Assembly (NCBI RefSeq): GCF_002715865.1
Contig: NZ_CP017696.1
Location: 1,364,001-1,428,000 of the forward strand
DNA length: 64,000 bases
Direction of reading: 5' to 3'
DNA from: Bifidobacterium asteroides DSM 20089
GTDB taxonomy: Bacteria; Actinomycetota; Actinomycetes; Actinomycetales; Bifidobacteriaceae
Part shown: one piece after another, positions 1 through 64,000 of the stretch
Position numbering within the stretch: position 1 is the stretch's first letter
How the letters are laid out: the number at the start of each line of letters is the position of its first letter
Program-made: the position numbers and the translations under genes
The notes under the pieces: model-generated
The model's input: only the letters and a program-made list of their open reading frames with translations
What the model was told of the DNA's origin: nothing
Database searches by the model: none

Positions 1-258
1 GAGGTGCGTAAATTCCTCGACGCATATGCGGACAGCCACACAGTGCTGGTGAGCACGCATTTGGTCGAGGATCTAGCCGCAATCGCCGACCGCGTGCTGG
101 TACTCGACCACGGGCATCTGCTCCTGGACGGACGCATGGATGATCTCGCCGCCTTGGCCGATCCTGAGGACTCAATGGCATCGCCTTGGGAATCCGGTTA
201 TCGACGGCTGCTGACGGGATCCGGACACCTGCCATTCGACCAGGGTGAGGTCTCATGA
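1..258 (+). CDS. ABC transporter ATP-binding protein, C-terminal part (cut by window edge)
   Basis: Only the last 85 or so codons are inside the window. They read as the end of an exporter-type ABC ATPase: the H-loop region STHLVEDLAAIADRVLVLDHG (switch histidine followed by a hydrophobic strand) and a gene-end typical of ABC-2 ATPases. The Walker motifs lie upstream and are not visible. The stop codon overlaps the start of the next gene (ATGATGA-type overlap), so it is translationally coupled to the two membrane proteins that follow. It probably powers them as an exporter; the substrate is unknown. Confidence 0.85.
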   Translation, partial: EVRKFLDAYADSHTVLVSTHLVEDLAAIADRVLVLDHGHLLLDGRMDDLAALADPEDSMASPWESGYRRLLTGSGHLPFDQGEVS

Positions 259-1757
259 TGGCCCGTCTGCTCAATCCCTTGTCACCGGTGAGCTCGCTGG
301 TGTTCTTTCTGTCAATGATGGCATATCCGGCCGCATTATCGGTGCGCAACTACGGAGTCGGCCAATCAGATGCGTCCCCGTGGGCACTGACGGATGCGGC
401 CTTGCAGTTCGACCTGACCTGGATGCATCTGGTGACGGATGTAATCGCCTGCATGTTCGGCGCATGGAGCGCCTGGAAAGCGTGTTCCCCGCGATCCATG
501 GTCGCGCCGCCCTGGATCGGGGGCCCGTCTGTCCGCAGATATGGCGTGCCTGTCCTCAAGGGTGCCGCATTGAGTTCCCTGGCCTATGCGGCAGGTTGTC
601 TTCCCGCCATCGTCCAGACACTGCGGTTCACAGGCGGGTCGGTTCCCGTGGGAGCCTTGCTCATGGGTATGGCAGTGCCGGCGGCCATGTTCGCCCTCGG
701 CTATGCGCTCGGGGCCATCATGGGCAGCCGCTGGTCCCTGGTGCCGGCCACGCTTTTGCCTGCCGCTCTGTGTTGGGGCAGCCTAGTGCTGCTGATGCCA
801 CGCATACCCAAGGGGGATGTGTTTCCCCGAGCCTGGGGTTCGCCGCTGGCCGTGGCGATGCCGGTGATGGACACGGGCATCGGTGCCGAGCCGGGACTCA
901 GTATCAATCCTTCAGCGGTGACAGTACGCTGGGCCTTGGCCGCAGTAGTGCTGGCCGCGTCAACAGCGGCATGCATGCTGACCGCGCACTGGTGGCGGCC
1001 TGGTCTGTCATGGATAGTCGCCCCATTGGCTGTGCTTCTTTTAGTTCCGACTGCTGCCGGGGGCCTGGTAGCCATGTCCGGCCCGGCGGAATGGCGACGA
1101 TCCGCTCCGTTCACCCCGGTGTGCAAAAGCATAGACGGCGTGCCGCTGTCAGTGTGCTCCCACCCGGATGATGGCGCCCACCTGAGACGCTACATGCGAT
1201 ATATGCGGTCGGTCGCCTCATGGTTTCCCAAAGACAGTGTGGAAGGCAGCTCGGGTCTTGTGCTTTTGCTGGGCAACGCCTTTACGCCTACGTCCCACGG
1301 CCAGACGTGGAATCTCACCGGCCAAGGCCTGGCCGAACTGGAACACTTGGGCGGCAAGAAGATACAGATAATGACCGACACAGTCACCGAACGCACTGGA
1401 CGATACAGCGACCTAGCTGATGTCACAGAGGCCATCGTGAAGGAATTCGTCCATGCTGACTGCGCGGCTACGGCACTTAAAAACGTGTATAAACAACGGA
1501 CATTGGATGACGGCGCCAGCGTGTCCGCCTTCGTGCTGGAGCAGTTGCCCCAGCGCATGAGAGAGACCGTCTACGAGTCGCTGGGCGGAGGAAGCGGATC
1601 CTCCGGGATGGGAAGCGCCCGAGGCCCTGCCGCCGATCTGCTTAACAACGCTACCAACGAAGAGTTCCATACCTACGTGCGTCGCAACCTCTCTGGGATC
1701 GAACGCTGCGCCGTCACACCGTCCGATGTCATCAATGATCTGGGGAAGAACCACTGA
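255..1757 (+). CDS. ABC exporter membrane protein with a large C-terminal extracytoplasmic domain
   Basis: A 500-residue protein with about six hydrophobic segments in residues 1-280, then a hydrophilic domain of about 200 residues with no membrane segment. That domain opens with two nearby cysteines (VCKSIDGVPLSVCSHPD), which could pair outside the cell. The start overlaps the stop of the ABC ATPase and its own stop overlaps the next gene, so the three form a tight operon. I infer a permease subunit of an ABC-2-like exporter. The family is not recognised by name, and the soluble domain has no visible enzyme motif. Confidence 0.7.
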   Translation: MMARLLNPLSPVSSLVFFLSMMAYPAALSVRNYGVGQSDASPWALTDAALQFDLTWMHLVTDVIACMFGAWSAWKACSPRSMVAPPWIGGPSVRRYGVPVLKGAALSSLAYAAGCLPAIVQTLRFTGGSVPVGALLMGMAVPAAMFALGYALGAIMGSRWSLVPATLLPAALCWGSLVLLMPRIPKGDVFPRAWGSPLAVAMPVMDTGIGAEPGLSINPSAVTVRWALAAVVLAASTAACMLTAHWWRPGLSWIVAPLAVLLLVPTAAGGLVAMSGPAEWRRSAPFTPVCKSIDGVPLSVCSHPDDGAHLRRYMRYMRSVASWFPKDSVEGSSGLVLLLGNAFTPTSHGQTWNLTGQGLAELEHLGGKKIQIMTDTVTERTGRYSDLADVTEAIVKEFVHADCAATALKNVYKQRTLDDGASVSAFVLEQLPQRMRETVYESLGGGSGSSGMGSARGPAADLLNNATNEEFHTYVRRNLSGIERCAVTPSDVINDLGKNH

Positions 1758-2524
1758 TGGGCGGCCGGCATCGACGTGGTTCCATGAAAGGCGGAATCTC
1801 GGTCGGATGGTTGGCTGGGCGCCGCCCATGGGCGGCCTTGGCATTCGTCGTGCTGACTGCGACCGTGCCCTTCCTGCTCGCCTCCGCCTCCGCTGGCGCT
1901 ACCGGCGGGGAGATCTATGCCCGGCCGGCCTATTACGGGTATGTCTGCGTTCCCAATCCACATGCAGCGGTATTCAACGGCGCCGTGCACACCCAATGCC
2001 CACAAGGCAAAAGCGCCGTGCCCAGTATCGTGCCCATGGCCGAACTGGCCTACGCAGCGTTCAGTGCGTGCGCCTTGGTCATGCTTGCCCCGCTTATGCC
2101 CACCTGGGAGCGCCTGAACCTGGCGCGCGTCCGTTGGCGAGCCCTGGCCGCCGGGACAGGCATGCTGATGCTGCCGTTTCTTCTCGGCCTCCTCCTTACC
2201 ATACCGAGCTCCCACGGCGCACAGTCGCTGCTCAGGCTGGCTGCCTGCAACGGCCTGGTCGACGCATCCTTGATCATGCTCGGCATCGCATTACTGGGCC
2301 GTTTCTATGGGCTTGGGCTGGGCGTGGGGCTGGCAGTGATCAATATCGCCAGCCAAGGTGCGCAGGTAGGCATGGGCATGACGCTCCGTCTATACCCCAA
2401 GGACATCAGACCACCCGTTCCTGGACAGGGGGCCTGGCCGACGATTGCCGCGGTCCTGACAGTCTTCGCCGTCCTGCTCTGGACGGTCACAGGAGGCCGG
2501 GGAATAATCATGGACAGGAAATAA
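1757..2524 (+). CDS. Small multi-pass membrane protein, partner of ABC exporter
   Basis: A 255-residue protein with about six hydrophobic stretches and a short loop bearing two cysteines (YVCVPNPHA and HTQCPQG) after the first membrane segment, echoing the cysteine pair of the upstream gene. The ATG overlaps the preceding TGA by one base. It is probably the second membrane subunit of the same exporter. I see no motif that fixes its substrate. The 246 bases that follow contain no convincing gene. Confidence 0.65.
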   Translation: MGGRHRRGSMKGGISVGWLAGRRPWAALAFVVLTATVPFLLASASAGATGGEIYARPAYYGYVCVPNPHAAVFNGAVHTQCPQGKSAVPSIVPMAELAYAAFSACALVMLAPLMPTWERLNLARVRWRALAAGTGMLMLPFLLGLLLTIPSSHGAQSLLRLAACNGLVDASLIMLGIALLGRFYGLGLGVGLAVINIASQGAQVGMGMTLRLYPKDIRPPVPGQGAWPTIAAVLTVFAVLLWTVTGGRGIIMDRK

Positions 2525-2770
2525 AGAGCCGGCACAGCTGCCTGTGGGAGGTGTGAGACGCTGTCGGCCTTAACAGCGCATGAGTTTGTCCGAGTGAGCC
2601 TGGCCGTCAAACGAACCCGTAATCAAAACGCGCATTGAGGAAAAAGTCGGTAAAACCGCAACCTGACAACCAGCATCTGACCAGCGCTACCCTCCCCCAT
2701 GAAGACAGCCAAGATATGATGGTTACATATCGAACAGGTTTTCTGATTTACAAGGACAAGGCGGGCACCT

Positions 2771-3253
2771 ATGTCATCAGAGCCGGGTGTGACCATCCAG
2801 ACCTTTACCAACCTCGACACAGAGCACATGAGGCTCCTCCTGGAGGCCGATCCTTCAGAAGGGATGATCCATGACGTTTTCGCCCATTCCTGCGCCTACG
2901 AAATACGAGTCGGACAATCTCTGGCCGGCGCCATGCTGCTTATCAGACCGGGTGCGGACGCCTTGGAAATCGCCAACATCAGCGTGGACCGCGCTTACCG
3001 CAGACAAGGATTCGGAAGTAGATTAATAGACCGAGCCAAGATGGAGACCGTCAGGTTGGGTCTGAGCAGACTGGAAGTCGGCACCGGATCCACCAGTTTT
3101 GGGTCCCTTTGCTTCTACCAGACCTGTGGGTTTCGCATGGACCGCATAGAGCGGAACTATTTTGTAAACCGCTACCAGAGACCCATTGTCGAGAACGGAA
3201 TCACCCTTAAAGACATGGTCCGTCTGTCATGGTGTCTCTGGCAGCCCGAATGA
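2771..3253 (+). CDS. GNAT family N-acetyltransferase
   Basis: A 160-residue single-domain GNAT protein. The acetyl-CoA pyrophosphate loop is visible as YRRQGFGSRLIDRAK (R/Q-x-x-G-x-G/A) near residues 76-90, preceded by the strand IANISVDRAYR. The C-terminal part has the expected LGLSRLEVGT...FYQTCGF pattern (strand, then FYxxxGF). The start follows an AAGGCGGG Shine-Dalgarno. It acetylates an unknown amine substrate. It is convergent with the helicase gene and stands alone. Confidence 0.8.
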   Translation: MSSEPGVTIQTFTNLDTEHMRLLLEADPSEGMIHDVFAHSCAYEIRVGQSLAGAMLLIRPGADALEIANISVDRAYRRQGFGSRLIDRAKMETVRLGLSRLEVGTGSTSFGSLCFYQTCGFRMDRIERNYFVNRYQRPIVENGITLKDMVRLSWCLWQPE

Positions 3254-3286
3254 GCGCACCGGGCCAAGACCGATAAAGACGACCCT

Positions 3287-4693
3287 TCAGAAAAGCTGGT
3301 CCTGGCTGAATTCGTCTTCTGGTTCCTGACCGACGGCGCGCTTGGTGAAGGACCCAGGACCTTCATCCTTCAGACGGGCGCAGGCCGCCTTGGATTCGGC
3401 CCTCAAACCCGCATCCAGAACGACTGCATCGGGAGAAACCAGGAAGGCGTGCTCATTGATGCCCGTCAGGTAGAGCCCATCCAGGCTTTCCACACGGGAG
3501 AGGGCCACGTAGCCCATCCCCGGCGCGAAGGTCCGTTTCAGATCTATGACCGCCCTGTCCAGGGTCATCCCCTGGGACTTATGAATGGTGATTCCCCAGG
3601 CACAGCGAAGAGGCACCTGGTTGACGGCGGCCAAGACCGTGTCCCCATCCATGGTCTCCCAGGCGGCAGGCTTCATGGTGACCACGTTGCCGTTCTGGAA
3701 GGAGACAATCGGCCATCCCCCCTTGGCCGAGCTGGTGAATCCGCTGACTGTACCTATAGATCCGTTGACATATTGATGATCCTGGTCGTTGCGCAGGGCC
3801 ATGACTGCGGCTCCGGTCTTCAGTGCCAGATCCTCGGGGGCCAGCATGTTCTTCTTCAGCCGCTCCACCAGCCTTGCCTCGCCCCGGGATGTGGCCTGGT
3901 AATGGTGGGCCTCTTCCTCGATGGATGCCAGGCGCTGATCGTTGAGCGTGTCGGCCTGCTTGTTGACCGGGAAGAGATGGACCGCCACCTGGCCGGGAGC
4001 GGGCACTGCGCCCACACGGGTGGCCAGGACATCATGGTCCTCCTGGGTCACGCCACCCTCCCTGATGTCAGTCAGGACGGTCAACAGCTGGCCATCGTCC
4101 TGACGGTGCTGCTCGGTTAGATAACAAATGACCGGATCCAGGTCCTGCCAGACCAGTGATTCAGTGACGAACCCATCCGGGTCCTTGCCGGCCTGGGCGT
4201 AACGTTCCCGGGCAGCCTGGAATTCAGGGCTGGGCAGTATTCCTGCAGCCCGGTTGGACCGAGTCACGGGAGGCAGCTGAAAGAAGTCCCCGGAAAGAAC
4301 CACTTGGATCCCTCCGAATGGTTCGGGGCTGTGACGAACCGCCCGGCAGGCCTGGTCGACCATGTCGAAGAGCCAGGCATGCATCATGGAGACCTCATCG
4401 ATGACCAGGATGTCGGTGCCTTCGATCTGTCTACGACGGCGGGTCTTGATCCGCTTCAGGAGCGATTCGGTCATGCAAGTGGCGATGCCCACACCGCTCC
4501 AGGAATGGATGGTCTGGCCGTTGATGTGCGTGGCGGCGATGCCGGTTGAGGCGGTCACCGCCACAACCGCCCCGGCCTGACGAGCCTGGGCGACGAACTC
4601 GTTGAGCACAAAGGTCTTGCCCGACCCGGGGGCACCTGTGATGAAGGCATTGGCCCCCGCATTCAATATGGTCAAGGCTTCGGATTGCTGCAT
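3287..4693 (-). CDS. PIF1-like ATP-dependent DNA helicase (AAA/SF1B)
   Basis: A 468-residue helicase when started at the ATG at 4693 (MQQSEAL). The frame stays open further upstream, but that part overlaps orn and has no helicase similarity. Walker A is GAPGSGKT, Walker B DEVSMM, and motif VI-like ITIHKSQGMTLDRAVIDL and VALSRVESLDGLYL appear near the C terminus, as in PIF1/RecD-type SF1B helicases. It probably unwinds DNA 5'-3' during repair or replication through structured DNA. It is much shorter than RecD2 and lacks visible extra domains. It lies just downstream of orn on the same strand, 40 bases away. Confidence 0.88.
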   Translation of the reverse strand: MQQSEALTILNAGANAFITGAPGSGKTFVLNEFVAQARQAGAVVAVTASTGIAATHINGQTIHSWSGVGIATCMTESLLKRIKTRRRRQIEGTDILVIDEVSMMHAWLFDMVDQACRAVRHSPEPFGGIQVVLSGDFFQLPPVTRSNRAAGILPSPEFQAARERYAQAGKDPDGFVTESLVWQDLDPVICYLTEQHRQDDGQLLTVLTDIREGGVTQEDHDVLATRVGAVPAPGQVAVHLFPVNKQADTLNDQRLASIEEEAHHYQATSRGEARLVERLKKNMLAPEDLALKTGAAVMALRNDQDHQYVNGSIGTVSGFTSSAKGGWPIVSFQNGNVVTMKPAAWETMDGDTVLAAVNQVPLRCAWGITIHKSQGMTLDRAVIDLKRTFAPGMGYVALSRVESLDGLYLTGINEHAFLVSPDAVVLDAGLRAESKAACARLKDEGPGSFTKRAVGQEPEDEFSQDQLF

Positions 4694-4733
4694 GCCTCCA
4701 TGGTGCCACGTCAGAGGTACATGGCCACGCCCT

Positions 4734-5435
4734 TCAGTAGTCGGTCTTCTCAGGCTTATTGGCATCCTCGACCGGATTGCCGGACTCTTCGTAATCGCGC
4801 AGAAGACTGGTCTGCTCGATCTGTTCCGCCCCGGCCTTGGACTGGGCCTGGTCGGGTCCTGGAGCCGGAAGGAAGAACATGGAGCGGTAGTAGCGCAGTT
4901 CGTCCATGGACTCGATGATGTCGGCCAGGGCCCTGTGGCCGCCATGCTTGGCCGGCTTGTTCTTGTAGACGTCCGGGTACCAGCGGCGGGACAGCTCCTT
5001 GAGGGTGCTCACGTCGATGACCCTGTAGTGCAGAAGGGCCATAAGGTCGGGCATGTACCTGTCAAGGAACTTCTTGTCGGAGCCCACAGAGTTGCCGGCC
5101 AGATGGGCCTTGCCGTTCTTGGGCAGGAAGGGCTTGATGTACTCGATCACCTGACGCTGCGCCTGTTCCAGATCCAGGCCGGTCTTCATCTCCTCGATCA
5201 GGCCGGAGGAAGTATGCATCTTCCTGACGAAATCCCCCATATGGTCCAGGGCAGCCTGGGAGGGCTTGATGACCAGGTCGATGCCCTTGTCCAGAACCTT
5301 CATGTTGAAGTCGGTAGGTACCACGGAAACCTCGCACAGCTCGTCATGGAAGATATCCAGACCGGTCATCTCACAGTCTATCCAGATCATGCGGGATTCC
5401 TCCGCAGTGAAGGTCAGATCATTCTTATCGCTCAT
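4734..5435 (-). CDS. orn: Oligoribonuclease (3'-5' exoribonuclease, DEDDh)
   Basis: A 233-residue DEDDh exonuclease that degrades two-to-five-nucleotide RNA, including pGpG and other nanoRNA. The DEDDh motifs are visible: [10 protein letters not shown] (D, E), [16 protein letters not shown] (D) and [21 protein letters not shown] (H, D). The start at 5435 (MSDKND) follows GAAAGGCG. An upstream in-frame start ten codons earlier has no ribosome site. The last 40 residues are a charged tail beyond the usual end of about 180-200 residues. It is followed by the PIF1-like helicase. Confidence 0.95.
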
Positions 5436-5578
5436 CTGTACGCCTTTCAGATCCGGGTTGCGCACCGGATCGCTCCTTCCGCCGCCTTGGACGGAACATT
5501 ACAAGATACCGCCAGCACGTGACCGGCGAAAGGTTCGCCAGCACAGCCGACTTGACCATGTCAGACATAAGATATGCA

Positions 5579-5612
5579 ATCGGCGCAGGTCCTGATGAGA
5601 TCCTGCGCCGAT
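5579..5612 (-). terminator. Hairpin terminator of guaB
   Basis: A perfect 11-bp stem (ATCGGCGCAGG / CCTGCGCCGAT) with a 12-base loop, 18 bases past the guaB stop. The T tract on the minus strand is weak, so it may be a poor intrinsic terminator or an end-protecting hairpin. Confidence 0.6.
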
Positions 5613-5629
5613 CACCTGCCTATGTAGGC

Positions 5630-7186
<1,557 letters not shown>

Positions 7187-7243
7187 CTACAAGTGCTTCT
7201 TGACCGTTCGCGGTACCGTGTCCGTACTATTTCATCCAGCGAA

Positions 7244-8434
7244 TCAGTTGTCCTCATCTTTATCATGTTGGCTCTTGCGATGCCAAGGCGGTCTGGCTGC
7301 GTGCTGAGAGCCTTGGGCGGCGAGAAGGGCGTTCTCCCGCCTGATTTCAGGAAGTCGACGACGGTAGTAGGGGTAGAGGGTGGCGAAGGTCAGCAATATG
7401 GCGGCCAGAGCCAGACCAATCAGGACATATCGCAGGCGGAAGAAAAGAATAAAGAGCGAACCGAAGGCGATCAGGGCGGCCCAGCCCCAGAGAATAAGGA
7501 CAGCGGAACGAACCGTGTGACCGATGCGCAGCATACGGTGGTGCAGGTGCATGCGGTCGGGGTGCATGGGTGATTGCCCGTGGCTGAGCCTTCGGATGAT
7601 GGCCAGGCACATGTCCAGAACAGGCAGGAAAAGCACCAGGATGGGCAGAAGAATAGGCATGAAGGCCGGCAGATAGATGCTGGTATGAATGGTGGCTGGA
7701 TCCAGTCGGCCGGTGACCACGATGGATGCGCAGGTGATCAGGTAGCCCAGCAGCATGGATCCTGAATCGCCCATGAAAAGCTTTGCCGGATGCCAGTTGT
7801 GCAGTAGGAATCCTACGCAAATGCCCACCATGGCCACGTCGATCAGCGTGGCCAGAGAGGCATAATCGGGCGAGATGCGGGCAATGATATAGGAGTAGAT
7901 GGCGAAGGCAATGCCTCCGATGGCCACGATGCCTGCAGCCAGGCCATCCAGTCCGTCCACGAAGTTGACCGCATTGATGGAGGCCACGATCAGGAATGCC
8001 GTTATGGCCATGGACAGGCTGGGTGAGGCCGCCACCAGGGATCCCAAAGGCAGGGAGATGATCTGGATTCCGCCCCAGGAGACGAAGACCGAAATCAGCA
8101 GCTGGCCGGCCAGCTTGAGCATCCAGTCCAGGTCCCAGAGGTCATCGGCTATACCCAGCAGGCAGATGGCTACGGCCCCTGCAAGGATGACCCAGGCCTG
8201 ATGTCCGGACTGGAAGAGGCCCGTTATGAAAGGGATACGGGAGGCGAAGCACATGGCCACGGCAAAGCCGATCAACATGCCCAAACCGCCCATCCGAGGG
8301 GTGGGCACCTTATGTACGTCGCGAGCGCGGACCACACCTACGGCGCCGACCCGGATGGCGAGATGACGAACCATGGGCATGACCAGCCAGGTGGCCCCGC
8401 CAGCGATGGCAGCAATGAACAGATATACCCTCAC
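7244..8434 (-). CDS. WecA/MraY-family undecaprenyl-phosphate sugar-1-phosphate transferase
   Basis: A 396-residue polytopic membrane enzyme with about ten hydrophobic segments that attaches a sugar-1-phosphate to a polyprenyl phosphate. Family signatures are present: ADDLWDLDWMLKLAGQ, NAVNFVDGLDGLAAG (acidic catalytic cluster), MGDSGSMLLGYL, and the WecA-type HPDRMHLHHRMLRIGH. The last motif marks the WecA/TagO branch rather than MraY. Its ATG overlaps the tsaC stop by four bases. It probably starts a cell-wall polysaccharide or teichoic-type chain. The C-terminal 40 residues are basic and unusual in composition. Confidence 0.92.
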   Translation of the reverse strand: MRVYLFIAAIAGGATWLVMPMVRHLAIRVGAVGVVRARDVHKVPTPRMGGLGMLIGFAVAMCFASRIPFITGLFQSGHQAWVILAGAVAICLLGIADDLWDLDWMLKLAGQLLISVFVSWGGIQIISLPLGSLVAASPSLSMAITAFLIVASINAVNFVDGLDGLAAGIVAIGGIAFAIYSYIIARISPDYASLATLIDVAMVGICVGFLLHNWHPAKLFMGDSGSMLLGYLITCASIVVTGRLDPATIHTSIYLPAFMPILLPILVLFLPVLDMCLAIIRRLSHGQSPMHPDRMHLHHRMLRIGHTVRSAVLILWGWAALIAFGSLFILFFRLRYVLIGLALAAILLTFATLYPYYRRRLPEIRRENALLAAQGSQHAARPPWHRKSQHDKDEDN

Positions 8435-9099
8435 TGGCCCTCCCCTCCGCTGGACCGGCCCGACAGAAGGGCCCGGACCCGGGCCTCACCGATTACGCCC
8501 TGCCGCAGCACATGTATCCCGTCAGGATCAGCCTTGTCCGCTGCCACCACCGTGCTGGCCACTGAGCCGGGGGTCGGTCCCCCGTCCAGGTAAAGGTCGA
8601 CGCTATCACCCAGCTCGGCTCTGGCCTGTTGGACGGTCTCCACGCTGGGATTGCCCGATCGGTTGGCGCTGGAAGCGGCCAAAGGTCCGGTCACCTGCAA
8701 AAGTGCCCGACAGATGGGCGAGTCAGGCACTCTGACGGCCTGGGTAGGACCATCAGGCTCCATCCGGGGGGTGCGCAGAGGGCAGGACTGTCCTACAAGG
8801 GCAATAGGCGAAAATGGGCCCGGCAACAGAGCGGCAGCCAGGTGATCAAGAGGAGCGGGCAGACTGAGGTCCAACCGTTTCATGGCCTTGACTCCGTCCA
8901 GCAACACCTGGATGGACTTGGTCCTGGGACGATGCTTGGCCTGAAAGAGCCGATCAATGGCCGCGTCGTTGCATGGATCGCAGACGATGCCATAGACAGT
9001 GTCGGTGGGAATGACCGCCAGCCCACCGGCGGCCACCACCTGGTCCAGCAACTGCGGCGACCGGCTGTCATAGGTCATCACCCGGCTCATACCCTGCAT
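8431..9099 (-). CDS. tsaC: L-threonylcarbamoyladenylate synthase (Sua5/YciO/YrdC family)
   Basis: A YrdC-domain protein that makes threonylcarbamoyl-AMP for the t6A37 modification of ANN-decoding tRNAs. The signature GGLAVIPTDTVYGIVCD...RLFQAKHRPRTKSI is near the N terminus, and SSANRSGNPSVETV forms the second nucleotide-contact region. I chose the ATG at 9099 because AAAGG lies five bases upstream; other in-frame ATGs exist at 9126, 9120, 9090 and 9078. It sits between prmC and wecA in the order usual for actinobacteria. It has no C-terminal Sua5 extension. Confidence 0.88.
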   Translation of the reverse strand: MQGMSRVMTYDSRSPQLLDQVVAAGGLAVIPTDTVYGIVCDPCNDAAIDRLFQAKHRPRTKSIQVLLDGVKAMKRLDLSLPAPLDHLAAALLPGPFSPIALVGQSCPLRTPRMEPDGPTQAVRVPDSPICRALLQVTGPLAASSANRSGNPSVETVQQARAELGDSVDLYLDGGPTPGSVASTVVAADKADPDGIHVLRQGVIGEARVRALLSGRSSGGEGQ

Positions 9100-9199
9100 C
9101 ACGACCTTTCGACTCGACATGTTCATGTGACCAGCTACTAATCTAACCCAGAACCAAGGCAGGCCGCCAGGACCTGAATAACCGCGGATCTGCAACCAC

Positions 9200-10150
9200 T
9201 CACCCTGGCCGCCGGGCTGTCAGATAGCGGTCTCGACCAGCCAGATCCTGATAGGTGCGTGCCTCAAGATACCCCCGCTCCAATGCGGCAGCGACCATGG
9301 CCGGTCCCTGGGAGGCGTCATGCTCCATGACCAGCAGACCGCCGGGAGCAAGCAAAATCATGGCCCTGTCCAGAATGCGGCAGGGCAACAGGCACCCGTC
9401 GGGCGAACCGCCATAGAGGGCCAGATCTGGATCCCAATCACGCACCTCGGGCTGGCTGGGAACCGCATCCTTGGGGACGTAGGGCGGGTTACTGATGACC
9501 AGATCCACCTGGGCATCCAGATCAGACAGGGTTACGGGATCCGTGGCATCGGCCAACAGCAGCTGATAGTCGGATCCAGCCTCTCGGATGGCAGACTCCT
9601 GAGCGACGGCGTTCAGTGCGCCCCACCGATATGCCTGCTCGTCAACCTCCACGGCCCGGACCCGCGCTCCTGGAACCTCGGTGGCCAAGGACAGACCGAT
9701 GGCTCCGCTGCCGGAACACAGATCCACTGCCAGTGGATGATCCATTCCGGCCAAGGCATCTACTCCCGCCTGAGCCACCGTTTCGGTCTCAGGACGGGGG
9801 ATAAAGACCCCCGGTCCCAGGTGGATATCCAAATAACGAAAGTAGGCGTGACCAAGGATGTACTGCAGGGGTTCGCGTCCGGCTCGCCTTTGCAGATAGG
9901 ACCGATAACGTTCCAGGGCAGCCGACCGAAAACCATCAGTCTGTCTGCAACCACCTTCATTCGTAAGCAGTTCCTGAGCAGTCCGGTCCAAAAGCAGAGC
10001 CTGATCCAGCTGGTGCAGGTCGCACCCCAAAGCATCGGCCAGGAGCAGCCTTGCATCATTGAGGGGAGTGGACACACCGGCCTGGGCCAGCAGGCGATGG
10101 CCCCCATCGACCAGTCCAGCCAGACTGGTCCCACGCTCCTGTCGGCTCAC
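9200..10150 (-). CDS. prmC: Release factor N5-glutamine methyltransferase
   Basis: A 316-residue class I SAM methyltransferase that methylates the GGQ glutamine of release factors 1 and 2. The catalytic NPPY motif is seen in VISNPPYVPKDAVPSQPEV, and the SAM loop as AVDLCSGSGAIGLSLA. The N-terminal helical RF-binding domain contains REPLQYILGHAYFR, and IPRPETE is intact. The start overlaps the prfA stop by four bases, coupling it with its substrate gene. Confidence 0.95.
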   Translation of the reverse strand: MSRQERGTSLAGLVDGGHRLLAQAGVSTPLNDARLLLADALGCDLHQLDQALLLDRTAQELLTNEGGCRQTDGFRSAALERYRSYLQRRAGREPLQYILGHAYFRYLDIHLGPGVFIPRPETETVAQAGVDALAGMDHPLAVDLCSGSGAIGLSLATEVPGARVRAVEVDEQAYRWGALNAVAQESAIREAGSDYQLLLADATDPVTLSDLDAQVDLVISNPPYVPKDAVPSQPEVRDWDPDLALYGGSPDGCLLPCRILDRAMILLAPGGLLVMEHDASQGPAMVAAALERGYLEARTYQDLAGRDRYLTARRPG

Positions 10151-11235
10151 CCCTGTGATGCCATTCTGCGGGCCTCGTCGGCCTGAATATCGGAATCGAT
10201 GACGGCCTGCAGGTCGCCATCCAGCACCTGTTCCAGGTTGTAGGCCTTGTAGCCGGTTCGGTGGTCCACAATCCGGCTCTCGGGGAAGTTGTAGGTCCTG
10301 ATACGCTCGGACCGATCCAGGGAACGGACCTGGGAATGGCGCATGTCGGCTGCCTGGGCAGCCTCCTCCTCGTGCTTCATGGCCAGCAGACGTGACTTGA
10401 GCACCCGCAGAGCAGCCTGACGATTCTGTATCTGGGATTTCTCATCCTGCATGGAAACCACAATGCCCGTGGGAATGTGGGTCATACGCACAGCGGAGTA
10501 GGTGGTGTTGACTGACTGTCCTCCCGGGCCGGAGCTCATGAAGATGTCAACCTTGAGGTCCTTGGGGTCGATCTCGATCTCGTCGTCGTCCTCGTCGGCC
10601 TCCGGGAAGACGATGACACCAGCGGCTGAAGTCTGAATGCGGCCCTGCGACTCGGTGACGGGAATGCGCTGGACCCGATGGACACCACCCTCATACTTGA
10701 GCGAGGCCCAGACACCGTCGGCCGGAGCCACCTGGCCGCGAGCGCGAATGGCCAGCTGGGCATCCTTGACCCCTCCCAGCTGAGTGCGGTTCTCGCTCAT
10801 GATCTCGGTGGTCCAGCCTCGTTTTTCGGCATAACGCACATACATACGCATCAGATCGCCAGCGAAGAGGGCCGCCTCCTCGCCGCCGCTGCCGGCCTTG
10901 ATCTCCATGATCGTGTCACGGCCGTCATCGGGATCACGCGGAATAAGAGCGGTACGCAGATTCTGCTCCAGGTCCGGTATACGGTCAGCCATGGCCTTGG
11001 CCTCTTCGGCGAAGTCAGGATCCTCCCGTGCCATCTGTTCGGCCGCCTGGCTGTCTTCCAGGGCGCTTTGATAGGCCTGATAGGCTTCGACAATGGGAGC
11101 GAGCTCAGCATGTCTGCGGCCCAACTTGCGAATCTGCGCCGGATCTGAAGCCGTTTCGGGCTGACTCATCTGCTTTTCCAGGCGACCGTACTCCTCGACG
11201 GCAGCCACCGCCGCCGGAAACTGCTCCTCACTCAT
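10147..11235 (-). CDS. prfA: Peptide chain release factor 1
   Basis: A 362-residue class I release factor for UAA/UAG. The catalytic loop SSGPGGQSVNTTYSAVRMTHIPTG and the downstream QDEKSQIQNRQAALRVLKSRL are intact. Domain 1 (about residues 1-100) is helical. The stop-codon-reading region is present between SGGEEAALFAGDL and the GGQ loop. It lies downstream of rpmE with a strong terminator between them, so it has its own promoter or depends on readthrough. Confidence 0.97.
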   Translation of the reverse strand: MSEEQFPAAVAAVEEYGRLEKQMSQPETASDPAQIRKLGRRHAELAPIVEAYQAYQSALEDSQAAEQMAREDPDFAEEAKAMADRIPDLEQNLRTALIPRDPDDGRDTIMEIKAGSGGEEAALFAGDLMRMYVRYAEKRGWTTEIMSENRTQLGGVKDAQLAIRARGQVAPADGVWASLKYEGGVHRVQRIPVTESQGRIQTSAAGVIVFPEADEDDDEIEIDPKDLKVDIFMSSGPGGQSVNTTYSAVRMTHIPTGIVVSMQDEKSQIQNRQAALRVLKSRLLAMKHEEEAAQAADMRHSQVRSLDRSERIRTYNFPESRIVDHRTGYKAYNLEQVLDGDLQAVIDSDIQADEARRMASQG

Positions 11236-11280
11236 CTACACCCTTCCCGTCCGCTCATCCGCATGGTTCAAGTCATAAAA

Positions 11281-11331
11281 AACGCCAGTCCCCACCGGGC
11301 ATAGCAGAGCGACCCGGAAGGGACTGGCGTT
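11281..11331 (-). terminator. Rho-independent terminator of rpmE
   Basis: A 12-bp perfect stem (AACGCCAGTCCC / GGGACTGGCGTT) with a GC-rich inner helix, followed on the minus strand by a run of six T. It starts eight bases past the rpmE stop. Confidence 0.9.
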
Positions 11332-11338
11332 GGAAGTG

Positions 11339-11551
11339 CTACTTGGTCCTCTTGCCGTAACGGGCTTCGAACCGAGCCACGCGACCACCGGTATCCAGAA
11401 TCTTCTGCTTGCCGGTGTAGAAGGGGTGGCAGTGCGAGCAGACATCAACCGTCATATGATCGCCGGGAGCGGTCGAACGGGTGATGAAGGTATTGCCGCA
11501 CGAGCACGTGACCTCAACGGGATGATAATCGGGATGAATTCCCTGCTTCAT
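11339..11551 (-). CDS. rpmE: 50S ribosomal protein L31, zinc-binding type
   Basis: A 70-residue L31 beginning [12 protein letters not shown]. The zinc ribbon cysteines are all present (CSCGN near residues 16-20 and [12 protein letters not shown] near 38-48), so this is the C+ form that stores zinc rather than the zinc-free YkgM-type paralogue. The start at 11551 follows AGGAGTAACC. Upstream in-frame sequence is not ribosomal. Confidence 0.95.
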
Positions 11552-11706
11552 GGTTACTCCTAGATTCAAGGGCCCCGGGTCGACCGCCCCTGTGGCGGAC
11601 GTGAACCGGCAACCGCGTAATAGTCTAGCGCAACCCGGGGAGAATACGACCCCTTGCGCCACACGCCGAATCCACCAACCGGTGTGGCGAGCCGAGCTCC
11701 CTTTAG

Positions 11707-12531
<825 letters not shown>

Positions 12532-12559
12532 GTCTCCCGCCAGACTTGGCTCACATATA

Positions 12560-12602
12560 ATGGGCCCTCGCCGGTCGGCTCTGTCCGACAGCGCGGGCCC
12601 AT
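12560..12602. terminator. Hairpin between convergent budC and malY-like gene
   Basis: An 8-bp palindromic stem (ATGGGCCC / GGGCCCAT) encloses a second GC-rich helix. It sits midway between two convergent genes and could terminate both, although neither side has a strong T run. Confidence 0.5.
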
Positions 12603-12619
12603 GATCATTGAGAGATCAT

Positions 12620-13831
12620 TCAGGCGTTGAAGACGTACTTGTCCAGACGATCCATGGCCTCCTGGACACGGCTCAAAGGCAGGGCCAGGTTCATGCGGAT
12701 GGCGCAGGGAGCCTTGAACTGCCGCCCGTCCTGGACGGCCACACCCACATCCCAGGCACGCTTCAGCAGCTGATCCAGGCTCAGATCGTGGTCCTTGCAC
12801 CATTGCGTGCAATCAAGGAAGAGCATGTAGGTGCCCTGGGGCTTGGAAAGCTCGACTCCCTGAAAATGCTGCCGGATGTAATCGTAGGCGTAGTCCACGT
12901 TCCCGGTCAGGACCTTCCGGAGTTCGTCCACCCACTCCTGGCCCTGAGGCTTGTATGCCCCTATCAGGGCATGCATGGACAGCACGTTCATGTCGTTGTA
13001 GTGGGCCTTGGACCCCTTGGCCACTATCCTGTCGCGCAGATACTTGTTGTAGATGATGTGGTAGGAGCCGACCAGCCCGGCCAGGTTGAAGGTCTTGCTG
13101 GGCGCGTAGAAGGCAGCCGTCCTGTTACGGGCATCCTCGCTGACCGACTGGGTGGGGATGTGCTTGTGGCCCGACAGGATCAGGTCTGACCAGATCTCGT
13201 CGGAGATGACCACGCAGTCGTTCTCCTTATATACCTCCATGGCCTTCTCGATCTCCCACTTCTCCCAGACACGGCCGCAGGGGTTGTGCGGGCTGCAGAA
13301 GACCGCCACATGGATGTTGTTCTCCTTGAGCTTGCGGTCCATGTCCTCGAAGTCCATGCGCCAGACGCCCTGCTCGTCCCTCTTCAAGTGACTGTGCACG
13401 ATGTGGTAGCCGTTGTTCTCGATACAGGACGTGAAGCCGACATAGGTCGGACTGTGGAGCAATACTGCATCGCCAGGCGCGGCAAAGGCGGTCAAAGTCG
13501 AGACGACACCACCCAGGACCCCGTTCTCATAGCCGATATCCTCGGTCGTCAGTCCCTCCACACCATTGCGGGTGCGCTGCCAGTTGATGATGGCATCGTA
13601 GTACTCGTCAGTAGGATTGAAATAGCCGAAGGCCGGATGCTTGGCACGCTCGATGATGGCTTCGGGTATGGTCGGCACCGTGGGGAAATTCATATCGGCC
13701 ACCCACATGGGGATGACATCGAAGCCCTCCTTGGGAGGATCGGGGGCGAATCCGGGCTCGGCACCCAGACCGTCAACCGCAATGGCATCCTTGCCATGCC
13801 TATTCATGATGCTGGTGAAATCGTATGTCAT
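12620..13831 (-). CDS. MalY/PatB-family PLP enzyme (cystathionine beta-lyase type)
   Basis: A 403-residue fold-type I PLP enzyme. The PLP lysine is in YAPSKTFNLAGL; VFCSPHNPCGRVW and ISDEIWSDLILSGHKHIP are typical of MalY/PatB C-S lyases, which release homocysteine, ammonia and pyruvate from cystathionine. The start at 13831 (MTYDFTS) follows AGAGG; an earlier in-frame ATG has no ribosome site. It is transcribed away from the YheO-type regulator with about 140 bases between, so that regulator may control it. Confidence 0.88.
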   Translation of the reverse strand: MTYDFTSIMNRHGKDAIAVDGLGAEPGFAPDPPKEGFDVIPMWVADMNFPTVPTIPEAIIERAKHPAFGYFNPTDEYYDAIINWQRTRNGVEGLTTEDIGYENGVLGGVVSTLTAFAAPGDAVLLHSPTYVGFTSCIENNGYHIVHSHLKRDEQGVWRMDFEDMDRKLKENNIHVAVFCSPHNPCGRVWEKWEIEKAMEVYKENDCVVISDEIWSDLILSGHKHIPTQSVSEDARNRTAAFYAPSKTFNLAGLVGSYHIIYNKYLRDRIVAKGSKAHYNDMNVLSMHALIGAYKPQGQEWVDELRKVLTGNVDYAYDYIRQHFQGVELSKPQGTYMLFLDCTQWCKDHDLSLDQLLKRAWDVGVAVQDGRQFKAPCAIRMNLALPLSRVQEAMDRLDKYVFNA

Positions 13832-13972
13832 AGTCAACCTCTCATCCCGTGCAGATGCGCTCGCAGCGACCTTCCGCCAGTCTACAGCCGTGGGCTCCAT
13901 CCGAGTGTCTGCGTCCAATACCAGAGCAGCGATGGTACTATCTGGCTTTAGTCAGTGGATGGGGTGACCAGA

Positions 13973-14707
13973 ATGAGTGCATCAAAACCTGTTTCATCTT
14001 CTCTACAGCTTTTCGTCCCGCTGGTGGATTTTCTGGGTAAAATCCTTGGCCCCAAGACGGAAGTAGTACTTGAGAACGTCAAGGATTTCTCGCATTCAGT
14101 GGTCGCCATCGCCAATGGCAATTTGAGCGGACGCGCTATAGGCAGCCCCGCCACCGACCTTGTCCTGCACATCTGGCAGAACCGCGAATACGACCGGCAC
14201 GACTATTTGACCCATTACGCTGGCTACACCATCCAAGGGCATCCTGTGGTCTCCTCTACTCTTTTCGTGCGGAATTCCAGGGGGCGGGTGATAGGCTTTC
14301 TCTGCATCAATTTCGACAATTCCACCTTCCGACAGGCCAGCCAAGAGCTCAGGCGGGCTAGCTCTTATCTTGACGCTCTAGGACTGACCGGACCAGGTGC
14401 GGAACTGAAAGACGATGGGACCCCGCCAGAAGAACCGGCGGCCGAAACCGAGAGCGAACAATCGACCCGTGAAGTGCTCTCAGTCAACACAGACGAAGTG
14501 GTTACACATAATATCGCCGAGTTTGCCGCAGAGCTTGGTATTCCTCCGGCAAGGATGAACCGGCAGGAGCGGCTGCGGCTAATCACGCACCTGGATGGGT
14601 CAGGGGTCTTCCTGGTCAAGGGCTCAGTGGACACGGTTGCCCGTGCTCTAGGGATCTCCTCCCCCAGCGTCTACCGCTATTTGCATACGATTCGCAATGC
14701 GGCTTGA
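13973..14707 (+). CDS. YheO/DauR-type PAS-HTH transcriptional regulator
   Basis: A 244-residue regulator. The N-terminal two thirds is a YheO-like PAS domain (FVPLVDFLGKILGPKTEVVLEN...SHSVVAIANG). A linker rich in Glu and Pro follows, and the C terminus (about residues 185-240) is an HTH_22-type domain ending VARALGISSPSVYRYLHTIR. I chose ATG 13973, after GGGGTGACC, over ATG 13955. Relatives include DauR, which controls D-amino acid catabolism, but the ligand here is unknown. It is divergent from the MalY-like gene and probably binds the shared intergenic region. Confidence 0.82.
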   Translation: MSASKPVSSSLQLFVPLVDFLGKILGPKTEVVLENVKDFSHSVVAIANGNLSGRAIGSPATDLVLHIWQNREYDRHDYLTHYAGYTIQGHPVVSSTLFVRNSRGRVIGFLCINFDNSTFRQASQELRRASSYLDALGLTGPGAELKDDGTPPEEPAAETESEQSTREVLSVNTDEVVTHNIAEFAAELGIPPARMNRQERLRLITHLDGSGVFLVKGSVDTVARALGISSPSVYRYLHTIRNAA

Positions 14708-14772
14708 GGCCCTGATCAGAGCACCTCGGCTCGCCCTGCTCAGCTTTGACACACCCCCTCCAGGGTGTATCA

Positions 14773-14802
14773 TTGACAACAGATATACGGGGGACGTATA
14801 CA
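14773..14802 (+). promoter_or_regulatory. Strong sigma-A-type promoter with dyad repeats
   Basis: TTGACA (14773-14778), an 18-base spacer, and TATACA (14797-14802). The promoter is bracketed by related half-sites: GTGTATC just before the -35, GATATAC in the spacer and GTATACAC over the -10, which together look like an operator for a dimeric regulator. No annotated gene lies downstream on this strand before tRNA-Met, which is on the opposite strand. Confidence 0.65.
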
Positions 14803-14851
14803 CGATGGACCTATAGGGGCTGAATTATTTTCAGTTCCAGAGGAGATGTAC

Positions 14852-14935
14852 ATGCGTATAGTTTCCCGGCATATGCCGACGGCTCCGACTCGAGCCCGTC
14901 CCGTATTCTTTTCCCTGATAAATTCTCATACTTAG
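14852..14935 (+). CDS. Small ORF (27 codons) behind a strong promoter and ribosome site
   Basis: ATG CGT ATA ... TAG encodes 27 residues beginning MRIVSRHMPTAP and ending SLINSHT, with four arginines and no membrane segment. AGGAG lies six bases before the ATG, and the promoter at 14773-14802 places the 5' end about 40 bases upstream. The arrangement resembles a leader peptide whose translation controls folding of the downstream RNA. I know of no homologue. Conservation would need to be tested before accepting it as coding. Confidence 0.45.
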   Translation: MRIVSRHMPTAPTRARPVFFSLINSHT

Positions 14936-15063
14936 CGGTTCTTCGGAAACGCTTCCGGATTATCGTGACATGCGTAGATCTTATGGCTGTCTACGGATGC
15001 ACGCTTGGGGCACCGAGAAGTGGATATACACCGAGGGTGTTCTATGATCCGACATAAAAAACG

Positions 15064-15182
15064 CGCCTAGCTCTTTTCCCCCGGCTTACATGTGAAGCCA
15101 TACATATTGCATCGGTGAATCATGGATGCTAGAGCTAGGCGGCGAGAGGATGGCCTCGACAATAGTCGGGGCTGTCCTTCTA
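15064..15182 (+). ncRNA. Candidate structured RNA with three-way junction
   Basis: An 11-bp perfect closing stem (15064-15074 with 15131-15141) holds two inner hairpins: GGCTT/AAGCC (15083-15099, loop ACATGTG) and GCATC/GATGC (15109-15129). Immediately after it comes a 13-bp hairpin with some G-U pairs around loop AATA (about 15148-15180). A TATGAT box at 15043-15048 could start it separately from the promoter at 14773. I could not match it to tmRNA, 6S, SRP, RNase P, or TPP, purine or cobalamin riboswitches. The strand is inferred from the upstream promoter. Confidence 0.5.
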
Positions 15183-15260
15183 ATAAGACTATCAAGAAAG
15201 TTCGGGGCACAAAACCTTGACCAGCCCACTGCAGTCGTTGAAGACACAGGTCAGTTTTGA
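15150..15260 (+). CDS. Possible second small ORF (36 codons) within the structured region
   Basis: ATG at 15150 opens 36 codons beginning MASTIVGAVLLIRLSRKF, a short hydrophobic stretch followed by basic residues, then a polar tail, ending TGA at 15258-15260. GAGAGG directly abuts the ATG, which is too close for efficient initiation, and the ATG lies in the hairpin after the three-way junction. It could be a gene gated by the RNA fold, or chance. Confidence 0.2.
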   Translation: MASTIVGAVLLIRLSRKFGAQNLDQPTAVVEDTGQF

Positions 15261-15297
15261 GACAAAAACCTCGAACTCTTAATTCGTTCCATTAATA

Positions 15298-15328
15298 AAG
15301 CCCCGGAACCTAGCAGGTTCCGGGGCTT
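15298..15328 (-). terminator. Rho-independent terminator of tRNA-Met
   Basis: A 13-bp perfect stem (AAGCCCCGGAACC / GGTTCCGGGGCTT) with five-base loop TAGCA, followed on the minus strand by TTATTAATGG. It begins seven bases past the 3' end of the tRNA. Confidence 0.88.
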
Positions 15329-15335
15329 GCTTGTG

Positions 15336-15409
15336 TGGGGCCTCAGGGGCTTGAACCCTGGACCGAACGATTATGAGTCGTTTGCTCTAACCGACTGAGC
15401 TAAGGCCCC
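15336..15409 (-). tRNA. tRNA-Met (CAT), elongator
   Basis: A 74-base cloverleaf on the minus strand. The acceptor stem is GGGGCCT paired with AGGCCCC, the D-arm is CTCAGTCGGTTAGAG, the anticodon loop CTCATAA contains CAT, and the T arm is CCAGGGTTCAAGCCCTG. The acceptor and D-arm fit elongator Met rather than initiator. A lysidine-modified tRNA-Ile is not strictly excluded. Confidence 0.93.
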
Positions 15410-15479
15410 GCGCCGATCGTACCGGCCAGAGTCATGGTATCAAAACGGCTCGTCATCAGCCAGGTCCGGGCTGTCGGGC

Positions 15480-17108
15480 CTACTTGGTGATCTGGTTGTA
15501 GACAGGCAGACCCATGTATCCGAAAGGAGCCTGGCGAACCTGCTTGCCCGCCACCGCCGAGACCTTCCTGTACCAGAGCGGCAGCACCGGAAGATCCTTG
15601 AAGAGAACAGCCTCGGCCTGGCGGTAATCCTGCATGGCTTCGTCCTGGTCGGTCTTGGATGCGGCACGGGAAAGGATGGCATCGTATTCCGCGCTCTTGT
15701 AGTCCCCATTGTTCAGACCCTTGCCATCGGCCTGGCTGGAGGCATATCCCTGAACCAAGTAGCCTTCGGGGTGGGGATAGTCCGAGGTGATGCCCGAATT
15801 GAAAATACTGTTGACCTGACGGTTATGAACTGCCGTATTGAATTCCTTGCCCGTCGGGAAGATATTCGGTTCCGTCGTGATGCCCAAAACCTGGGCGTAC
15901 TCATTCAGAACAGCATCAACCCAGTCCTTGTCGGTCCCGTCAGCACTGTATGCGATGCGAAGCGTGCCCTCCCAGGGAGATATGGCGTCAGCCGCCTTCC
16001 AAAGTCTGCGGGCCTGATCAAGGTCGTGGTTCAGTACCTCTTTGCCTTTGATGTCGGAGGCATTCCCCTTGATGGTTGGGGCAAGGAAATCAGTGGCCGG
16101 CGTAACTGAACCGGCAAAGACCTTGTCGGCTATTTTCGCGCGATCCAGGGCATATGACAGAGCCTTCCGGCGAAGGACGCCTTCCTGCCCCTGGAAATGC
16201 TTCAGACCTTGCGGGATGGTCAGGGAGCGGAAGGCCGGCCCCGGCTTGATCAAGGGCTGCAAGCCCGTATCGGTACGGAAGGTTTTCAGACGGGAGACAG
16301 GAACCGTATCGAGCACATCCAGGTGGCCGGCTTGGACATCGGCATAGGCGGCATCAAGACTCTGGTAGTCCCTGAATTCCAGGCTTCCGTTCCGAGCCTT
16401 ACGAGGCCCCTTGTATGCGGGATTCCTCTCCAGCTTGATTCCCTGATTGGGCACCCATGATTTGAAGCGGTAGGGCCCGTTCCCGATCGGTTTCCTGCCG
16501 AAGGCCTTGATGTCCTTGTAGGCGGATGCCGGCAGGGGAAGGAAAGCCACATCTCCCACCTTGTAGGGGAAGGAGGAATCAGGCTTGCTCATGGCCACCT
16601 CCAGGGTCAGGTCGTCAACCACCCGAAGACCGGATAGAGGGGCTTTGGGGTCGCCATGCTCATCCTGTACCTGATCGTACCCGGCGATGGTCGAAAAAGC
16701 CGAGGCCCCCAGCTGTCCATTGGCCGCATTCGCCGCGAAGGACCAGGAATCCGCATAGGTCTTGGCGGTGATCTTCTCCCCATCACTGAAGGTGAGTCCT
16801 GGTTTGAGGACAATCGTGTACCGGCTGGCATCCTCATTGGGAGTAATCGATTTGGCCTCCACCAGCGTCTCTCCGCCTTTGGCATCGAAAGTGACCAACC
16901 CGTCAAAGAGCTGGGTGACCACCTTCCAGCCTGCAGTGTCGTTGGTGCTGGAGGGAATCAGGGGAGCCGTAGGTTCGACATTGTTGACGCTGATTGCGGC
17001 ATGAGGGTCGATCCGGTCTTCTTGGGAAGCCTGGGAGGAGCTGCAGGCGCCCGCTGCCAGGATGAGCGGCAGCACCGCTGCCGCAATGTAGGAACGAAGC
17101 TTGGTCAT
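15480..17108 (-). CDS. ABC transporter substrate-binding lipoprotein, family 5 (peptide)
   Basis: A 542-residue family 5 binding protein (oligopeptide/nickel class). The N terminus is a lipoprotein signal with lipobox LAAGAC and the lipidated Cys at residue 22, followed by a short Ser/Gln linker. LVTFDAKGGETLVEAKSITPN and FSDGEKITAKTYADSWSFAANA match the conserved cores of OppA/DppA-like proteins. The start at 17108 has AAGGG seven bases upstream. No permease or ATPase is adjacent, so it serves a remote importer or acts as an orphan receptor. Confidence 0.93.
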   Translation of the reverse strand: MTKLRSYIAAAVLPLILAAGACSSSQASQEDRIDPHAAISVNNVEPTAPLIPSSTNDTAGWKVVTQLFDGLVTFDAKGGETLVEAKSITPNEDASRYTIVLKPGLTFSDGEKITAKTYADSWSFAANAANGQLGASAFSTIAGYDQVQDEHGDPKAPLSGLRVVDDLTLEVAMSKPDSSFPYKVGDVAFLPLPASAYKDIKAFGRKPIGNGPYRFKSWVPNQGIKLERNPAYKGPRKARNGSLEFRDYQSLDAAYADVQAGHLDVLDTVPVSRLKTFRTDTGLQPLIKPGPAFRSLTIPQGLKHFQGQEGVLRRKALSYALDRAKIADKVFAGSVTPATDFLAPTIKGNASDIKGKEVLNHDLDQARRLWKAADAISPWEGTLRIAYSADGTDKDWVDAVLNEYAQVLGITTEPNIFPTGKEFNTAVHNRQVNSIFNSGITSDYPHPEGYLVQGYASSQADGKGLNNGDYKSAEYDAILSRAASKTDQDEAMQDYRQAEAVLFKDLPVLPLWYRKVSAVAGKQVRQAPFGYMGLPVYNQITK

Positions 17109-17213
17109 GGTAGGACCCTTCCTGCCCGGTACGGGCCTTGTCACAGCTGCACAGCAAACACTTGGTCAATTAACATATGTTCAATACAGTCGGTTTGGCG
17201 AGGATGCCGATAT

Positions 17214-17840
17214 TCAGACCTGCCTGACATCCCCCCCGGACGCAAGCCGATCCAGCGCACCGGTGCTGCCGATGGCCCGGAAGAGGAACCAACTGGTCAG
17301 TCCAGCCAGGACCACTCCGCTGATCAGTTCGCAGATGGTGCCGATGATCCCCCTCGGGCTGAGGAATGAGACCCCCTGATAGTAAAAGGCCAGGAGAAAA
17401 GCGTTATAGACCAGGGCTATCAGGATCCCCCCTAGGACGGTCGTTCCCAAGGTCCACCGACGGTAGCGGAATATTCCGAAGGCCAGTTCCGCGCAGAGAG
17501 CCTCTACGATGGCCTCCACCAAGATCATCGGCACGTTATAGGCATTGCCAGGCAGAATTTCGACCAGGACGCTGATGACGCCCACGTAGACGGCTGCGCC
17601 TGGCTTGCGCAGTATCAACAGGGACAGGGTACAGGGAAAGTAGAAGACCCCATGCAAAAGGGCCGCCGCCCCGGGAAGTAGGGCGGTCATGAGGGGGAAT
17701 ATCCACGAGGCGAGCAGGCTGGCCAACCAGTAGATCAACCCTGACACCGCACCCAGACCGGCTCCGACCGCAATGTCAAGCGGCCTCCAGCGCAACCGAT
17801 GAGCTGTGGAAATCTGACCCTGCTGCTGTTTCACCGTCAT
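17214..17840 (-). CDS. YkoE-like ECF transporter S component
   Basis: A 208-residue membrane protein with about five or six hydrophobic segments. The N-terminal WRPLDIAVGAGLGAVSGLIYW, the central GVFYFPCTLSLLILRKPGAAVYVGVISVLVEILPGN and VPMILVEAIVEALCAELAFG match the YkoE group, usually linked to thiamine or its pyrimidine precursor. The matching ATPase (YkoD) and T component (YkoC) are not in the window. AAGGGAG lies five bases before the ATG. I see no TPP riboswitch upstream, so the thiamine link rests on family resemblance alone. Confidence 0.8.
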   Translation of the reverse strand: MTVKQQQGQISTAHRLRWRPLDIAVGAGLGAVSGLIYWLASLLASWIFPLMTALLPGAAALLHGVFYFPCTLSLLILRKPGAAVYVGVISVLVEILPGNAYNVPMILVEAIVEALCAELAFGIFRYRRWTLGTTVLGGILIALVYNAFLLAFYYQGVSFLSPRGIIGTICELISGVVLAGLTSWFLFRAIGSTGALDRLASGGDVRQV

Positions 17841-18144
17841 TGATACTCCCTTACGACCGTCATAGAACGGACCGCCCGTTCCTCATGCGCACAGCGATAG
17901 TCCGGAGCCTGCCCATACCGGCAAAGGCCCGTCCGGCGTTCCTTGACCTGCGCATGCCGGGCGGGAACGTCGACTCAAGGCTACCCCGACCAAGGCGGCA
18001 GAACCAGGGTCTGGTCATAGGTGTTCTTTATAGGCGGCCATCCGCCTGCCTGACCCTGCTTATCAGCCCGGCGCATAAGTCAGAAGTTCCCACTACCATG
18101 AATGCAGTTTGCACTGTCTTTCTAAGGTTCTGTGAGGTAGCTTC
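17841..18144 (-). other. Intergenic region between divergent ykoE-like gene and ettA
   Basis: About 300 bases without a credible gene. Read toward the ykoE-like gene it contains a long imperfect stem pairing CCCGCCCGGC (near 17957-17966) with GCCGGACGGG (near 17928-17937), one mismatch in ten, then a short hairpin GAACGGGCGGTCCGTTC just before the ribosome site. The conserved TPP box motifs are absent. The ettA side holds GTGAGG about eight bases before its TTG start. Confidence 0.35.
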
Positions 18145-19821
18145 TTGGCCGAATTCATTTATCAGATGATCAAGGCGCGCAAGTCCTTCGGCGACCGCGT
18201 CATCCTGGACGATGTGACCCTGAGTTTCCTGCCCGGCGCCAAAATTGGCGTGGTGGGCCCCAACGGCATGGGCAAGTCCACCCTGCTGCGGATCATGGCC
18301 GGCCTGGACACGGTCAGCAATGGCGAGGCACAGCTCACCCCCGGCTACACGGTAGGCATCCTTCAGCAGGAGCCGCCGCTGGACGAGGACAAGACCGTGG
18401 GCGAGAACATCCGCATGGCCTTCGGCGACATCATGAGCAAGGTAGATCGCTTCAACCAGATCGGTGAGCAGATGGCCGACCCCAATGCCGATTACGATGC
18501 CCTGATGACCGAGATGGGCCAGCTTCAGGAGCAGATTGACGCCGCCAATGGCTGGGATCTTGACTCCCAGCTGGACCAGGCCATGGATGCCCTGCAGTGC
18601 CCCGACCCGGACACCCCCGTTTCTGTCATCTCTGGAGGCGAGCGCCGCCGGGTGGCTCTATGCCGGCTTTTGCTTGAGGCACCCGACCTGCTCCTGCTGG
18701 ACGAGCCCACCAACCACTTGGACGCCGAGTCCATCCTCTGGCTGGAGCAGTACCTGCACACCTACAAGGGCGCCGTCCTGGCCGTGACCCACGACCGGTA
18801 CTTCCTTGACAACGTGGCCGAGTGGATCTGCGAGGTGGACCGTGGCCACCTCTACCCCTACCAGGGCAACTACTCCACATACTTGGAGACCAAGGCCAAG
18901 CGTCTCGAGGTCCAGGGGCAGAAGGATGCCAAGCTGGCCAAGCGGCTCAACTCCGAGCTGGAATGGGTCCGCTCCTCCCCCAAGGCCCGGCAAGCCAAGA
19001 ACAAGGCCCGCCTGGAGCGCTACGAGCAGATGGAGAACGAGGCCCGGAACAACAAGAAGCTGGACTTCTCCGAGATCCAGATTCCGCCGGGGCCCCGCCT
19101 GGGCTCCAAGGTGCTGGAGGCCGAGCACATCCACAAGGCCTTTGGCGACCGCGTCCTGATCGACGATCTGAGCTTCACCCTGCCTCGAAACGGCATTGTG
19201 GGCGTCATAGGCCCCAATGGTGTGGGCAAGTCCACGCTCTTCAAGACCATCGTGGGCCTGGAGCCTCTGACATCCGGCACCCTGGAGGTCGGCGACACGG
19301 TCAGGATCTCCTATGTGGATCAGAACCGCGAGGGTATCGACCCCAACAAGAACCTCTGGGAGGTGGTCTCCGGAGGGCTGGACTTCATCGAGGTCGGCGG
19401 CGTCGAAGTGCCCACCCGCGCGTACGTAGCCTCCTTCGGCTTCAAGGGCTCGGATCAGCAGAAACCGGCCGGCGTCCTGTCGGGCGGAGAGCGCAACAGG
19501 CTGAACCTGGCACTCACCCTCAAGCAGGGAGGCAACCTGCTCCTCTTGGACGAGCCCACCAACGATCTTGACGTGGAGACACTGGAAAGTCTGGAGAATG
19601 CCCTGCTGGCCTTCCCTGGCTGCGCTGTGGTCATCTCCCACGACCGCTGGTTCCTGGACAGGATCGCCACCCACATTCTGGCCTGGGAGGGTACGGACGA
19701 GAATCCGGCATCCTGGTATTGGTTCGAGGGCAACTTCCAGGCCTACCAGGAGAACAAGGTCAAGCGTCTCGGCGAGGAGGCCTCCAGGCCCCACCGCATC
19801 CACCGCAAGCTGACCCGCTGA
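18145..19821 (+). CDS. ettA: Energy-dependent translational throttle EttA (ABC-F ATPase)
   Basis: A 558-residue soluble protein with two ABC domains that binds the ribosomal E site and gates elongation by energy state. The first domain has GPNGMGKST, SGGERRRVALCRLLLE and DEPTNHLDAESI; the second has GPNGVGKST, SGGERNRLNLALTL and DEPTNDLDVETL. The charged linker between them (KRLEVQGQKDAKLAKRLNSE...) and the arm insertion in domain 1 identify EttA rather than a resistance ABC-F. The start is TTG at 18145 behind GTGAGG. tesB follows 39 bases later. Confidence 0.95.
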   Translation: MAEFIYQMIKARKSFGDRVILDDVTLSFLPGAKIGVVGPNGMGKSTLLRIMAGLDTVSNGEAQLTPGYTVGILQQEPPLDEDKTVGENIRMAFGDIMSKVDRFNQIGEQMADPNADYDALMTEMGQLQEQIDAANGWDLDSQLDQAMDALQCPDPDTPVSVISGGERRRVALCRLLLEAPDLLLLDEPTNHLDAESILWLEQYLHTYKGAVLAVTHDRYFLDNVAEWICEVDRGHLYPYQGNYSTYLETKAKRLEVQGQKDAKLAKRLNSELEWVRSSPKARQAKNKARLERYEQMENEARNNKKLDFSEIQIPPGPRLGSKVLEAEHIHKAFGDRVLIDDLSFTLPRNGIVGVIGPNGVGKSTLFKTIVGLEPLTSGTLEVGDTVRISYVDQNREGIDPNKNLWEVVSGGLDFIEVGGVEVPTRAYVASFGFKGSDQQKPAGVLSGGERNRLNLALTLKQGGNLLLLDEPTNDLDVETLESLENALLAFPGCAVVISHDRWFLDRIATHILAWEGTDENPASWYWFEGNFQAYQENKVKRLGEEASRPHRIHRKLTR

Positions 19822-19860
19822 GCGGAGCAAATCACAAGAGAGTAGGGGCCGAGGAGAAGC

Positions 19861-20775
19861 ATGAGCACCGAGGATGAACCACTGGCTCAAACCATCGCTG
19901 CGCTGAATCTGCAGGAACAGCAGCACACTGATGGCCGTACCAGCTTTCTGGGCGATTCGCTGGACTTCCCCACAGGCCGCCTTTATGGGGGTCAGCTGTT
20001 GGGGCAGACCATCATGGCCGGCGGGAGGACCGTGCCCGAAGGTCGGCTGCCCCACTCGATGCACGCCTATTACCTGCGCACAGGACTCCTGAATCGGGAC
20101 GTTCAAGCGGAAGTCGAGACCATTCGCGACGGGCACTCCTTCTCCTCCAGACGAGTTGATCTGCACCAGGGTGAACGGACCATCCTGAACGCCCTGCTCT
20201 CCTACCAGCAGGTCGGCCAGGAGGGCATCCGCTATGCCGACCCTATGCCGACGGGACTGCCTGATCCGGAGGATCTGCCTGGCTCCCGGGAGCTGATGGA
20301 ACCCTATGCCGATCAGTCCGCTTTCGCTGACTACTACGCCCATCAGAGCCCCTTCGACATGCGCCATGTCGGCGGCACGGTACTGCTGGACGATGCTGAT
20401 GATGCAGAAAATGGGGATTCCAAGAATGACAGCAGGAGCCGCCAGGCCGTTTGGAGCCGCACCCAGGGAAGAGCCGACCTGGACCCGCTGATGCGTCGGG
20501 CCCTGCTGGCCATGGAGTGCGATCAGATCATGATGGAGCCCGCCCTGCGCCGTGCCGGAGTGAGCATGACCACCCCAGGAATCTCCTTCGCTTCCATCGA
20601 CCATGCCATGTGGTGGTATCAGGATCTGGATCCCTGTGACTGGCACTGCTTCATCCAGGAGTCCCCTGTAGCCGACCACGGCCGCAGCCTGTGCATGGCC
20701 AAGGTCTATAACCGCCAGGGTGACTTAGCTGCCTACATGGTTCAGGAGGCCATGATCAGGGTGCCCAAAGACTGA
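19861..20775 (+). CDS. tesB: Acyl-CoA thioesterase II
   Basis: A 304-residue double-hotdog thioesterase that hydrolyses acyl-CoA to fatty acid and CoA. The first hotdog carries GRLYGGQLLGQTIMAGGRTVPEGRLPHSMHAYYLR and the second GISFASIDHAMWWYQDLDPCDWHCFIQ. Both are diagnostic of TesB. GAGGAGAAGC precedes the ATG. It lies in the same direction as ettA and may be cotranscribed. An unusual Asp/Asn-rich loop (DDADDAENGDSKND, about residues 177-190) is inserted between the domains. Confidence 0.93.
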   Translation: MSTEDEPLAQTIAALNLQEQQHTDGRTSFLGDSLDFPTGRLYGGQLLGQTIMAGGRTVPEGRLPHSMHAYYLRTGLLNRDVQAEVETIRDGHSFSSRRVDLHQGERTILNALLSYQQVGQEGIRYADPMPTGLPDPEDLPGSRELMEPYADQSAFADYYAHQSPFDMRHVGGTVLLDDADDAENGDSKNDSRSRQAVWSRTQGRADLDPLMRRALLAMECDQIMMEPALRRAGVSMTTPGISFASIDHAMWWYQDLDPCDWHCFIQESPVADHGRSLCMAKVYNRQGDLAAYMVQEAMIRVPKD

Positions 20776-20883
20776 GCTTCCACTACGTCATCGCATATTC
20801 TTCCTCAGCAAGGGATCAATAGCTTGGTCGGCAGCAGGCCGGCTATCTTCAGAAACGTCCCCAGCTAGGGCCTTGAACGCTGT

Positions 20884-21441
20884 TCAGCTGTGCTTTTTGC
20901 TTGAATCGGCCTTTATCTCCGCCCTATCAGCGGTATCGGCCGCATCGGCCATCGGTCTTCGCGAGGACTTCTTGCGCCGGTCGGGGTTCTCAGGCCCGTC
21001 ATCCGGGGGCAACTGGCAGAGCCACTCCCCCACAGCTCCGGCCACCACATCGATCAGACAGACCAAGGAGGCAACCAAACACTCCTGCATGACCCGTGTG
21101 TAATAGGGCGCGCCTGCATGTCCCATGCTAATCAGTGCCTGACTACCATACCAGCCCAAGAGGGCGGCACAAGCAATGCCCAAGGCCTTGCTCATGATCA
21201 GCACGTTGACCGCGAAGCGCAAATCCATCTCCTTGCGGTCTCCCTTGGCGTAGCGATGCACCTGGAAGGCCATGATCAGGATGGCCACCCCAAGCAGGAA
21301 GAGCAGCACGCTGACCAGCCAGGGGACACCCATGAGATCCGCCCTGGTGGACATGCCCAGTTCCGATATGCCAGCGCCACCCATCAGTCCAAGGACCAGG
21401 GCGACCAGATAATGGACAAGCGGTGTGCGGCGGGCCCTCAT
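20884..21441 (-). CDS. DUF3180 membrane protein
   Basis: A 185-residue protein with four hydrophobic segments arranged as two pairs, separated by the basic loop RYAKGDRKEMDLRFAVNVLIMSKALGIACAALLGWY, which is typical of actinobacterial DUF3180. A charged, disordered C-terminal tail rich in Lys, Arg and Asp follows. Its ATG overlaps the folB-folK stop by four bases, the usual neighbourhood of this family. The function is unknown. Confidence 0.85.
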   Translation of the reverse strand: MRARRTPLVHYLVALVLGLMGGAGISELGMSTRADLMGVPWLVSVLLFLLGVAILIMAFQVHRYAKGDRKEMDLRFAVNVLIMSKALGIACAALLGWYGSQALISMGHAGAPYYTRVMQECLVASLVCLIDVVAGAVGEWLCQLPPDDGPENPDRRKKSSRRPMADAADTADRAEIKADSSKKHS

Positions 21442-22520
21442 GACAGACCGTCCAAAATCCAGTCCTCCGAGACCAGGCTGATGCGATCTCGGTCAGGAGC
21501 ACGGTTGGCCAAGCTTGCAAGACAGGATCCATCAGCTCCAGACAGGCAGTGTTCAGGATCCAAATAAGCCCAGGGAATCAAAATGCGCGATGGAGCGTCA
21601 GCAGCCAGCAGAGGCGGACGGTCCTGGGAGGACAGAACCGAACCGTCCAAGGTCTCCACCTCAACCACATCGGCATCCAATTTACCCATCTGTCTGATTG
21701 GGGCGGCCACCATGTCCAGGGCCGACCGCAGCTCCTTCAGATTCAGCGGCGTCTGCAGGATAACCACGGCAGATAGACGCTGATCCCCCTGATCGTCCCG
21801 GTAGGCATACAGGGGCGAGATGCCAACAAGCTGGCTGCCAGGGATTCCGTCCAAGGCGGCAAGAGCACGGAGCATGGTCAACCGGTCGGTTCCCGATGCC
21901 CCCTCCAACGCGATTACATCACGCATCAGGAGGCCTTGCGGTTGTCCTCCTTCAACAGTCGGATGACTGAACGCTTCGTTACCACTCTCCGGATCTGAGG
22001 ATAGGCCGTTCTGCGTAGAAGAGGTCACGGGGTGACGCAGTCGCGCCTGCGCCGCATGTCCAGAATCGGCCTGGCCAGACAACAGGAGGGAGGGATGCCC
22101 TAGAGGGGCATTCCCGGCACTGCTGACTCGTCCGGACTCCAAACTGCCGGGGTTGCCCTGCACCTGGTCGTCGGCGGCCCGCTCCAAGGTGACGCCCACC
22201 TGAAAATCGACTCCTGTACCCTGGTCAGCGCCCAGACGGGTGACTGTAACCCTTGTACGGCGAATCTGGTGGGAGAGCAGGATGGCATCAGCCACCTTGG
22301 CGGTCAGAGATTCCAGAATCTCATAAGCCGGTTCGTTTTGAATCAGGTTGACGATCCGACGGACGATCTGCACATAGTCCACGGTCTGAGTGCCGTCGTT
22401 GAGCCTGCCTGCCTCACTCAAATCCAGATAGAGAACGGCATCGACCTGGTAGCTGAACCCAGGCTTCTGCTGGTCGTGCAGGGGTGCAACCTTGATGGAG
22501 CTCAAATGGATGGAATCCAT
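21438..22520 (-). CDS. FolB-FolK fusion (DHNA + HPPK), probably degenerate
   Basis: A 360-residue protein with a DHNA-like domain (about 1-115) and an HPPK-like domain (about 195-360), joined by an 80-residue low-complexity linker. The normal roles are dihydroneopterin aldolase and pyrophosphokinase in folate synthesis. DHNA keeps TVDY (Tyr) and ILESL (Glu), but the Glu of the HGx(n)E-x-GQ segment is absent and the catalytic Lys is Arg (VTVTRLG). HPPK keeps a DAD pair but lacks LGSN, the W-G-P-R block and the PHP-R motif. The start at 22520 has AGGAG eight bases upstream. folE and folP, usually next to ftsH, are missing here. Confidence 0.75.
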   Translation of the reverse strand: MDSIHLSSIKVAPLHDQQKPGFSYQVDAVLYLDLSEAGRLNDGTQTVDYVQIVRRIVNLIQNEPAYEILESLTAKVADAILLSHQIRRTRVTVTRLGADQGTGVDFQVGVTLERAADDQVQGNPGSLESGRVSSAGNAPLGHPSLLLSGQADSGHAAQARLRHPVTSSTQNGLSSDPESGNEAFSHPTVEGGQPQGLLMRDVIALEGASGTDRLTMLRALAALDGIPGSQLVGISPLYAYRDDQGDQRLSAVVILQTPLNLKELRSALDMVAAPIRQMGKLDADVVEVETLDGSVLSSQDRPPLLAADAPSRILIPWAYLDPEHCLSGADGSCLASLANRAPDRDRISLVSEDWILDGLS

Positions 22521-22600
22521 GATGTACGCTCCTCCCTCGCCTTGGAACATTCACTGCTGCACGGCCCGGGACCATATGCAAGGCGCCGGGCCGTTAGAAT

Positions 22601-24715
22601 TCAGTGCTGGTCCGTTGCGGACGGCCCATTTACACTGCGCCTGAGCTCCTCAGGAATCTCCACGGGAGGCTGCTCGGAATCCGGCCGATCCGGAGCAGAC
22701 AGCCAGAGCTGACGCTCAGGAGCCATGCGCAGACCAGCGAAGACCGCAGCAAGCTCGTCCTTGTTCAGGGTCTCTTTGACCAGGAGCTGCCGAACCAGTT
22801 CGTCAAGCACGTCACGGTTCTCGGTGATGATACGCCATGCCTCTTGATGTGCCGTCTCGATGAGATTGTGGACTTCCTCATCGATGGCCTCGGCCGTCTT
22901 CTCCGAATAGTTATGGGGCTTTAAGGCGTCGAGCCCGGAATCCTGGTCGTTCTCGTCAGCCCACTTGATGGCGCCAAGCTTTGAGGAGAACCCATACTGC
23001 AGGACCATCTGCCGGGCGATGCTGGTGGCCTTCTCGATGTCGTTGGAAGCGCCGGTGGTCGGGTCATGGAAGACGACCTCTTCCGCCACGCGGCCACCCA
23101 TGGCGTAGGCCATCTGATCCAGCAGCTCGTTGCGAGACTGTGAGTACCGGTCTGTGGTGGGCATGACCGCGGTGTAGCCCAGGGCCCGTCCACGCGGCAG
23201 AATGGTCACCTTGGTGACCGGGTCGGTGTGGTGCAGGGCCGCCGCCACCATGGCGTGGCCGCCTTCGTGATAGGCGGTATTGCGCATCTCGGCCAGAGCC
23301 ATGCCCTTGGTCCGACGCCGAGGTCCGCTCAGCACACGGTCGATGGCCTCATCGATGGCCCGGTTGTCGATCAGCTGGGCATCTGAACGTGCTGTCAGCA
23401 GGGCGGCCTCGTTGAGCACGTTGGCCAGGTCGGCGCCGGTGAAGCCGGGCGTGCGCACTGCCACGGTATGCAGGTCAACATCAGGAACGAAAGGCTTGCC
23501 CTTGGCATGAACCTTGAGGATGGCCTCGCGGCCCTCCAGGTCTGGAGCCTCCACTGCCACCTGACGGTCGAAACGACCGGGCCTGAGCAGGGCCGGATCC
23601 AGGATGTCGGGACGGTTGGTGGCTGCAATGATGATCAGGTTGGTATCGTTGTCGAATCCGTCCATCTCGACCAGTAGCTGGTTCAGGGTCTGCTCGCGCT
23701 CGTCGTGGCCGCCGCTCATACCGGAGCCGCGCTTACCACCCACTGCGTCGATCTCATCGATGAAGATGATGGCCGGCGCATTTTTCTTAGCCTCGTCGAA
23801 GAGGTCACGCACACGGGAGGCACCCAGACCGACGAACATCTCGACGAAATCGGAGCCTGCCATGGAGTAGAAGGGCACACTGGCCTCGCCGGCGATGGCC
23901 CTTGCCAGCAGGGTCTTGCCGGTTCCAGGGGGACCATAGAGCAGGACGCCACGTGGTATGCGGGCGCCCAGAGCCTTGTACTTGGAGGGATCCTTCAGGA
24001 ACTCCTTGATCTCCTCCACCTCCTGGACAGCGGCCTCTTCGCCGGCCACGTCCGAGAACTTGGTCTTGGGGGTCTGCCCGTCATTGAGCCGGGCGGAGTT
24101 CTTCTTGCCGCCCATCCCGAACATGCCGCCGCCGGCCGCCGAAGACATGCGCGAGAGCAGGAACCAGAAGACCCCCAAAATGATCAGCATGGGCAGGATG
24201 GAGGAGATCAGGTAGCTCATCATGCTGGTCTGCGGCACCACCGAGTTGTACCCCTCGGAGGGCTTGGCCTTCTCGACGGCCTTGACAACCTGCTCCCCCT
24301 GGGCCTCCACGTAGTAGAACTGCACGTCCTTGCCGAAGTTCTTGGAGGTGCGGTTGCCACGGAAGCCGGGTACATCCTTGACGAAGTCGCTATTGAGCTT
24401 GAGCTCGACCACCTGCATCTTCTCGGTGATCTCGGCCTTCTTGACCATGCTGCTGCGGTCGTTCAGCAGCTCCAGGCCATCCTGCGTGTCGATGGTCTGC
24501 GCGCCGTTCTGGCTGCTGAAGAAGCCGAAGATGGCCAGGATGATGACCACGGCCAGAATCCCCCAGAGCCAGGGGGAACGCCAGAAGGAGCGGTTGCCCC
24601 CGTTGGGCCCAGAACCGTTGTTGCCCAGGTTGAAGTTGAAGGGGTTGTTGCCCTTGTCCCCGTTGTCCCTGCCTCCATTGGGCGGACCCTGCTGCGGTCC
24701 CTGCGAGTAGCTCAT
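22601..24715 (-). CDS. ftsH: ATP-dependent zinc metalloprotease FtsH
   Basis: A 704-residue membrane AAA protease for quality control of membrane and regulatory proteins. There are two N-terminal membrane segments ([18 protein letters not shown] near residues 48-66, and [21 protein letters not shown] near 170-190). The AAA domain follows, with [30 protein letters not shown] and the second region of homology [20 protein letters not shown]. The zinc site is HEGGH, an Ala-to-Gly variant of HEAGH that keeps all ligands. A Gly/Asn-rich N-terminal tail precedes the first segment. It overlaps hpt by four bases. Confidence 0.97.
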
Positions 24716-25314
24716 GACTGCTCCCCCTGATCCTGATGATCCTGTTCCTGGGTCGGGTCCATGTATTCTTCGGACCTGAGTACGGCTATCGAGTCAAGAT
24801 TACGGTACTGCTCGTCGTAATCCAGCCCGAAGCCCACAACAAATTCGTCGGGTATGGCGAACCCTGGATACTTGACATCCACCTCGACCTCGTGTCGGGA
24901 GGTCTTGTCCAGCAGAGTGAAGATCTCCACCGATGCGGCCCCTCGCTCCTTGAGATGCTCTACCAACCAGTGCAAGGTGTAGCCGGAATCGATAATATCC
25001 TCAACAATCAGAATATGCCGTCCGCGCACATCGCAGTCCAAATCCATCCTGATGTCCAGGTCCCCTTCGGAAGCGCTTGTCTTGCGACCCGGATAGCTGG
25101 AGATGCTCATGAACTCGATCTGAACCGGAATGGTGACAGCCTGTGAGAGGGCGGCAAGTGTGTTGAAAGCCCCCTTGAGCACGGCCAGCATGATCGGGTT
25201 CTTGTCCCTGTAATCCCGGCTGATCCGCTCAGCCGTCCGATTGATCAGCTCCTCTATCCGTTCCTTGGACACCAGTTCATGGTCGATATGGGATTGAATA
25301 TCAGCGATGCGCAT
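24712..25314 (-). CDS. hpt: Hypoxanthine phosphoribosyltransferase
   Basis: A 200-residue type I PRTase that salvages hypoxanthine and guanine using PRPP. The PRPP loop is ILIVEDIIDSGYTLHWL, preceded by the purine-site strand AVLKGAFNTLAALSQAV, and YPGFAIPDEFVVGFGLDYDEQYRNL is typical near the end. The likely start is 25314 (MRIADIQ, with GGAG close upstream); in-frame ATGs at 25323 and 25326 are alternatives. It overlaps tilS upstream and ftsH downstream, the standard actinobacterial order. Confidence 0.95.
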   Translation of the reverse strand: MRIADIQSHIDHELVSKERIEELINRTAERISRDYRDKNPIMLAVLKGAFNTLAALSQAVTIPVQIEFMSISSYPGRKTSASEGDLDIRMDLDCDVRGRHILIVEDIIDSGYTLHWLVEHLKERGAASVEIFTLLDKTSRHEVEVDVKYPGFAIPDEFVVGFGLDYDEQYRNLDSIAVLRSEEYMDPTQEQDHQDQGEQS

Positions 25315-26410
25315 GGTCTCCATCATTGCATATGAGAATGACTTGACCCTTACGGATTGCTGTATGTGAGCTGGGAAAGCGGGGGCCCTTCTGGCCGTGC
25401 CACCGGCAGATCAAATCATCCAAGGCACGGACCTGCACGGCCGTGAACCGAATGCCCAGCTTGGTCAGCACCTGGGCCAACAGGCGGGTGCGCAGAGCCT
25501 GGTGACAGTCGGCCAATCCGCGGGCATCCAAGCAGGCCAGAACCCCCTTGGCCCTCTGGTCCGGGTCAGGGCGGGCGACCAGCCGTTGGAACAACCCATC
25601 CACCTGGGTGTCCAGATAATCCTGATCCATACGGGCCATATCCGCACCTAGCGCCAGACGACGGACCATGTCCCGGCCAGCGAAGCGATTCAAGGCGGGC
25701 AACAGGTCATGGCGGATCCGCGAGCGCAGCGGCAGCGTCTCGGGAAGCGCGGTATCAGTCGGCCGATCATCACCGTTGGTGGGGTCGTCCCACCAGTCGA
25801 TCCCCTGCTGGCGGCAAATGGCCGTGGTGTCCTTTCGGTCCAGGTCAAGGAATGGGCGTAGGTAGCGCATCCCTCCACGCTCCACACGTCGAGCCATGCC
25901 GGTTATGGCCTCCAGCCCCTGAGAGCGAATCAGTCCGATCAGCACCGTCTCGGCCTGATCATCACGGGTGTGCGCCAGGAGGACGGCCCTGGCGCCCAAC
26001 TCGTGCGCCTGCTGGGAGAGGGCCTGATAACGGGCTGCACGGGCATCGGCCTCAGGACCAGCGGAGGTGACGGGCACATCCACTCTGGTGACACGGACCG
26101 GATCCAATCCCAGCCTCCGGCAGGTTCCAGCTGCGCGTTCGCTGATACGATCCGAATCAGGCGCCAGACCATGATCGATCAACAAGGCCCCGCACCGCAG
26201 CCCGGTCATATCGGCCACCAGGTGGGCCACACAGGCCAGGGCCAGGGAATCCCGGCCTCCCGAGCAGGCCACCAGAATCAATGGGGCATCCGGATCGGGC
26301 CGATGCATCCCATGATGAGCGAACCGCTGATCCTGCAGTCCCAGACCCTCCCGGTCCAGGGTCGAACGCAGGAGCCCAACCGCCTTTTTCATTGCCGCTG
26401 AATAGACCAT
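25301..26410 (-). CDS. tilS: tRNA(Ile) lysidine synthetase
   Basis: A 369-residue N-type ATP pyrophosphatase that converts C34 of tRNA-Ile(CAU) to lysidine, so AUA is read as Ile. The PP-loop is ILVACSGGRDSLALACVAHL (SGGxDS), followed by ARAVLLAHTRDDQAETVLIGLIRSQGLEAITGMA, the TilS signature. The start at 26410 follows GAAGAAG at slightly long spacing; an ATG 18 bases later is possible. The C-terminal domain is short, as in other actinobacteria. Confidence 0.92.
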   Translation of the reverse strand: MVYSAAMKKAVGLLRSTLDREGLGLQDQRFAHHGMHRPDPDAPLILVACSGGRDSLALACVAHLVADMTGLRCGALLIDHGLAPDSDRISERAAGTCRRLGLDPVRVTRVDVPVTSAGPEADARAARYQALSQQAHELGARAVLLAHTRDDQAETVLIGLIRSQGLEAITGMARRVERGGMRYLRPFLDLDRKDTTAICRQQGIDWWDDPTNGDDRPTDTALPETLPLRSRIRHDLLPALNRFAGRDMVRRLALGADMARMDQDYLDTQVDGLFQRLVARPDPDQRAKGVLACLDARGLADCHQALRTRLLAQVLTKLGIRFTAVQVRALDDLICRWHGQKGPRFPSSHTAIRKGQVILICNDGDHAHR

Positions 26411-26429
26411 GGTCCAGGCTTCTTCCCGT

Positions 26430-27935
26430 TCAAATCCGATCCAGGGATCCGACCAGAGTGTCCACAGCCTGCCTTGCAACAGCCACATCCTCGGGATCGT
26501 TGACGACCACAGCAAAGACCAGAACACCGCCTGAGCTTCGAATCACATTGCCTGCCAGTGAAGTCACGTTATCCAAGGTGCCGGTCTTGACCCGGATCAG
26601 CCCATCGGCCTGATTGTCTATTTTCCGTCCGGCTGCTGTGCCGGTCAGCCCTACCACCGACAGACCCTTGACCAAGGGGGTCAGCCCTTTCTCGGACAGG
26701 GCCAGCTGCTGAACGTCAGCCAAGGTTCCCACCTTTAGAGAGGAGCCAGGGGTCAGCCCCGAGCAGTCGGCCATCTTGAGGTCGGCAGTGTCCACGCCCA
26801 GCTTGTTCAGCGTGCTGGTCACGGCTTTCACAGCCCCGGCTGGGCTGTTGGGCATGCCCAGGGCCAAGGCGGTCAGGCGGCCGAAAAGCTCGGCCAGGCT
26901 GTTGTCGGAATTGCGCAGCATCAACGACATGATCTCGCTGAGCCGTGCCGAGTGGATACGTGCCAGAACCCTGCCCTGGGCATGGTCGGTCTGTTCTGGC
27001 TCCTGGGCATTGTCCACCTGGATTCCGGACTCCATCAGGCGGCTGGCAAATACTGCTGCAGCAGCCCCTGCCGGGTTTTGGACCCTGGTCAGGTAGACCT
27101 CGCCTGCGTCCGGATAGGCGACTGGCTCAGCCCGTCCCTGCCTGGCCTCATCTACAGCCATGGCTACAGGCTCCTGGAAGTAGATTCCATCGGCATTGTT
27201 TGCTTCGATTCCCTTCGGCGCCCGATCGTCGCCGAAGAGCGTGTCCTGGTAGGCCAGGGCCACTCGGCCGATCCCCTGCTGGTGCAGGGCCTGTGCCGTC
27301 TCTTCGGCCAGGGTCCCCAGTCCGGCCCGGCCATTGACGTGCAGGGGATCGTCCTTTCCGACCCCTAGAAGCATATCGCCGTGACCGCGCAGGATCAATG
27401 TCGCCTGCGAGGGGGAAGAGGAATTCAGAACCGCCTCAGTGTCCAGCTGGGAGGACATGTCCAGGACGGAGGCGGCTGCGGCTGCAGTCAAGGTCTTCAT
27501 GGTGGAGGCCGGCTGGCGTGCCTGGTCGGCGTTCTTTTGAGCCAGCACCCGCCCATCAGCCTGTCGCACGACCAGCGAGTAAGCGTTGCCCAAGCCCGGC
27601 GTGCCGGCGAAATCACTGACCAGCTGCTGGACCCGGCCGGCATCCACCGCGGACCCAGGCTTGTCGGCGGCGAGAGTCGGTGGCTCGCCCATTATGACCA
27701 CAGGAGGGACCGACGAATGACTGGTCTTGGCCAAAGTTAGCGGACCGGGCACCAGGTCCGCCAGATCCATGCATGCACAGCCGACGACCAGCGCGGCAGC
27801 CACAAGCGCTGCCAGGGCCACACGCCAGCGTCGCTTGATCTGACGACGGCGTGTCGTGCGCAACTGATGTCTGTCACCCAATTGCTCTCTCCCGGACTTG
27901 CATTCGCCAACCGAGTTCGGCTCGGTCGGCATCAT
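26430..27935 (-). CDS. dacB: D-alanyl-D-alanine carboxypeptidase/endopeptidase (PBP4 family)
   Basis: A 501-residue class C low-molecular-mass penicillin-binding protein that trims peptidoglycan stem peptides. A basic N terminus and one hydrophobic segment (about 37-56) target it outside the membrane. The SxxK motif is STMK (144-147), SxN is SDNSLAE, and KTG is VKTGTLDN. The long insertion between SxxK and SxN is normal for PBP4. The ATG has a weak ribosome site (GGTTGG). It heads the tilS-hpt-ftsH run, a conserved order. Confidence 0.92.
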   Translation of the reverse strand: MMPTEPNSVGECKSGREQLGDRHQLRTTRRRQIKRRWRVALAALVAAALVVGCACMDLADLVPGPLTLAKTSHSSVPPVVIMGEPPTLAADKPGSAVDAGRVQQLVSDFAGTPGLGNAYSLVVRQADGRVLAQKNADQARQPASTMKTLTAAAAASVLDMSSQLDTEAVLNSSSPSQATLILRGHGDMLLGVGKDDPLHVNGRAGLGTLAEETAQALHQQGIGRVALAYQDTLFGDDRAPKGIEANNADGIYFQEPVAMAVDEARQGRAEPVAYPDAGEVYLTRVQNPAGAAAAVFASRLMESGIQVDNAQEPEQTDHAQGRVLARIHSARLSEIMSLMLRNSDNSLAELFGRLTALALGMPNSPAGAVKAVTSTLNKLGVDTADLKMADCSGLTPGSSLKVGTLADVQQLALSEKGLTPLVKGLSVVGLTGTAAGRKIDNQADGLIRVKTGTLDNVTSLAGNVIRSSGGVLVFAVVVNDPEDVAVARQAVDTLVGSLDRI

Positions 27936-27967
27936 CCAACCAGCCTAGTACTGGTCCTGTCACTGTC

Positions 27968-29599
27968 TCAGGACTGCAGAGAGGCATAGCGATCCAGAGT
28001 CAGCAGAATGGCCGATTGTCGACGATCGAAGATCCGGGACCCCAGAGCGACACCTACGGCAAGCACAATCAGCCCGTTCGCCAATGCGACCGGTACGGGC
28101 AGCCAGAGGGGAAGAATCCCGCCTGTGATCATGGCCGGCAATGCCACCAAAAGGGTGGGCAGCATGATCACCAGGCTAGCCAGCAACTGCAGCATCGGCA
28201 GGAAGCCTTGGGCCACGGCACGTCCCTGCGGCGAGGTGAAGGGCTGGTCCATGGAGGGTACCGGGTAAATCAGCAGGGCCGAGAAGACCTGGGCAACTCC
28301 CAGCCCAGACAGGAGCAATCCTATGGTCGCAGCCAGCATATTCAAGGAGATGACCAGATCTGGTCCGCCCTTCATTGCCCCGGAGAATACCAAAGTCACC
28401 AGCCCAAGCAGGAGTATGCAGGGCAGAGCCACACTCAGATGGCTGCGGACACGGGAGAGCCGGTCCTCACGACCTTTCACTCCCGCCGCTATCTCCATGC
28501 GCAATGCAAGCCCATCGTAGGCCAGGGCGTTGCCCTCGGGAACCTCCAGCACCCAGGCGCCCACAATCGGTCCCAGCCATAGCATCATGGGCATCTGGCG
28601 GAAGATTATCGCGTACAGAATCACCACAACAAGCAGAAGCGGATAGCTGGCAAGCTTGCGGGGGTCCTGACGAAGATAAATCAGCAATCGCGCGGCCATG
28701 GCATCCACAGTGTCCCGGGACCGGCCCAGCATCCCCAGCCCCTTGGGGGCAGCCGAACGTTCAGCACTGGCCCCCGCGTATAAACGGTCATGACGCAGAC
28801 ACAGCATGCCGATTATGAAACAGAGAGCCAGGGTGGCCAGCTCCATACACAGCCGTCCGAATAGAACCCACCATGATCCCGAAAGGAAATCCTCAGGCAG
28901 GCGGACAGCGGCACCCAATGGCGTCCAGGCCAGTATGTCGGCCGCGGACTTGAGGGAGTCAGTGTCGAATGCCATGCCATCCATAATCCCGCTGTCCAGC
29001 AGAGAGGGCAGCAGACACAAAAGCATGATCACCACGGTGACCAGCAGATAGAGCCCGGATCGGGAGCGCTGAGAAACCATCAAGGTACCGACCAGGTCCA
29101 AAACAGCCCGGGATAGGGCCAGCATCACCATGACAGCCAGGAGGGCCGCGACCAAAGCCACGATCGCGGCTCCGACACCCATGCGGGCATAGACGGCCGT
29201 CAGGGCCAGGAAGCAGACAAGACCCGTCAATCCCGTAGGTCCGGTCAGCCCAGCCAGGTAGAGCCCCACCTGCAACTGGCTGTCAGGAATCCCGTAAAGG
29301 ACGAATCGCGAGGGGCCCAGGATTGACCCCTGGCCCAGGAAGGCCAGTTGAATCAGGACCACTCCCAGAGTCAGCCCGACCAGGAACAGGACCAATAAGG
29401 TTCCCATACGCTGCCGGTTGCCCGAACCGGCACTGGGCAGCCAGCCTCCCAGTGTCAGTGAAGCCTGCCATGAAGCCAGGCAGATGCCTATGACCATGAG
29501 CAGACTGATGATGGCTCCGACCATCTGCCAGGAGGAGTGCTTGATCGTGCTCCAGGTAATGGACCAACGCAAGGCGATGATGGTGGATGCCGTGCTCAT
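27968..29599 (-). CDS. ABC-2 type exporter permease
   Basis: A 543-residue polytopic protein with about twelve hydrophobic segments, probably a double-length permease. Its ATG overlaps the stop of the ABC ATPase by four bases, so the two are coupled. No substrate-specific motif is visible. The neighbouring ATPase is of the multidrug/antibiotic ABC-2 class, so drug or lipid export is plausible but unproven. Confidence 0.85.
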   Translation of the reverse strand: MSTASTIIALRWSITWSTIKHSSWQMVGAIISLLMVIGICLASWQASLTLGGWLPSAGSGNRQRMGTLLVLFLVGLTLGVVLIQLAFLGQGSILGPSRFVLYGIPDSQLQVGLYLAGLTGPTGLTGLVCFLALTAVYARMGVGAAIVALVAALLAVMVMLALSRAVLDLVGTLMVSQRSRSGLYLLVTVVIMLLCLLPSLLDSGIMDGMAFDTDSLKSAADILAWTPLGAAVRLPEDFLSGSWWVLFGRLCMELATLALCFIIGMLCLRHDRLYAGASAERSAAPKGLGMLGRSRDTVDAMAARLLIYLRQDPRKLASYPLLLVVVILYAIIFRQMPMMLWLGPIVGAWVLEVPEGNALAYDGLALRMEIAAGVKGREDRLSRVRSHLSVALPCILLLGLVTLVFSGAMKGGPDLVISLNMLAATIGLLLSGLGVAQVFSALLIYPVPSMDQPFTSPQGRAVAQGFLPMLQLLASLVIMLPTLLVALPAMITGGILPLWLPVPVALANGLIVLAVGVALGSRIFDRRQSAILLTLDRYASLQS

Positions 29600-30441
29600 T
29601 CCGCCTCCCGGTCTTCCTTAGATCCGGAGCCGTTCAGCCAAGCGATTCGCTTAGCCTGGTGACGGCCGCCGACAAGCTCCAGGAAGCGATCCTCCAGATC
29701 CTCGCCTGCAGCGACCTGGGCCACCGTGCCATCAGCCCGAACCAGACCACGGTCGATGATGGCCACATGGGTGCACATCCGCTCTACCAGGGCCATGACA
29801 TGCGAGGAGATGACCACCGTTCCTCCGGTATCGACATATTCGGCCAGAATGTCTTTGAGATTGGCGCTGGAGACTGGGTCAACCGACTCGAAGGGCTCAT
29901 CCAGCACCAGAAGTCTGGGGGAATGAATCATGGCTGTAGCCAGGCAGATCTTCTTGGTCATGCCCGATGAATAATCACAGACCCGCTTGCCGCCGGCATC
30001 AGTCAGGTCGAAGGCATCAAGCAGGTCCCTGGCCCGGTCCAGCGCCTCACTGCGCGGCATCCGTCGAAGCATGCCCGAGTAGACCAACAGTTGCAGACCA
30101 GTCAGCCTGTCGAAAATCTGATCGGCTTGGGGCATGACGCCGATGATCCGCTTGGCCGTATCCACATCCGACCACACATCCCTGCCCAGAATCATAACAT
30201 TGCCGGAGTCGGGCACCAGAAGTCCGGTCATCATGTTCAGCGTGGTGGTCTTCCCTGCGCCATTGGGGCCGACTATCCCGTAAAATGACCCCCTGGGAAT
30301 GTCCAGAGAGAGGGCGTTGACAGCAGGCCGACCCTGATAGCACTTGACCAGGGCGCGAATAGAAACCGCTGCCTGCGGATCTGGCGGAGGAGCCACTGCC
30401 ATCTGGGCGGTCATGCTGGTTGCTTGCGCTTCATCGGACAT
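29596..30441 (-). CDS. ABC transporter ATP-binding protein (ABC-2 exporter)
   Basis: A 281-residue ATPase. Walker A is GPNGAGKTTTLNMMTG, the Q-loop MPQADQIFDRLTG, the signature DYSSGMTKKICLATAMIHSP (SSGMTKK in place of LSGGQ, common in this subfamily), and Walker B LLVLDEPFESVDP. It ends with a charged tail. I chose ATG 30441 over a TTG 16 codons earlier. It is paired with the downstream permease. Confidence 0.9.
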   Translation of the reverse strand: MSDEAQATSMTAQMAVAPPPDPQAAVSIRALVKCYQGRPAVNALSLDIPRGSFYGIVGPNGAGKTTTLNMMTGLLVPDSGNVMILGRDVWSDVDTAKRIIGVMPQADQIFDRLTGLQLLVYSGMLRRMPRSEALDRARDLLDAFDLTDAGGKRVCDYSSGMTKKICLATAMIHSPRLLVLDEPFESVDPVSSANLKDILAEYVDTGGTVVISSHVMALVERMCTHVAIIDRGLVRADGTVAQVAAGEDLEDRFLELVGGRHQAKRIAWLNGSGSKEDREAE

Positions 30442-30495
30442 GGTCTTAAGTCTACACAGTATGCCCTCCAGCTGCCGATTGTGGGACAACTGACC

Positions 30496-31731
30496 TTAAT
30501 GCCCTGAGTGCTCGATGGGCTTCCATCCCGGATTGGCGAAAATGGCCTGGAAGGAGATGGGCACATAGCTGAGCATGAAGATGGGGAAGCTCAGACAGTA
30601 GGCGAAAAGCTCCTTGTTGGATGCGCCGATCTTGTCCCGCTCGGCCAGCACGGTCAGGGCAGCCAGGCCCATCATGGCCAAGAGGCCCAGAATCCCGGCT
30701 GCAATGCCATCGATCAGGGTGGTTATCTGACTGGCCCACGTCACGAAACCCAGAGCCGGGAAGAGCAGACCGAAGAAGCAACGGACCAGACCCAGGACCG
30801 TCAGGGGGCAGATCAGTATGGTCAGGTCAACTGCCGAAAAGTCGCGTTCACGAAAAGCCCGGGAGATGAGAGCAGGTCCATAGTAGCGGAAGACCTGAAG
30901 GAAACCCTTGCTCCAGCGCAGCCGCTGCCGCCAGCTCTGCTTGAAAGTGACCGGCTGCTCGTCATAGAGGATGGCGGTGCCGCAATAGCCGATGCGCTCG
31001 CCATGCAGAACCGAGTCCATGGTGAACTCCAGGTCCTCTGTCAGCAGGTGGAACTTCCAGCCGTTGTTGCGCTCCATAACCTCCCTGGAGAACATGAACC
31101 CGGTACCGCCCACGTGGCAGCTGGAGCCAATGACCATCCTTGAGGTATTGAGGAACCGGGATTCGCGGATGAACCATAGGGCCGAGCCTGAGGAGACCCA
31201 GTTGTCCGAGAAGTTGACCGAGTTCCGGTAGCTGGTCAGTATGCGGAAGCCTGACTGGAAGGCCTTGTTCATCTCCTCGATATAGTGGTGGTCCAGGATG
31301 TTGTCCGCGTCAAAGACGAAGTAGGCATCGTAGCGGGAATCAAGACCCCGATCCAGTATCTGCTCCAGCAGGAAGGTCAGGGCGTAGCCCTTGCCCACCC
31401 GGCCCGGGTCCTGCCGCTCGACCACGTGGCAGCCAAGGGATCTGGCCAGATCTGCGGTGTTGTCGGTGCAGTTGTCGGCCACCAGCCATATGTCGACCAT
31501 GGAGAATGGATAGGTCTGCTCCTTGATGGAGTTGATCAGATGACCGACAACTTGCTCCTCGTTGCGGGCGGAAATAAGGACGGCGAACCGCTTGTCAAAG
31601 GGGGCATCGGGAAAGACCACAGGCTTGGAGACAAAGGAGATGACAATGCAGATGGCCTGGTAGACGATGCCCACTCCACCCAGCAGCAGCATCAGAACGT
31701 CCAGCACTTTGAGCAGGGCCATCAGCGCCAC
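30496..31731 (-). CDS. Membrane glycosyltransferase family 2, processive type
   Basis: A 411-residue cellulose-synthase-like GT2. It has one N-terminal membrane segment, then a cytosolic GT-A domain with VLISARNEEQVVGHLI, the DxD-type FDADNILDHHYIEEM, a TED-like LLTEDLEFTM and the processivity motif RQRLRWSKGF (Q/R-x-x-RW), and three or four C-terminal membrane segments. This layout fits a synthase that makes and exports a beta-linked polysaccharide such as poly-GlcNAc. The start overlaps the AI-2E-family gene by ten bases. Confidence 0.88.
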   Translation of the reverse strand: MALMALLKVLDVLMLLLGGVGIVYQAICIVISFVSKPVVFPDAPFDKRFAVLISARNEEQVVGHLINSIKEQTYPFSMVDIWLVADNCTDNTADLARSLGCHVVERQDPGRVGKGYALTFLLEQILDRGLDSRYDAYFVFDADNILDHHYIEEMNKAFQSGFRILTSYRNSVNFSDNWVSSGSALWFIRESRFLNTSRMVIGSSCHVGGTGFMFSREVMERNNGWKFHLLTEDLEFTMDSVLHGERIGYCGTAILYDEQPVTFKQSWRQRLRWSKGFLQVFRYYGPALISRAFRERDFSAVDLTILICPLTVLGLVRCFFGLLFPALGFVTWASQITTLIDGIAAGILGLLAMMGLAALTVLAERDKIGASNKELFAYCLSFPIFMLSYVPISFQAIFANPGWKPIEHSGH

Positions 31732-33161
31732 TCCTTGCGGGGATTATCCTCCCCTTCGGAGGCCTCGTCCCCGGTCTCGGCACCCCTAAGCGGCCTGTGC
31801 TTTACCGGGGCCGAGGCGGACTTCGGTATGGGCACCGTGGCCGACTCATCCAGGTCCTTGGCAGTCGGAGATGCTGCCGGGTAGAGCTGGCTGGCAATGG
31901 TCATGACAGGGTCTTCCACTCGGACCCTGGCACTGGTCCCCTTGGCGGACCGGCTGCCCACGTGGCTGGCCATCGGCTGGACCACGTGCTCATTGAAGGC
32001 CTCGACGCCCTCGACCACCTTGGACTTGCCGACCGGCTTGGGATCCTGCATGAGCGGTGAGTCGATCAGCTCGTAATGCTTGACCGAAGCCGAGAAGATG
32101 GCCTGGAAGCTGGCTGCCAGAGGCAGGGCCAGGAAGGCTCCCAGAGCGCCGAAGACCGCTCCCAGTGCCAGTACGGAGAGGAAGGCGATGGCCGGATTGA
32201 GGTCCATGGTCCGCTGGGAGATCTTGGGGGCCAGGATCATGTTTTCAATCTGCTGGTAGATGATGATGTAGACCAGCACAATAACAGCCACCAGCAGTCC
32301 GCGGCTCCCCCAGGCCACCACTACGGGGACCGCTCCGCCTATGTAGGTGCCAATGGTGGGCACGAACTGAGACACCAGCCCGCAGAAGAGGGCCAACGGC
32401 AGCCAGTAGGGCACCTTGAGGATGACCAGGAAGACCGACATGCAGGCTGCCGAGATGAGCGCCAGAATGGTCCTGCTGAACAGGAAGCTGGAAATCTGGT
32501 CCTGGGCGATGGTCCAGACGAAGAGGAAGCGGCGCTGGCTCCTGGGGGCCAGCCACTGGCAGAGGCTGCGGCGCAGCTTGGGGCCCGCAGCGGAGATGTA
32601 GTAGATGACCAGCAGGACGGTCATGATATTGATGAAGGACCCTGCCAGCCCCACGGTAGTAGTCAGGGCCTGCCCGGCGAAGTCCGTCACCCAGGATGTC
32701 TGGATGTTCTTGACAATCTCCCCACCCAGATCCTGCATGGCCGGCAGGTGCCAGGGGGTGCGGCTGGCTATGAATTCCGCCACCTGCTCATAGAGGGCCG
32801 GCAACCCGTTGGCCATGCCGATGACCTGTTGGACCAGCAGATTGCCGAACATGCCCATGAGGACGATCACGATGATAATCAGGCCTATCAGGGTGACCGC
32901 AGAAGCCGCTCCCCGCCGCCAGCCATGCCTGACCAGCCTGAGCACCAGGGGCTCCATGGCCAGGGAGACGAAGATGGCAATCACCACATCCAGCACCAGG
33001 AATTCGATCTTCCACCATGAGGAGTAGGCGAACCAGGCCAGGAAGACGGCTATGACCATGTAGAGGAGGGCGCGACCAAACCATTCCGGAGGTCGGCGCG
33101 GATCCCCCTTGGGCGGGAAGACCGTCGCGAAATCGAAGCGTTGCTTTTGCTCGTTGGCCAT
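31722..33161 (-). CDS. AI-2E family transporter (TqsA/PerM-like)
   Basis: A 479-residue membrane protein with about eight hydrophobic segments. The conserved core PYWLPLALFCGLVSQFVPTIGTYIGGAVPVVVAWG and the C-terminal LSVLALGAVFGALGAFLALPLAASFQAI identify the family, whose members export AI-2 or, in other cases, act as ion antiporters. A 110-residue charged tail follows the last segment. ATG 33161 is preferred; an ATG three codons upstream is possible. It overlaps the GT2 gene. Confidence 0.87.
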   Translation of the reverse strand: MANEQKQRFDFATVFPPKGDPRRPPEWFGRALLYMVIAVFLAWFAYSSWWKIEFLVLDVVIAIFVSLAMEPLVLRLVRHGWRRGAASAVTLIGLIIIVIVLMGMFGNLLVQQVIGMANGLPALYEQVAEFIASRTPWHLPAMQDLGGEIVKNIQTSWVTDFAGQALTTTVGLAGSFINIMTVLLVIYYISAAGPKLRRSLCQWLAPRSQRRFLFVWTIAQDQISSFLFSRTILALISAACMSVFLVILKVPYWLPLALFCGLVSQFVPTIGTYIGGAVPVVVAWGSRGLLVAVIVLVYIIIYQQIENMILAPKISQRTMDLNPAIAFLSVLALGAVFGALGAFLALPLAASFQAIFSASVKHYELIDSPLMQDPKPVGKSKVVEGVEAFNEHVVQPMASHVGSRSAKGTSARVRVEDPVMTIASQLYPAASPTAKDLDESATVPIPKSASAPVKHRPLRGAETGDEASEGEDNPRKEWR

Positions 33162-33251
33162 ATGTTCCATTATCCCAAGATGGCTGACATGGCGGGCTGT
33201 TAGGCGCAGGTTGAGCCGACGGTGTATCCGGGCACACGTATCCTGAGGGGT

Positions 33252-34148
33252 ATGTTGACCGTTTCCATAGTCATACCCGCCTGGAATGAGGAAGAACGCA
33301 TTGAAGACTGCCTCCTGAACGCCACCAGGCAGAGCCAGGCACCCAAGGAGGTGCTGGTAGTCGACAACCACTCCACGGACGCAACGGCCTCCATCGTCCA
33401 ACAATTCATCGACCAGCATCCTGACCAGCATGTCAAGCTCCTCCATCAGGACAGCGAGCAAGGGCTGATCCCCACCCGAAATTATGGACTCGACCGGGCC
33501 ACCGGTGACGTGCTGGGCCGGATTGACGCTGACTGCATGCTGCGACCCAACTGGGTCGAGGTGGTCTCCGGCGTCTTCACCCGGGACCCCAAAGCCATGG
33601 GCGCCACCGGTCCAGTGGCCTACTACGACATGCCGGGCAAGCGAATAGGACTCAAGGGCGACAACACCATCCGCCGGGCCATCTACCGGGCGGATGACGG
33701 TCAATACCTGCTTTACGGTTCCAACATGGCCCTGCGCGCCACGGCCTGGCGGGCCATACGCAACCAGGTCTGCAGGGACAAGGAGGACATCATGCACGAG
33801 GATGTCGATATCTCCCTACACCTGATCGACCAGGGGTTCAAGACGGTCTACTGCAAGGATATGAACGTGGGCATCAGCGCCCGCCGGATGGACACCTCCT
33901 TCACATCCTTCCGCCACTATATGCAGCGCTTCAAGAACACCTTCGATGCCCACCCGCAGCACACCCGGGAGCAGAAGCCCGAGCACACCCTCTACGCCAT
34001 CTACCCCATCCTGCGAGCCTTCTACCCCGTTTACCAGAAGTACCTGGAATCCGCCGACATCAACCCTGCGGAACGTGTCTGGATCCGCGAACAGATGGAG
34101 CTCTTCCACCGTCGTGACCAGGAGCTGGGCTCGGACGATGACCGGTGA
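33252..34148 (+). CDS. Glycosyltransferase family 2
   Basis: A 298-residue soluble GT-A glycosyltransferase. The nucleotide-sugar site is VSIVIPAWNEEERIEDCL...LVVDNHSTDAT, the metal site GRIDADCMLRPNW, and MHEDVDISLHLIDQGF supplies the acidic catalytic region. It has no membrane segments. The start at ATG 33252 has GAGGGG very close upstream; GTG 33222 is an alternative. It is divergent from the AI-2E/GT2 pair and followed by the FemAB gene, so a shared cell-envelope role is likely. Confidence 0.87.
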   Translation: MLTVSIVIPAWNEEERIEDCLLNATRQSQAPKEVLVVDNHSTDATASIVQQFIDQHPDQHVKLLHQDSEQGLIPTRNYGLDRATGDVLGRIDADCMLRPNWVEVVSGVFTRDPKAMGATGPVAYYDMPGKRIGLKGDNTIRRAIYRADDGQYLLYGSNMALRATAWRAIRNQVCRDKEDIMHEDVDISLHLIDQGFKTVYCKDMNVGISARRMDTSFTSFRHYMQRFKNTFDAHPQHTREQKPEHTLYAIYPILRAFYPVYQKYLESADINPAERVWIREQMELFHRRDQELGSDDDR

Positions 34149-34177
34149 AGCCGGCCCCTATATACTTTGAGCAGACT

Positions 34178-34200
34178 AGGATGTGCAATGATTGCATCCT
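34178..34200 (+). terminator. Hairpin after glycosyltransferase gene
   Basis: AGGATG pairs with CATCCT, extended by G-U pairs, and CTTTG follows. It lies 30 bases past the GT2 stop and before the FemAB gene; weak to moderate. Confidence 0.4.
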
Positions 34201-34261
34201 CTTTGGGCCGGGACTTCCCCCTGTAGCAAATATAAAGAGGAATTACTGAGGAGTTAAGATA

Positions 34262-35260
34262 ATGCCGATTCTGACCGCTGACGATTCACGGATAGACGCA
34301 TATGAGGATTATGTAAGGAAGGCACCTTTCACCTCCATAACACAGTCCGTTGAATGGGGCAGGATCAAGAACAACTGGGGCAGTTTTTACGTTTATCTGG
34401 GCTCCCTTGAGCACCCGAGAGCAGCCATGTCGGTTCTGACCATCGACGGCTTCGCATACGCTACCAAGGGTCCGGTAGGCGACCACTTCGACGTAGATAC
34501 CCTCAATGCCCTGGTTGAGGAGGCCATGCCGGAGATGGAGGCCCGGAACTGCTTCCTCCTCCGTCTGGATCCCGAAGTCCCCTTCGACGACGACCTCAAC
34601 GCCAGGCTCAAGGCTGACGGTTACGTGATGCGCAACAGAAACCTCCCCAAGGAGGAGGCCCATGCCACCACCCAGCCCCGCTTCAATGTGGTCCTCGACA
34701 TTGACGGCGTGGATCCGGATGACCTGATCATGACCTTCCATTCCAAGACCCGCTACAACATCCGCCTGGCTGGACGCAAGGGGGTTAAGGTGGAGCGCAG
34801 CGAGACTCAGGAGGCCATGGACGAGTTCTACCACACCTATGAGGTGATGAGCCAACGCCATGGCATCGCCTACCGTCCCAAGGCCTACTTCGACAGAATG
34901 GTCCAGAACTGCGCCGGCAAGGGAATTCTGGGCATTTACCTGGCCCGCGTGGACTCCCAGGCGATCGCCGGTGCCCTCAACTTCGAGTTCGGCGACAAGT
35001 CATGGTACATGTATGGCGGCAGCCTTAACATCATGCGCAACTACATGGCACCCTACCTGGTCCAGTGGGCACAGATCGAACACGCTATCGCCAGCGGCAA
35101 GAAGCGCTATGACTTCGGCGGCATATTCGGCTTTGATGACAGTGACGGCCTCTACAAGTTCAAGAGAGGGTTCACCCATAACAACGAGTGGGTCGAGTAC
35201 ATAGGCGAAATCGACAAGGTTCTCGACCCGGAACGATACCAGGCCTTTATCAGGAAGTAG
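34262..35260 (+). CDS. FemAB/MurM-family peptidoglycan bridge aminoacyltransferase
   Basis: A 332-residue Fem-type acyltransferase with two GNAT-like folds that uses aminoacyl-tRNA to add amino acids to the lipid II stem peptide. Conserved parts are SITQSVEWGRIKNNWG, FHSKTRYNIRLAGRKGVKVE, and the C-terminal WYMYGGSLNIMRNYMAPYLVQWAQIEHAIASGKKRYDFGGIFG. The long coiled-coil arm of FemX is short here. GAGGAG lies eight bases before the ATG. It probably builds the interpeptide bridge of the bifidobacterial wall; the amino acid cannot be told. Confidence 0.9.
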   Translation: MPILTADDSRIDAYEDYVRKAPFTSITQSVEWGRIKNNWGSFYVYLGSLEHPRAAMSVLTIDGFAYATKGPVGDHFDVDTLNALVEEAMPEMEARNCFLLRLDPEVPFDDDLNARLKADGYVMRNRNLPKEEAHATTQPRFNVVLDIDGVDPDDLIMTFHSKTRYNIRLAGRKGVKVERSETQEAMDEFYHTYEVMSQRHGIAYRPKAYFDRMVQNCAGKGILGIYLARVDSQAIAGALNFEFGDKSWYMYGGSLNIMRNYMAPYLVQWAQIEHAIASGKKRYDFGGIFGFDDSDGLYKFKRGFTHNNEWVEYIGEIDKVLDPERYQAFIRK

Positions 35261-35263
35261 GCC

Positions 35264-35292
35264 AGGTTCCGGCAACACACTGACCGGAACCT
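35264..35292 (+). terminator. First hairpin after FemAB gene
   Basis: A 9-bp stem (AGGTTCCGG / CCGGAACCT) starting four bases past the stop codon, just ahead of a second stronger hairpin. Confidence 0.55.
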
Positions 35293-35299
35293 CACTCGA

Positions 35300-35320
35300 G
35301 CCGACCTGCGACAGGTCGGC
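35300..35320 (+). terminator. Second hairpin after FemAB gene
   Basis: A 9-bp stem (GCCGACCTG / CAGGTCGGC) with tri-loop CGA and trailing ATTTGCC, probably the intrinsic terminator that isolates tRNA-Glu. Confidence 0.65.
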
Positions 35321-35362
35321 ATTTGCCATGGTCCAGGGGTATCGAGTACCATGGCTTCGTTC

Positions 35363-35434
35363 GCCCCCGTCGTCTAACGGTTAGGACACCAGACTTTCAA
35401 TCTGACAGCGAGAGTTCGACTCTCTCCGGGGGTA
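35363..35434 (+). tRNA. tRNA-Glu (TTC)
   Basis: A 72-base cloverleaf. The acceptor is GCCCCCG with CGGGGGT (a G1-U72 pair), the anticodon loop CTTTCAA contains TTC, and the T arm is GAGAGTTCGACTCTC. No CCA is encoded. Confidence 0.93.
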
Positions 35435-35819
35435 CAAGGCAAAGGTCGGGGGTAGCGGCAGCGGCTTGTAACATCACAGACAATAATCGTAAAAGTCCAA
35501 GGTCTGTTTTGCCAAAGAGGAAACGCACATCATTCAACCTTGCCGGCCACAGCAAAACATAAGCAAGGCGTCTAGGCAGTACATGCCTGTAATCATCTCT
35601 GCAGCCGGGATGTGTCATCACTGTGAGTATTGATATCGCCAGACTGACTTGCTGAACTCACCCTGACCACGGTCTGCAAGCTTCAACATTCGTTCCTCAC
35701 AAAAGTGATATATATGGAAAATACTGTAATAATTTCGGTAAATTTCATTCTATTTCAGCATCTCTTGTTAAGCTATGAATTGTCCATGATTCTCGGGATA
35801 CAGGCACAACGGAGGCAGT
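35435..35819 (+). other. Upstream region of the GH115 gene
   Basis: 385 bases without a credible gene. The left half is ordinary spacer; the right half turns AT-rich and carries the dyad at 35731-35744 and a TTGTTA/TATGAA promoter-like pair near 35765-35780. No RNA gene is seen. Confidence 0.4.
35731..35744. promoter_or_regulatory. Candidate LacI-family operator before GH115
   Basis: AATTTCGGTAAATT, a dyad with five-base perfect arms (AATTT/AAATT) and centre CGGT. It shares the TTTC-N3-AAA core with sites upstream of the binding-protein gene (39347) and the permease genes (43264). Confidence 0.4.
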
Positions 35820-37844
35820 ATGCCCATCTCAATATCGTCGAGCACGTCCATACTTCAGCAAGACCGCCAGAGCAAAAGCACCCCTGTAGGTTTCGCTGTC
35901 GCCAGCATCCGCCGGGATCTGGCCATGGCCCTCCTGCCAGGGACGACAACAGGGGCACCGATAAAGCTGATTCAAGCCGACTTACCTCCAGAAAGCTACA
36001 GACTACATGTAAACAATGGCTCCCTTTGTATCGAAGCCAATGACGATTTCGGCTTTATATATGGTCTTTACGCATTCAGTCGCAATGTGCTGGGAATTCA
36101 AGACCTCTGGTTCTGGAACGATCAACACCCGAAACCAGTGGACTCCATTTCATTGCCCGATGACTTCGCTCTGGAGTCCAAGCCGTCGGCCGTACGCTAT
36201 CGCGGCCTCTTCATCAACGACGAGGTACTGCTGGAACACTGGAAAGTTGACAATGATCCCGAACTCCCCTGGCAGCTGGCTTTTGAGACCATCTACCGAC
36301 TAGGGGGCAACATGGTGATCCCTGGATCCGGGCAACGCGGCGAACCGCACCTGGACCTGGCCCAACAAATGGGGCTGTACATCAACCAGCATCACGTCTG
36401 CCCTCTGGGTGCCCGCATGTTTTCATCGGCATACCCGGACACGCCACCCCGTTGGCCAGAAGAGCGCGAGCGCTTTGAACATCTGTGGCGACAGGCCATT
36501 CATGACCAGGCCGGCCATCGCACCATTTGGACCTTGGGCTTCCGCGGCCAAGGAGACACACCTTTCTGGCAGTCTGATCCGCGACACACTTCCGACACTG
36601 ATCGAGGGAAGGTCCTTAGCGATGTAATAGACATCCAATACAGGATGGTCCAAAAAGCTGTGCCAGGCGCACCCTGTGTGGTCTACCTCTATGGCGAGAT
36701 GATGGACCTCTACCGTAAAGGCGTGCTCACCCTGCCCCCGCAGGTGACCAAGATATGGTCCGACAATGGCTATGGACGCATGGTCTCCCGCAGACAATGG
36801 AACTTAGACCCTCGCATTCCTTCCATGCCTGACGGCCACGGCAACAACGGAATCTACTTCCATACCAGTTTCTATGATCTCCAGGCAGCCAATCACATTA
36901 CAGCCAGCACCAACCAGCCCTCAGCAGTCATTGCCGAACTGGAGCACGTTCTGCAAGCCGGCGGTGATCAAGTCTGGATCATCAATGCTTCCAACATCAA
37001 ACCCCATGTCTACATGATTGCCCTGATAGCGGCCATGTGGCGACGGGGCAGCATCAATCCCATGGTTGAAACTCAACGCTATCTGACTACCTACTACCAC
37101 TGCAGAGAGACCGGATTCCTGGAAGACCTGCTGAACGGCTACTGGCAATCAGCCATACGCTTCGGCCCCTGCTGGGATCAGCATGCCGGCGAGCAATACT
37201 ACAATTACCAGTCCCGGATTCTGATTACCGGATTCCTGCATGACCGTCATGCGCCCTGCCCGCAATTGCATTGGCTGACCGAAGCCGACAACCTGGGCGA
37301 TCAAATCGACCTGATCCGCTCCCAGGTAGGCCCTGCAGCCAGTGCCTATCAGCGTCTCGATCTGCAAGCCCAACAGGCCGCCCTGGCTATGCAACGGTCA
37401 GGCAACAGTGATGGGGCACGGCTTCTGAAGGATAGCATCGGTCTTGCCATCAGCATTCACTATCATTGCAGCACGGCCTGTCTTACAGTCTGCAAGTCTT
37501 TGCAGGCGGCCATAAGGAGAGACTACGTCCAAGCTTTCTACCTGGCAGGGCTGGCACGAGACGAGTTTTGGCTAGCTGACCACGCTATGCATGAATGCGA
37601 GCATGGAACCTGGCAAGGATTCTGGTCCAACGACTGCCTGACCGACGTCAGCGAGTCGGCTCAGGTCTGTTCCCAATTGATGGGCTACTTGCGCTGCATG
37701 GGCGATGGTCCATACTTCAATGACTGGAAGCGTGAATTCACCTACCCACGCAAAGAGCGCCAGGTCACAGTCATAACCAATATGGAGAAGCATGAGGACG
37801 ACGATCAGATCTTCGCCGCCATGAAAGCCTTGCATTTCGAATAA
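35820..37844 (+). CDS. Glycoside hydrolase family 115 (xylan alpha-glucuronidase type)
   Basis: A 674-residue cytoplasmic protein with no signal peptide. The N-terminal third has an inverting alpha-glucuronidase-like domain (FGFIYGLYAFSRNVLG), then the GH115 core: AVRYRGLFINDEVLLEHW, RTIWTLGFRGQGDTPFW, VVYLYGEMMDLYRKGVLTLPPQVTKIWSDNGYG and QVWIINASNIKPHVYMIALI. It probably removes glucuronic or 4-O-methylglucuronic acid from imported xylo-oligosaccharides. Many GH115 enzymes are longer, so a C-terminal domain is missing. It converges with the ABC importer genes. Substrate is inferred from the family. Confidence 0.82.
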   Translation: MPISISSSTSILQQDRQSKSTPVGFAVASIRRDLAMALLPGTTTGAPIKLIQADLPPESYRLHVNNGSLCIEANDDFGFIYGLYAFSRNVLGIQDLWFWNDQHPKPVDSISLPDDFALESKPSAVRYRGLFINDEVLLEHWKVDNDPELPWQLAFETIYRLGGNMVIPGSGQRGEPHLDLAQQMGLYINQHHVCPLGARMFSSAYPDTPPRWPEERERFEHLWRQAIHDQAGHRTIWTLGFRGQGDTPFWQSDPRHTSDTDRGKVLSDVIDIQYRMVQKAVPGAPCVVYLYGEMMDLYRKGVLTLPPQVTKIWSDNGYGRMVSRRQWNLDPRIPSMPDGHGNNGIYFHTSFYDLQAANHITASTNQPSAVIAELEHVLQAGGDQVWIINASNIKPHVYMIALIAAMWRRGSINPMVETQRYLTTYYHCRETGFLEDLLNGYWQSAIRFGPCWDQHAGEQYYNYQSRILITGFLHDRHAPCPQLHWLTEADNLGDQIDLIRSQVGPAASAYQRLDLQAQQAALAMQRSGNSDGARLLKDSIGLAISIHYHCSTACLTVCKSLQAAIRRDYVQAFYLAGLARDEFWLADHAMHECEHGTWQGFWSNDCLTDVSESAQVCSQLMGYLRCMGDGPYFNDWKREFTYPRKERQVTVITNMEKHEDDDQIFAAMKALHFE

Positions 37845-37854
37845 ACACACGATA

Positions 37855-37887
37855 GGGCCTCGACCTATCCAAGACAGACCGAGGCCC
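37855..37887 (+). terminator. Hairpin after GH115 gene
   Basis: An 8-bp stem (GGGCCTCG / CGAGGCCC) 11 bases past the stop, facing a second hairpin that ends the convergent gene. No T run on this strand. Confidence 0.5.
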
Positions 37888-37899
37888 AGGAAAATAAAT

Positions 37900-37931
37900 A
37901 CGCCGTCGATGGATATGCCCATCGACGGCGT
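37900..37931 (-). terminator. Rho-independent terminator of sugar-binding-protein gene
   Basis: A 13-bp perfect stem (ACGCCGTCGATGG / CCATCGACGGCGT) with a six-base loop. The minus strand continues TATTTATTTTCC. Confidence 0.85.
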
Positions 37932-37942
37932 TCACCCCTTTA

Positions 37943-39250
37943 TCAGCGAGCTAGGGAGGCGTTGGCCTCGTCGACAAACTGCTTGGCTGCGTCAGCAGCC
38001 TTGATTTTCTTGTAAAGAAGAGACTCCTCCACTTGTGGCAGAGTTTGGGTATTGACCGTGGCGGCAGCAGCGGGGCTTGGCGGATTGATCGTGGATGATT
38101 CCGGGATCACCGTGTCGTTCATGAAGGCCACGACCTTCTTTTCCTCCGGGCTCAACAAGGTGGTTATGGCCTCCAGCGAAGCCTTGGCCACCGGTAGGCC
38201 TCGGTCGGTCAGCATGGCCTTGACTGCCTGCTCGTTATTGGTATAAAAATCAATGTACTTGGCTGCCAGTTCAGGATGTTTGCAGGTCTTTGCAATGACA
38301 AAGAACATGCCTGGCTTGACGTAGTTGGCCTTCTTAAGATTGGCTGAAGGCCATGGCGCCAGCTCCAGGTCCGCATCCTTGTCCGCCTTTTGCAACGCCG
38401 TCAGTTGGGAAGTGAATTTCATCGAAACCCAGGAGCGCCGGGAAGGTTCATTGCCGTAGACCAGAGGATCCTGTTCAACCGAACCGGTCTGGATCTCAGT
38501 GAAGACATCAGGGCCCAGATGCCATCCCTGATCTATGCCGTCTTGGTAGACTTGGAAGTAGGGCTTGATTTCCGCTGCATTCGCCCCCAGCTTCTTGTCC
38601 TCGAAAAGCGTCTTGCCCTGCCCTCTCAGGACATATTCCAACAGTTCCGAAGCTTCATAATACCTGAAGTTGGTCTTATAGCCCGTCTTGTCATGGATGG
38701 TTTTGGACATGGTTTCGAATTCATCCAAGGTCAAGGACTTAGGCATGGTCAGCCCTGCCTGATCCAACACTTTCTTGTTATAAATGAGTGCAGGCGAGGA
38801 GGAACCCAGCGAAAGGGCGTAGTACTTGCCATCCATTTTTCCGGAGTCAAGCACATTCTTGTCGATTCCCTTGGTTCTGATGGTTCCATCCTTCATGTAC
38901 GGACCCAAGTCCAGGAGCTGCCCGTTCTCCACATATTGCTTCAGATAGGAGTAATCCATAGCGACCACATCAGGCATCTGCTTACCGGCCACCTGCGTGG
39001 ACAGCTTCTTCCAGTAATCGTTCCATTCGAAGAAGGAACCCTTGACCTTGACGCCTTTATTGGCCGCCTCGAAAGCTTTGTTGACCTTGGCTTGACGTGC
39101 ATTGCGATCCTGGTTGCCCCACCAGGCCACCGTAAGCTCGCCACCCCCGGCGCTGGAATCGTCCTTCTTGGTTCCACTGCCGCAGGCTGCCAACGACACC
39201 AGCGTCGCACCAATGGTGACAACGGCAAGCAACCGTTTCATGTTCTTCAT
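37943..39250 (-). CDS. Carbohydrate ABC transporter substrate-binding lipoprotein (family 1)
   Basis: A 435-residue family 1 extracellular binding protein. Lipobox LAAC puts the lipidated Cys at residue 23, followed by GSGTKKDDSSAGGGELTVAWWGNQDRNARQAKVNKAFEAANKGVKV, typical of oligosaccharide-binding proteins. AAAGG lies seven bases before the ATG. It is the receptor for the MalF/MalG-type permeases of this locus. No ATPase is encoded here, so a shared MsiK-type ATPase elsewhere is expected, as in many actinobacteria. Confidence 0.93.
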   Translation of the reverse strand: MKNMKRLLAVVTIGATLVSLAACGSGTKKDDSSAGGGELTVAWWGNQDRNARQAKVNKAFEAANKGVKVKGSFFEWNDYWKKLSTQVAGKQMPDVVAMDYSYLKQYVENGQLLDLGPYMKDGTIRTKGIDKNVLDSGKMDGKYYALSLGSSSPALIYNKKVLDQAGLTMPKSLTLDEFETMSKTIHDKTGYKTNFRYYEASELLEYVLRGQGKTLFEDKKLGANAAEIKPYFQVYQDGIDQGWHLGPDVFTEIQTGSVEQDPLVYGNEPSRRSWVSMKFTSQLTALQKADKDADLELAPWPSANLKKANYVKPGMFFVIAKTCKHPELAAKYIDFYTNNEQAVKAMLTDRGLPVAKASLEAITTLLSPEEKKVVAFMNDTVIPESSTINPPSPAAAATVNTQTLPQVEESLLYKKIKAADAAKQFVDEANASLAR

Positions 39251-39346
39251 TGAACTACCTTTCTCTTTACCAGTGGAGCATCAATACCAGCTTTCCACCT
39301 ATGAAAATGGTAGCAAATGTTACGCTAGTTACATTAAAATTGCCAT

Positions 39347-39362
39347 TTATTTCAGAAAATAA
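39347..39362. promoter_or_regulatory. Candidate LacI-family operator before binding-protein gene
   Basis: TTATTTCAGAAAATAA, with six-base perfect arms and a TTTC-N3-AAA core. It sits about 100 bases before the binding-protein start and just past the end of the lacI gene. Confidence 0.4.
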
Positions 39363-39384
39363 CCACAATTACTATGAAATTCTA

Positions 39385-40398
39385 TCAGCGAGACTTAGCT
39401 GAGGGCACTGCCGTGGAATCACGGGTAATCAGCATTTCCGGGATGACCAGCCCTTGGCTTTGGTCGCCACGCAGAGTATCGTCCTCTGCCTGGCCTTCAT
39501 GAAGCATATCCAGCAGAATACGCATTGCAGAGCTGCCCAATCGTTCCTGTCGAACATCCACAGTCGTGAGTCTGGGACGAACCACTCGAGAGAGCACACT
39601 GTTGTCGAAACCAATCAGACTCAGGTCCTCAGGAACTCGAACCCCGCGCTCCAAAAGACCACCCAACAGACCGGTGGCCATCAAATCGTTGAAAACCACG
39701 ATTCCGGTCAGGTCATGCTCCAGCATGACGGCGTCGCAGGCATTGATCCCTCCCCCGTAGGACGGCTCAAAAGGCCCCAGAATCGTACTCTCCAATCCGA
39801 ACTGATCAGCACAAGCAAGAAAAGCCTCTCTGCGCTTCGCATTGGTCCATGACCCTTCGGATCCACCCACGTAGGCCACCCTGCGGTGCCCCAATGAAGC
39901 CATATGCCGCATAGCCTGCACCATACCCTCCCGATCATCGGCACAGGCGGTTGCATACCCCTCCAGCTGACGGGAGACCAGTACAGTCTTGGCGGGATCG
40001 AACCGGGCACGCAGCATGTCAGCCTCGAGCCGAGGGGCTATGACAATCTGCCCGGCAGTGGCGGCAGTCGCACGGTCAACAACCTCGTCCGCATTCTCCA
40101 CATTCAAATCGTCGACAATGAGCTGGCAGGAATGCTGATGAGCCACGGTGAGAAGCCCCTTGAAGAGGTCAGCGAAATAAAAGTTGCCTATATCGGTGAC
40201 CAGAATACCGATGCTCTCCGCTCGAGCTGTAGAGGATCGCCTCGGTGAGCTGCCCGATCGGTAGCCCAAGGTCTGCGCAACAGCCCTGACGCGTTCCCGG
40301 GTCTGACTCTTGACCAATCCGCCGTTAAGGGCACGCGATACCGTGGCAGCCGATACACCCGCTTGCGCCGCAACATCATGAATGGTTGGCTCGCCCAT
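39385..40398 (-). CDS. LacI-family transcriptional regulator
   Basis: A 337-residue repressor. The HTH and hinge are TIHDVAAQAGVSAATVSRALNGG at residues 5-27, followed by a periplasmic-binding-like sensor domain ending VDVRQERLGSSAMRILLDML. ATG 40398 follows GAGGTG at good spacing; an in-frame ATG at 40428 has no ribosome site. It lies inside the transporter cluster and probably controls it and the GH115 gene in response to an oligosaccharide. Confidence 0.92.
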   Translation of the reverse strand: MGEPTIHDVAAQAGVSAATVSRALNGGLVKSQTRERVRAVAQTLGYRSGSSPRRSSTARAESIGILVTDIGNFYFADLFKGLLTVAHQHSCQLIVDDLNVENADEVVDRATAATAGQIVIAPRLEADMLRARFDPAKTVLVSRQLEGYATACADDREGMVQAMRHMASLGHRRVAYVGGSEGSWTNAKRREAFLACADQFGLESTILGPFEPSYGGGINACDAVMLEHDLTGIVVFNDLMATGLLGGLLERGVRVPEDLSLIGFDNSVLSRVVRPRLTTVDVRQERLGSSAMRILLDMLHEGQAEDDTLRGDQSQGLVIPEMLITRDSTAVPSAKSR

Positions 40399-40471
40399 TT
40401 CCATCACCTCGTCTATCCGATCATCCATGGCGAAAGCTTATCAGCAGGAAACCCCGCGGACTGCTACCGAA

Positions 40472-41149
40472 CTACTCGTTCTTTACCAGTACATAGCGCT
40501 TCATCGCAGCCCAGCCAGCCATGTTGCCGACCAATCCCATGAGGACAAAACCGATAACCGGCATGACCGGAACGGTATAGGGAAGACCCAAATAACACAC
40601 TGCAAGAATCCCGGCATCAACAGCCAGCACCAGGGCGGTCGTGGGCAGACAGAGAAAGACCAGCCTCACTGCATTGGCCAATAGTGCGCCCACGCCCAGA
40701 TCAGTAAAGGCGATCATGGGGAACAGATAGATGGAAGCGGATAAAAGAAGCAAAGCAATCACCAAGCAAAGAGCACCCGGAATCGGAGCCATGGGCAACC
40801 CGGACCGTGGATAGAACCATACCCCAAGGATTGCAGCAGCCAGGCCTGCCAGCAGGGACCATCCTGCAGGCAGGGATCTCCTCCACTGACCTGCAAATGC
40901 CTTGCGGAAATGATACAGGGGATAGCAGATACGCCGCTCCAGCATGAGTCCCAGCACCTTGCTCATTGCAGTCAGGGCACAGGGTATGGTGACCACAGGA
41001 AGGCAGGAAACCACAAAAAGCAAATTGATGCCCACCAGACGACCGGCATGCCACCGGAGCACACTCAGCAGGAGCATGGGCCCGTGAGGATTGTTGTCCG
41101 AACGTACGCCGTGTTTATGATCGCCGTAGAAGAAGCCATAGAGATTCAT
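40472..41149 (-). CDS. YesL-family (DUF624) membrane protein
   Basis: A 225-residue protein with five hydrophobic segments. The N-terminal MNLYGFFYGDHKHGVRSDNNP and the internal LVGINLLFVVSCLPVVTIPCALTAM are the DUF624/YesL pattern, a family routinely embedded in plant-glycan ABC import operons. Its role is not established. The start at 41149 excludes an upstream extension that overlaps the permease gene. Confidence 0.85.
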   Translation of the reverse strand: MNLYGFFYGDHKHGVRSDNNPHGPMLLLSVLRWHAGRLVGINLLFVVSCLPVVTIPCALTAMSKVLGLMLERRICYPLYHFRKAFAGQWRRSLPAGWSLLAGLAAAILGVWFYPRSGLPMAPIPGALCLVIALLLLSASIYLFPMIAFTDLGVGALLANAVRLVFLCLPTTALVLAVDAGILAVCYLGLPYTVPVMPVIGFVLMGLVGNMAGWAAMKRYVLVKNE

Positions 41150-41171
41150 AGAGAGCCCATACCCCTTTCGC

Positions 41172-42074
41172 TCATCCCTTAAGGCCCGAAGTGCTGACCC
41201 CCTCCACCAGATAACGCTGGAAGAAGAGGAAAATGAGGATACTGGGCAGGATGGATACGGAGGCCATGGCAAACATGGCTCCGTAATCGGAGCTCGAACT
41301 TGGATCTGCGAATAGCTTCAGCGCCAGGGAGACCGGGTAGCGTTCGGTATCCGATACGTATAGCAAGGCCGAAAGAAAGTCATCCCAACGCCACATGAAG
41401 GAGAATATGCAGCCAGTGACGACCGCAGGGGTGATCAGCGGGCAAACCACACGGAAGAAGATTCCATAGTAAGAACATCCATCCAATTTGGCAGCCTCGT
41501 CCAAGGAACGTGGAATACCATCAATGAAGTTCATGATCAGATAGATGAAGAAGCCCTGAATGGCAAAGCAGTAAGGCACTATCAGCGGTAGGTAGCTGTC
41601 GGTCCAGCCCAATTTCTGATACCAGAGGTATTGGGGCACCATAAGCACCTGGGCAGGAAGCATCATCGACAGGAGCATGGCCACAAATAAGACCCTCCGT
41701 CCGGGGAACCGCAACCGGCTAAGCGCATATGCGACAATGGCCGAAGAGGCTATAGTGCCGACGGTGGCCACAATCGAAATGAACAGAGAGTTGCCGATGT
41801 ATCGCAGGAAGGATGTCCCGGCAAAACCCTTGAAACCGTTGATATAGTTTTCCAGCGTCCAATGAGACGGGATCAGTTGCCCCGAAGTGGCGAGAACAGA
41901 GGCAGTCGGCTTGAAGGAACTCAGCACCATCCAGACGATTGGATAGATCATGAGCAAAGCACAGAGCATAACCACGATGTGATAGAAGACTCTGCGCAGA
42001 GGAAACCCCCTACGCACCCGGGCCGCAGAATCGTGCCGACTGTTGGCATCAGCTGTAATGATGGTCATGATCAA
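41172..42074 (-). CDS. Carbohydrate ABC transporter permease (MalG type)
   Basis: A 300-residue permease with six membrane segments. The ATPase-coupling EAA loop is YLIMNFIDGIPRSLDEAAKLDGCSYYGIFFRVVCPLITPA. A TTG at 42074 directly after the upstream stop has AGGAGG at good spacing; ATG at 42068 is the alternative. It pairs with the MalF-type gene. Confidence 0.93.
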   Translation of the reverse strand: MIMTIITADANSRHDSAARVRRGFPLRRVFYHIVVMLCALLMIYPIVWMVLSSFKPTASVLATSGQLIPSHWTLENYINGFKGFAGTSFLRYIGNSLFISIVATVGTIASSAIVAYALSRLRFPGRRVLFVAMLLSMMLPAQVLMVPQYLWYQKLGWTDSYLPLIVPYCFAIQGFFIYLIMNFIDGIPRSLDEAAKLDGCSYYGIFFRVVCPLITPAVVTGCIFSFMWRWDDFLSALLYVSDTERYPVSLALKLFADPSSSSDYGAMFAMASVSILPSILIFLFFQRYLVEGVSTSGLKG

Positions 42075-43046
42075 TCAGGCCTCCTCGTTGTAGACCCAGA
42101 ACCGTTTTGTCAGGAAAAGCACACCGGTATACAGCCCGATCAGCAAGAGCATGACCCAGGCCATGGCCGCGCCATACCCGGCATGGTAACGGGTGAAGGA
42201 CTCATCGTACATGTAGACCATGTAGAAAAGGGTCGTGTTCCTGGGCTTGCCCTGAGTGATGATGTAGCACTGGGTGAAAGCCAGGAATCCATTGATGGAC
42301 TGCATAACCAGATTGAAAAATATGGTCGGCGTCAATAATGGCAGCGTGATCCGCCAGAACTGATACCACTTGTTGGCGCCGTCAACGCTGGCCGCCTCGT
42401 AGAGCTCACCGGGGATTTGCTTGAGGGATGCCAAAAAGATGAGCATGGACGACCCGAATTGCCAGACCGAAAGGATAATCAAGGTCCAAATAGCCGTGGA
42501 CTCGTTCCCAAGCCAGGCGAAATGGCTGTGTATGCCGAACAAACCGAGGGCCTTGTTGATGACGCCGTCGGCCGCGAACATCTGCTTCCAAAGGATGGCC
42601 ACCGCCACGGATCCCCCCAGGATGGAGGGCAGATAGAAAGCGGCCCTGTAGAAGCCGGAGATGCGCGAATTGCGCAAAAGCAGCATGGCCACCAGCAGGG
42701 CAAAAACCAGCCTGAGCGGGGTGGAAATCAGAGCAAAGAAGAGCGTTACGCCCAGGGACTGCCAGAAAAGCGGGTCCGCAGTGAACATGCGCACGTAATT
42801 GTCCAGTCCAATGAATTTCGGCTCGCCAATGATGTTGTAGTCGGTAAAAGTGTAATAAAGGGAGAGAGCAAGCGGCACTATCAAGAACATCAGAAAGCCG
42901 AAAATGAAAGGGGCGGAGCATACAAGTCCGGCCACTTTCTCACGCTCCAGGAAATTGACAAGCCGACCATGAGGACGAAACCTCAGACCCGGCCCTTCCG
43001 TGGACCCATCGGCAGGAATCTTCCTGCCGACCGCTTCTATGGCCAT
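42075..43046 (-). CDS. Carbohydrate ABC transporter permease (MalF type)
   Basis: A 323-residue permease with six membrane segments. The EAA loop is SLKQIPGELYEAASVDGANKWYQFWRITLPLLTP. ATG 43046 follows AAGGAGG at eight bases; an open extension upstream has no such site. It is the first gene of the importer run, followed without a gap by the MalG-type gene. Confidence 0.93.
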   Translation of the reverse strand: MAIEAVGRKIPADGSTEGPGLRFRPHGRLVNFLEREKVAGLVCSAPFIFGFLMFLIVPLALSLYYTFTDYNIIGEPKFIGLDNYVRMFTADPLFWQSLGVTLFFALISTPLRLVFALLVAMLLLRNSRISGFYRAAFYLPSILGGSVAVAILWKQMFAADGVINKALGLFGIHSHFAWLGNESTAIWTLIILSVWQFGSSMLIFLASLKQIPGELYEAASVDGANKWYQFWRITLPLLTPTIFFNLVMQSINGFLAFTQCYIITQGKPRNTTLFYMVYMYDESFTRYHAGYGAAMAWVMLLLIGLYTGVLFLTKRFWVYNEEA

Positions 43047-43263
43047 AGCGCAACCTCCTTGTATTCGACGCGACATCAGTCGGAAGCCCGTGCGGCACAG
43101 CCGGATCGGCAAACCTCAAAACAGGGATCGTCAGCGATCATTCACCCTTGAATTTTTTGGTTATCGGCTAGAACATCATGGAACTACCCGTTATCACATC
43201 CGGATCGACCGCAACACTGACGACTCTACAACAAAATGAAAACAATGTCATATTCATTCCTAT

Positions 43264-43275
43264 TTTTCATGAAAA
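43264..43275. promoter_or_regulatory. Candidate LacI-family operator before permease genes
   Basis: TTTTCATGAAAA, a perfect 12-bp palindrome with the TTTC-N3-AAA core, about 220 bases upstream of the MalF-type gene in an AT-rich stretch. Confidence 0.4.
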
Positions 43276-43375
43276 TTTCATTTATTACATCATATTGGTG
43301 GGCTTCTATGCCCAACACATGCATAAATCCTCCACCCGGTTCTATTCGACCATACATCCTCTGCCATGAACACAG

Positions 43376-43410
43376 GGGGCCGAATCCTGTGAGTTCTCGA
43401 ATTCGGCCCC
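43376..43410. terminator. GC-rich hairpin downstream of an orphan ORF
   Basis: A 10-bp stem (GGGGCCGAAT / ATTCGGCCCC) with a 15-base loop and no clear T run. It could end minus-strand transcription coming from the ORF at 43480-43686, or insulate the permease operon. Confidence 0.45.
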
Positions 43411-43479
43411 AGGATCATATCCCATGCCGACCATCATCGCGTCCCTACACAAGGCACAAGGTACGAGGCGCCTCTGACC

Positions 43480-43686
43480 CTAGGCGATAACACAGAGACC
43501 GATGGGGTTGTAGTCGCGCATAGGGGATTCAGTCAGAATCAACCACTGCCAGTTTCCACCGAGTCGTTCGCGACCATACATCCGGCGAAGATCCTTCTGG
43601 ATCCTTCCCACTTGGCTGGCCCTATGACCCACATCCGGATCTGCCGCAACCACGGAATCCGGCACACATGGCAACTGGTTCCTCAT
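43480..43686 (-). CDS. Unidentified ORF, possibly a gene remnant
   Basis: 68 codons ending GGNWQWLILTESPMRDYNPIGLCVIA. The frame continues open upstream to about 43777 with protein-like composition but no start codon, and further coding-like sequence occurs in another frame above it. That pattern suggests the 3' end of a frameshifted gene. I do not recognise the family. The remaining parts of 43047-43876 hold only the permease promoter region and the hairpin at 43376. Confidence 0.35.
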   Translation of the reverse strand: MRNQLPCVPDSVVAADPDVGHRASQVGRIQKDLRRMYGRERLGGNWQWLILTESPMRDYNPIGLCVIA

Positions 43687-43876
43687 ACTGGCCGAAGCTT
43701 TATGACCTCTGGATCCTGTTCGAGCCGTAATTCCCGGCCCGTACAGCGTCAGCGGGGACAGGCTTCAGCACCGACCCAGCACGTCCGACTCCATACCCGG
43801 GACCTAACGGTGAAGGTCCTTTTCAATCCGGATACAGCCGCAGGCGAAGACCACCCGTCTCGAAATCCTCCATCGA

Positions 43877-44695
43877 TCATCCTGCCTCAACCACCTGGTA
43901 GGTCAAATCGTGGATGGTCCTGCCAGCCCGAATGCCCTTGCGCTCGAAATTGGTTACGATGCGGCCCTCAAATCGATTCGACTCGGCAAAGTCCCCGTGA
44001 GGCATCTCTTCCGCCAGAGCCGCAGTCCCTTTGCCTACATGGCCCAAAGGCAGCCGAACCGTCCTATCGCCTAAATTGCGCAGGCCCGGATGGTCATCCA
44101 GCACCTCGTGCACATGCAGGGCATAGTCCTCGATATCTGTGGCTATCCGCCAAAGTCCTCCCGTGCGCAGGCATAGCACCACCGCATCGGCCAGGGCAGG
44201 CTGGATCAGCCGACGCTTATGATGCTTGGTCTTGGGCCAGGGATCAGGAAAGAAGGTCCAGAGCTCGTCAATCAGGTTCGTGTCCATGTGCTCCAGCAAA
44301 TCCGGGGCATTGACCTGGGCCAGCCTCAGGTTGGCCAGCCCCTCCTTTCCGGCCATAAGCATAGTGTGGGCCAAACCGGGACGGTAGACCTCCAAGGCCA
44401 GGTAGTTACGTTCAGGATGGCTGCGGGCAGCAGCCACGATGTTCTCGCCCTGGCCAGAGCCGATTTCGATGGTCAACGGCGCTCGCCGCCCCCAGATTCG
44501 ATCAACCGCATCCTGATCCATCTGCAGATTCTGAGCCACCGACAGTGGGGACCCCTGCCCACGCAGATTCAGCATGTAGAGTCCGGAATAGCGCTCCCAG
44601 GCAGCTTCCAGACGGGGACTGAGTCTGCCGGAACGCAGGACGTATGAGACGATGGTCCTTTGACCGGATTTCTGTGGTTGCTCAGTGTTTTTCAC
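43877..44695 (-). CDS. trmB: tRNA (guanine-N7-)-methyltransferase
   Basis: A 272-residue SAM enzyme that methylates G46 of tRNA variable loops. The SAM site is TIEIGSGQGENIVAAARSHPERNYLALEVYRPG, and the catalytic DELWTFFPDPWPKTKHHKRRLIQPALAD is the TrmB signature (FPDPWPKxxHxKRR). The start is GTG at 44695, with AAGG directly before it, which is unusually close. It has an N-terminal extension of about 40 residues. Confidence 0.94.
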   Translation of the reverse strand: MKNTEQPQKSGQRTIVSYVLRSGRLSPRLEAAWERYSGLYMLNLRGQGSPLSVAQNLQMDQDAVDRIWGRRAPLTIEIGSGQGENIVAAARSHPERNYLALEVYRPGLAHTMLMAGKEGLANLRLAQVNAPDLLEHMDTNLIDELWTFFPDPWPKTKHHKRRLIQPALADAVVLCLRTGGLWRIATDIEDYALHVHEVLDDHPGLRNLGDRTVRLPLGHVGKGTAALAEEMPHGDFAESNRFEGRIVTNFERKGIRAGRTIHDLTYQVVEAG

Positions 44696-44754
44696 CCTTC
44701 ATGTATATCCTAAATATAGTGACTGCATGGCCTGTGGCGCGTTTGTTTCCGTGA

Positions 44755-44801
44755 TATACTCAAATTGAAACAAAACAGAACATTTATACTCAAAATTGAA
44801 C
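44755..44801 (+). repeat. Direct repeat with -10-like boxes upstream of galE
   Basis: Two near-identical units 30 bases apart: TATACTCAAATTGAAAC (44755-44771) and TATACTCAAAATTGAAC (44785-44801). Each begins with a TATACT -10-like hexamer. They could be tandem promoters or repeated regulator sites for galE. Confidence 0.5.
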
Positions 44802-44839
44802 ATGATCGCATCTGCGGTATTCAAAGAAAGGCGAGGAAA

Positions 44840-45850
44840 ATGGCCATTCTGGTGACAGGAGGGTGCGGATATATTGGCGCCCACGTGGTCCACGCCCTGC
44901 AGGAGGCAGGCAGGAAGGTCGTCGTGGTTGACGACCTCAGCTATGGCAAGCCCGATCGGATCGGCAATGCTCGTCTTTACGGCGCTGACGTGGCCGCCCC
45001 AGGCGCCGATCAACGCCTGGCTGAGATCATCCAGGAGAACAAGGTCGACTCGATCATTCACTTCGCGGCCCGCAAGCAGGTGGGCGAGTCAGTGGAGAAG
45101 CCCATCTGGTACTACCGGCAGAACCTGAACGGCATGATCAACGTTTTGTCTGCCATGGCAAAGACCGAAGCCAAGAAGCTGGTCTTCTCCAGCTCGGCTG
45201 CAACATACGGCGAGCCTCCGGTCGACGTGGTCCCCGAAGACGTGCAGCCCATGGTCCCCATCAACCCCTACGGCCAAACCAAGCTGGTCGGCGAATGGAT
45301 GGCCCGTGCCTGTGAGCAGCCCTACGGCATTCGCTTCTGCGCCCTGCGCTACTTCAATGTGGCCGGCTGCGGGCCGGTCAGCCTGGAGGACCCGGCCGTC
45401 CTCAACCTGATTCCCATGCTCTTCGACAGGCTGCGGCAGGGCAAGGCACCCGCCATCTTCGGCGACGACTACCCCACCCCCGACGGCACCTGCGTGCGAG
45501 ACTACATCCATGTCTCCGACCTGGCAGACGCCCACATCGCAGCCCTGGATTACCTGGACCGTGACCAGCGCCGCTACGATGCCTTCAATGTGGGCACCGG
45601 CCAGGGCACATCCGTTCGACAGATTGTGGACGAAGTCAAGAAGGTGACGGGTCTGCCCTTCACCGAGGCCATCAAGCCCCGTCGCGCTGGAGACCCGCCG
45701 CATCTGATCGGCGACCCCACCCGGATCAACACCGAGATGGGCTGGCATGCCAAGTACGGCGTCGAAGAAATCGTCGAATCAGCCTGGAAAGCCTGGCAGG
45801 CCAACCCTGCCCACCACATTGACACCGATGGCTGGCAGCAGCAGGACTAG
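44840..45850 (+). CDS. galE: UDP-glucose 4-epimerase
   Basis: A 336-residue extended SDR that interconverts UDP-galactose and UDP-glucose (Leloir and bifid galactose routes). The NAD site is VTGGCGYIGAHVVHAL, the catalytic Tyr/Lys is YGQTKLVGEWM after FSSSAATYGEP, and GTCVRDYIHVSDLADAHIAAL is diagnostic of GalE. ATG 44840 follows AAAGGCGAGG. It is monocistronic, preceded by the repeated promoter-like units. Confidence 0.96.
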   Translation: MAILVTGGCGYIGAHVVHALQEAGRKVVVVDDLSYGKPDRIGNARLYGADVAAPGADQRLAEIIQENKVDSIIHFAARKQVGESVEKPIWYYRQNLNGMINVLSAMAKTEAKKLVFSSSAATYGEPPVDVVPEDVQPMVPINPYGQTKLVGEWMARACEQPYGIRFCALRYFNVAGCGPVSLEDPAVLNLIPMLFDRLRQGKAPAIFGDDYPTPDGTCVRDYIHVSDLADAHIAALDYLDRDQRRYDAFNVGTGQGTSVRQIVDEVKKVTGLPFTEAIKPRRAGDPPHLIGDPTRINTEMGWHAKYGVEEIVESAWKAWQANPAHHIDTDGWQQQD

Positions 45851-45858
45851 GCAGCGAC

Positions 45859-45885
45859 GCGCCGGGGCTTGCATTCCTCCGGCGC
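45859..45885 (+). terminator. Hairpin after galE
   Basis: A 7-bp stem (GCGCCGG / CCGGCGC) eight bases past the stop; no strong T run follows. Confidence 0.5.
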
Positions 45886-45922
45886 TCATGTAAACTTTCC
45901 TCTTGGCTGTTCGAGCAGCCTC

Positions 45923-45996
45923 GGCTCCGTAGCTCAGTTGGTTAGAGCGCCGCCCTGTCACGGCGGAGGTCACCGGTTCAAGTCCGGCCGGAGTCG
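45923..45996 (+). tRNA. tRNA-Asp (GTC)
   Basis: A 74-base cloverleaf. The acceptor is GGCTCCG with CGGAGTC, the D arm GCTCAGTTGGTTAGAGC, the anticodon GTC in CCTGTCAC, and the T arm CCGGTTCAAGTCCGG. Discriminator G, as expected for Asp. Confidence 0.95.
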
Positions 45997-46043
45997 CTGG
46001 GAATGGTCTGGTCCGGTTTGTCCGGGTCTTTTGGACTGTTCAT

Positions 46044-46116
46044 GGCTCTGTAGCTCAGTTGGTAGAGCGAGCGACTGAAAATCGCTAGGTCAACGGTTCG
46101 ATCCCGCTCGGAGCCA
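46044..46116 (+). tRNA. tRNA-Phe (GAA), target of an integrated element
   Basis: A 73-base cloverleaf with encoded CCA following. The acceptor is GGCTCTG with CGGAGCC, the anticodon loop CTGAAAA holds GAA, and the T arm is AACGGTTCGATCCCGCT. Its 3' 21 bases recur at 47358-47378, marking phage integration here. Confidence 0.95.
46095..46115 (+). repeat. attL-type site: 3' end of tRNA-Phe
   Basis: 21 bases from the T arm to the acceptor end of tRNA-Phe, identical to 47358-47378. Identity stops at the base after the acceptor stem (A here, G in the other copy). Confidence 0.8.
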
Positions 46117-46726
46117 CCATAAAATCCCCACTCGCCGGAACGGTGGGCCTGAGGGGTTTCTGCTCTCTCGGTCTTTGCGGTTTGGATCCATCCCAGAGGG
46201 TCCACGACAAGCCGTTGGAAATCCTCATCGGCCTTGCCATTGTCCATGTTGCGTTGCATCTATACATCCTGTGTCATGCTTGGGTTGCTGTGCATCTTGT
46301 CGACTCCTGAAGAACTGCTCCAAGCACACTCACGTACTTGGCCATCCTGCACATCTCCATCGTGCCGGTGCCGAAGTCTACGACTGACCACTTCAGCCTG
46401 CAAGTCCGAATCGAGGGCCACGGCTTGACCGCCGCGAGGTCTTCGAGACCTTCACCGATGACAGGCAAACTGACGACAACAGAATCGAACAGGCCCAATC
46501 TGTTCAAACGCCCGGTACTGCCACCGGCGAACCCCGCCCCGATTCTTAAGGCCTGAAGGAAAGCCGTGGAGCAGGAGGCCACCTGCGTCCCCGGCGAGAT
46601 CGTCCCTGACACGCTCATACTCAAGATGGCCATCGTCGCTCAAGACATCGAGGGCGGTGCCGAACTGGACGGGATCCTGGTCAGGACCAGCAAGATAGAC
46701 GTACTCAGAGAGCAGAACCCGAGGCC

Positions 46727-47147
46727 TTGAACCACGACCACTTGGCCGCCAGTATGCAACTCGGCGTGGTCATTAAGGCCAACATCGCGCTACTGTCCAA
46801 CACGGCCGACTCCACCGGTCTGCTTAACCAGCCCGGCAACACCGGCTTCGATCCCATCAGCGACGCAATCACCTCGGTGGAGACCAACGGCGGCACAGTG
46901 ATCCTGCATCGTCACGGACTCGCTTTCCTGGGGCCTGCCATGCAAACTCAAGACCGAAAACAAGACCCTACAGCTCGGCAGCTCCGCCGAACAATCCGAA
47001 CGCAAGCTCTACGGCCTGCCCGTGCACATCACGCCCCAGATGAACCCCGGCTACATCCTGGTCATCGACCCGGCCAGCCTCATCGCAGCCATCGGACCTG
47101 CAGTACATGATAACCTAGCCCCAAGGTCTGGAGACCCTCCGGGGTAG
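46727..47147 (+). pseudogene. HK97-type phage major capsid protein, C-terminal fragment, frameshifted
   Basis: One frame reads SMQLGVVIKANIALLSNTADSTGLLNQPGN...AITSVETNGGTVILHRHG; after a shift near 46935 another reads KLKTENKTLQLGS...KLYGLPVHITPQMNPGYILVIDPASL. The pattern KLK...LxGxPV...P and the late hydrophobic strand match the P-loop and C-terminal region of HK97-fold capsids. The N-terminal delta domain and start are missing, so it is not functional. Confidence 0.65.
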
Positions 47148-47167
47148 TGAAATAACCTACGGAAACC
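47131..47167 (+). repeat. Imperfect direct repeat, copy 1
   Basis: 37 bases including GGTAGTGAAATAACCTACGG; 29 of 37 match the copy exactly 100 bases downstream (47231-47267). It lies in the prophage remnant. Confidence 0.6.
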
Positions 47168-47184
47168 AGGGGATTGTCCCCAGA

Positions 47185-47195
47185 CCCCCCCCCCC
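47185..47195 (+). repeat. Poly-C tract (11 C)
   Basis: Eleven C followed by ACCG, between the two direct-repeat copies. It may be slippage-prone, or its length may be an assembly estimate. Confidence 0.8.
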
Positions 47196-47230
47196 ACCGT
47201 AAAGCTACAGGGCTGCAATAGTCTTGCCAG

Positions 47231-47267
47231 GAGGTCCTCGAGGGTGGTGAAATAACTGACGGCAACC
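47231..47267 (+). repeat. Imperfect direct repeat, copy 2
   Basis: Contains GGTGGTGAAATAACTGACGG; partner of 47131-47167 at an offset of exactly 100 bases. Confidence 0.6.
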
Positions 47268-47357
47268 GGAGGAGCGCCGAGCGGCCTTTCCGAATTCAAA
47301 ATGACAAGCCTCCCTCCCGCGGCATCAGAAAATGCGAGGCTGACTATTCACGACCTT

Positions 47358-47378
47358 GGTTCGATCCCGCTCGGAGCC
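47358..47378 (+). repeat. attR-type site: duplicate of tRNA-Phe 3' end
   Basis: A 21-base perfect copy of the tRNA-Phe T-arm/acceptor end with no tRNA body around it, marking the right border of the remnant. Confidence 0.8.
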
Positions 47379-47391
47379 GCCAGTCATCAAA

Positions 47392-47419
47392 CCCCTGAGA
47401 TTCATGAAGAATCCAGGGG
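47392..47419 (-). terminator. Terminator of the folA-phosphatase transcript
   Basis: CCCCTGAGATTC pairs with GAATCCAGGGG around ATGAA, and the minus strand continues TTTGATG. It lies about 30 bases past the phosphatase stop. Confidence 0.65.
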
Positions 47420-47447
47420 CTTAATTGATATTTGCGTTCATATATCG

Positions 47448-47987
47448 TCAGGGCAGCTGACGCACCACCCAGTCGACGATGTAAGGCGCAGTGTGCTCGA
47501 TCTGATCGATGGCCACTTCGAACTCACGAGGGCCGCCATACCAGGGGTCCACCAGATCGATTCGGCTCTCCCGGCCCGGCGCCGGCGTGGGCAGATTCGG
47601 GTCAAAGCTGCGGTACAGGTGCACGGCGGAACGCTTGCCTGAGGGCAGCAGACGGAGCAGTGCGCGCATATGGTCGGCAGTCATGGGCAGGAGCAGGTCC
47701 GCGTCTTCTGCCTCCTCCCGGGTGATCCGGTGGGCGAAGTGATCGGCCGGAACCTCATAGCCACGCTCGCGCAGAACCCTCTGAGCACGCCGATCTATAG
47801 GGTTGCCAAACTCCTCATCGCTGACCCCGCTGGATTCCACCCTGACCTGGTCCTCATCCAGTCCGCGATCCTGAAAGAACTTGCGCAGGATGATCTCAGC
47901 CATGGGCGATCGGCAGATGTTGCCGGTGCAGACGGTCATGACGTTATAGGGGCCTTGTGAAGCCTTTCCTTCGGAATTCTGGCCCAT
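47448..47987 (-). CDS. Low-molecular-weight protein-tyrosine phosphatase
   Basis: A 179-residue LMW-PTP. The phosphate loop VCTGNICRSP (Cx5R) lies near residues 18-27, and the general acid is in VDPWYGGPREFEVAIDQIE (DPW/F-Y-G). It probably dephosphorylates tyrosine kinases or exopolysaccharide proteins. ATG 47987 shares its A with the folA stop (TGATG) and has AAGG at good spacing, so it is translationally coupled to folA. Its length is slightly above the usual 150-165 because of an N-terminal extension. Confidence 0.92.
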   Translation of the reverse strand: MGQNSEGKASQGPYNVMTVCTGNICRSPMAEIILRKFFQDRGLDEDQVRVESSGVSDEEFGNPIDRRAQRVLRERGYEVPADHFAHRITREEAEDADLLLPMTADHMRALLRLLPSGKRSAVHLYRSFDPNLPTPAPGRESRIDLVDPWYGGPREFEVAIDQIEHTAPYIVDWVVRQLP

Positions 47988-48655
47988 CAATGCACCTTCC
48001 CATAGGTGATGTACCGGAACCGTGGGATGGCAGCCGCCTGGTCCGGTTTGGCAGGGGTCATCCATTGACTCTTGTCGCGCACCTGCCAGAATCGCTTGCT
48101 GACCAACTCCTCCATATCGGGCACAAAGACATCAGCTGGAGTCTGCAAATCGAGGTCGGTCACATAGGCCGCGTCAGACAGCGGAAAGAAGGTGCTGAAG
48201 ACCCCTGCGCCGCCGATGATCCAGATTTCACTGCGATCCATCCCATCGTCGGGAATGGCTTCCTGCCGGGCCAGCTCCAGGGCATCGTCGGCAGCAGATA
48301 CCACGGTAGCGCCCGGTGCCCGGAACCCTGGGTCACTGGACAGAATGATGTTATCCCTCTTGGGCAATGGCCGCTCCCCCATGGAGACCCAGGTCCGCCG
48401 CCCCATGATGACAGGATGGGATACGGTCAGCTCCTTGAAGTGCCGCATGTCCTCGCTCAGATGCCAGGGCAGCGCATTGTGATAACCGATGGCGCCACGC
48501 CGACCGTCAGTGGCCTGCGCTTGCGCCCAGATCATATTGACCGATGAGCGGCGGCCTATCTCTTCTTCCTGATGCCGCCATTCCTCATCACCTAGAAGCC
48601 CGGCCTGACCGGGCTCGGGTTCGTGATAGCCGCTTCGACTATTGTCATGCTCCAT
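47987..48655 (-). CDS. folA: Dihydrofolate reductase
   Basis: A 222-residue DHFR regenerating tetrahydrofolate after thymidylate synthesis. The catalytic core starts at MIWAQAQATDGRRGAIGYHNALPWHLSEDMRHFKELT (residue 41 on), with PVIMGRRTWVSMGERPLPKRDNIILS and IWIIGGAGVFSTFFPLSDAAYVTDLD. The first 40 residues are an unusual charged extension; AGGAG lies 12 bases before ATG 48655, and the internal ATG 48535 has no ribosome site. It forms a run with thyA upstream and the phosphatase downstream. Confidence 0.93.
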   Translation of the reverse strand: MEHDNSRSGYHEPEPGQAGLLGDEEWRHQEEEIGRRSSVNMIWAQAQATDGRRGAIGYHNALPWHLSEDMRHFKELTVSHPVIMGRRTWVSMGERPLPKRDNIILSSDPGFRAPGATVVSAADDALELARQEAIPDDGMDRSEIWIIGGAGVFSTFFPLSDAAYVTDLDLQTPADVFVPDMEELVSKRFWQVRDKSQWMTPAKPDQAAAIPRFRYITYGKVH

Positions 48656-48744
48656 CTGTTGCGTTCACTCCTCATAGTGAGTAGATATACGAGTACATTC
48701 TAATCTTCGGATTCGACGGTGCCCGTATTCGGCTCAGCGCACCA

Positions 48745-49620
48745 TCAGACCGCCACTGGTGCCTTGATGGCAGGATGACATTGATAGTCCACCACCTCGA
48801 AGTCTTCGTACTGATAGGAAAAGATGGAGTCGGCCTTGTGGATGCGCATGGTCGGATAGGGATAGGGCTTGCGCGACAACTGCTCCAGAACCTGCTCCAC
48901 ATGGTTGTCGTAGATATGGCAGTCGCCTCCGGTCCAGACGAACTCCCCCGGCTCAAGACCTGCCTGCTGGGCCATCATCAGGGTCAGCAGGGCGTAAGAG
49001 GCGATGTTGAAGGGTACCCCCAGGAACATGTCGCAGGAGCGCTGATAGAGCTGGCAGCTCAGCCTGCCGTCGGCCACATAGAACTGGAAGAGCGCATGGC
49101 AGGGAGGCAGAGCCATGCTGTCAACCTGGGCTGGGTTCCAAGCAGTGACGATCATTCGACGGGAGTCCGGGTGGGTGCGTATCAGATCCAGCACCTTGGC
49201 GATCTGGTCGATGGTGTGATTGGGGTCCTCCGGCGTCGGGGCTGGCCAGCTGCGCCACTGGACCCCATAGACCGGTCCCAGATTCCCGGTTTCCGGGTCG
49301 GCCCACTCGTCCCAGATATGCACACGGTTCTCCTGCAGCCAACGCACGTTCTGCGACCCCTTCAGGAACCAGAGCAGCTCGTAGGCGATGCCTCGGAAGT
49401 AGACCTTCTTGGTCGTGATCAGGGGGAAGGAATGCGATAAGTCGAAGCGCATCTGCCGCCCGAACAGGGATATGGTCCCAGTGCCCGTCCTGTCGGACTT
49501 CAGAGTGCCTTCGCGCAGGATGGTGCGCACCAGATCCTCATAAGGGGTGGGAATGTCCGAGTCGGGACGCTCAGGGATACGTGTACGGATGCGCTGCAGT
49601 TCTTCCGATGTCAAGGCCAT
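48745..49620 (-). CDS. thyA: Thymidylate synthase
   Basis: A 291-residue ThyA that converts dUMP to dTMP with methylenetetrahydrofolate. The catalytic cysteine is in [14 protein letters not shown], with [34 protein letters not shown] and the folate-site terminus IKAPVAV also present. The length is normal. The ATG 49620 has no clear Shine-Dalgarno, so translation may be leaderless. It is followed by folA after 89 bases. Confidence 0.97.
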
Positions 49621-49763
49621 GCGGCCATACTATCAAGTCCTCGGTCAGCTGAGCGCGCCCCGGTGACGAATCGCACAGTCCGGGTTAGATTGGAGGAGCA
49701 GGTCCGGCCACAGGGTCGGATCCGGATGACGCACCCGTCCGGGTGCTGAGCAAGGAGGAACAG

Positions 49764-50177
49764 ATGGGCAAGAGACTTTGGGTTGAACGCGGCAAGGACG
49801 GCACCTGGAACGCCTATGGCGACAACGGCGCCCACATCACCTTCGGCAAGGGCGAGGATCAGTTCAACCCCGGCGACCTGATGAAGATTGCCCTGGCCGC
49901 CTGCGGAGCCCTTTCCAGCCAATTCGCCGTGGAGAGCGCCCTAGGTAAGGGCAAGGGGGCGAAAATCGTGGTGGACGGCACCTATGACGCCGACGATGAC
50001 GCCTACCTGAGCTTCGATGAGCAGGTGGACGTCGATGCCACTTCGGCCAGGCTGGCCCAGGAGGATGCAGACAAGCTGGAGGAGCGGATCCGCCGCCATA
50101 TCGCCAAATCCTGCACCGTGGCACACACCTATCAGCGGGAGACCCCGGTCAGGATCTCCGTCAAGGTTCGCCACTGA
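49764..50177 (+). CDS. OsmC-family peroxidase-like protein
   Basis: A 137-residue OsmC/Ohr-fold protein. The two redox cysteines are in LMKIALAACGALSSQF and SCTVAHTYQRETPV, as expected for organic hydroperoxide reduction. AAGGAGG lies six bases before ATG 49764; an earlier in-frame start has no site. It stands alone with a strong terminator, consistent with an oxidative-stress function. Confidence 0.87.
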   Translation: MGKRLWVERGKDGTWNAYGDNGAHITFGKGEDQFNPGDLMKIALAACGALSSQFAVESALGKGKGAKIVVDGTYDADDDAYLSFDEQVDVDATSARLAQEDADKLEERIRRHIAKSCTVAHTYQRETPVRISVKVRH

Positions 50178-50192
50178 TCCGGCAACAGTAGA

Positions 50193-50238
50193 GGAGCGGG
50201 GACCTCCGGGTTCATGGAACTTCGGGGGTCCCCGCTCC
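50193..50238. terminator. Bidirectional terminator between osmC-like and usp genes
   Basis: A 12-bp perfect stem (GGAGCGGGGACC / GGTCCCCGCTCC) with TTGTC following on plus. It lies between convergent genes and probably serves both. Confidence 0.75.
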
Positions 50239-50269
50239 TTGTCATTGCTTTTTCCGGATTGTCCTGCCC

Positions 50270-51316
50270 CTACTCCTCGTGTTCGGGGTCTATGGTCGAC
50301 TCCAGGTCAGCCAGCTGTTCAGGCTTGGCCGAATCCACAGAGACCTGCTCCACGCCGGTAATATCAGCCACATTGGTAGTTTCGGCAGCATCCGCCGCGG
50401 CCTTGAGCCCGGACTCCTCTGCCTCCACGTACTTGCGCGGCACCACGTAGACGGGGCTGACGGCATGCTGCAGGAGCCCCTGGCTGGTCGACCCCAGCAG
50501 GAGCCCGGTGAAGCCGCCTCGACCACGTGAGCCGACCACAACCACGTCATGGGTCTTGCTGGCCTGGGTCAGAGCCTCCACAGCCGAGCCGGGCACCACG
50601 GTCTTGTTGATGCGCAGATTCGGGTAGGTCTTCATGAGCGGTTCGATTCGGGTATTGAGGTCATCCAGGTAGGAGTCCATGACGCTGCGCTCCTCGGCCG
50701 AACCCGTACCAGTCAGCCCGGAGATATTGGGCACTGCCGACATGACATCAAGTTCGGCATTCCAGCTGTCGGCGAATGCTGCGGCGATCTGCAGGGCCTT
50801 AAGGCCCCACTTGGACTCGTCGGAACCCACAGCAACCCGCTTGATGTCGTTGCTCAGGTGCATCAGGTTGCCGTCGTCGTCGGTGTAAGGAACCACCACG
50901 ATAGGGCAGTAGGCGTAGGCGGGCAGGCTGGAGCTGGTGGTGCCCAGCAGACGCTCGGCCAGGCCGCCCTTACCCCGGTTCCCAATGACAATCAGTCGGT
51001 AGTTACGGCTCAGCTCCACGAAGACCGATGAGGGATCCCCCGTCACGATCAGTGTGGCTGCACTAACCCCCTGCTCATCGGCGATTGCCTTGGCCTTGGA
51101 GAGAATCTCCTGGGCGTCGTTGTGAGCCGCTACATCGTCTCCCATGGTGGTGTAGGTCGCGTCGAAAGAAACGGCCGCATATGAGGGAAGGGAATATGCG
51201 CAGACGATTTGCAGGGTCAGCCCTGCATGCTTAGCGTAGTTGGCGGCCCACCATGCCGCCTTGTAGCTGGCGTCCGAGCCATCGACGCCTACCAGAACAG
51301 CCTTGTCGTTGCTCAT
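50270..51316 (-). CDS. Universal stress protein, tandem Usp domains
   Basis: A 348-residue protein of two UspA folds. Each carries the ATP-binding G-2x-G-9x-G-S/T pattern: VIGNRGKGGLAERLLGTTSSSL in domain 1 and VVGSRGRGGFTGLLLGSTSQGL in domain 2, so both should bind ATP. A C-terminal acidic tail follows. AAGGAGG lies seven bases before the ATG. Confidence 0.94.
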   Translation of the reverse strand: MSNDKAVLVGVDGSDASYKAAWWAANYAKHAGLTLQIVCAYSLPSYAAVSFDATYTTMGDDVAAHNDAQEILSKAKAIADEQGVSAATLIVTGDPSSVFVELSRNYRLIVIGNRGKGGLAERLLGTTSSSLPAYAYCPIVVVPYTDDDGNLMHLSNDIKRVAVGSDESKWGLKALQIAAAFADSWNAELDVMSAVPNISGLTGTGSAEERSVMDSYLDDLNTRIEPLMKTYPNLRINKTVVPGSAVEALTQASKTHDVVVVGSRGRGGFTGLLLGSTSQGLLQHAVSPVYVVPRKYVEAEESGLKAAADAAETTNVADITGVEQVSVDSAKPEQLADLESTIDPEHEE

Positions 51317-51448
51317 CCGACGACCTCCTTATAAAACTTGGCGATGACAAACCGACATCGCTCTTTCTGCCAGAATATCGCATGCAGACCTGATCAATAA
51401 GTTGGCCAGGGCCAACACGCGAGGAACTTCGACTCTGAATATGCAAAA

Positions 51449-51465
51449 CGCCCCACAAGGGGGCG
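51449..51465 (-). terminator. Rho-independent terminator of NlpC/P60 gene
   Basis: CGCCCC / GGGGCG with a five-base loop, continuing TTTTGC on the minus strand, 25 bases past the stop. Confidence 0.8.
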
Positions 51466-51490
51466 CTGAGACTTCATTCGTAACTTTCTC

Positions 51491-52219
51491 TCAGACCAGA
51501 CGACGATACTCGAAAGGCCGATAAAGCTTCTCAACCGTTACGGTCCGACCGACATCCGGGGCATGAATCATGCGGCCACCACCGACATAAATGCCTACAT
51601 GGCTGCCCTCAGGAGTCACAATCAGGTCGCCAGGAGCAGGATCCGTGACCGGCACACCCACTGAACGTTGCGCATCGGCTGTGCGGGGCAGGCCAATACC
51701 GAAGTGAGCGAAAACATACTGGGTGAATCCGGAGCAGTCAAAGCCCGTGGCCGGACTGGTCCCACCAAACACATAAGGAATCCCCTGGAACTGAAGGGCG
51801 TAGTTGACCACATCTGCACCCCTGCCAGTGGCCGGCACATCAGTGATTGCGCTGACGGTACTGCTACGGGCAGCCGAACGACTGACCTGCTGCGAGGACT
51901 GGTTCCGACTGGCTGCAGCCTGTGCCTGTTCTTGAGCCTGTTGGGCCTTGGCTTCAGCATCCTTCTCGGCCTGAGACTTGGTGGCAGGAACGTTCAAAGA
52001 CTCAATGCCACCCCAGCTGCTGTCCTTTTCGACGGTGGTAGCCGTCGACTCGGTCAACAGGTCTGCACGCACCTTGCTGCCGGGGGTGAATGAACGCGAC
52101 GAAGTAACTACGGCTTCACTGCCGTCACTGGCCTGGGCCACGGCGGGTATACCGATGGAAAGCATGCCACAGATCGTGGCTGCTGCCATCATGCTCACAT
52201 ACTTGCGTGTTTTTTTCAT
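51491..52219 (-). CDS. Secreted NlpC/P60 peptidoglycan hydrolase
   Basis: A 242-residue secreted protein. A signal peptide (about 1-33, ending PAVAQASDG) is followed by a linker rich in Ala, Gln and Ser (about 80-125) and a C-terminal NlpC/P60 domain with catalytic Cys in GFDCSGFTQYVFAH, His in GSHVGIYVGGG and a third residue in MIHAPDVG. It probably cuts the peptide stem of peptidoglycan during cell separation. ATG 52219 (MKKTRK) has no good Shine-Dalgarno. It lies next to the CHAP protein gene. Confidence 0.92.
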   Translation of the reverse strand: MKKTRKYVSMMAAATICGMLSIGIPAVAQASDGSEAVVTSSRSFTPGSKVRADLLTESTATTVEKDSSWGGIESLNVPATKSQAEKDAEAKAQQAQEQAQAAASRNQSSQQVSRSAARSSTVSAITDVPATGRGADVVNYALQFQGIPYVFGGTSPATGFDCSGFTQYVFAHFGIGLPRTADAQRSVGVPVTDPAPGDLIVTPEGSHVGIYVGGGRMIHAPDVGRTVTVEKLYRPFEYRRLV

Positions 52220-52301
52220 CGGGCACGATTCTATCACGTATTACAAACAAGAACCATCTAAAAGAACCAACTGGAAAGACTGCAATCCGCGCAGCCAAGA
52301 A

Positions 52302-53216
52302 TCAGTAATGGATGTAGCTCAAAGCGTGCACATTGGACAAGGTACGAGAGTAGGTCTTTCCGTTCATGCTGGCACTGCACTCGGAGGTGACGATGGACCC
52401 GTCAGGGTTGATCTTCTCGACGATGGCCACATGGCCGTAGGTGGAATCCGAGCCCTCCTGACCGGCTTGGAAGACCACGATGTCGCCGACATTGCGCGGC
52501 GTGTTGTCCACCCAATAGCCCAGGGAGCGGGCAGAGCCGGACCAATCCTTGGCATTGCCCAGATGCGAGCCCACCGGCAGACCCAGCTGGTGACGCCGGA
52601 CATAGGCCCACCAGGTGCACTGGCTGAACTCGTAGGCGTTGCCCGCATCTCCAGTGGCATGATCGGGATTGAACCCTGACGGCAGAACCGATCGGTTGGC
52701 ATCCATCAGCACTGCCACATTCGGATTGTTGGCCAGAGATTTGGACATCTGTCCGGCATCGAGTTCGGATTCGCCCAGCTCCCAACTGCCTTCATTGCGT
52801 TGTGAAGCCGTCGCCAGGGGCTGGCGGTAATCAGAACGAGAGACCCTTGCACCACTATCATTTGCGCTGGAGGAACCGGCAGAGGATGAGGGGGTGACCA
52901 AATTAATTGCGACACTGTCGGCCAATGGCAGGGACCAGTCGCCCCGAGCCTGAGTGACAGCCATGGAGGAAGCGGCGGCACCGACCAGGACGGTCAGGGC
53001 TGAACCTGTCATGAAATGAGAGCGACGGGCTGATGCCTTGGCGGCCAGACGAATGGAACGACGGGTTCGGGGGGCCACCTCGTTGAGCTTGGCCGCCAGG
53101 GCATCATCAAGGTCATCAATGCCCACTGCCTGGGTTACGCCTGACGCGCGGCCGGTCGACCAACTGCCGACACCTGCGCCTCGCCTGGCCGAAGCCCTGT
53201 GCGCAGCATGCTTCAT
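52302..53216 (-). CDS. Membrane-anchored or secreted CHAP-domain amidase
   Basis: A 304-residue protein. A basic N terminus (AKASARRSHFMTGSALTVLVGAAASSMAV) leads into a single hydrophobic segment near residues 68-88, then a Ser-rich linker, then a C-terminal CHAP domain with Cys in YEFSQCTWWAYVRRHQLGL and His in TYGHVAIVEKINPDGSI. It probably cleaves peptidoglycan bridges or amide bonds. GGGAG lies eight bases before the ATG. With the NlpC/P60 gene it forms a wall-remodelling pair. Confidence 0.9.
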   Translation of the reverse strand: MKHAAHRASARRGAGVGSWSTGRASGVTQAVGIDDLDDALAAKLNEVAPRTRRSIRLAAKASARRSHFMTGSALTVLVGAAASSMAVTQARGDWSLPLADSVAINLVTPSSSAGSSSANDSGARVSRSDYRQPLATASQRNEGSWELGESELDAGQMSKSLANNPNVAVLMDANRSVLPSGFNPDHATGDAGNAYEFSQCTWWAYVRRHQLGLPVGSHLGNAKDWSGSARSLGYWVDNTPRNVGDIVVFQAGQEGSDSTYGHVAIVEKINPDGSIVTSECSASMNGKTYSRTLSNVHALSYIHY

Positions 53217-53472
53217 CTAGAATCACTCCCGTTTATGTTCCGACGCGACTTTCGTGTCGTATCACGAACCATCACAAGGCAACACCATACCGCAAGCGAG
53301 AACCCAGACCAAATGACCTGAATTGTCCATACGGGTGTACTCAAGCATGGCTTCGGTGGTCGCTCATCTTCGACAACCACGGAATACGCTAGGATTATAC
53401 GGACATGAGGCGGACATAGGCAAACCCGTATGCGTTCCGTTCGCCACGGCGTGTCCCACGGTTTTGAACCCT

Positions 53473-53499
53473 GCCCGGTCCACCCTGAGCGAACCGGGC
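53473..53499 (-). terminator. Hairpin after manA
   Basis: A 7-bp stem (GCCCGGT / ACCGGGC) 11 bases past the manA stop, without a strong T run. The rest of 53217-53509 shows no gene. Confidence 0.45.
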
Positions 53500-53509
53500 C
53501 CATACGGGG

Positions 53510-54895
53510 TCAGACCGGGGTCGAGGCCAGGAGGAAAGACCCGCCGGCACCGTCGGAATCCTCCGGCATGGTGATGTCGACACGACCATCCTCGGAGGGA
53601 ATGAAGAGGGCCCTCCCCTGGTCCAGTACACAGGACTGGTCGGCGGCTGCGCAACGGATCCGACCATCAGTGCAGACGATGATACGTGGTCCACGGCGCG
53701 GAATCATCAGGTGGCGGGGCCCCAGACGCTCTATCAGATCCCCGTAGCGCTGCTGAAGCCTGTTGAGCAGGGGCCAAGTGGCTCCACCCTCCTCCACATG
53801 CCCGTATACCAGCATGTACTCATTGATCTTGGGCCGGTAGGTCACCATGTTGTGCATGATCAGGGTGGCGATCATGGAGCTGGAGGGGTCAATGGGGGCC
53901 GAAGGCTGGCAGTCCAGGCTGTGCAGGAGGTTGGGAATATCCCGATGTTTGGGGGTCATGCCGGCCCTGAGCACATTGTCTGAATTGGTCATGATCTCCG
54001 CCGCAGTGCCGTGGATGTAAGCGTGAGGGGTCCCGGCGGGGATATAGACCGAATCGCCCTCCTCCAGATCCACAGGGTTGAGCATGAGCAGACAAAGAAC
54101 GGCCGGGTCATCCGGAAAGGCCCGTGCGGCACATAGGGCATGGTCAAGCACGGCTCCCGCCCGCCTGGACCGTAACCGTCCGGCAGCAGCCTCCAAGGCT
54201 TCCTCCAGACCTCGGGCCGCCCCCGGCTCGGCAGTCACGGCAGCATGGAAGGCCCGGAAGATACGTCGGCGGGAGTCCGGCCAGATCAAGGAGGAGACCG
54301 GCATCATGGCATCGGCAGAAGCGAAGCGCACCGGCGGGACCCCCAGGTGGAAGGTACGAGCGGTCAGCGCCTGGGTCATCAGCTCGGCCAGAGGATGATC
54401 CACGGCGCGCAGGAGGGTCAGCTGTGTTGAGATGGTTGCGAAGCCTACACAGGCCTGGAAGGGCTCCAGGGCCACCACCATCTCGTTCTTGGCCAGACTG
54501 TCGTGAAAGGATCGGCTGGGATCGTCGTCAGGCACTCCCAGGGCATTCTCACGGTTGAAGCCGGCACGAGCCTCGAAATCAAGGGGATGCACCTGCAGAG
54601 ACAGAGGGATGCGGGCCGAGATGATCTTGAACAGGTAGGGCAGGGTGGGACCGAAGAGGCGGGAGTCGCGCTCCCCCAACATGGCCATGGGATTGCGGCG
54701 AATGGCCTCGGTCAGTGGCATGAGCGAGCCGTCGGGCAGCGTCAGCGGTGAAGGGGATTCGGTGTGCCCGCTGAACCACATCTCCGCCAAGGTATCCCCT
54801 TGGCGCTCGTCTGGCTCGTGTAGATGGAACATGCGCTGCAGTCGGTCATGTGAGCCCCAGGCGTAGTGCTTCTCCACAGCTTGGATCGGATACAC
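53510..54895 (-). CDS. manA: Mannose-6-phosphate isomerase, class I
   Basis: A 461-residue type I PMI that links mannose-6-phosphate and fructose-6-phosphate. Zinc and active-site regions are visible: SLQVHPLDFEARAGFNRENALG, HDSLAKNEMVVALEPFQACVGF and SVYIPAGTPHAYIHGTAAEIMTNSDNVLRAGMTPK. The start is probably GTG 54895 (reads YPIQAVEKHYAWGS after it), with AAGGGGAG upstream. It is longer than the usual 390 residues or so because of insertions in the middle helical domain. Confidence 0.92.
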   Translation of the reverse strand: MYPIQAVEKHYAWGSHDRLQRMFHLHEPDERQGDTLAEMWFSGHTESPSPLTLPDGSLMPLTEAIRRNPMAMLGERDSRLFGPTLPYLFKIISARIPLSLQVHPLDFEARAGFNRENALGVPDDDPSRSFHDSLAKNEMVVALEPFQACVGFATISTQLTLLRAVDHPLAELMTQALTARTFHLGVPPVRFASADAMMPVSSLIWPDSRRRIFRAFHAAVTAEPGAARGLEEALEAAAGRLRSRRAGAVLDHALCAARAFPDDPAVLCLLMLNPVDLEEGDSVYIPAGTPHAYIHGTAAEIMTNSDNVLRAGMTPKHRDIPNLLHSLDCQPSAPIDPSSSMIATLIMHNMVTYRPKINEYMLVYGHVEEGGATWPLLNRLQQRYGDLIERLGPRHLMIPRRGPRIIVCTDGRIRCAAADQSCVLDQGRALFIPSEDGRVDITMPEDSDGAGGSFLLASTPV

Positions 54896-55034
54896 ACACT
54901 CCCCTTTCCACGGGAAATCCCTCCATGGGCCGGTGCATACGAACCCACCAATCCCCGTCATAATAAGACAAGGGCCGAAGCATGGGCAAGGCGTGGGGGT
55001 CGCCGCATGTCATTGCAAACGGTACAGTGGGGGT

Positions 55035-55322
55035 ATGAAGCTGGCTCCCATTTTCGACCCGGCCGCCCGCAGACCATCTCCTCGGCCCGTGCAGGTGGAT
55101 CTGCGACGAATCTTCCTGCTAGGCACTGGGGCATGGATTCTGGCCCTTGCCGTGGTGGGCATCCTGGCCCTGACCGGAATGACGGTCACCAAGCCCCTTA
55201 TTGTCTGCCTGTCCGGGGTTGGCGTGGGCATCCTGCTAATGATATGGGAGCATTTCAATCGTTGGGATTATCGCCGTCTTGCCCAACAACCGGATCCTGA
55301 GCCAGAGGAAGCATCAGCGTAA
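55035..55322 (+). CDS. DUF2530-like small membrane protein
   Basis: A 95-residue protein with two hydrophobic segments (about 29-48 and 55-72), flanked by VDLRRIFLLGTGAWILALAVV and a cytoplasmic FNRWDYRRL motif. The composition and length match actinobacterial DUF2530. Its 3' end overlaps the end of senX3 on the opposite strand by 68 bases. GTGGGGG lies just before the ATG. Function unknown. Confidence 0.75.
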   Translation: MKLAPIFDPAARRPSPRPVQVDLRRIFLLGTGAWILALAVVGILALTGMTVTKPLIVCLSGVGVGILLMIWEHFNRWDYRRLAQQPDPEPEEASA

Positions 55323-56505
55323 AGGTGCTCCCCTCCCCCGGCGCACTCCAGACCGTGACCGAGCCATGGTGGGTCAGGGCTACATGCTTGACGATGGCCA
55401 GCCCCAGACCGATGCCTACGGCAGTCTCTTCATTCTGATTGTCGGCGCGGTAGAAGCGCTCGAAGATCCTGTCCTGGTCAACCTTGGATATGCCTCGGCC
55501 GTGGTCGACCACCCTGATTTTTGCGTAGTGCCCGTCATTGGAGGACTGTGCCACCAGGGAGACAGTGGATCCGGAAGATGAGTATGAGATAGCGTTCTCC
55601 ACCAGCTTGGCCAGAGCCACTTCGATCTGTTGCCCGTCGCCGTGAATCGTCAGTGGCTGGTCGCATCGCCATCGCAGGGCCACATGGGCCCGATCAGCTC
55701 TACCCTGCTCATCCTGCACCACTGCCCGTATCTGCTCAGCCACGTCAAGCACGTTCTCCCTGCTAGGCTTGATCCGCTCCTGAGCCCGGATCAGCAGAAG
55801 AAGATCCTTGAGCACATGCCCCAGATAGGCACTGTAACGCTGAACCGAAGAGGCATCCTTGGAGACGCTGCGCAGGTGGTTGCGAAGCAGTTCTGGGTCA
55901 TCCCCCTCCAGGAGGGAGGTGGTTTTCAGCTGCGCCGCCAGCTCCTCCAGGGCCTGAACCGGCTTGAGCATCTGCTCGGATACATTGGTCATGAAAGCGT
56001 CCCTGGTCCGAACGAACCTGACCGAATCGCTCACATCATCGATAAGCACGACGACCAGGGACTCGTCGATACGCCCAAGAGTGATCTTGAGCCAGTTCCG
56101 TCTGGATACCGCCTGGGCCTGAACATGGGTAGCGTCCCCAGGATCTTTGGTCTCGTCAATATCCCAATCATCGGATTCCGTGCTCTCGGCTGCGGTATCC
56201 AGAGCGAATTCGGTGGGCGTTCGCGTAATCAGATTAAAGCTGCGCCGACCGCCCGAATGCCGTACCTGCGTGATGGCTTCCATGATCTTCGGATCCACAA
56301 TCTCGTCGTTGCTGACGATTCCCAGCCTGTAGGCATCCGGACTGGAACGAACAACTTCGTCATCGCCATCGACCACAACCGTGGCGGCGGGGATAACCGC
56401 CAGCAAGGCCTGGGTCGAGCCCTCCAAAGCCTCGCCGTCGGCCTGTTCACCATCCTTGCCCCGGTTGCCTACAAGTCTGCGTAGGCAATCCATGAACCGT
56501 CTCAT
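55255..56505 (-). CDS. senX3: SenX3-like sensor kinase lacking the phosphoacceptor histidine
   Basis: A 416-residue protein with a PAS-like N domain (ALLAVIPAATVVVDGDDEVVRSS), no membrane segments, a DHp region and an HATPase domain. The ATPase is intact: N box LVENAISYSSSG, G1 DHGRGISKVDQDRIFERFYR, G2 TAVGIGLGLAIVKHVALTHHG. The H box, however, reads FMTNVSEQMLKPVQAL where SenX3 has FxxNVSHELKTPVxAL, so the His is Glu177 (codon GAG at 55977-55975). I chose ATG 56505 after GGAGGG. No response regulator is adjacent. It is divergent from phoU. Confidence 0.85.
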   Translation of the reverse strand: MRRFMDCLRRLVGNRGKDGEQADGEALEGSTQALLAVIPAATVVVDGDDEVVRSSPDAYRLGIVSNDEIVDPKIMEAITQVRHSGGRRSFNLITRTPTEFALDTAAESTESDDWDIDETKDPGDATHVQAQAVSRRNWLKITLGRIDESLVVVLIDDVSDSVRFVRTRDAFMTNVSEQMLKPVQALEELAAQLKTTSLLEGDDPELLRNHLRSVSKDASSVQRYSAYLGHVLKDLLLLIRAQERIKPSRENVLDVAEQIRAVVQDEQGRADRAHVALRWRCDQPLTIHGDGQQIEVALAKLVENAISYSSSGSTVSLVAQSSNDGHYAKIRVVDHGRGISKVDQDRIFERFYRADNQNEETAVGIGLGLAIVKHVALTHHGSVTVWSAPGEGSTFTLMLPLAQDPVVGQDGDNPND

Positions 56506-56705
56506 AAAGACTTCCCTCCAGTCCGGCGCCGACCCCGGACGCTGCGACATCAGCCGAGTCTCATCGGCAGTTCCGGCTTCATTCTCGCATATCCGACAGT
56601 GATTGCCGCCCCAAGAGCCGACATTCTTCGATGCTGGCTTTTTCTTGCCACCTTGGTCACATAGACTGTAGTCATATCGTTGACCGAGGCCGAAAGGGAA
56701 GAACA

Positions 56706-57383
56706 ATGCGCGTGATTTTCAACGAGGAGCTGGGGCTGGTGGCCGACGATCTCGATCGGATGGCCGCCAAGGTTCGCGATGCCATCAAAAAAGCCGGAAG
56801 ATCCCTGATGGACTGCGATGTGGAGACGGCCCAGGAGGTCATCGACGGGGATGCCGACATAGACGACCTCCAGGCCAGCATCATCGATCAATGCATCAGA
56901 CTCCTGGCAAAACAGAGCCCCGTGGCCACTGATCTACGAGTGGTGGTCTCCACACTGAGCCTGTCGGCCACCTTCGAACGCATGGGAGACCTGGCCAGGC
57001 ACATCGCCGAGACGGCAAGGCGCTCCTACCCCGAGCCGACCCTGCCCTCCGAGGTCATCCCACTATTCAAACAGATGCAGAACTTCCTGGATGTCATGGC
57101 CGACCGCCTGGTCGAGATGCTCTCCGACAGAGACACGACCATAGCCGAGCAAATCATCTTCAGCGACGACCAGATGGACAAGCTCCATCAGCAGACATTC
57201 GGCTACGCCCTATCAGACGACTGGAAAGGAACCAGACAGCAGCTGATCGACCTGGTCCTGGTGGCACGGTTCATGGAGCGTCTGGGAGACCATGGCGTCT
57301 CGGCGGCCCGGCGCGTGGTCTACATCGTCTCGGGCTTCGACCCCTCCAAGGATCCAAAGGATCTCGACCTCGATCTGGACTGA
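56706..57383 (+). CDS. phoU: Phosphate signalling complex protein PhoU
   Basis: A 225-residue PhoU with two three-helix bundles. The metal-binding E/DxxxD motifs appear as DGDADIDDLQASIIDQ in repeat 1 and SDDQMDKLHQQTFGY in repeat 2. It normally connects the Pst transporter to the SenX3/PhoR kinase. AAAGGGAAG lies before ATG 56706. It is divergent from senX3 and convergent with gpmA. No pst genes are in the window. Confidence 0.94.
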   Translation: MRVIFNEELGLVADDLDRMAAKVRDAIKKAGRSLMDCDVETAQEVIDGDADIDDLQASIIDQCIRLLAKQSPVATDLRVVVSTLSLSATFERMGDLARHIAETARRSYPEPTLPSEVIPLFKQMQNFLDVMADRLVEMLSDRDTTIAEQIIFSDDQMDKLHQQTFGYALSDDWKGTRQQLIDLVLVARFMERLGDHGVSAARRVVYIVSGFDPSKDPKDLDLDLD

Positions 57384-57399
57384 GCGGACAGAAAAGAGG

Positions 57400-57441
57400 C
57401 GGCCTGCCACCTGACAGTCTGTCGGGCGGCGGGCCGTTTTT
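57400..57441 (+). terminator. Rho-independent terminator of phoU
   Basis: A 9-bp stem (CGGCCTGCC / GGCGGGCCG, one G-U) with an inner helix, followed by TTTTT. Confidence 0.85.
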
Positions 57442-57471
57442 CACTTCCCAACCGCAGGAATAAATACGAAA

Positions 57472-57505
57472 GGCGGTGCCTTCCACATAGGGAAAAGACA
57501 CCGCC
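57472..57505 (-). terminator. Terminator of gpmA
   Basis: A 7-bp stem (GGCGGTG / CACCGCC); the minus strand continues TTTCGTATTTATT. It lies about 70 bases past the gpmA stop. Confidence 0.7.
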
Positions 57506-57572
57506 CAATCAGCTTGGATAATCTACATCCAAAGTCCGATTCACATCATCATATAGGTCTCTCTGAAGAATC

Positions 57573-58313
57573 TCACTTCTGGCCCTGGGCCGCCACAGCA
57601 GCAGCACCGGCTGCGGCTGCCTCCGGATCCAGGTACTCGCCGCGAGGCTTGACGGGCTTGAAGTTCTCGTCAAGCTCATAGACCAGGGGAATGGCCGTGG
57701 GGATGTTGACCTTGGCGATCTCATCCTCAGTCAGGTTGTCGAGCATCTTGACGATGGCCCTCAGAGAGTTGCCATGGGCGGCAATCAGGACGGTCTTGCC
57801 GGTCTTGAGCTCCGGGACAATGTCGCTCTCCCAGTAGGGGGTCACGCGCTTGACCACGTTGGCCAGTGCCTCGGCACGGGGCACGGGGGCTCCTGCATAT
57901 CGAGGATCATGGGACTGCGAGTATTCGTCGTCAGGGTCGATCTCGGGCGGCGGGGTGGCATAGGAACGACGCCAGAGCATGAACTTCTCGTCGCCGTACT
58001 TCTCGCGAATCTCGGTCTTGTTCTTGCCCTGCAGGGCTCCGTAGTGACGCTCGTTCAGCCTCCAGTCACGCTTGACGGGAATCCAGAGACGGTCGGCCTC
58101 GTCCAAGGCGATGTTGGCGGTGTTGATGGCGCGGCGAAGCAGGGATGTGAAGACGATGTCGGGCAGAACACCCTTATCCTTGAGCAGCTTGCCGCCCTTG
58201 CGTGCCTCCTGCTCGCCCTGCTCGGTCAGTGGGACGTCCACCCAGCCGGTGAACTGATTGGTGTTGTTCCATGCGCTCTGGCCGTGCCTGAGCAATACTA
58301 GTTTGTAGGTCAT
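57573..58313 (-). CDS. gpmA: Phosphoglycerate mutase, 2,3-BPG dependent
   Basis: A 246-residue dPGM interconverting 3- and 2-phosphoglycerate in lower glycolysis. The phosphohistidine is in [23 protein letters not shown], with [16 protein letters not shown] and [15 protein letters not shown] also present. The Ala-rich tail ([15 protein letters not shown]) extends past the usual end. No Shine-Dalgarno is seen before the ATG. It is located opposite phoU, as in many actinobacteria. Confidence 0.97.
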
Positions 58314-58375
58314 AGTGAAAATTCTAAGACTTAAGAGGGACTGTTTGCGGATCTACCTCGCCTTGAAGCAGTCTC

Positions 58376-59323
58376 TTAAAGCAGACAGACACCCAGCCAG
58401 CAGAACCCTGTCAGCAAATCGGTATAACCCGACAGCGCAAAGGCCCTGCTGAAGCGGTTTCGACTACTGGCCACTGTGGTCGCAACGGCCATCGCCAGAA
58501 TAGGCAGCAGGCAGAGCAGACGAGGCCAGACGACTGCAAGGGAACCATTTGAAAGGGACCACGACTCGACGACGCCCAGAATCACGGCCAGGGCATAGCA
58601 GGACCCCATCAGAATCAAGGTGCCTCTGGCTCCGATAAAGGAAGACAGCGTGTACTTGCCGGCCAACGGGTCCGCATCAATGTCGCGATAGTTGTTGATC
58701 TCCAGAACGGGAATGCAGATAAGACCGCCAACCAGGGCGCCGATGAACCCGTGACGGTCGACACCGCCGGTCTCCAGGTACTGGGTGGCCAGCACGCCCA
58801 CCAGGCCAAAGAAGATCATAATGCTCAGCTCGCCCATGGCCCTATAACCGTAAGGGTGTTTGCCTCCCGTGTAGAACCAGGCTCCCAGCAGGCAGAAGAC
58901 ACCGACCATGATCATCCACCAGTGGCCAGTCACCCCGCACAGGATCAGACCGGACAGGCAGGCCATAAGGATGTTGAGATAGGCAGACAGCAGGACCTTC
59001 CGAGGCTCCACCCCACCGGCCACCCCTCGTCTGGGCAAATCAGGCACCGCCCCATCAGCGCCAGCGCCTGAAAGGCTGCTCCGGCCCTCGTCGGTACCCC
59101 TTATTCCGTCAAAATAGTCATTGGCCAGATTGCAGGTACTGTGGATGAATACAGCCGTCAGACAGCATAAGAGAGCAATCAGCCAGAAGCGCGCATCCGG
59201 CCCCGACCCTTGGCTGAGCAGCTGCCGGAGGGCCGCCGCCGTGCCGATCAGAACCGGCGTGGGCGAGCAGAGCAAGGCCGAGGGTCGCAGTGCGTCCTTG
59301 TATTCCCGAAGTGTGATGAACAT
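58376..59323 (-). CDS. UbiA-family prenyltransferase, MenA-like paralogue 2
   Basis: A 315-residue membrane prenyltransferase with about eight hydrophobic segments. Both Asp-rich metal/prenyl-diphosphate motifs are intact: NLANDYFDGIRGTDEGR and NNYRDIDADPLAGKYTL. The pattern with HPYGYRAMGELSIMIFFGLVGV is MenA (1,4-dihydroxy-2-naphthoate prenyltransferase). ATG 59323 is preferred although its ribosome site is weak. It follows directly after a paralogous gene, with which it shares long blocks. No other men gene is present. Confidence 0.88.
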   Translation of the reverse strand: MFITLREYKDALRPSALLCSPTPVLIGTAAALRQLLSQGSGPDARFWLIALLCCLTAVFIHSTCNLANDYFDGIRGTDEGRSSLSGAGADGAVPDLPRRGVAGGVEPRKVLLSAYLNILMACLSGLILCGVTGHWWMIMVGVFCLLGAWFYTGGKHPYGYRAMGELSIMIFFGLVGVLATQYLETGGVDRHGFIGALVGGLICIPVLEINNYRDIDADPLAGKYTLSSFIGARGTLILMGSCYALAVILGVVESWSLSNGSLAVVWPRLLCLLPILAMAVATTVASSRNRFSRAFALSGYTDLLTGFCWLGVCLL

Positions 59324-59389
59324 GATTGCCTGATTATCCACCAAATCGCTTGAAGGCCGGTCTGCTCTCTTATGAGAGTATCAAGATTT

Positions 59390-60370
59390 TCACAGCTGCA
59401 GGAGCAGACCAGCCGACCAGCACAGGGCAGAGACCAGGGTGCCCTTGCCTGCCATGCCAAAGGCCTTGGGCACCTGGCCACGGGCAAAGGTTCGACAGAT
59501 CAGCAGGAAGACAGCGGCCACTGGCAGCAGGATCAGCACAAGAGGAAAGCCCGGCAGGCCATGTCGCATGACAGCCGGAACGAACTGGATCAGGCCCAGG
59601 ACCAGGCTCAGGATGTAGACCAGGTAGATGGAGATGGCTGCTGCCCGCGCCCCCACCAGAACCGCAAATGTGTGTTTGCCGGCAAGGCGGTCGTCGTCCA
59701 GGTCCCGATAATTGTTGAGCATGAGCAGGCCCACGGCGTTGAGCCCGCAGACGCAGGCACCCAGGATGCCAGTAGCATCGACCCTGTTAATGAGAAAGTA
59801 CTCGGTTCCCAGGGTGGCCACCAGACCGAAGAAGATGAAGACGCTGACCTCACCCAGTCCGTGGTAGCCGTACGGATGCGGGCCGCCCACGTAACACCAG
59901 CCGGCAATCAGGCAGCAGATCCCGACCAGGATCATCCACCAGTGACCGGTCAATGCCATGACAACCAGACCCATCAGGCAGGTGAAGGCCGCCGAGATCA
60001 TGGTGGCGTACAGCACCTTCCTGGGCGGCACACCGGCGGCGACCAGACGTCTGGGCCTGCCGGAGGTGGCTTCCTCGCCGCCTCGGCCTGAGTCAGTTCC
60101 GCGAACACCATCGGCATAGTCATTGGCGAAGTTGGCTGCGATCTGCATAGACAGGGCGAGCAAGACCAGCAAGACCACGATCAGGGCCAGCCGTCCCGGC
60201 GTGGTCGCCTTCAGGTCAGGGTCGACAGGCGTGGGCGAGCAGGAGCTGGTGCACTGTTCCAGCAGCCGTGACCGCTTCAAGAGTGCAGCTGAAGCGCCCA
60301 CGCAGACAGGCGCCACCGAGGCAGGCAGCGTCCGGGGACGCATGCCATCCATCCAAAGCCTGATATTCAT
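59390..60370 (-). CDS. menA: UbiA-family prenyltransferase, MenA-like paralogue 1
   Basis: A 326-residue MenA-type enzyme that would attach a polyprenyl chain to 1,4-dihydroxy-2-naphthoate in menaquinone synthesis. The Asp motifs are NFANDYADGVRGTDSGRG and NNYRDLDDDRLAGKHTF, with GPHPYGYHGLGEVSVFIFFGLVATL between. AAGGGAGGG precedes the ATG. It lies 35 bases after lysS on the same strand and 67 bases before the second paralogue, so the three may be cotranscribed. Confidence 0.88.
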   Translation of the reverse strand: MNIRLWMDGMRPRTLPASVAPVCVGASAALLKRSRLLEQCTSSCSPTPVDPDLKATTPGRLALIVVLLVLLALSMQIAANFANDYADGVRGTDSGRGGEEATSGRPRRLVAAGVPPRKVLYATMISAAFTCLMGLVVMALTGHWWMILVGICCLIAGWCYVGGPHPYGYHGLGEVSVFIFFGLVATLGTEYFLINRVDATGILGACVCGLNAVGLLMLNNYRDLDDDRLAGKHTFAVLVGARAAAISIYLVYILSLVLGLIQFVPAVMRHGLPGFPLVLILLPVAAVFLLICRTFARGQVPKAFGMAGKGTLVSALCWSAGLLLQL

Positions 60371-60404
60371 GACCGTCCCTCCCTTGTTATCATCTCAGAC
60401 CATC

Positions 60405-62033
60405 TCAGATCAGCGGCTTGACCAGGGGGAAGGTGATGGTCTCACGGATGGACGCACCGGTGAGGGCGATCAGCAGGCGATCGATGCCCATGCCCATGCC
60501 GCCAGCGGGAGGCATTCCTACGCCCAAGGCCTCCAGGAAGTCCTCGTCAATGTCCATGGCCTCGACATCGCCACGGCTGGCCATCTTGGCCTGCTCGACG
60601 AACCGCTGCCGCTGGACCACCGGGTCGTTGAGCTCGGAGTAGCCTGTGGCCAACTCGAATCCGCGAACGTAGAGGTCCCACTTCTCGACCACGCCCGGCT
60701 TGGTGCGGTGGGCCTTGACAAGGGGCGAGGTCTCGACCGGGAAATCACGCACGAAGGTCGGCTCATACAGCTTGTCCTGCCAGAAGTGCTCCCAGAGGTG
60801 TTCGACCAGCTTGCCGTGGTTTTCGGCAGGCTCCTCCTCCAGGCCCAGCCTGTCAGCGATTGTCCGCAGATGGTCCGCACTGGTCTGCGGGGTGATCTCC
60901 TCACCCAGGGACTCGGAAAGGGACTCATACATGCTGATCTGACGCCAATCACCACCGAAGTCGTACTGGCTGCCATCCTGCAGGGTCACCTTCAGCGATC
61001 CAGCCGTGGCCATGGCCGCCTTCTGGATCAGCTCCTTGGTCAGCTCCCCGATGGTGTCGTAGGTGCCATAGGCCTGATAGGCCTCCAGCATGGTGAACTC
61101 CGGGGCATGGGTGGCATCCACGCCCTCATTGCGGAAGTCGCGGTTGATCTCGAAGACACGCTCAATGCCGCCGACCAGGCAACGCTTGAGGAAGAGCTCA
61201 GGCGCAATGCGCAGGTAGAGGTCGATGTCAAAGGCATTCATATGCGTGGTGAATGGCCGTGCCGCAGCGCCGCCATGCACAGTTTGGAGCATGGGGGTCT
61301 CGACCTCCATGAAGTCGTGGTCTTCGAAGGTACGCCTCAGGGAGGAGACGGCCTTGGAACGACGACGGACCATGGCCCGCACATCCTCATCGGCAATCAT
61401 TGCCAGGTAGGGCTTGCGGGTGCGCTGCTCCTCGGTCAGCTCCTTGTGAAGGGCCGGCAGCGGCTGCAGGGCCTTGGCCGCGATGTTCCACTCAGTGGCG
61501 AAGATTGAGAGCTCACCGGTCTTGGAGGCGACCACGCGGCCGCGCAGGTAGAGGTGGTCGCCCAAGTCGACCAGCTGCTTGAACCGCTTCAGAGAATCAG
61601 CGCCAATCTCACGCTTTGAGATCATGCCCTGGATGCGGGTGCCATCGCCCGCCGCCAGCTGGACGAAGCAGAGGCCGCCGCCGTTGCGCAGGAAGAGGAC
61701 CCTGCCGGCGATGCCAACCACATCCTCGGTCTCCTGGCCAGGCTCAAGGCGGTCCTGATACTTACGGCGCACATCCTCGATGCGGTCGGTCACATCCAGA
61801 TGGACCGGGTAAGGCTCGACGCCTTCCTTGAGCATGAGCGCCCTCTTGGCCACACGCATGCGCACCTGTTCGGGATGGCCTTCAGCGCCGTCCGTCAGGT
61901 TGCCGGGATCAATGGCGTCGTCCAACTGGGCGCCCTGATCGATCTTCTCCGTGATGGCCATATCCTGATCAAGCAGTGCCTGAGCACGCTCGACCGTCGT
62001 CAGACGAGGGGTTTCTTCCGATGAGTCATTCAT
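60405..62033 (-). CDS. lysS: Lysyl-tRNA synthetase, class II
   Basis: A 542-residue class IIb synthetase. The N-terminal OB-fold anticodon domain (about 100-210) contains VGIAGRVLFLRNGGGLCFVQL, and the catalytic domain has motif 2 (ERVFEINRDFRNEGVDATHAPEFTMLEAYQAY) and motif 3 (GMGIDRLLIALTG). Read on the minus strand, TAAAAT lies about ten bases before the ATG and there is no Shine-Dalgarno, so a leaderless start is plausible. The N-terminal 60 residues are an extension. Confidence 0.96.
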   Translation of the reverse strand: MNDSSEETPRLTTVERAQALLDQDMAITEKIDQGAQLDDAIDPGNLTDGAEGHPEQVRMRVAKRALMLKEGVEPYPVHLDVTDRIEDVRRKYQDRLEPGQETEDVVGIAGRVLFLRNGGGLCFVQLAAGDGTRIQGMISKREIGADSLKRFKQLVDLGDHLYLRGRVVASKTGELSIFATEWNIAAKALQPLPALHKELTEEQRTRKPYLAMIADEDVRAMVRRRSKAVSSLRRTFEDHDFMEVETPMLQTVHGGAAARPFTTHMNAFDIDLYLRIAPELFLKRCLVGGIERVFEINRDFRNEGVDATHAPEFTMLEAYQAYGTYDTIGELTKELIQKAAMATAGSLKVTLQDGSQYDFGGDWRQISMYESLSESLGEEITPQTSADHLRTIADRLGLEEEPAENHGKLVEHLWEHFWQDKLYEPTFVRDFPVETSPLVKAHRTKPGVVEKWDLYVRGFELATGYSELNDPVVQRQRFVEQAKMASRGDVEAMDIDEDFLEALGVGMPPAGGMGMGIDRLLIALTGASIRETITFPLVKPLI

Positions 62034-62161
62034 AAATCGCTATTTTACGCATGAGCCGGTACTTGGCCCCAGGCACCGCTGACCAGCAAGCGATCGGGGC
62101 TTCGCGCCGCGCAGACGATGGCGTTTGGCCGACGGTACGTGTACTATATAGAACGTTGTCA

Positions 62162-62235
<74 letters not shown>

Positions 62236-62341
62236 CAAATTATCCTGGTCCGAATGGGCCGGGATTTCAACGTTTAGAGCACATCACGCAACCGGCGAAA
62301 CCGATTTTGAGCGCACTTTGCAGCAGCAACTCGTTCATCGA

Positions 62342-62356
62342 CCCCCCCCCCCCCCC
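62342..62356 (+). repeat. Poly-C tract (15 C)
   Basis: Fifteen C followed by ACCG, exactly where the integrase fragment ends. The only comparable tract in the window (47185-47195, 11 C) is also followed by ACCG and also lies in an element remnant. Confidence 0.8.
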
Positions 62357-62357
62357 A

Positions 62358-62683
62358 CCGAATCCAGGTCATCGTTGAACAGATCCGCATACACATCCAA
62401 GGTCATCGCGGCCAACGTGTGCCCCAGCCGCCGCTGGATGGCCTTCACGTTCGCCCCGCTCTTGACCATCAGGCTGGCCGCCGTGTGTCGTAGGTCATGG
62501 ATGGTCATCCGTTTTCAACCCGGCCGCATCGCACGCACGGGCAAACCACTTGCCGCCGTCCTTCGGCGACACCGACTTCATGTAGCCATGAAAGCTCCCC
62601 GTGAACAGCAGCTTGTCAGGGCCGCGCCCGCCGATCAGCCGGTTCAGCCAGTCGTCGAGGATGGCGGGAAACACAAGGCTGTG
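62358..62683 (-). pseudogene. Tyrosine recombinase (phage integrase), C-terminal fragment
   Basis: Minus-strand frames read AILDDWLNRLIGGRGPDKLLFTGSFHGYMKSVSPKDGGKWFARACDAAGLK, then after a frameshift near 62508 TIHDLRHTAASLMVKSGANVKAIQRRLGHTLAAMTLDVYADLFNDDLDSV. The HxLRHT...LGH box of the catalytic domain is clear, and the nucleophile Tyr is in DVYADLF. The N-terminal half is missing and the 3' end runs into the poly-C tract. Confidence 0.8.
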
Positions 62684-62963
62684 CTCGCCTTTGGTGCCGG
62701 CCAGCCCGCAACCTGAGTCGTGGTGTTTGGCATGGACAAGCTCGTAGCAAAAGGCGCAGCGGTATTTCGTGCAGCATAATCATGCGGTTCTTTTCCCAGT
62801 AGAACCCGCATAAATGCGGGGCAAGTGTGCGCTCTTCAATCCTGACTTCAAGCATTGTTGCTTCGCGCAATAAATCAGCCATATCAGGATGTCTCATGCC
62901 CGCTTTCTCCCTCTGCATCTCAATCTCCTGGGGTCTACCTTTCCATCGCCGCATTGGGATCAT
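62684..62963 (-). pseudogene. ImmA/IrrE-like metallopeptidase fragment, frameshifted
   Basis: One frame starts MIPMRRWKGRPQEIEMQ and continues ADLLREATMLEVRIEERTLAPHLCGFYWEKNRMIML; a second frame then reads RCAFCYELVHAKHHDSGCG. The latter matches the zinc site of ImmA/IrrE peptidases (HELxHAxHHDxGC), with the first His replaced by Tyr. It runs directly into integrase sequence, so a deletion joined the two genes. In phages this family cleaves the repressor. Confidence 0.5.
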
Positions 62964-63118
62964 GTAGAGCGGCTATATCGAAATCTTCCGGATGATCCGC
63001 AACCCGATCCAGCTTCGCTGCTCTGCTCTTTTGTTCTTCGTTTTGCCAGCTTAGCTACAATACTTGCTCTAGCGTTGAGGCTAGATTGAGATTGAAGAAT
63101 TGGCACAGCGCTATAAAC

Positions 63119-63319
63119 TCACGCAAAGAAGGCGACCCATGCCTGCAATTGGAAAAGGTCGCTGACTCTTGGCGCACTTACGTCGATGGCACGGGCGAGC
63201 GCGTGGTCTGATATTTGAAACGGTGACTCATCTCGCTTTTCGGAAATAAGTCCCATAACCGTAATATCAGCCAACGTCCAAACGCTCGCGTAATTTGCCG
63301 TGGCAATCAGATCAGACAT
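63119..63319 (-). CDS. XRE-type HTH protein, probably truncated
   Basis: 66 codons from ATG 63319, ending in ISDHALARAIDVSAPRVSDLFQL, an HTH-like segment, after an N-terminal part (TANYASVWTLADITVMGLI) like those of actinophage regulators. The stop follows the recognition helix, so the C-terminal half of the domain is missing. No Shine-Dalgarno is seen; AT-rich sequence upstream may hold a divergent promoter. Confidence 0.4.
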   Translation of the reverse strand: MSDLIATANYASVWTLADITVMGLISEKRDESPFQISDHALARAIDVSAPRVSDLFQLQAWVAFFA

Positions 63320-63443
63320 GTAACAATTTTTTACCAATCGCAACACAAGTTTGACATAGTGAGAGAAAAATCTTACTGGCCTGCTGCTCGGGCCATAGAC
63401 GTGCTTCGCAAAAAAGTACTGATCAACGAGCAATTCAAAACCG

Positions 63444-63638
63444 AACTGGGCATCAGCGCTGCGCATAGCCAGACCAACACTGAACGCCCGGTTTGAAGCC
63501 GACGACATGAGGCTCAGCAAGTTCATACAGCTGTCGAAAGAAGTCGGTGTCGATCCAAGCGAAGCACTCAATGGCTGCGACGGGGAGTCTCCGGCATCAT
63601 CGGCGCCCGCAGGGAAGGAGAAGGGATCAAAAGGCTAG
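63444..63638 (+). pseudogene. XRE-type HTH regulator, 3' fragment with frameshift
   Basis: A frame without a start codon reads LRIARPTLNARFEADDMRLSKFIQLSKEVGVDPSEALNG and ends TAG at 63636-63638. This is the recognition helix and C-terminal helices of an XRE domain. The preceding helix (VLINEQFKTELGIS) sits in another frame just upstream, indicating a frameshift near 63440-63460. It faces the minus-strand HTH fragment. Confidence 0.45.
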
Positions 63639-63782
63639 TCTTGCCCAAATCCTTTTTGACCTGCTCGCGAATCTTGACGACATGATAGGGCGGATCATCA
63701 TTGCTGGACGGCCAGAGCCTCTGAAACAGGAGCAACCCGTGCCCTTTCTGCGTCATGCTGGTCGGCAGGGGCTTCCACCCTC

Positions 63783-64000
63783 GGCGGCTCCTTCCACAAC
63801 GGACACTACACGCTGTCCAAGCCGTGGCCCGACGAGGTCATCCAGCCGTACCGGCAGGTCTGGGAGCATATCCTGGGCAACCACGGGTCGGGGACTTCCG
63901 TCCCCGGCAAGACCGCGTTCCCCTCGTCGTGGAGCGAGAAGCGCGTCAGGCATGAGGTCCTGGAGACCGCGGCGGCACCCGACCTTGTCAGGAGCATGAA
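63783..64000 (+). CDS. EndoU-like nuclease domain, partial (runs off window)
   Basis: An open frame, free of stops from 63678, reads GGSFHNGHYTLSKPWPDEV...VWEHILGNHGSG...PGKTAFPSSWSEKRV. The HIL-G-x(n)-G...GKTxFPxSWS pattern matches bacterial EndoU (EndoU_2) RNase toxin domains of polymorphic and phage-borne toxins. No start codon is present in frame, so the domain is either the end of a frameshifted larger protein or a remnant. It continues past 64000. Confidence 0.5.

Follow-up and report, generated by a model that had tools for sequence, protein, structure and literature searches.

The question raised by this locus is what occupies the stretch between a gene for a YheO-like PAS/HTH regulator, which lies upstream on the same strand, and the tRNA-Met and SBP_bac_5 genes, which lie downstream on the opposite strand, in the window analyzed here (64,000 nucleotides of the Bifidobacterium asteroides DSM 20089 genome). 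A preliminary description had proposed an attenuator-gated micropeptide, a dual-function small RNA, or an uncharacterized structured RNA, and it is the last of these readings that is supported by homologs, by covariation, and by conserved start and stop signals. Positions ~14780 to 15185 of the plus strand almost certainly specify a conserved structured noncoding RNA, ~405 nt long in the window copy and up to ~500 nt in relatives, whose probable ends are those suggested by a promoter and a terminator-like hairpin. The earlier remark that no known gene follows on this strand was correct, because the RNA itself would be the gene. When the sequences are compared, a promoter of vegetative type proves to be conserved, followed by a 5′ hairpin whose loop is GGGG(G), a middle part that varies, a core stem (P1), and a terminator-like 3′ hairpin, and there is covariation in the core and in the whole of a distant form of the RNA, in both cases beyond shuffled or slid controls. 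From this comparison we infer that an RNA of ~400 nt is expressed, and we incline, on balance, to the view that bee-gut bifidobacteria have here a gene for a structured noncoding RNA that is free-standing and acts in trans. Provided that it is transcribed, these bacteria, which can be cultured and also grown in gnotobiotic bees, would have an RNA of ~400 nt specific to their lineage.

Homologs are confined to a narrow group. A DNA search among 59 relatives, with the window's own copy counted in, gave matches in 16 genomes, every one of the same genus-level group; 13 copies are full length with 81–100% identity (again including that of the window), and three match in the core only, with 74–76% identity, and preserve the whole order of the parts despite the change of most of the sequence. 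A covariance model of the core added five copies that are far more diverged (E-values of 5e-9 to 2e-5, which the tool itself describes as rough), and the total therefore comes to 21 of the 27 genomes of the group. Named carriers are B. asteroides, B. polysaccharolyticum, B. apousia, B. mizhiense, B. mellis, B. choladohabitans, [indicum], Bifidobacterium xylocopae, and Bombiscardovia coagulans; the carrier species are bee-associated. No convincing copy was found in the remainder of the family (189 genomes searched) or in the order (396 genomes searched), and the phages and plasmids searched gave no match to the RNA. A 32-bit match in G074 (g36) was judged false, as it overlaps coding sequence and has no invariant core; the matches of 27–28 bits in G532 and G464 from the order were put down to chance on their rough E-values, and so was a pattern match in Pelotomaculum, which apparently lies within a sugar-nucleotidyltransferase-like gene. 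Six of the 27 genus-level genomes (G003, G008, G011, G014, G015, and G018) had no detectable copy even with laxer filters, which may reflect loss, later gain in the other genomes, or divergence. These six genomes are 2.3–2.6 Mb in size. That bee-gut groups have the RNA while most of the family seemingly lacks it raises the question of its role in that niche.

The alignment of the 16 closer copies also locates the start of the RNA. The −35 element TTGACA at 14746 is invariant in all of them and is followed, after 16 nt, by TAT(G/C)AT or TATGCT (TATGAT or TATGCT in most relatives); in the window, TTGACA at 14746–14751 is paired with TATCAT at 14768–14773, and with 11 of 12 matches this was the best site in the region in a promoter scan. 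The five copies of the distant form have TTGACA at the position equivalent to 14746, and this conserved arrangement argues that the RNA gene would have a promoter of its own. The promoter suggested previously, with TTGACA at 14774, was rejected, since that hexamer is unique to the window copy and is missing from the 20 other homologs. The conserved promoter places the start of the RNA near 14780, just ahead of a hairpin with the sequence TATACG-GGGGA-CGTATA (14784–14800). The spacing of the sequences around the promoter that had been taken for dyad half-sites is not preserved in relatives; instead, TATACG-GGGGA-CGTATA forms the 5′ hairpin of the RNA, the loop of which varies in length. This hairpin exists in all 21 copies; in the distant form it reads TGCGTT-GGGG-GATGCA and variants, and its stem, which differs between the forms, covaries inside the distant form.

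The strongest evidence for structure comes from the core. The RNA strand folds much more stably than shuffled sequence does, with z values of −5.4 for 14803–15262 and −6.1 for the core. The 11-bp inverted repeat noted earlier (15064–15074 with 15131–15141) is present and, with two outer pairs, composes P1 (15062–15074 with 15131–15144). In a core alignment of 15 sequences, the named structure was paired in 92.7% of cells, while slid versions of it reached 31–52%, and 15 pairs had changed on both sides, a count reached by none of 500 shuffles. The closing stem P1 itself is paired in 97.4% of cells, with 5 of its 13 pairs doubly changed. Covariation is thin within the asteroides clade because the stems there hardly vary, but it is ample in the distant form (five species), where a 14-helix fold extends over ~480 nt. 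In this form 97.4% of 540 pair cells hold, a percentage that leans towards the fold because the fold was partly taken from a consensus prediction on the same alignment; the safer measure is the number of doubly changed pairs, 31, against 3–7 in slid controls. Such compensatory base-pair changes among the homologs point to a structured noncoding RNA gene. The apex of the core is less uniform. In the asteroides clade, the predicted fold places two hairpins there, at 15083–15099 and 15109–15129, the latter with one double change from U-A to C-G, and to this extent the two inner hairpins of the preliminary description, which make a three-way junction, stand. In indicum-type and distant forms, however, a single long hairpin replaces them; L014, L015, and L016 have this one-hairpin apex, and the three-way junction is therefore a local variant. 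One side of P1 is opened by a one-sided internal loop (15075–15086) that holds the C-strand TTTCCCCCGGCT, of which TTCCCCCGGCT is identical in 21 of 21 copies.

At the 3′ side of the core, the further hairpin that had been pointed out is also present (15147–15178). It has 15 pairs, 10 of which have changed on both sides in the core alignment, and is conserved in all copies as the putative terminator hairpin, with only a weak T tail in the window. A terminator scan of the window did not flag it, the tail being T-poor in the window's clade; the T-run is found in the distant form only, where the 3′ end reads GCGGG..CCCGC-TTTTT and has, as judged from its sequence, the features of a textbook intrinsic terminator. 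A frame of 36 codons over this hairpin, which had been noted previously, is broken by frameshifts in many relatives and was discarded.

The middle of the RNA retains its pairing while its sequence drifts. Hairpin H2 (14816–14838), which has 9 bp and stands directly before a GGAG motif, varies in 14 of 23 columns, yet 97% of its cells are paired, and the indicum-type copies also have a hairpin at this position. The following domain (14957–15050) is closed by stem P0, in which GGATTAT (14957–14963) pairs with ATGATCC (15044–15050) in 96.7% of cells. This place is taken in the distant form by a covarying domain of five helices, which is longer and ends in the same TCCGA. Within the P0 domain, a hairpin at 15007–15042 contains the CACCGAG direct repeats; these are present as described, sitting in the hairpin arm, but are missing from L011–L013, where some closing pairs of the hairpin covary (counts for the asteroides clade were left out, the register being drawn shifted there). 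As much as 75% of the columns in the interior of P0 vary, a freedom that would suit an intergenic stretch in decay whose stems arose by chance. The compensatory changes, the invariant core, and a promoter conserved across 21 species refute such an origin for the core, and for the locus we regard it as extremely improbable. The stems do not decay in relatives, as they would if the structure were accidental.

The same region includes a small reading frame that invites an alternative explanation, in which the RNA has a dual function or is an attenuated micropeptide gene, with the frame translated and the folds controlling its translation. The frame itself is present as a sequence: at 14842–14935, a GGAG motif, partly paired in a predicted hairpin, precedes 27 codons running from ATG at 14852 to TAG. 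In each of the 16 closer copies, of asteroides or indicum type, an ATG follows GGAG and opens a frame of 27, 30, or 38 codons, and in the asteroides clade only 1 of 28 columns varies in the block with GGAG and two ATGs (14839–14866), which may be an initiation site or a structural element. The body of the frame behaves differently, as 43% of columns vary in codons 5–27. Variable columns are distributed over the three codon positions as 13/8/9, with no excess at the third, and the pN/pS of 0.54 was matched or beaten in 27 of 150 column shuffles, so that neither test gave a coding signature. The peptides are unrelated between lineages, and no comparable frame was found near the 5′ hairpin of the distant form, where frames occur elsewhere and not in all copies. 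The lack of a coding signature and of a frame in the distant form leaves coding by the 27-codon frame unsupported, as judged by sequence comparison, though still conceivable in the closer lineages. A dual function could apply to the asteroides/indicum lineage, in which the ribosome-site motif and the open frame recur, but with no gene downstream to be regulated, we consider translation of the frame under control of the folds improbable.

Attenuation meets a further objection. Attenuators with leader peptides likewise have a promoter, a short frame, and then stems, but here the strand has no downstream gene to regulate, and for this reason a role as attenuator or leader was rejected. The neighbors named at the outset are the usual ones, but the flanking genes change on both sides between species, which also argues against a leader or attenuator: an aminotransferase gene lies upstream of the RNA in L015, and downstream neighbors include a glyoxalase-like gene (L014), DHDPS (L042), an LPXTG protein (L011), and, elsewhere, a chloride channel. 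The proposal of an attenuator-gated micropeptide is therefore not supported. In the window and several distant genomes, on the other hand, the RNA sits between the genes for tRNA-Met and a solute-binding protein on one side and rpmE on the other, the latter recognized from its L31 leader or from the adjacent release-factor gene prfA; this shared setting indicates that the locus is orthologous.

How the free-standing RNA would act may be read from two strands that never change. All 21 copies retain both the GGGG(G) of the 5′ loop and the strand UUCCCCCGGCU of the core, which are mutually complementary, the G-run of the loop is the only one common to all copies, and the duplex between them is predicted at −9 to −17 kcal/mol. 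We consider it likely that the UUCCCC strand is the docking site of the 5′ loop, with 5–7 bp formed between them (as many as 9 in indicum-type copies); such docking would tie the first nucleotides of the RNA to the 3′ core as a pseudoknot. Covariation can neither support nor refute this docking because neither partner varies, and in the distant form other G-runs could also pair with the C-strand. Such a GGGGG/CCCCC lock would lend itself to a simple two-mutant test. The identity of both strands, while the surrounding stems covary, suggests that the docked site would be held by more than pairing, whether by a protein partner, which is our first choice, by an mRNA target, or by pairing between RNA molecules. 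The step involving a protein partner is tentative, though plausible. The next most likely use of the C-strand would be its release to pair with G-rich sites of mRNAs. In its full form, this idea makes the RNA a trans-acting antisense regulator, in which a UUCCCCC seed pairs with G-rich ribosome sites and the GGGGG loop serves as a lid, in a manner resembling that of sRNAs with C-rich motifs. An invariant C-rich strand exposed in an internal loop and an internal complementary lid are what such a regulator might have, but typical antisense sRNAs are smaller and less elaborate in their folding than this RNA, and conservation extends past a simple seed into the adjoining GGCU; we regard an antisense role as possible but rather doubtful. 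The 6C RNA (RF01066), like other sRNAs with C-rich motifs, has a conserved unpaired C run, but two C-loops instead of the single C-run in a one-sided internal loop found here, and its model had no match in the genome.

The third possibility, pairing of the loop and C-strand between molecules to form dimers or larger assemblies, would make this a self-assembling ornate RNA. The conserved single strands are self-complementary, the fold of the distant form is ornate, and kissing loops assemble OLE, ROOL, and GOLLD, a precedent for intermolecular pairing (PMC12286853). The docking within one molecule accounts for the same data, however, and assembly appears decidedly improbable. OLE, ROOL, GOLLD, and raiA RNAs are comparable in being free-standing, several hundred nucleotides long, and ornately folded with covariation and probable loop–loop pairing, although the present RNA is smaller than OLE, ROOL, and GOLLD, has no Rfam match to any of the four, and exists in one bifidobacterial group only. 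Large free-standing structured noncoding RNAs are thus a known kind, and this family is one without an Rfam entry. A search of Rfam 15 at the gathering score gave no family over the RNA, only tRNA and the L31 leader nearby, loose thresholds gave nothing credible at the locus, and no trace of the family was found in the literature searched. None of the sRNAs consulted from the published lists for B. animalis (PMC4338058) and B. breve (PMC5746004) lies between rpmE and tRNA-Met. Identity with tmRNA or RNase P RNA was rejected, as these lie at G000:532943–533341 and G000:639612–639988, respectively.

There remains the kinship of situation with 6S and Ms1 RNAs, which are also free-standing structured RNAs of a few hundred nucleotides. 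The present RNA occupies a lineage without a known member of either: the 6S model (RF00013) had no match in the four genomes searched here (G000, G006, G023, and G014), while the positive control matched in five known genomes, and Ms1 was reported to be absent from Bifidobacterium by synteny (PMC9130861). Both RNAs are reported as missing there, and unknown polymerase-binding RNAs are predicted in their place (PMC9130861, PMC11077062); for these the present RNA would be a concrete candidate. It could accordingly be imagined as an RNA polymerase-binding RNA that replaces 6S/Ms1 in these bacteria. Nevertheless, it is multi-domain and does not have the single long hairpin with a central bubble of those RNAs, it is confined to part of the family, and the 6S/Ms1 gap alone is weak evidence, so that we name it as a candidate only and think the replacement unlikely. 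A wider speculation, likewise unlikely, is that the RNA represents a new family, restricted to bifidobacteria associated with bees and to relatives of these, and forms a pseudoknotted scaffold that fills the missing place of 6S/Ms1, with the lock of loop and C-strand controlling a global partner such as RNA polymerase or the ribosome.

The surroundings of the RNA gene contain other structured elements. An L31-Actinobacteria ribosomal protein leader (RF03158, 42.3 bits) was found at 11571–11616 on the minus strand, and the same leader occurs near the RNA of the distant form. Between the RNA gene and tRNA-Met, a perfect 14-bp hairpin at 15298–15328 is probably the minus-strand terminator of tRNA-Met and might also serve the plus strand as a backstop.

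Follow-up and report, generated by a model that had tools for sequence, protein, structure and literature searches.

PhoU is thought elsewhere to bind PhoR/SenX3. Well-studied pseudo-histidine kinases are, to our knowledge, few, and DivL of Caulobacter is the model. In DivL, which has several PAS domains, the phosphoacceptor site is occupied by Tyr or, in one species, by Ala; the N box is kept according to the authors, and the protein has a role in cell-cycle control (PMC4211667). A second case is the ChrS pseudokinase of Corynebacterium glutamicum, a laboratory-evolved form in which a frameshift truncates the CA domain and the His is still present (PMC9491836). For SenX3 of M. smegmatis, phosphate sensing was reported to need the PAS domain but not the membrane anchor, and PhoU1 together with phosphate shifted SenX3 to the phosphatase mode in vitro; an association of PhoU with the SenX3 PAS domain was proposed by the same authors (PMC12301784). 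In B. longum FGSZY16M3, senX3-regX3 correspond to peg.664-665 and the pst genes to peg.666-669 (PMC7917626).

The gene described here, from Bifidobacterium asteroides DSM 20089, shares with SenX3 and the actinobacterial PhoR the PAS-DHp-CA order, the phoU-gpm neighbourhood and the grouping in a tree, but it lacks the phosphoacceptor His, the H+1 Glu and the H+4 Thr, carries Lys in place of the first N-box Asn and has no adjoining response regulator. Within the genus of the window (the whole stretch of 64,000 nucleotides that was analysed) it also lacks the N-terminal membrane helix. It resembles DivL in its histidine kinase fold, in the replaced phosphoacceptor, in the conservation of this state among relatives and in the histidine kinase boxes that are largely kept, whereas DivL comes from a different phylum and has a different origin. 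With ChrS, the likeness is to an inactive histidine kinase of Actinobacteria that has its signalling effect via a paralogue. Bifidobacterium PhoRP (SenX3-RegX3) contains a related kinase from the same bacterial family; this kinase has the His, adjoins phoP and is a paralogue of the pseudokinase. A preliminary description had presented the gene as a SenX3-type kinase with Glu in place of its phosphoacceptor. That interpretation as a whole is partly supported, and the find goes further than first stated, since the pseudo-histidine kinase is family-wide and linked to PhoU and Pst. An ATP-sensing scaffold, one of the roles suggested in that description, is still a candidate.

The SenX3/PhoR-like gene was located at 55255..56505 on the minus strand, to which the coordinates of all its parts refer, and encodes 416 amino acids (stop codon included in the coordinates), as judged from the sequence and from orthologues. 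Its ATG start codon occupies 56503-56505. A Shine-Dalgarno-like GGAGG was read at 56515..56519, nine bases 5′ of the ATG; it supports this start and hence the absence of an N-terminal membrane helix from the protein of the window. In an AlphaFold model (mean pLDDT 79, pTM 0.60), a PAS-like domain comprises residues 28-157 (56035..56424), a DHp-like two-helix domain residues 159-240 (55786..56031) and the CA (HATPase_c) domain residues 250-402 (55300..55758). The PAS-like assignment also draws on structural alignment with PAS-DHp-CA kinases, among them 4i5s, which matched residues 28-402 of the model with a Z of 20.1 (312 aligned residues, rmsd 6.9). The CA domain was in addition recognised by Pfam, with 83.6 bits for HATPase_c. 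No Pfam match to HisKA was obtained for the protein, and the four matches to PF00512 in the genome of the window do not include this gene. In an alignment of 32 pseudokinases, HATPase_c was found in 32/32 and HisKA in 13/32, the latter weakly (best E 0.0024).

The phosphoacceptor position is occupied by Glu177 (codon 55975..55977), as the preliminary description had read it; 55975-55992 gives M-T-N-V-S-E, and its gap-free alignment to the H-box pattern FxxNVS-H-ELKTPxxAL holds. To place this residue in context, 146 orthologues from Bifidobacteriaceae were compared with 53 true SenX3/PhoR kinases, 11 of them His-type bifidobacterial kinases and 42 the best (L080-L121) of 79 non-bifidobacterial actinobacterial loci, the lower-ranked 37 being left out. 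The names SenX3, RegX3, PhoR and PhoP of the reference genes are labels taken from gene order and organism. At site 177 the orthologues carry Glu (117), Gln (13), Arg (7), Asp (3), Val (2), Thr (2) or Asn (2) and in no case His, which all 53 true kinases have in this column. Chance, a sequencing error or an oddity of the strain was ruled out, as the proposed alignment of homologues gave His in 0/27 genomes of the genus and 0/146 of the family. A phosphomimetic function of Glu177 was also considered and is unlikely with Arg, Gln, Val, Thr and Asn at this site in other members. With seven different residues (E, Q, R, D, V, T, N) found at site 177, Glu itself is not what matters.

Three further catalytic residues are replaced. 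The H+1 and H+4 residues define the HisKA phosphatase motif, and the first N-box Asn is catalytic. Gln178 (55972..55974) stands in place of the H+1 Glu, with Gln in 137/146 pseudokinases versus Glu in 53/53 true kinases, and Lys181 (55963..55965) replaces the H+4 Thr, which is found in 1/146 versus 53/53. Lys300 (55606..55608) takes the place of the first N-box Asn; this residue is Lys in 142 pseudokinases, Arg in two, Glu in one and Cys in one, and Asn in all 53 true kinases (consensus H and N boxes, including the N box NLhxNAh, as given in PMC2688746). With the phosphoacceptor and these three residues lost, the protein is expected to act neither as a kinase nor as a phosphatase of the usual HisKA type, and the catalytic death of the family, as predicted from these alignments, is well supported. 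The phosphatase role suggested in the preliminary description is accordingly disfavoured. Kinase-negative, phosphatase-positive histidine kinase mutants do exist, such as EnvZ.N347D, but a SenX3 relic that acts solely as a phosphatase on a response regulator appears highly improbable with H+1 and H+4 lost and with the SenX3-type regulator absent from a third of the genomes.

Other parts of the ATP-binding domain are conserved. The second N-box Asn (Asn304, 55594..55596), the G1 box D334-x-G-x-G338 (55492..55506) and the G2 box G364-x-G-L-G-L369 (55399..55416) are kept, as is the F box, and Asn304, Asp334, Gly336, Gly338, Arg350, Arg353 and Gly366 are found in 146/146 pseudokinases. The earlier statement that the N, G1 and G2 boxes are intact is thus right for G1, G2 and the second Asn of the N box but wrong for its first Asn. 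A nucleotide may still fit the CA pocket. These retained boxes are also what would be expected of an unusual kinase that phosphorylates another residue, either another His or the Glu itself. An alternative His in the DHp domain was considered. Position 230, on the second DHp helix, carries His in 122/146, which speaks for such a kinase, but R, K or L in the other 24; no DHp His is invariant. Since site 177 in addition drifts over seven residues and all 146 pseudokinases lack the first N-box Asn, we consider such a kinase very unlikely.

The gene is under constraint and is not a pseudogene, as had been claimed. In a simple Nei-Gojobori calculation on 66 pairs from 12 close genomes (the shorter L015 was omitted), dN/dS was 0.115 for the whole protein, 0.161 for the N-terminus with the PAS domain, 0.087 for the CA domain and 0.050 for the DHp domain (residues 161-245). 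The most constrained stretch measured was the H-box helix itself, residues 170-190, with a value of 0.005. Trp138 (56092..56094) is Trp in 146/146 pseudokinases versus 1/11 His-type bifidobacterial and 2/42 actinobacterial true kinases. A decaying gene without function would agree with the clean loss of the gene in one clade (seven genomes opened, see below) and with L265, the one row among 146 that has a stop or an N inside residues 30-400. However, residues 30-400 are free of stop codons in the other 145 rows, there are invariant residues such as Trp138, and the dN/dS value refutes decay for the close relatives of the window, which leaves this explanation next to no credence. Judged from the alignments, the loss of the phosphoacceptor is old and has been kept under selection.

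To determine the range of the family, 189 Bifidobacteriaceae genomes were searched at E 1e-20, and 150 gave a match, including 27/27 in the genus of the window; one named carrier is B. simiiventris, whose contig L079 was excluded from the counts as the same gene as G115. The 146 aligned genomes are these 150 without the divergent genes of genus g10 (G167-G169) and the G184 fragment, which were set apart. An even sample of 393 other genomes of the class gave no second family member, the next best match scoring 246.7 versus 547.5 bits. As far as searched, the family is confined to Bifidobacteriaceae, and it is seemingly undescribed; no printed description of the gene was found within the literature searched. 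A tree was built from 64 proteins. All 28 pseudokinases sampled for it fell into a single clade (100/100) with a long stem, and the 11 His-type bifidobacterial kinases into a separate one (100/98). The two clades group together with moderate support (83/92). The tree and the phoU-gpm neighbourhood place the pseudokinase in the SenX3/PhoR family by descent. We classify it as a pseudo-histidine kinase, that is, a protein with a modelled histidine kinase fold, without the catalytic phosphoacceptor and under purifying selection, whose inactivity is predicted. To annotate the gene as a SenX3/PhoR 'sensor histidine kinase' would be misleading. The family adds an independent case of a pseudo-histidine kinase across many genomes.

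A very divergent kinase-like gene adjoining phoU was also observed in genus g10 (L280-L282, fragmentary genomes of about 1 Mb). The His site of this gene reads Leu, Gln or Lys, but both N-box Asn residues are kept, and it may represent either an earlier stage or an independent loss. Due to its very long branch it was kept apart from the family counts.

The surroundings of the gene point to phosphate control. phoU (56706..57383, plus strand, identified by Pfam) is divergent from the pseudokinase gene in 56/56 loci examined. It is followed by a gene at 57573..58313 (minus strand) that we take to be gpm (phosphoglycerate mutase) by family resemblance, part of the actinobacterial phoU/senX3 neighbourhood. 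On the other side, a small membrane protein gene at 54933..55322 (plus strand), weakly DUF2530-like and under the Pfam cut-off, converges on the 3′ end of the pseudokinase gene, also in 56/56 loci. The usual place of the kinase in other Actinobacteria is between gpm/phoU and regX3/phoP; in Bifidobacteriaceae this place is held by the pseudokinase. In one genome (G116; L259 and L277), the pseudokinase gene and phoU lie on different contigs with gpm still beside phoU, an apparent rearrangement. phoU and pstC are present in 146/146 pseudokinase genomes and PhoP in 96/146 (raw counts, uncorrected for relatedness); both the phoU neighbourhood and the co-occurrence with phoU and pstC are partly inherited. 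The His-type bifidobacterial kinase adjoins phoP in the 10 loci opened, and phoP is near pstC in many cases, as it is in B. longum FGSZY16M3 (PMC7917626). The simplest account of the origin is a duplication after which the working pair was relocated next to pst and the catalytic residues were lost in the copy on the phoU side.

The preliminary description had also remarked on the missing regX3 neighbour and proposed a search of the whole genome for it. RegX3/PhoP adjoins the pseudokinase gene in 0/56 loci, and no orthologue was found anywhere in the genome of the window (G000) at E 1e-60. This genome has 13 receiver-domain matches, none of which is the bifidobacterial PhoP at 1e-60; the most RegX3/PhoP-like receiver genes in the opened regions (11 of the 13 matches) show 42-44% identity, versus 61-65% for bifidobacterial PhoPs. 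More broadly, 50/146 pseudokinase genomes are without PhoP, among them 21/27 in the genus of the window, all at least 98% complete. Gene presence and absence sets were compiled by hand from search listings.

These counts bear on the possibility that the pseudokinase modulates the His-type kinase, the true PhoR/SenX3, by forming heterodimers with it or by titrating it. Nearly all PhoP-bearing genomes, 96/97, carry the pseudokinase, and the 97th (G184) has a fragment at a contig end; the two proteins also group together in the tree. There is a precedent in Corynebacterium, where the laboratory-evolved ChrS pseudokinase is thought to promote signalling via its paralogue HrrS (PMC9491836). Partnership of this kind is possible where PhoR exists, but it leaves the 50 PhoP-less genomes unexplained. 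If the partner kinase of the earlier suggestion is taken to be PhoR/SenX3, partnership cannot be the only role. We regard this explanation as improbable.

Two groups of genomes show how the gene behaves relative to phoU and pst. In genus g8 (L070:911-6413 and L071:5120-10406), the pseudokinase gene, pstS, a fused pstC-pstA and pstB follow one another on the same strand, apparently as a single operon that diverges from phoU; the Pfam check of these pst genes covered L070. In the g5 clade, phoU and pstC are kept and the pseudokinase gene is gone. In the seven opened genomes of this clade (L269-L274, L276), the small membrane gene and phoU are separated by a clean gap, and no PhoP was found at 1e-60. 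The clean absence of the pseudokinase indicates that PhoU can do without it there. Most genomes hold the His-type paralogue as well as the pseudokinase, which allows comparison, and the lineages that lack either the paralogue or the pseudokinase serve as natural experiments. This makes it directly testable whether PhoU has outputs besides a two-component kinase.

The N-terminal membrane helix was assessed by hydropathy with start codons applied. It was found in 0/27 genomes of the window's genus and in 109/119 elsewhere in the family. A soluble form as a general trait of the family was considered and rejected, as the helix is missing only in the 27/27 of the genus and in 10/119 others. Sensing by SenX3 of M. 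smegmatis without a membrane anchor fits the loss of the helix in this genus.

The features that can be read from the sequences are the loss of four catalytic residues, purifying selection, linkage to phoU and pst, and persistence without PhoP. Members of the family have probably taken on another role in the control of phosphate. The reading that we favour, at slightly less than an even chance, is that the pseudo-histidine kinase has become an adaptor which binds a nucleotide and serves PhoU/Pst phosphate control. In this mechanism, a copy of the phosphate-sensing kinase SenX3/PhoR would have stayed at the old phoU-gpm locus and become the pseudokinase, in whose action phosphotransfer most likely plays no part. 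PhoU would be bound by the PAS and CA parts, and the CA domain would have kept its capacity to hold a nucleotide by way of Asn304 and the G1 and G2 boxes. The state of binding would then be transmitted along the conserved DHp helices to a partner, probably PhoU/Pst itself, and the pseudokinase would tune phosphate uptake or titrate PhoU, with a presumed effect on Pst. The retained PAS and CA domains, the adjacent phoU and the loss of the helix in the genus fit a PhoU-binding adaptor, by analogy with the mycobacterial system. A more specific version, which we hold to be doubtful, is a non-phosphorylating, nucleotide-gated adaptor that links PhoU directly to Pst, provides phosphate control where PhoR-PhoP has been lost, and is fixed in the nucleotide-bound state by the Lys of the N box.

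The strongest constraint is found in the DHp helix, not in the PAS or CA domain, and this could point to a response-regulator-like partner instead. Docking through the conserved DHp helix is the strongest rival to the adaptor: as in DivL, a response regulator, phosphorylated or not, would dock on the DHp surface, and the pseudokinase would relay its state to another protein. DivL binds DivK~P without kinase or phosphatase activity (PMC4211667), and its structure 4q20 is among the better fold matches to the model of the pseudokinase (Z 22.9, 207 aligned residues, rmsd 3.6). The extreme constraint on the H-box helix also speaks for this role. On the other hand, the gene has no RegX3/PhoP beside it at any of the 56 loci, and 50 of the 146 genomes lack the SenX3-type regulator. 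With no linked or universal RegX3/PhoP, only a conserved regulator encoded elsewhere in the genome could serve as the docking partner, and we consider this sensor unlikely.

Beyond the putative gpm gene, the window contains two genes at 58376-59344 and 59390-60370 (minus strand), which look like tandem MenA/UbiA-like prenyltransferase genes and were named by eye.
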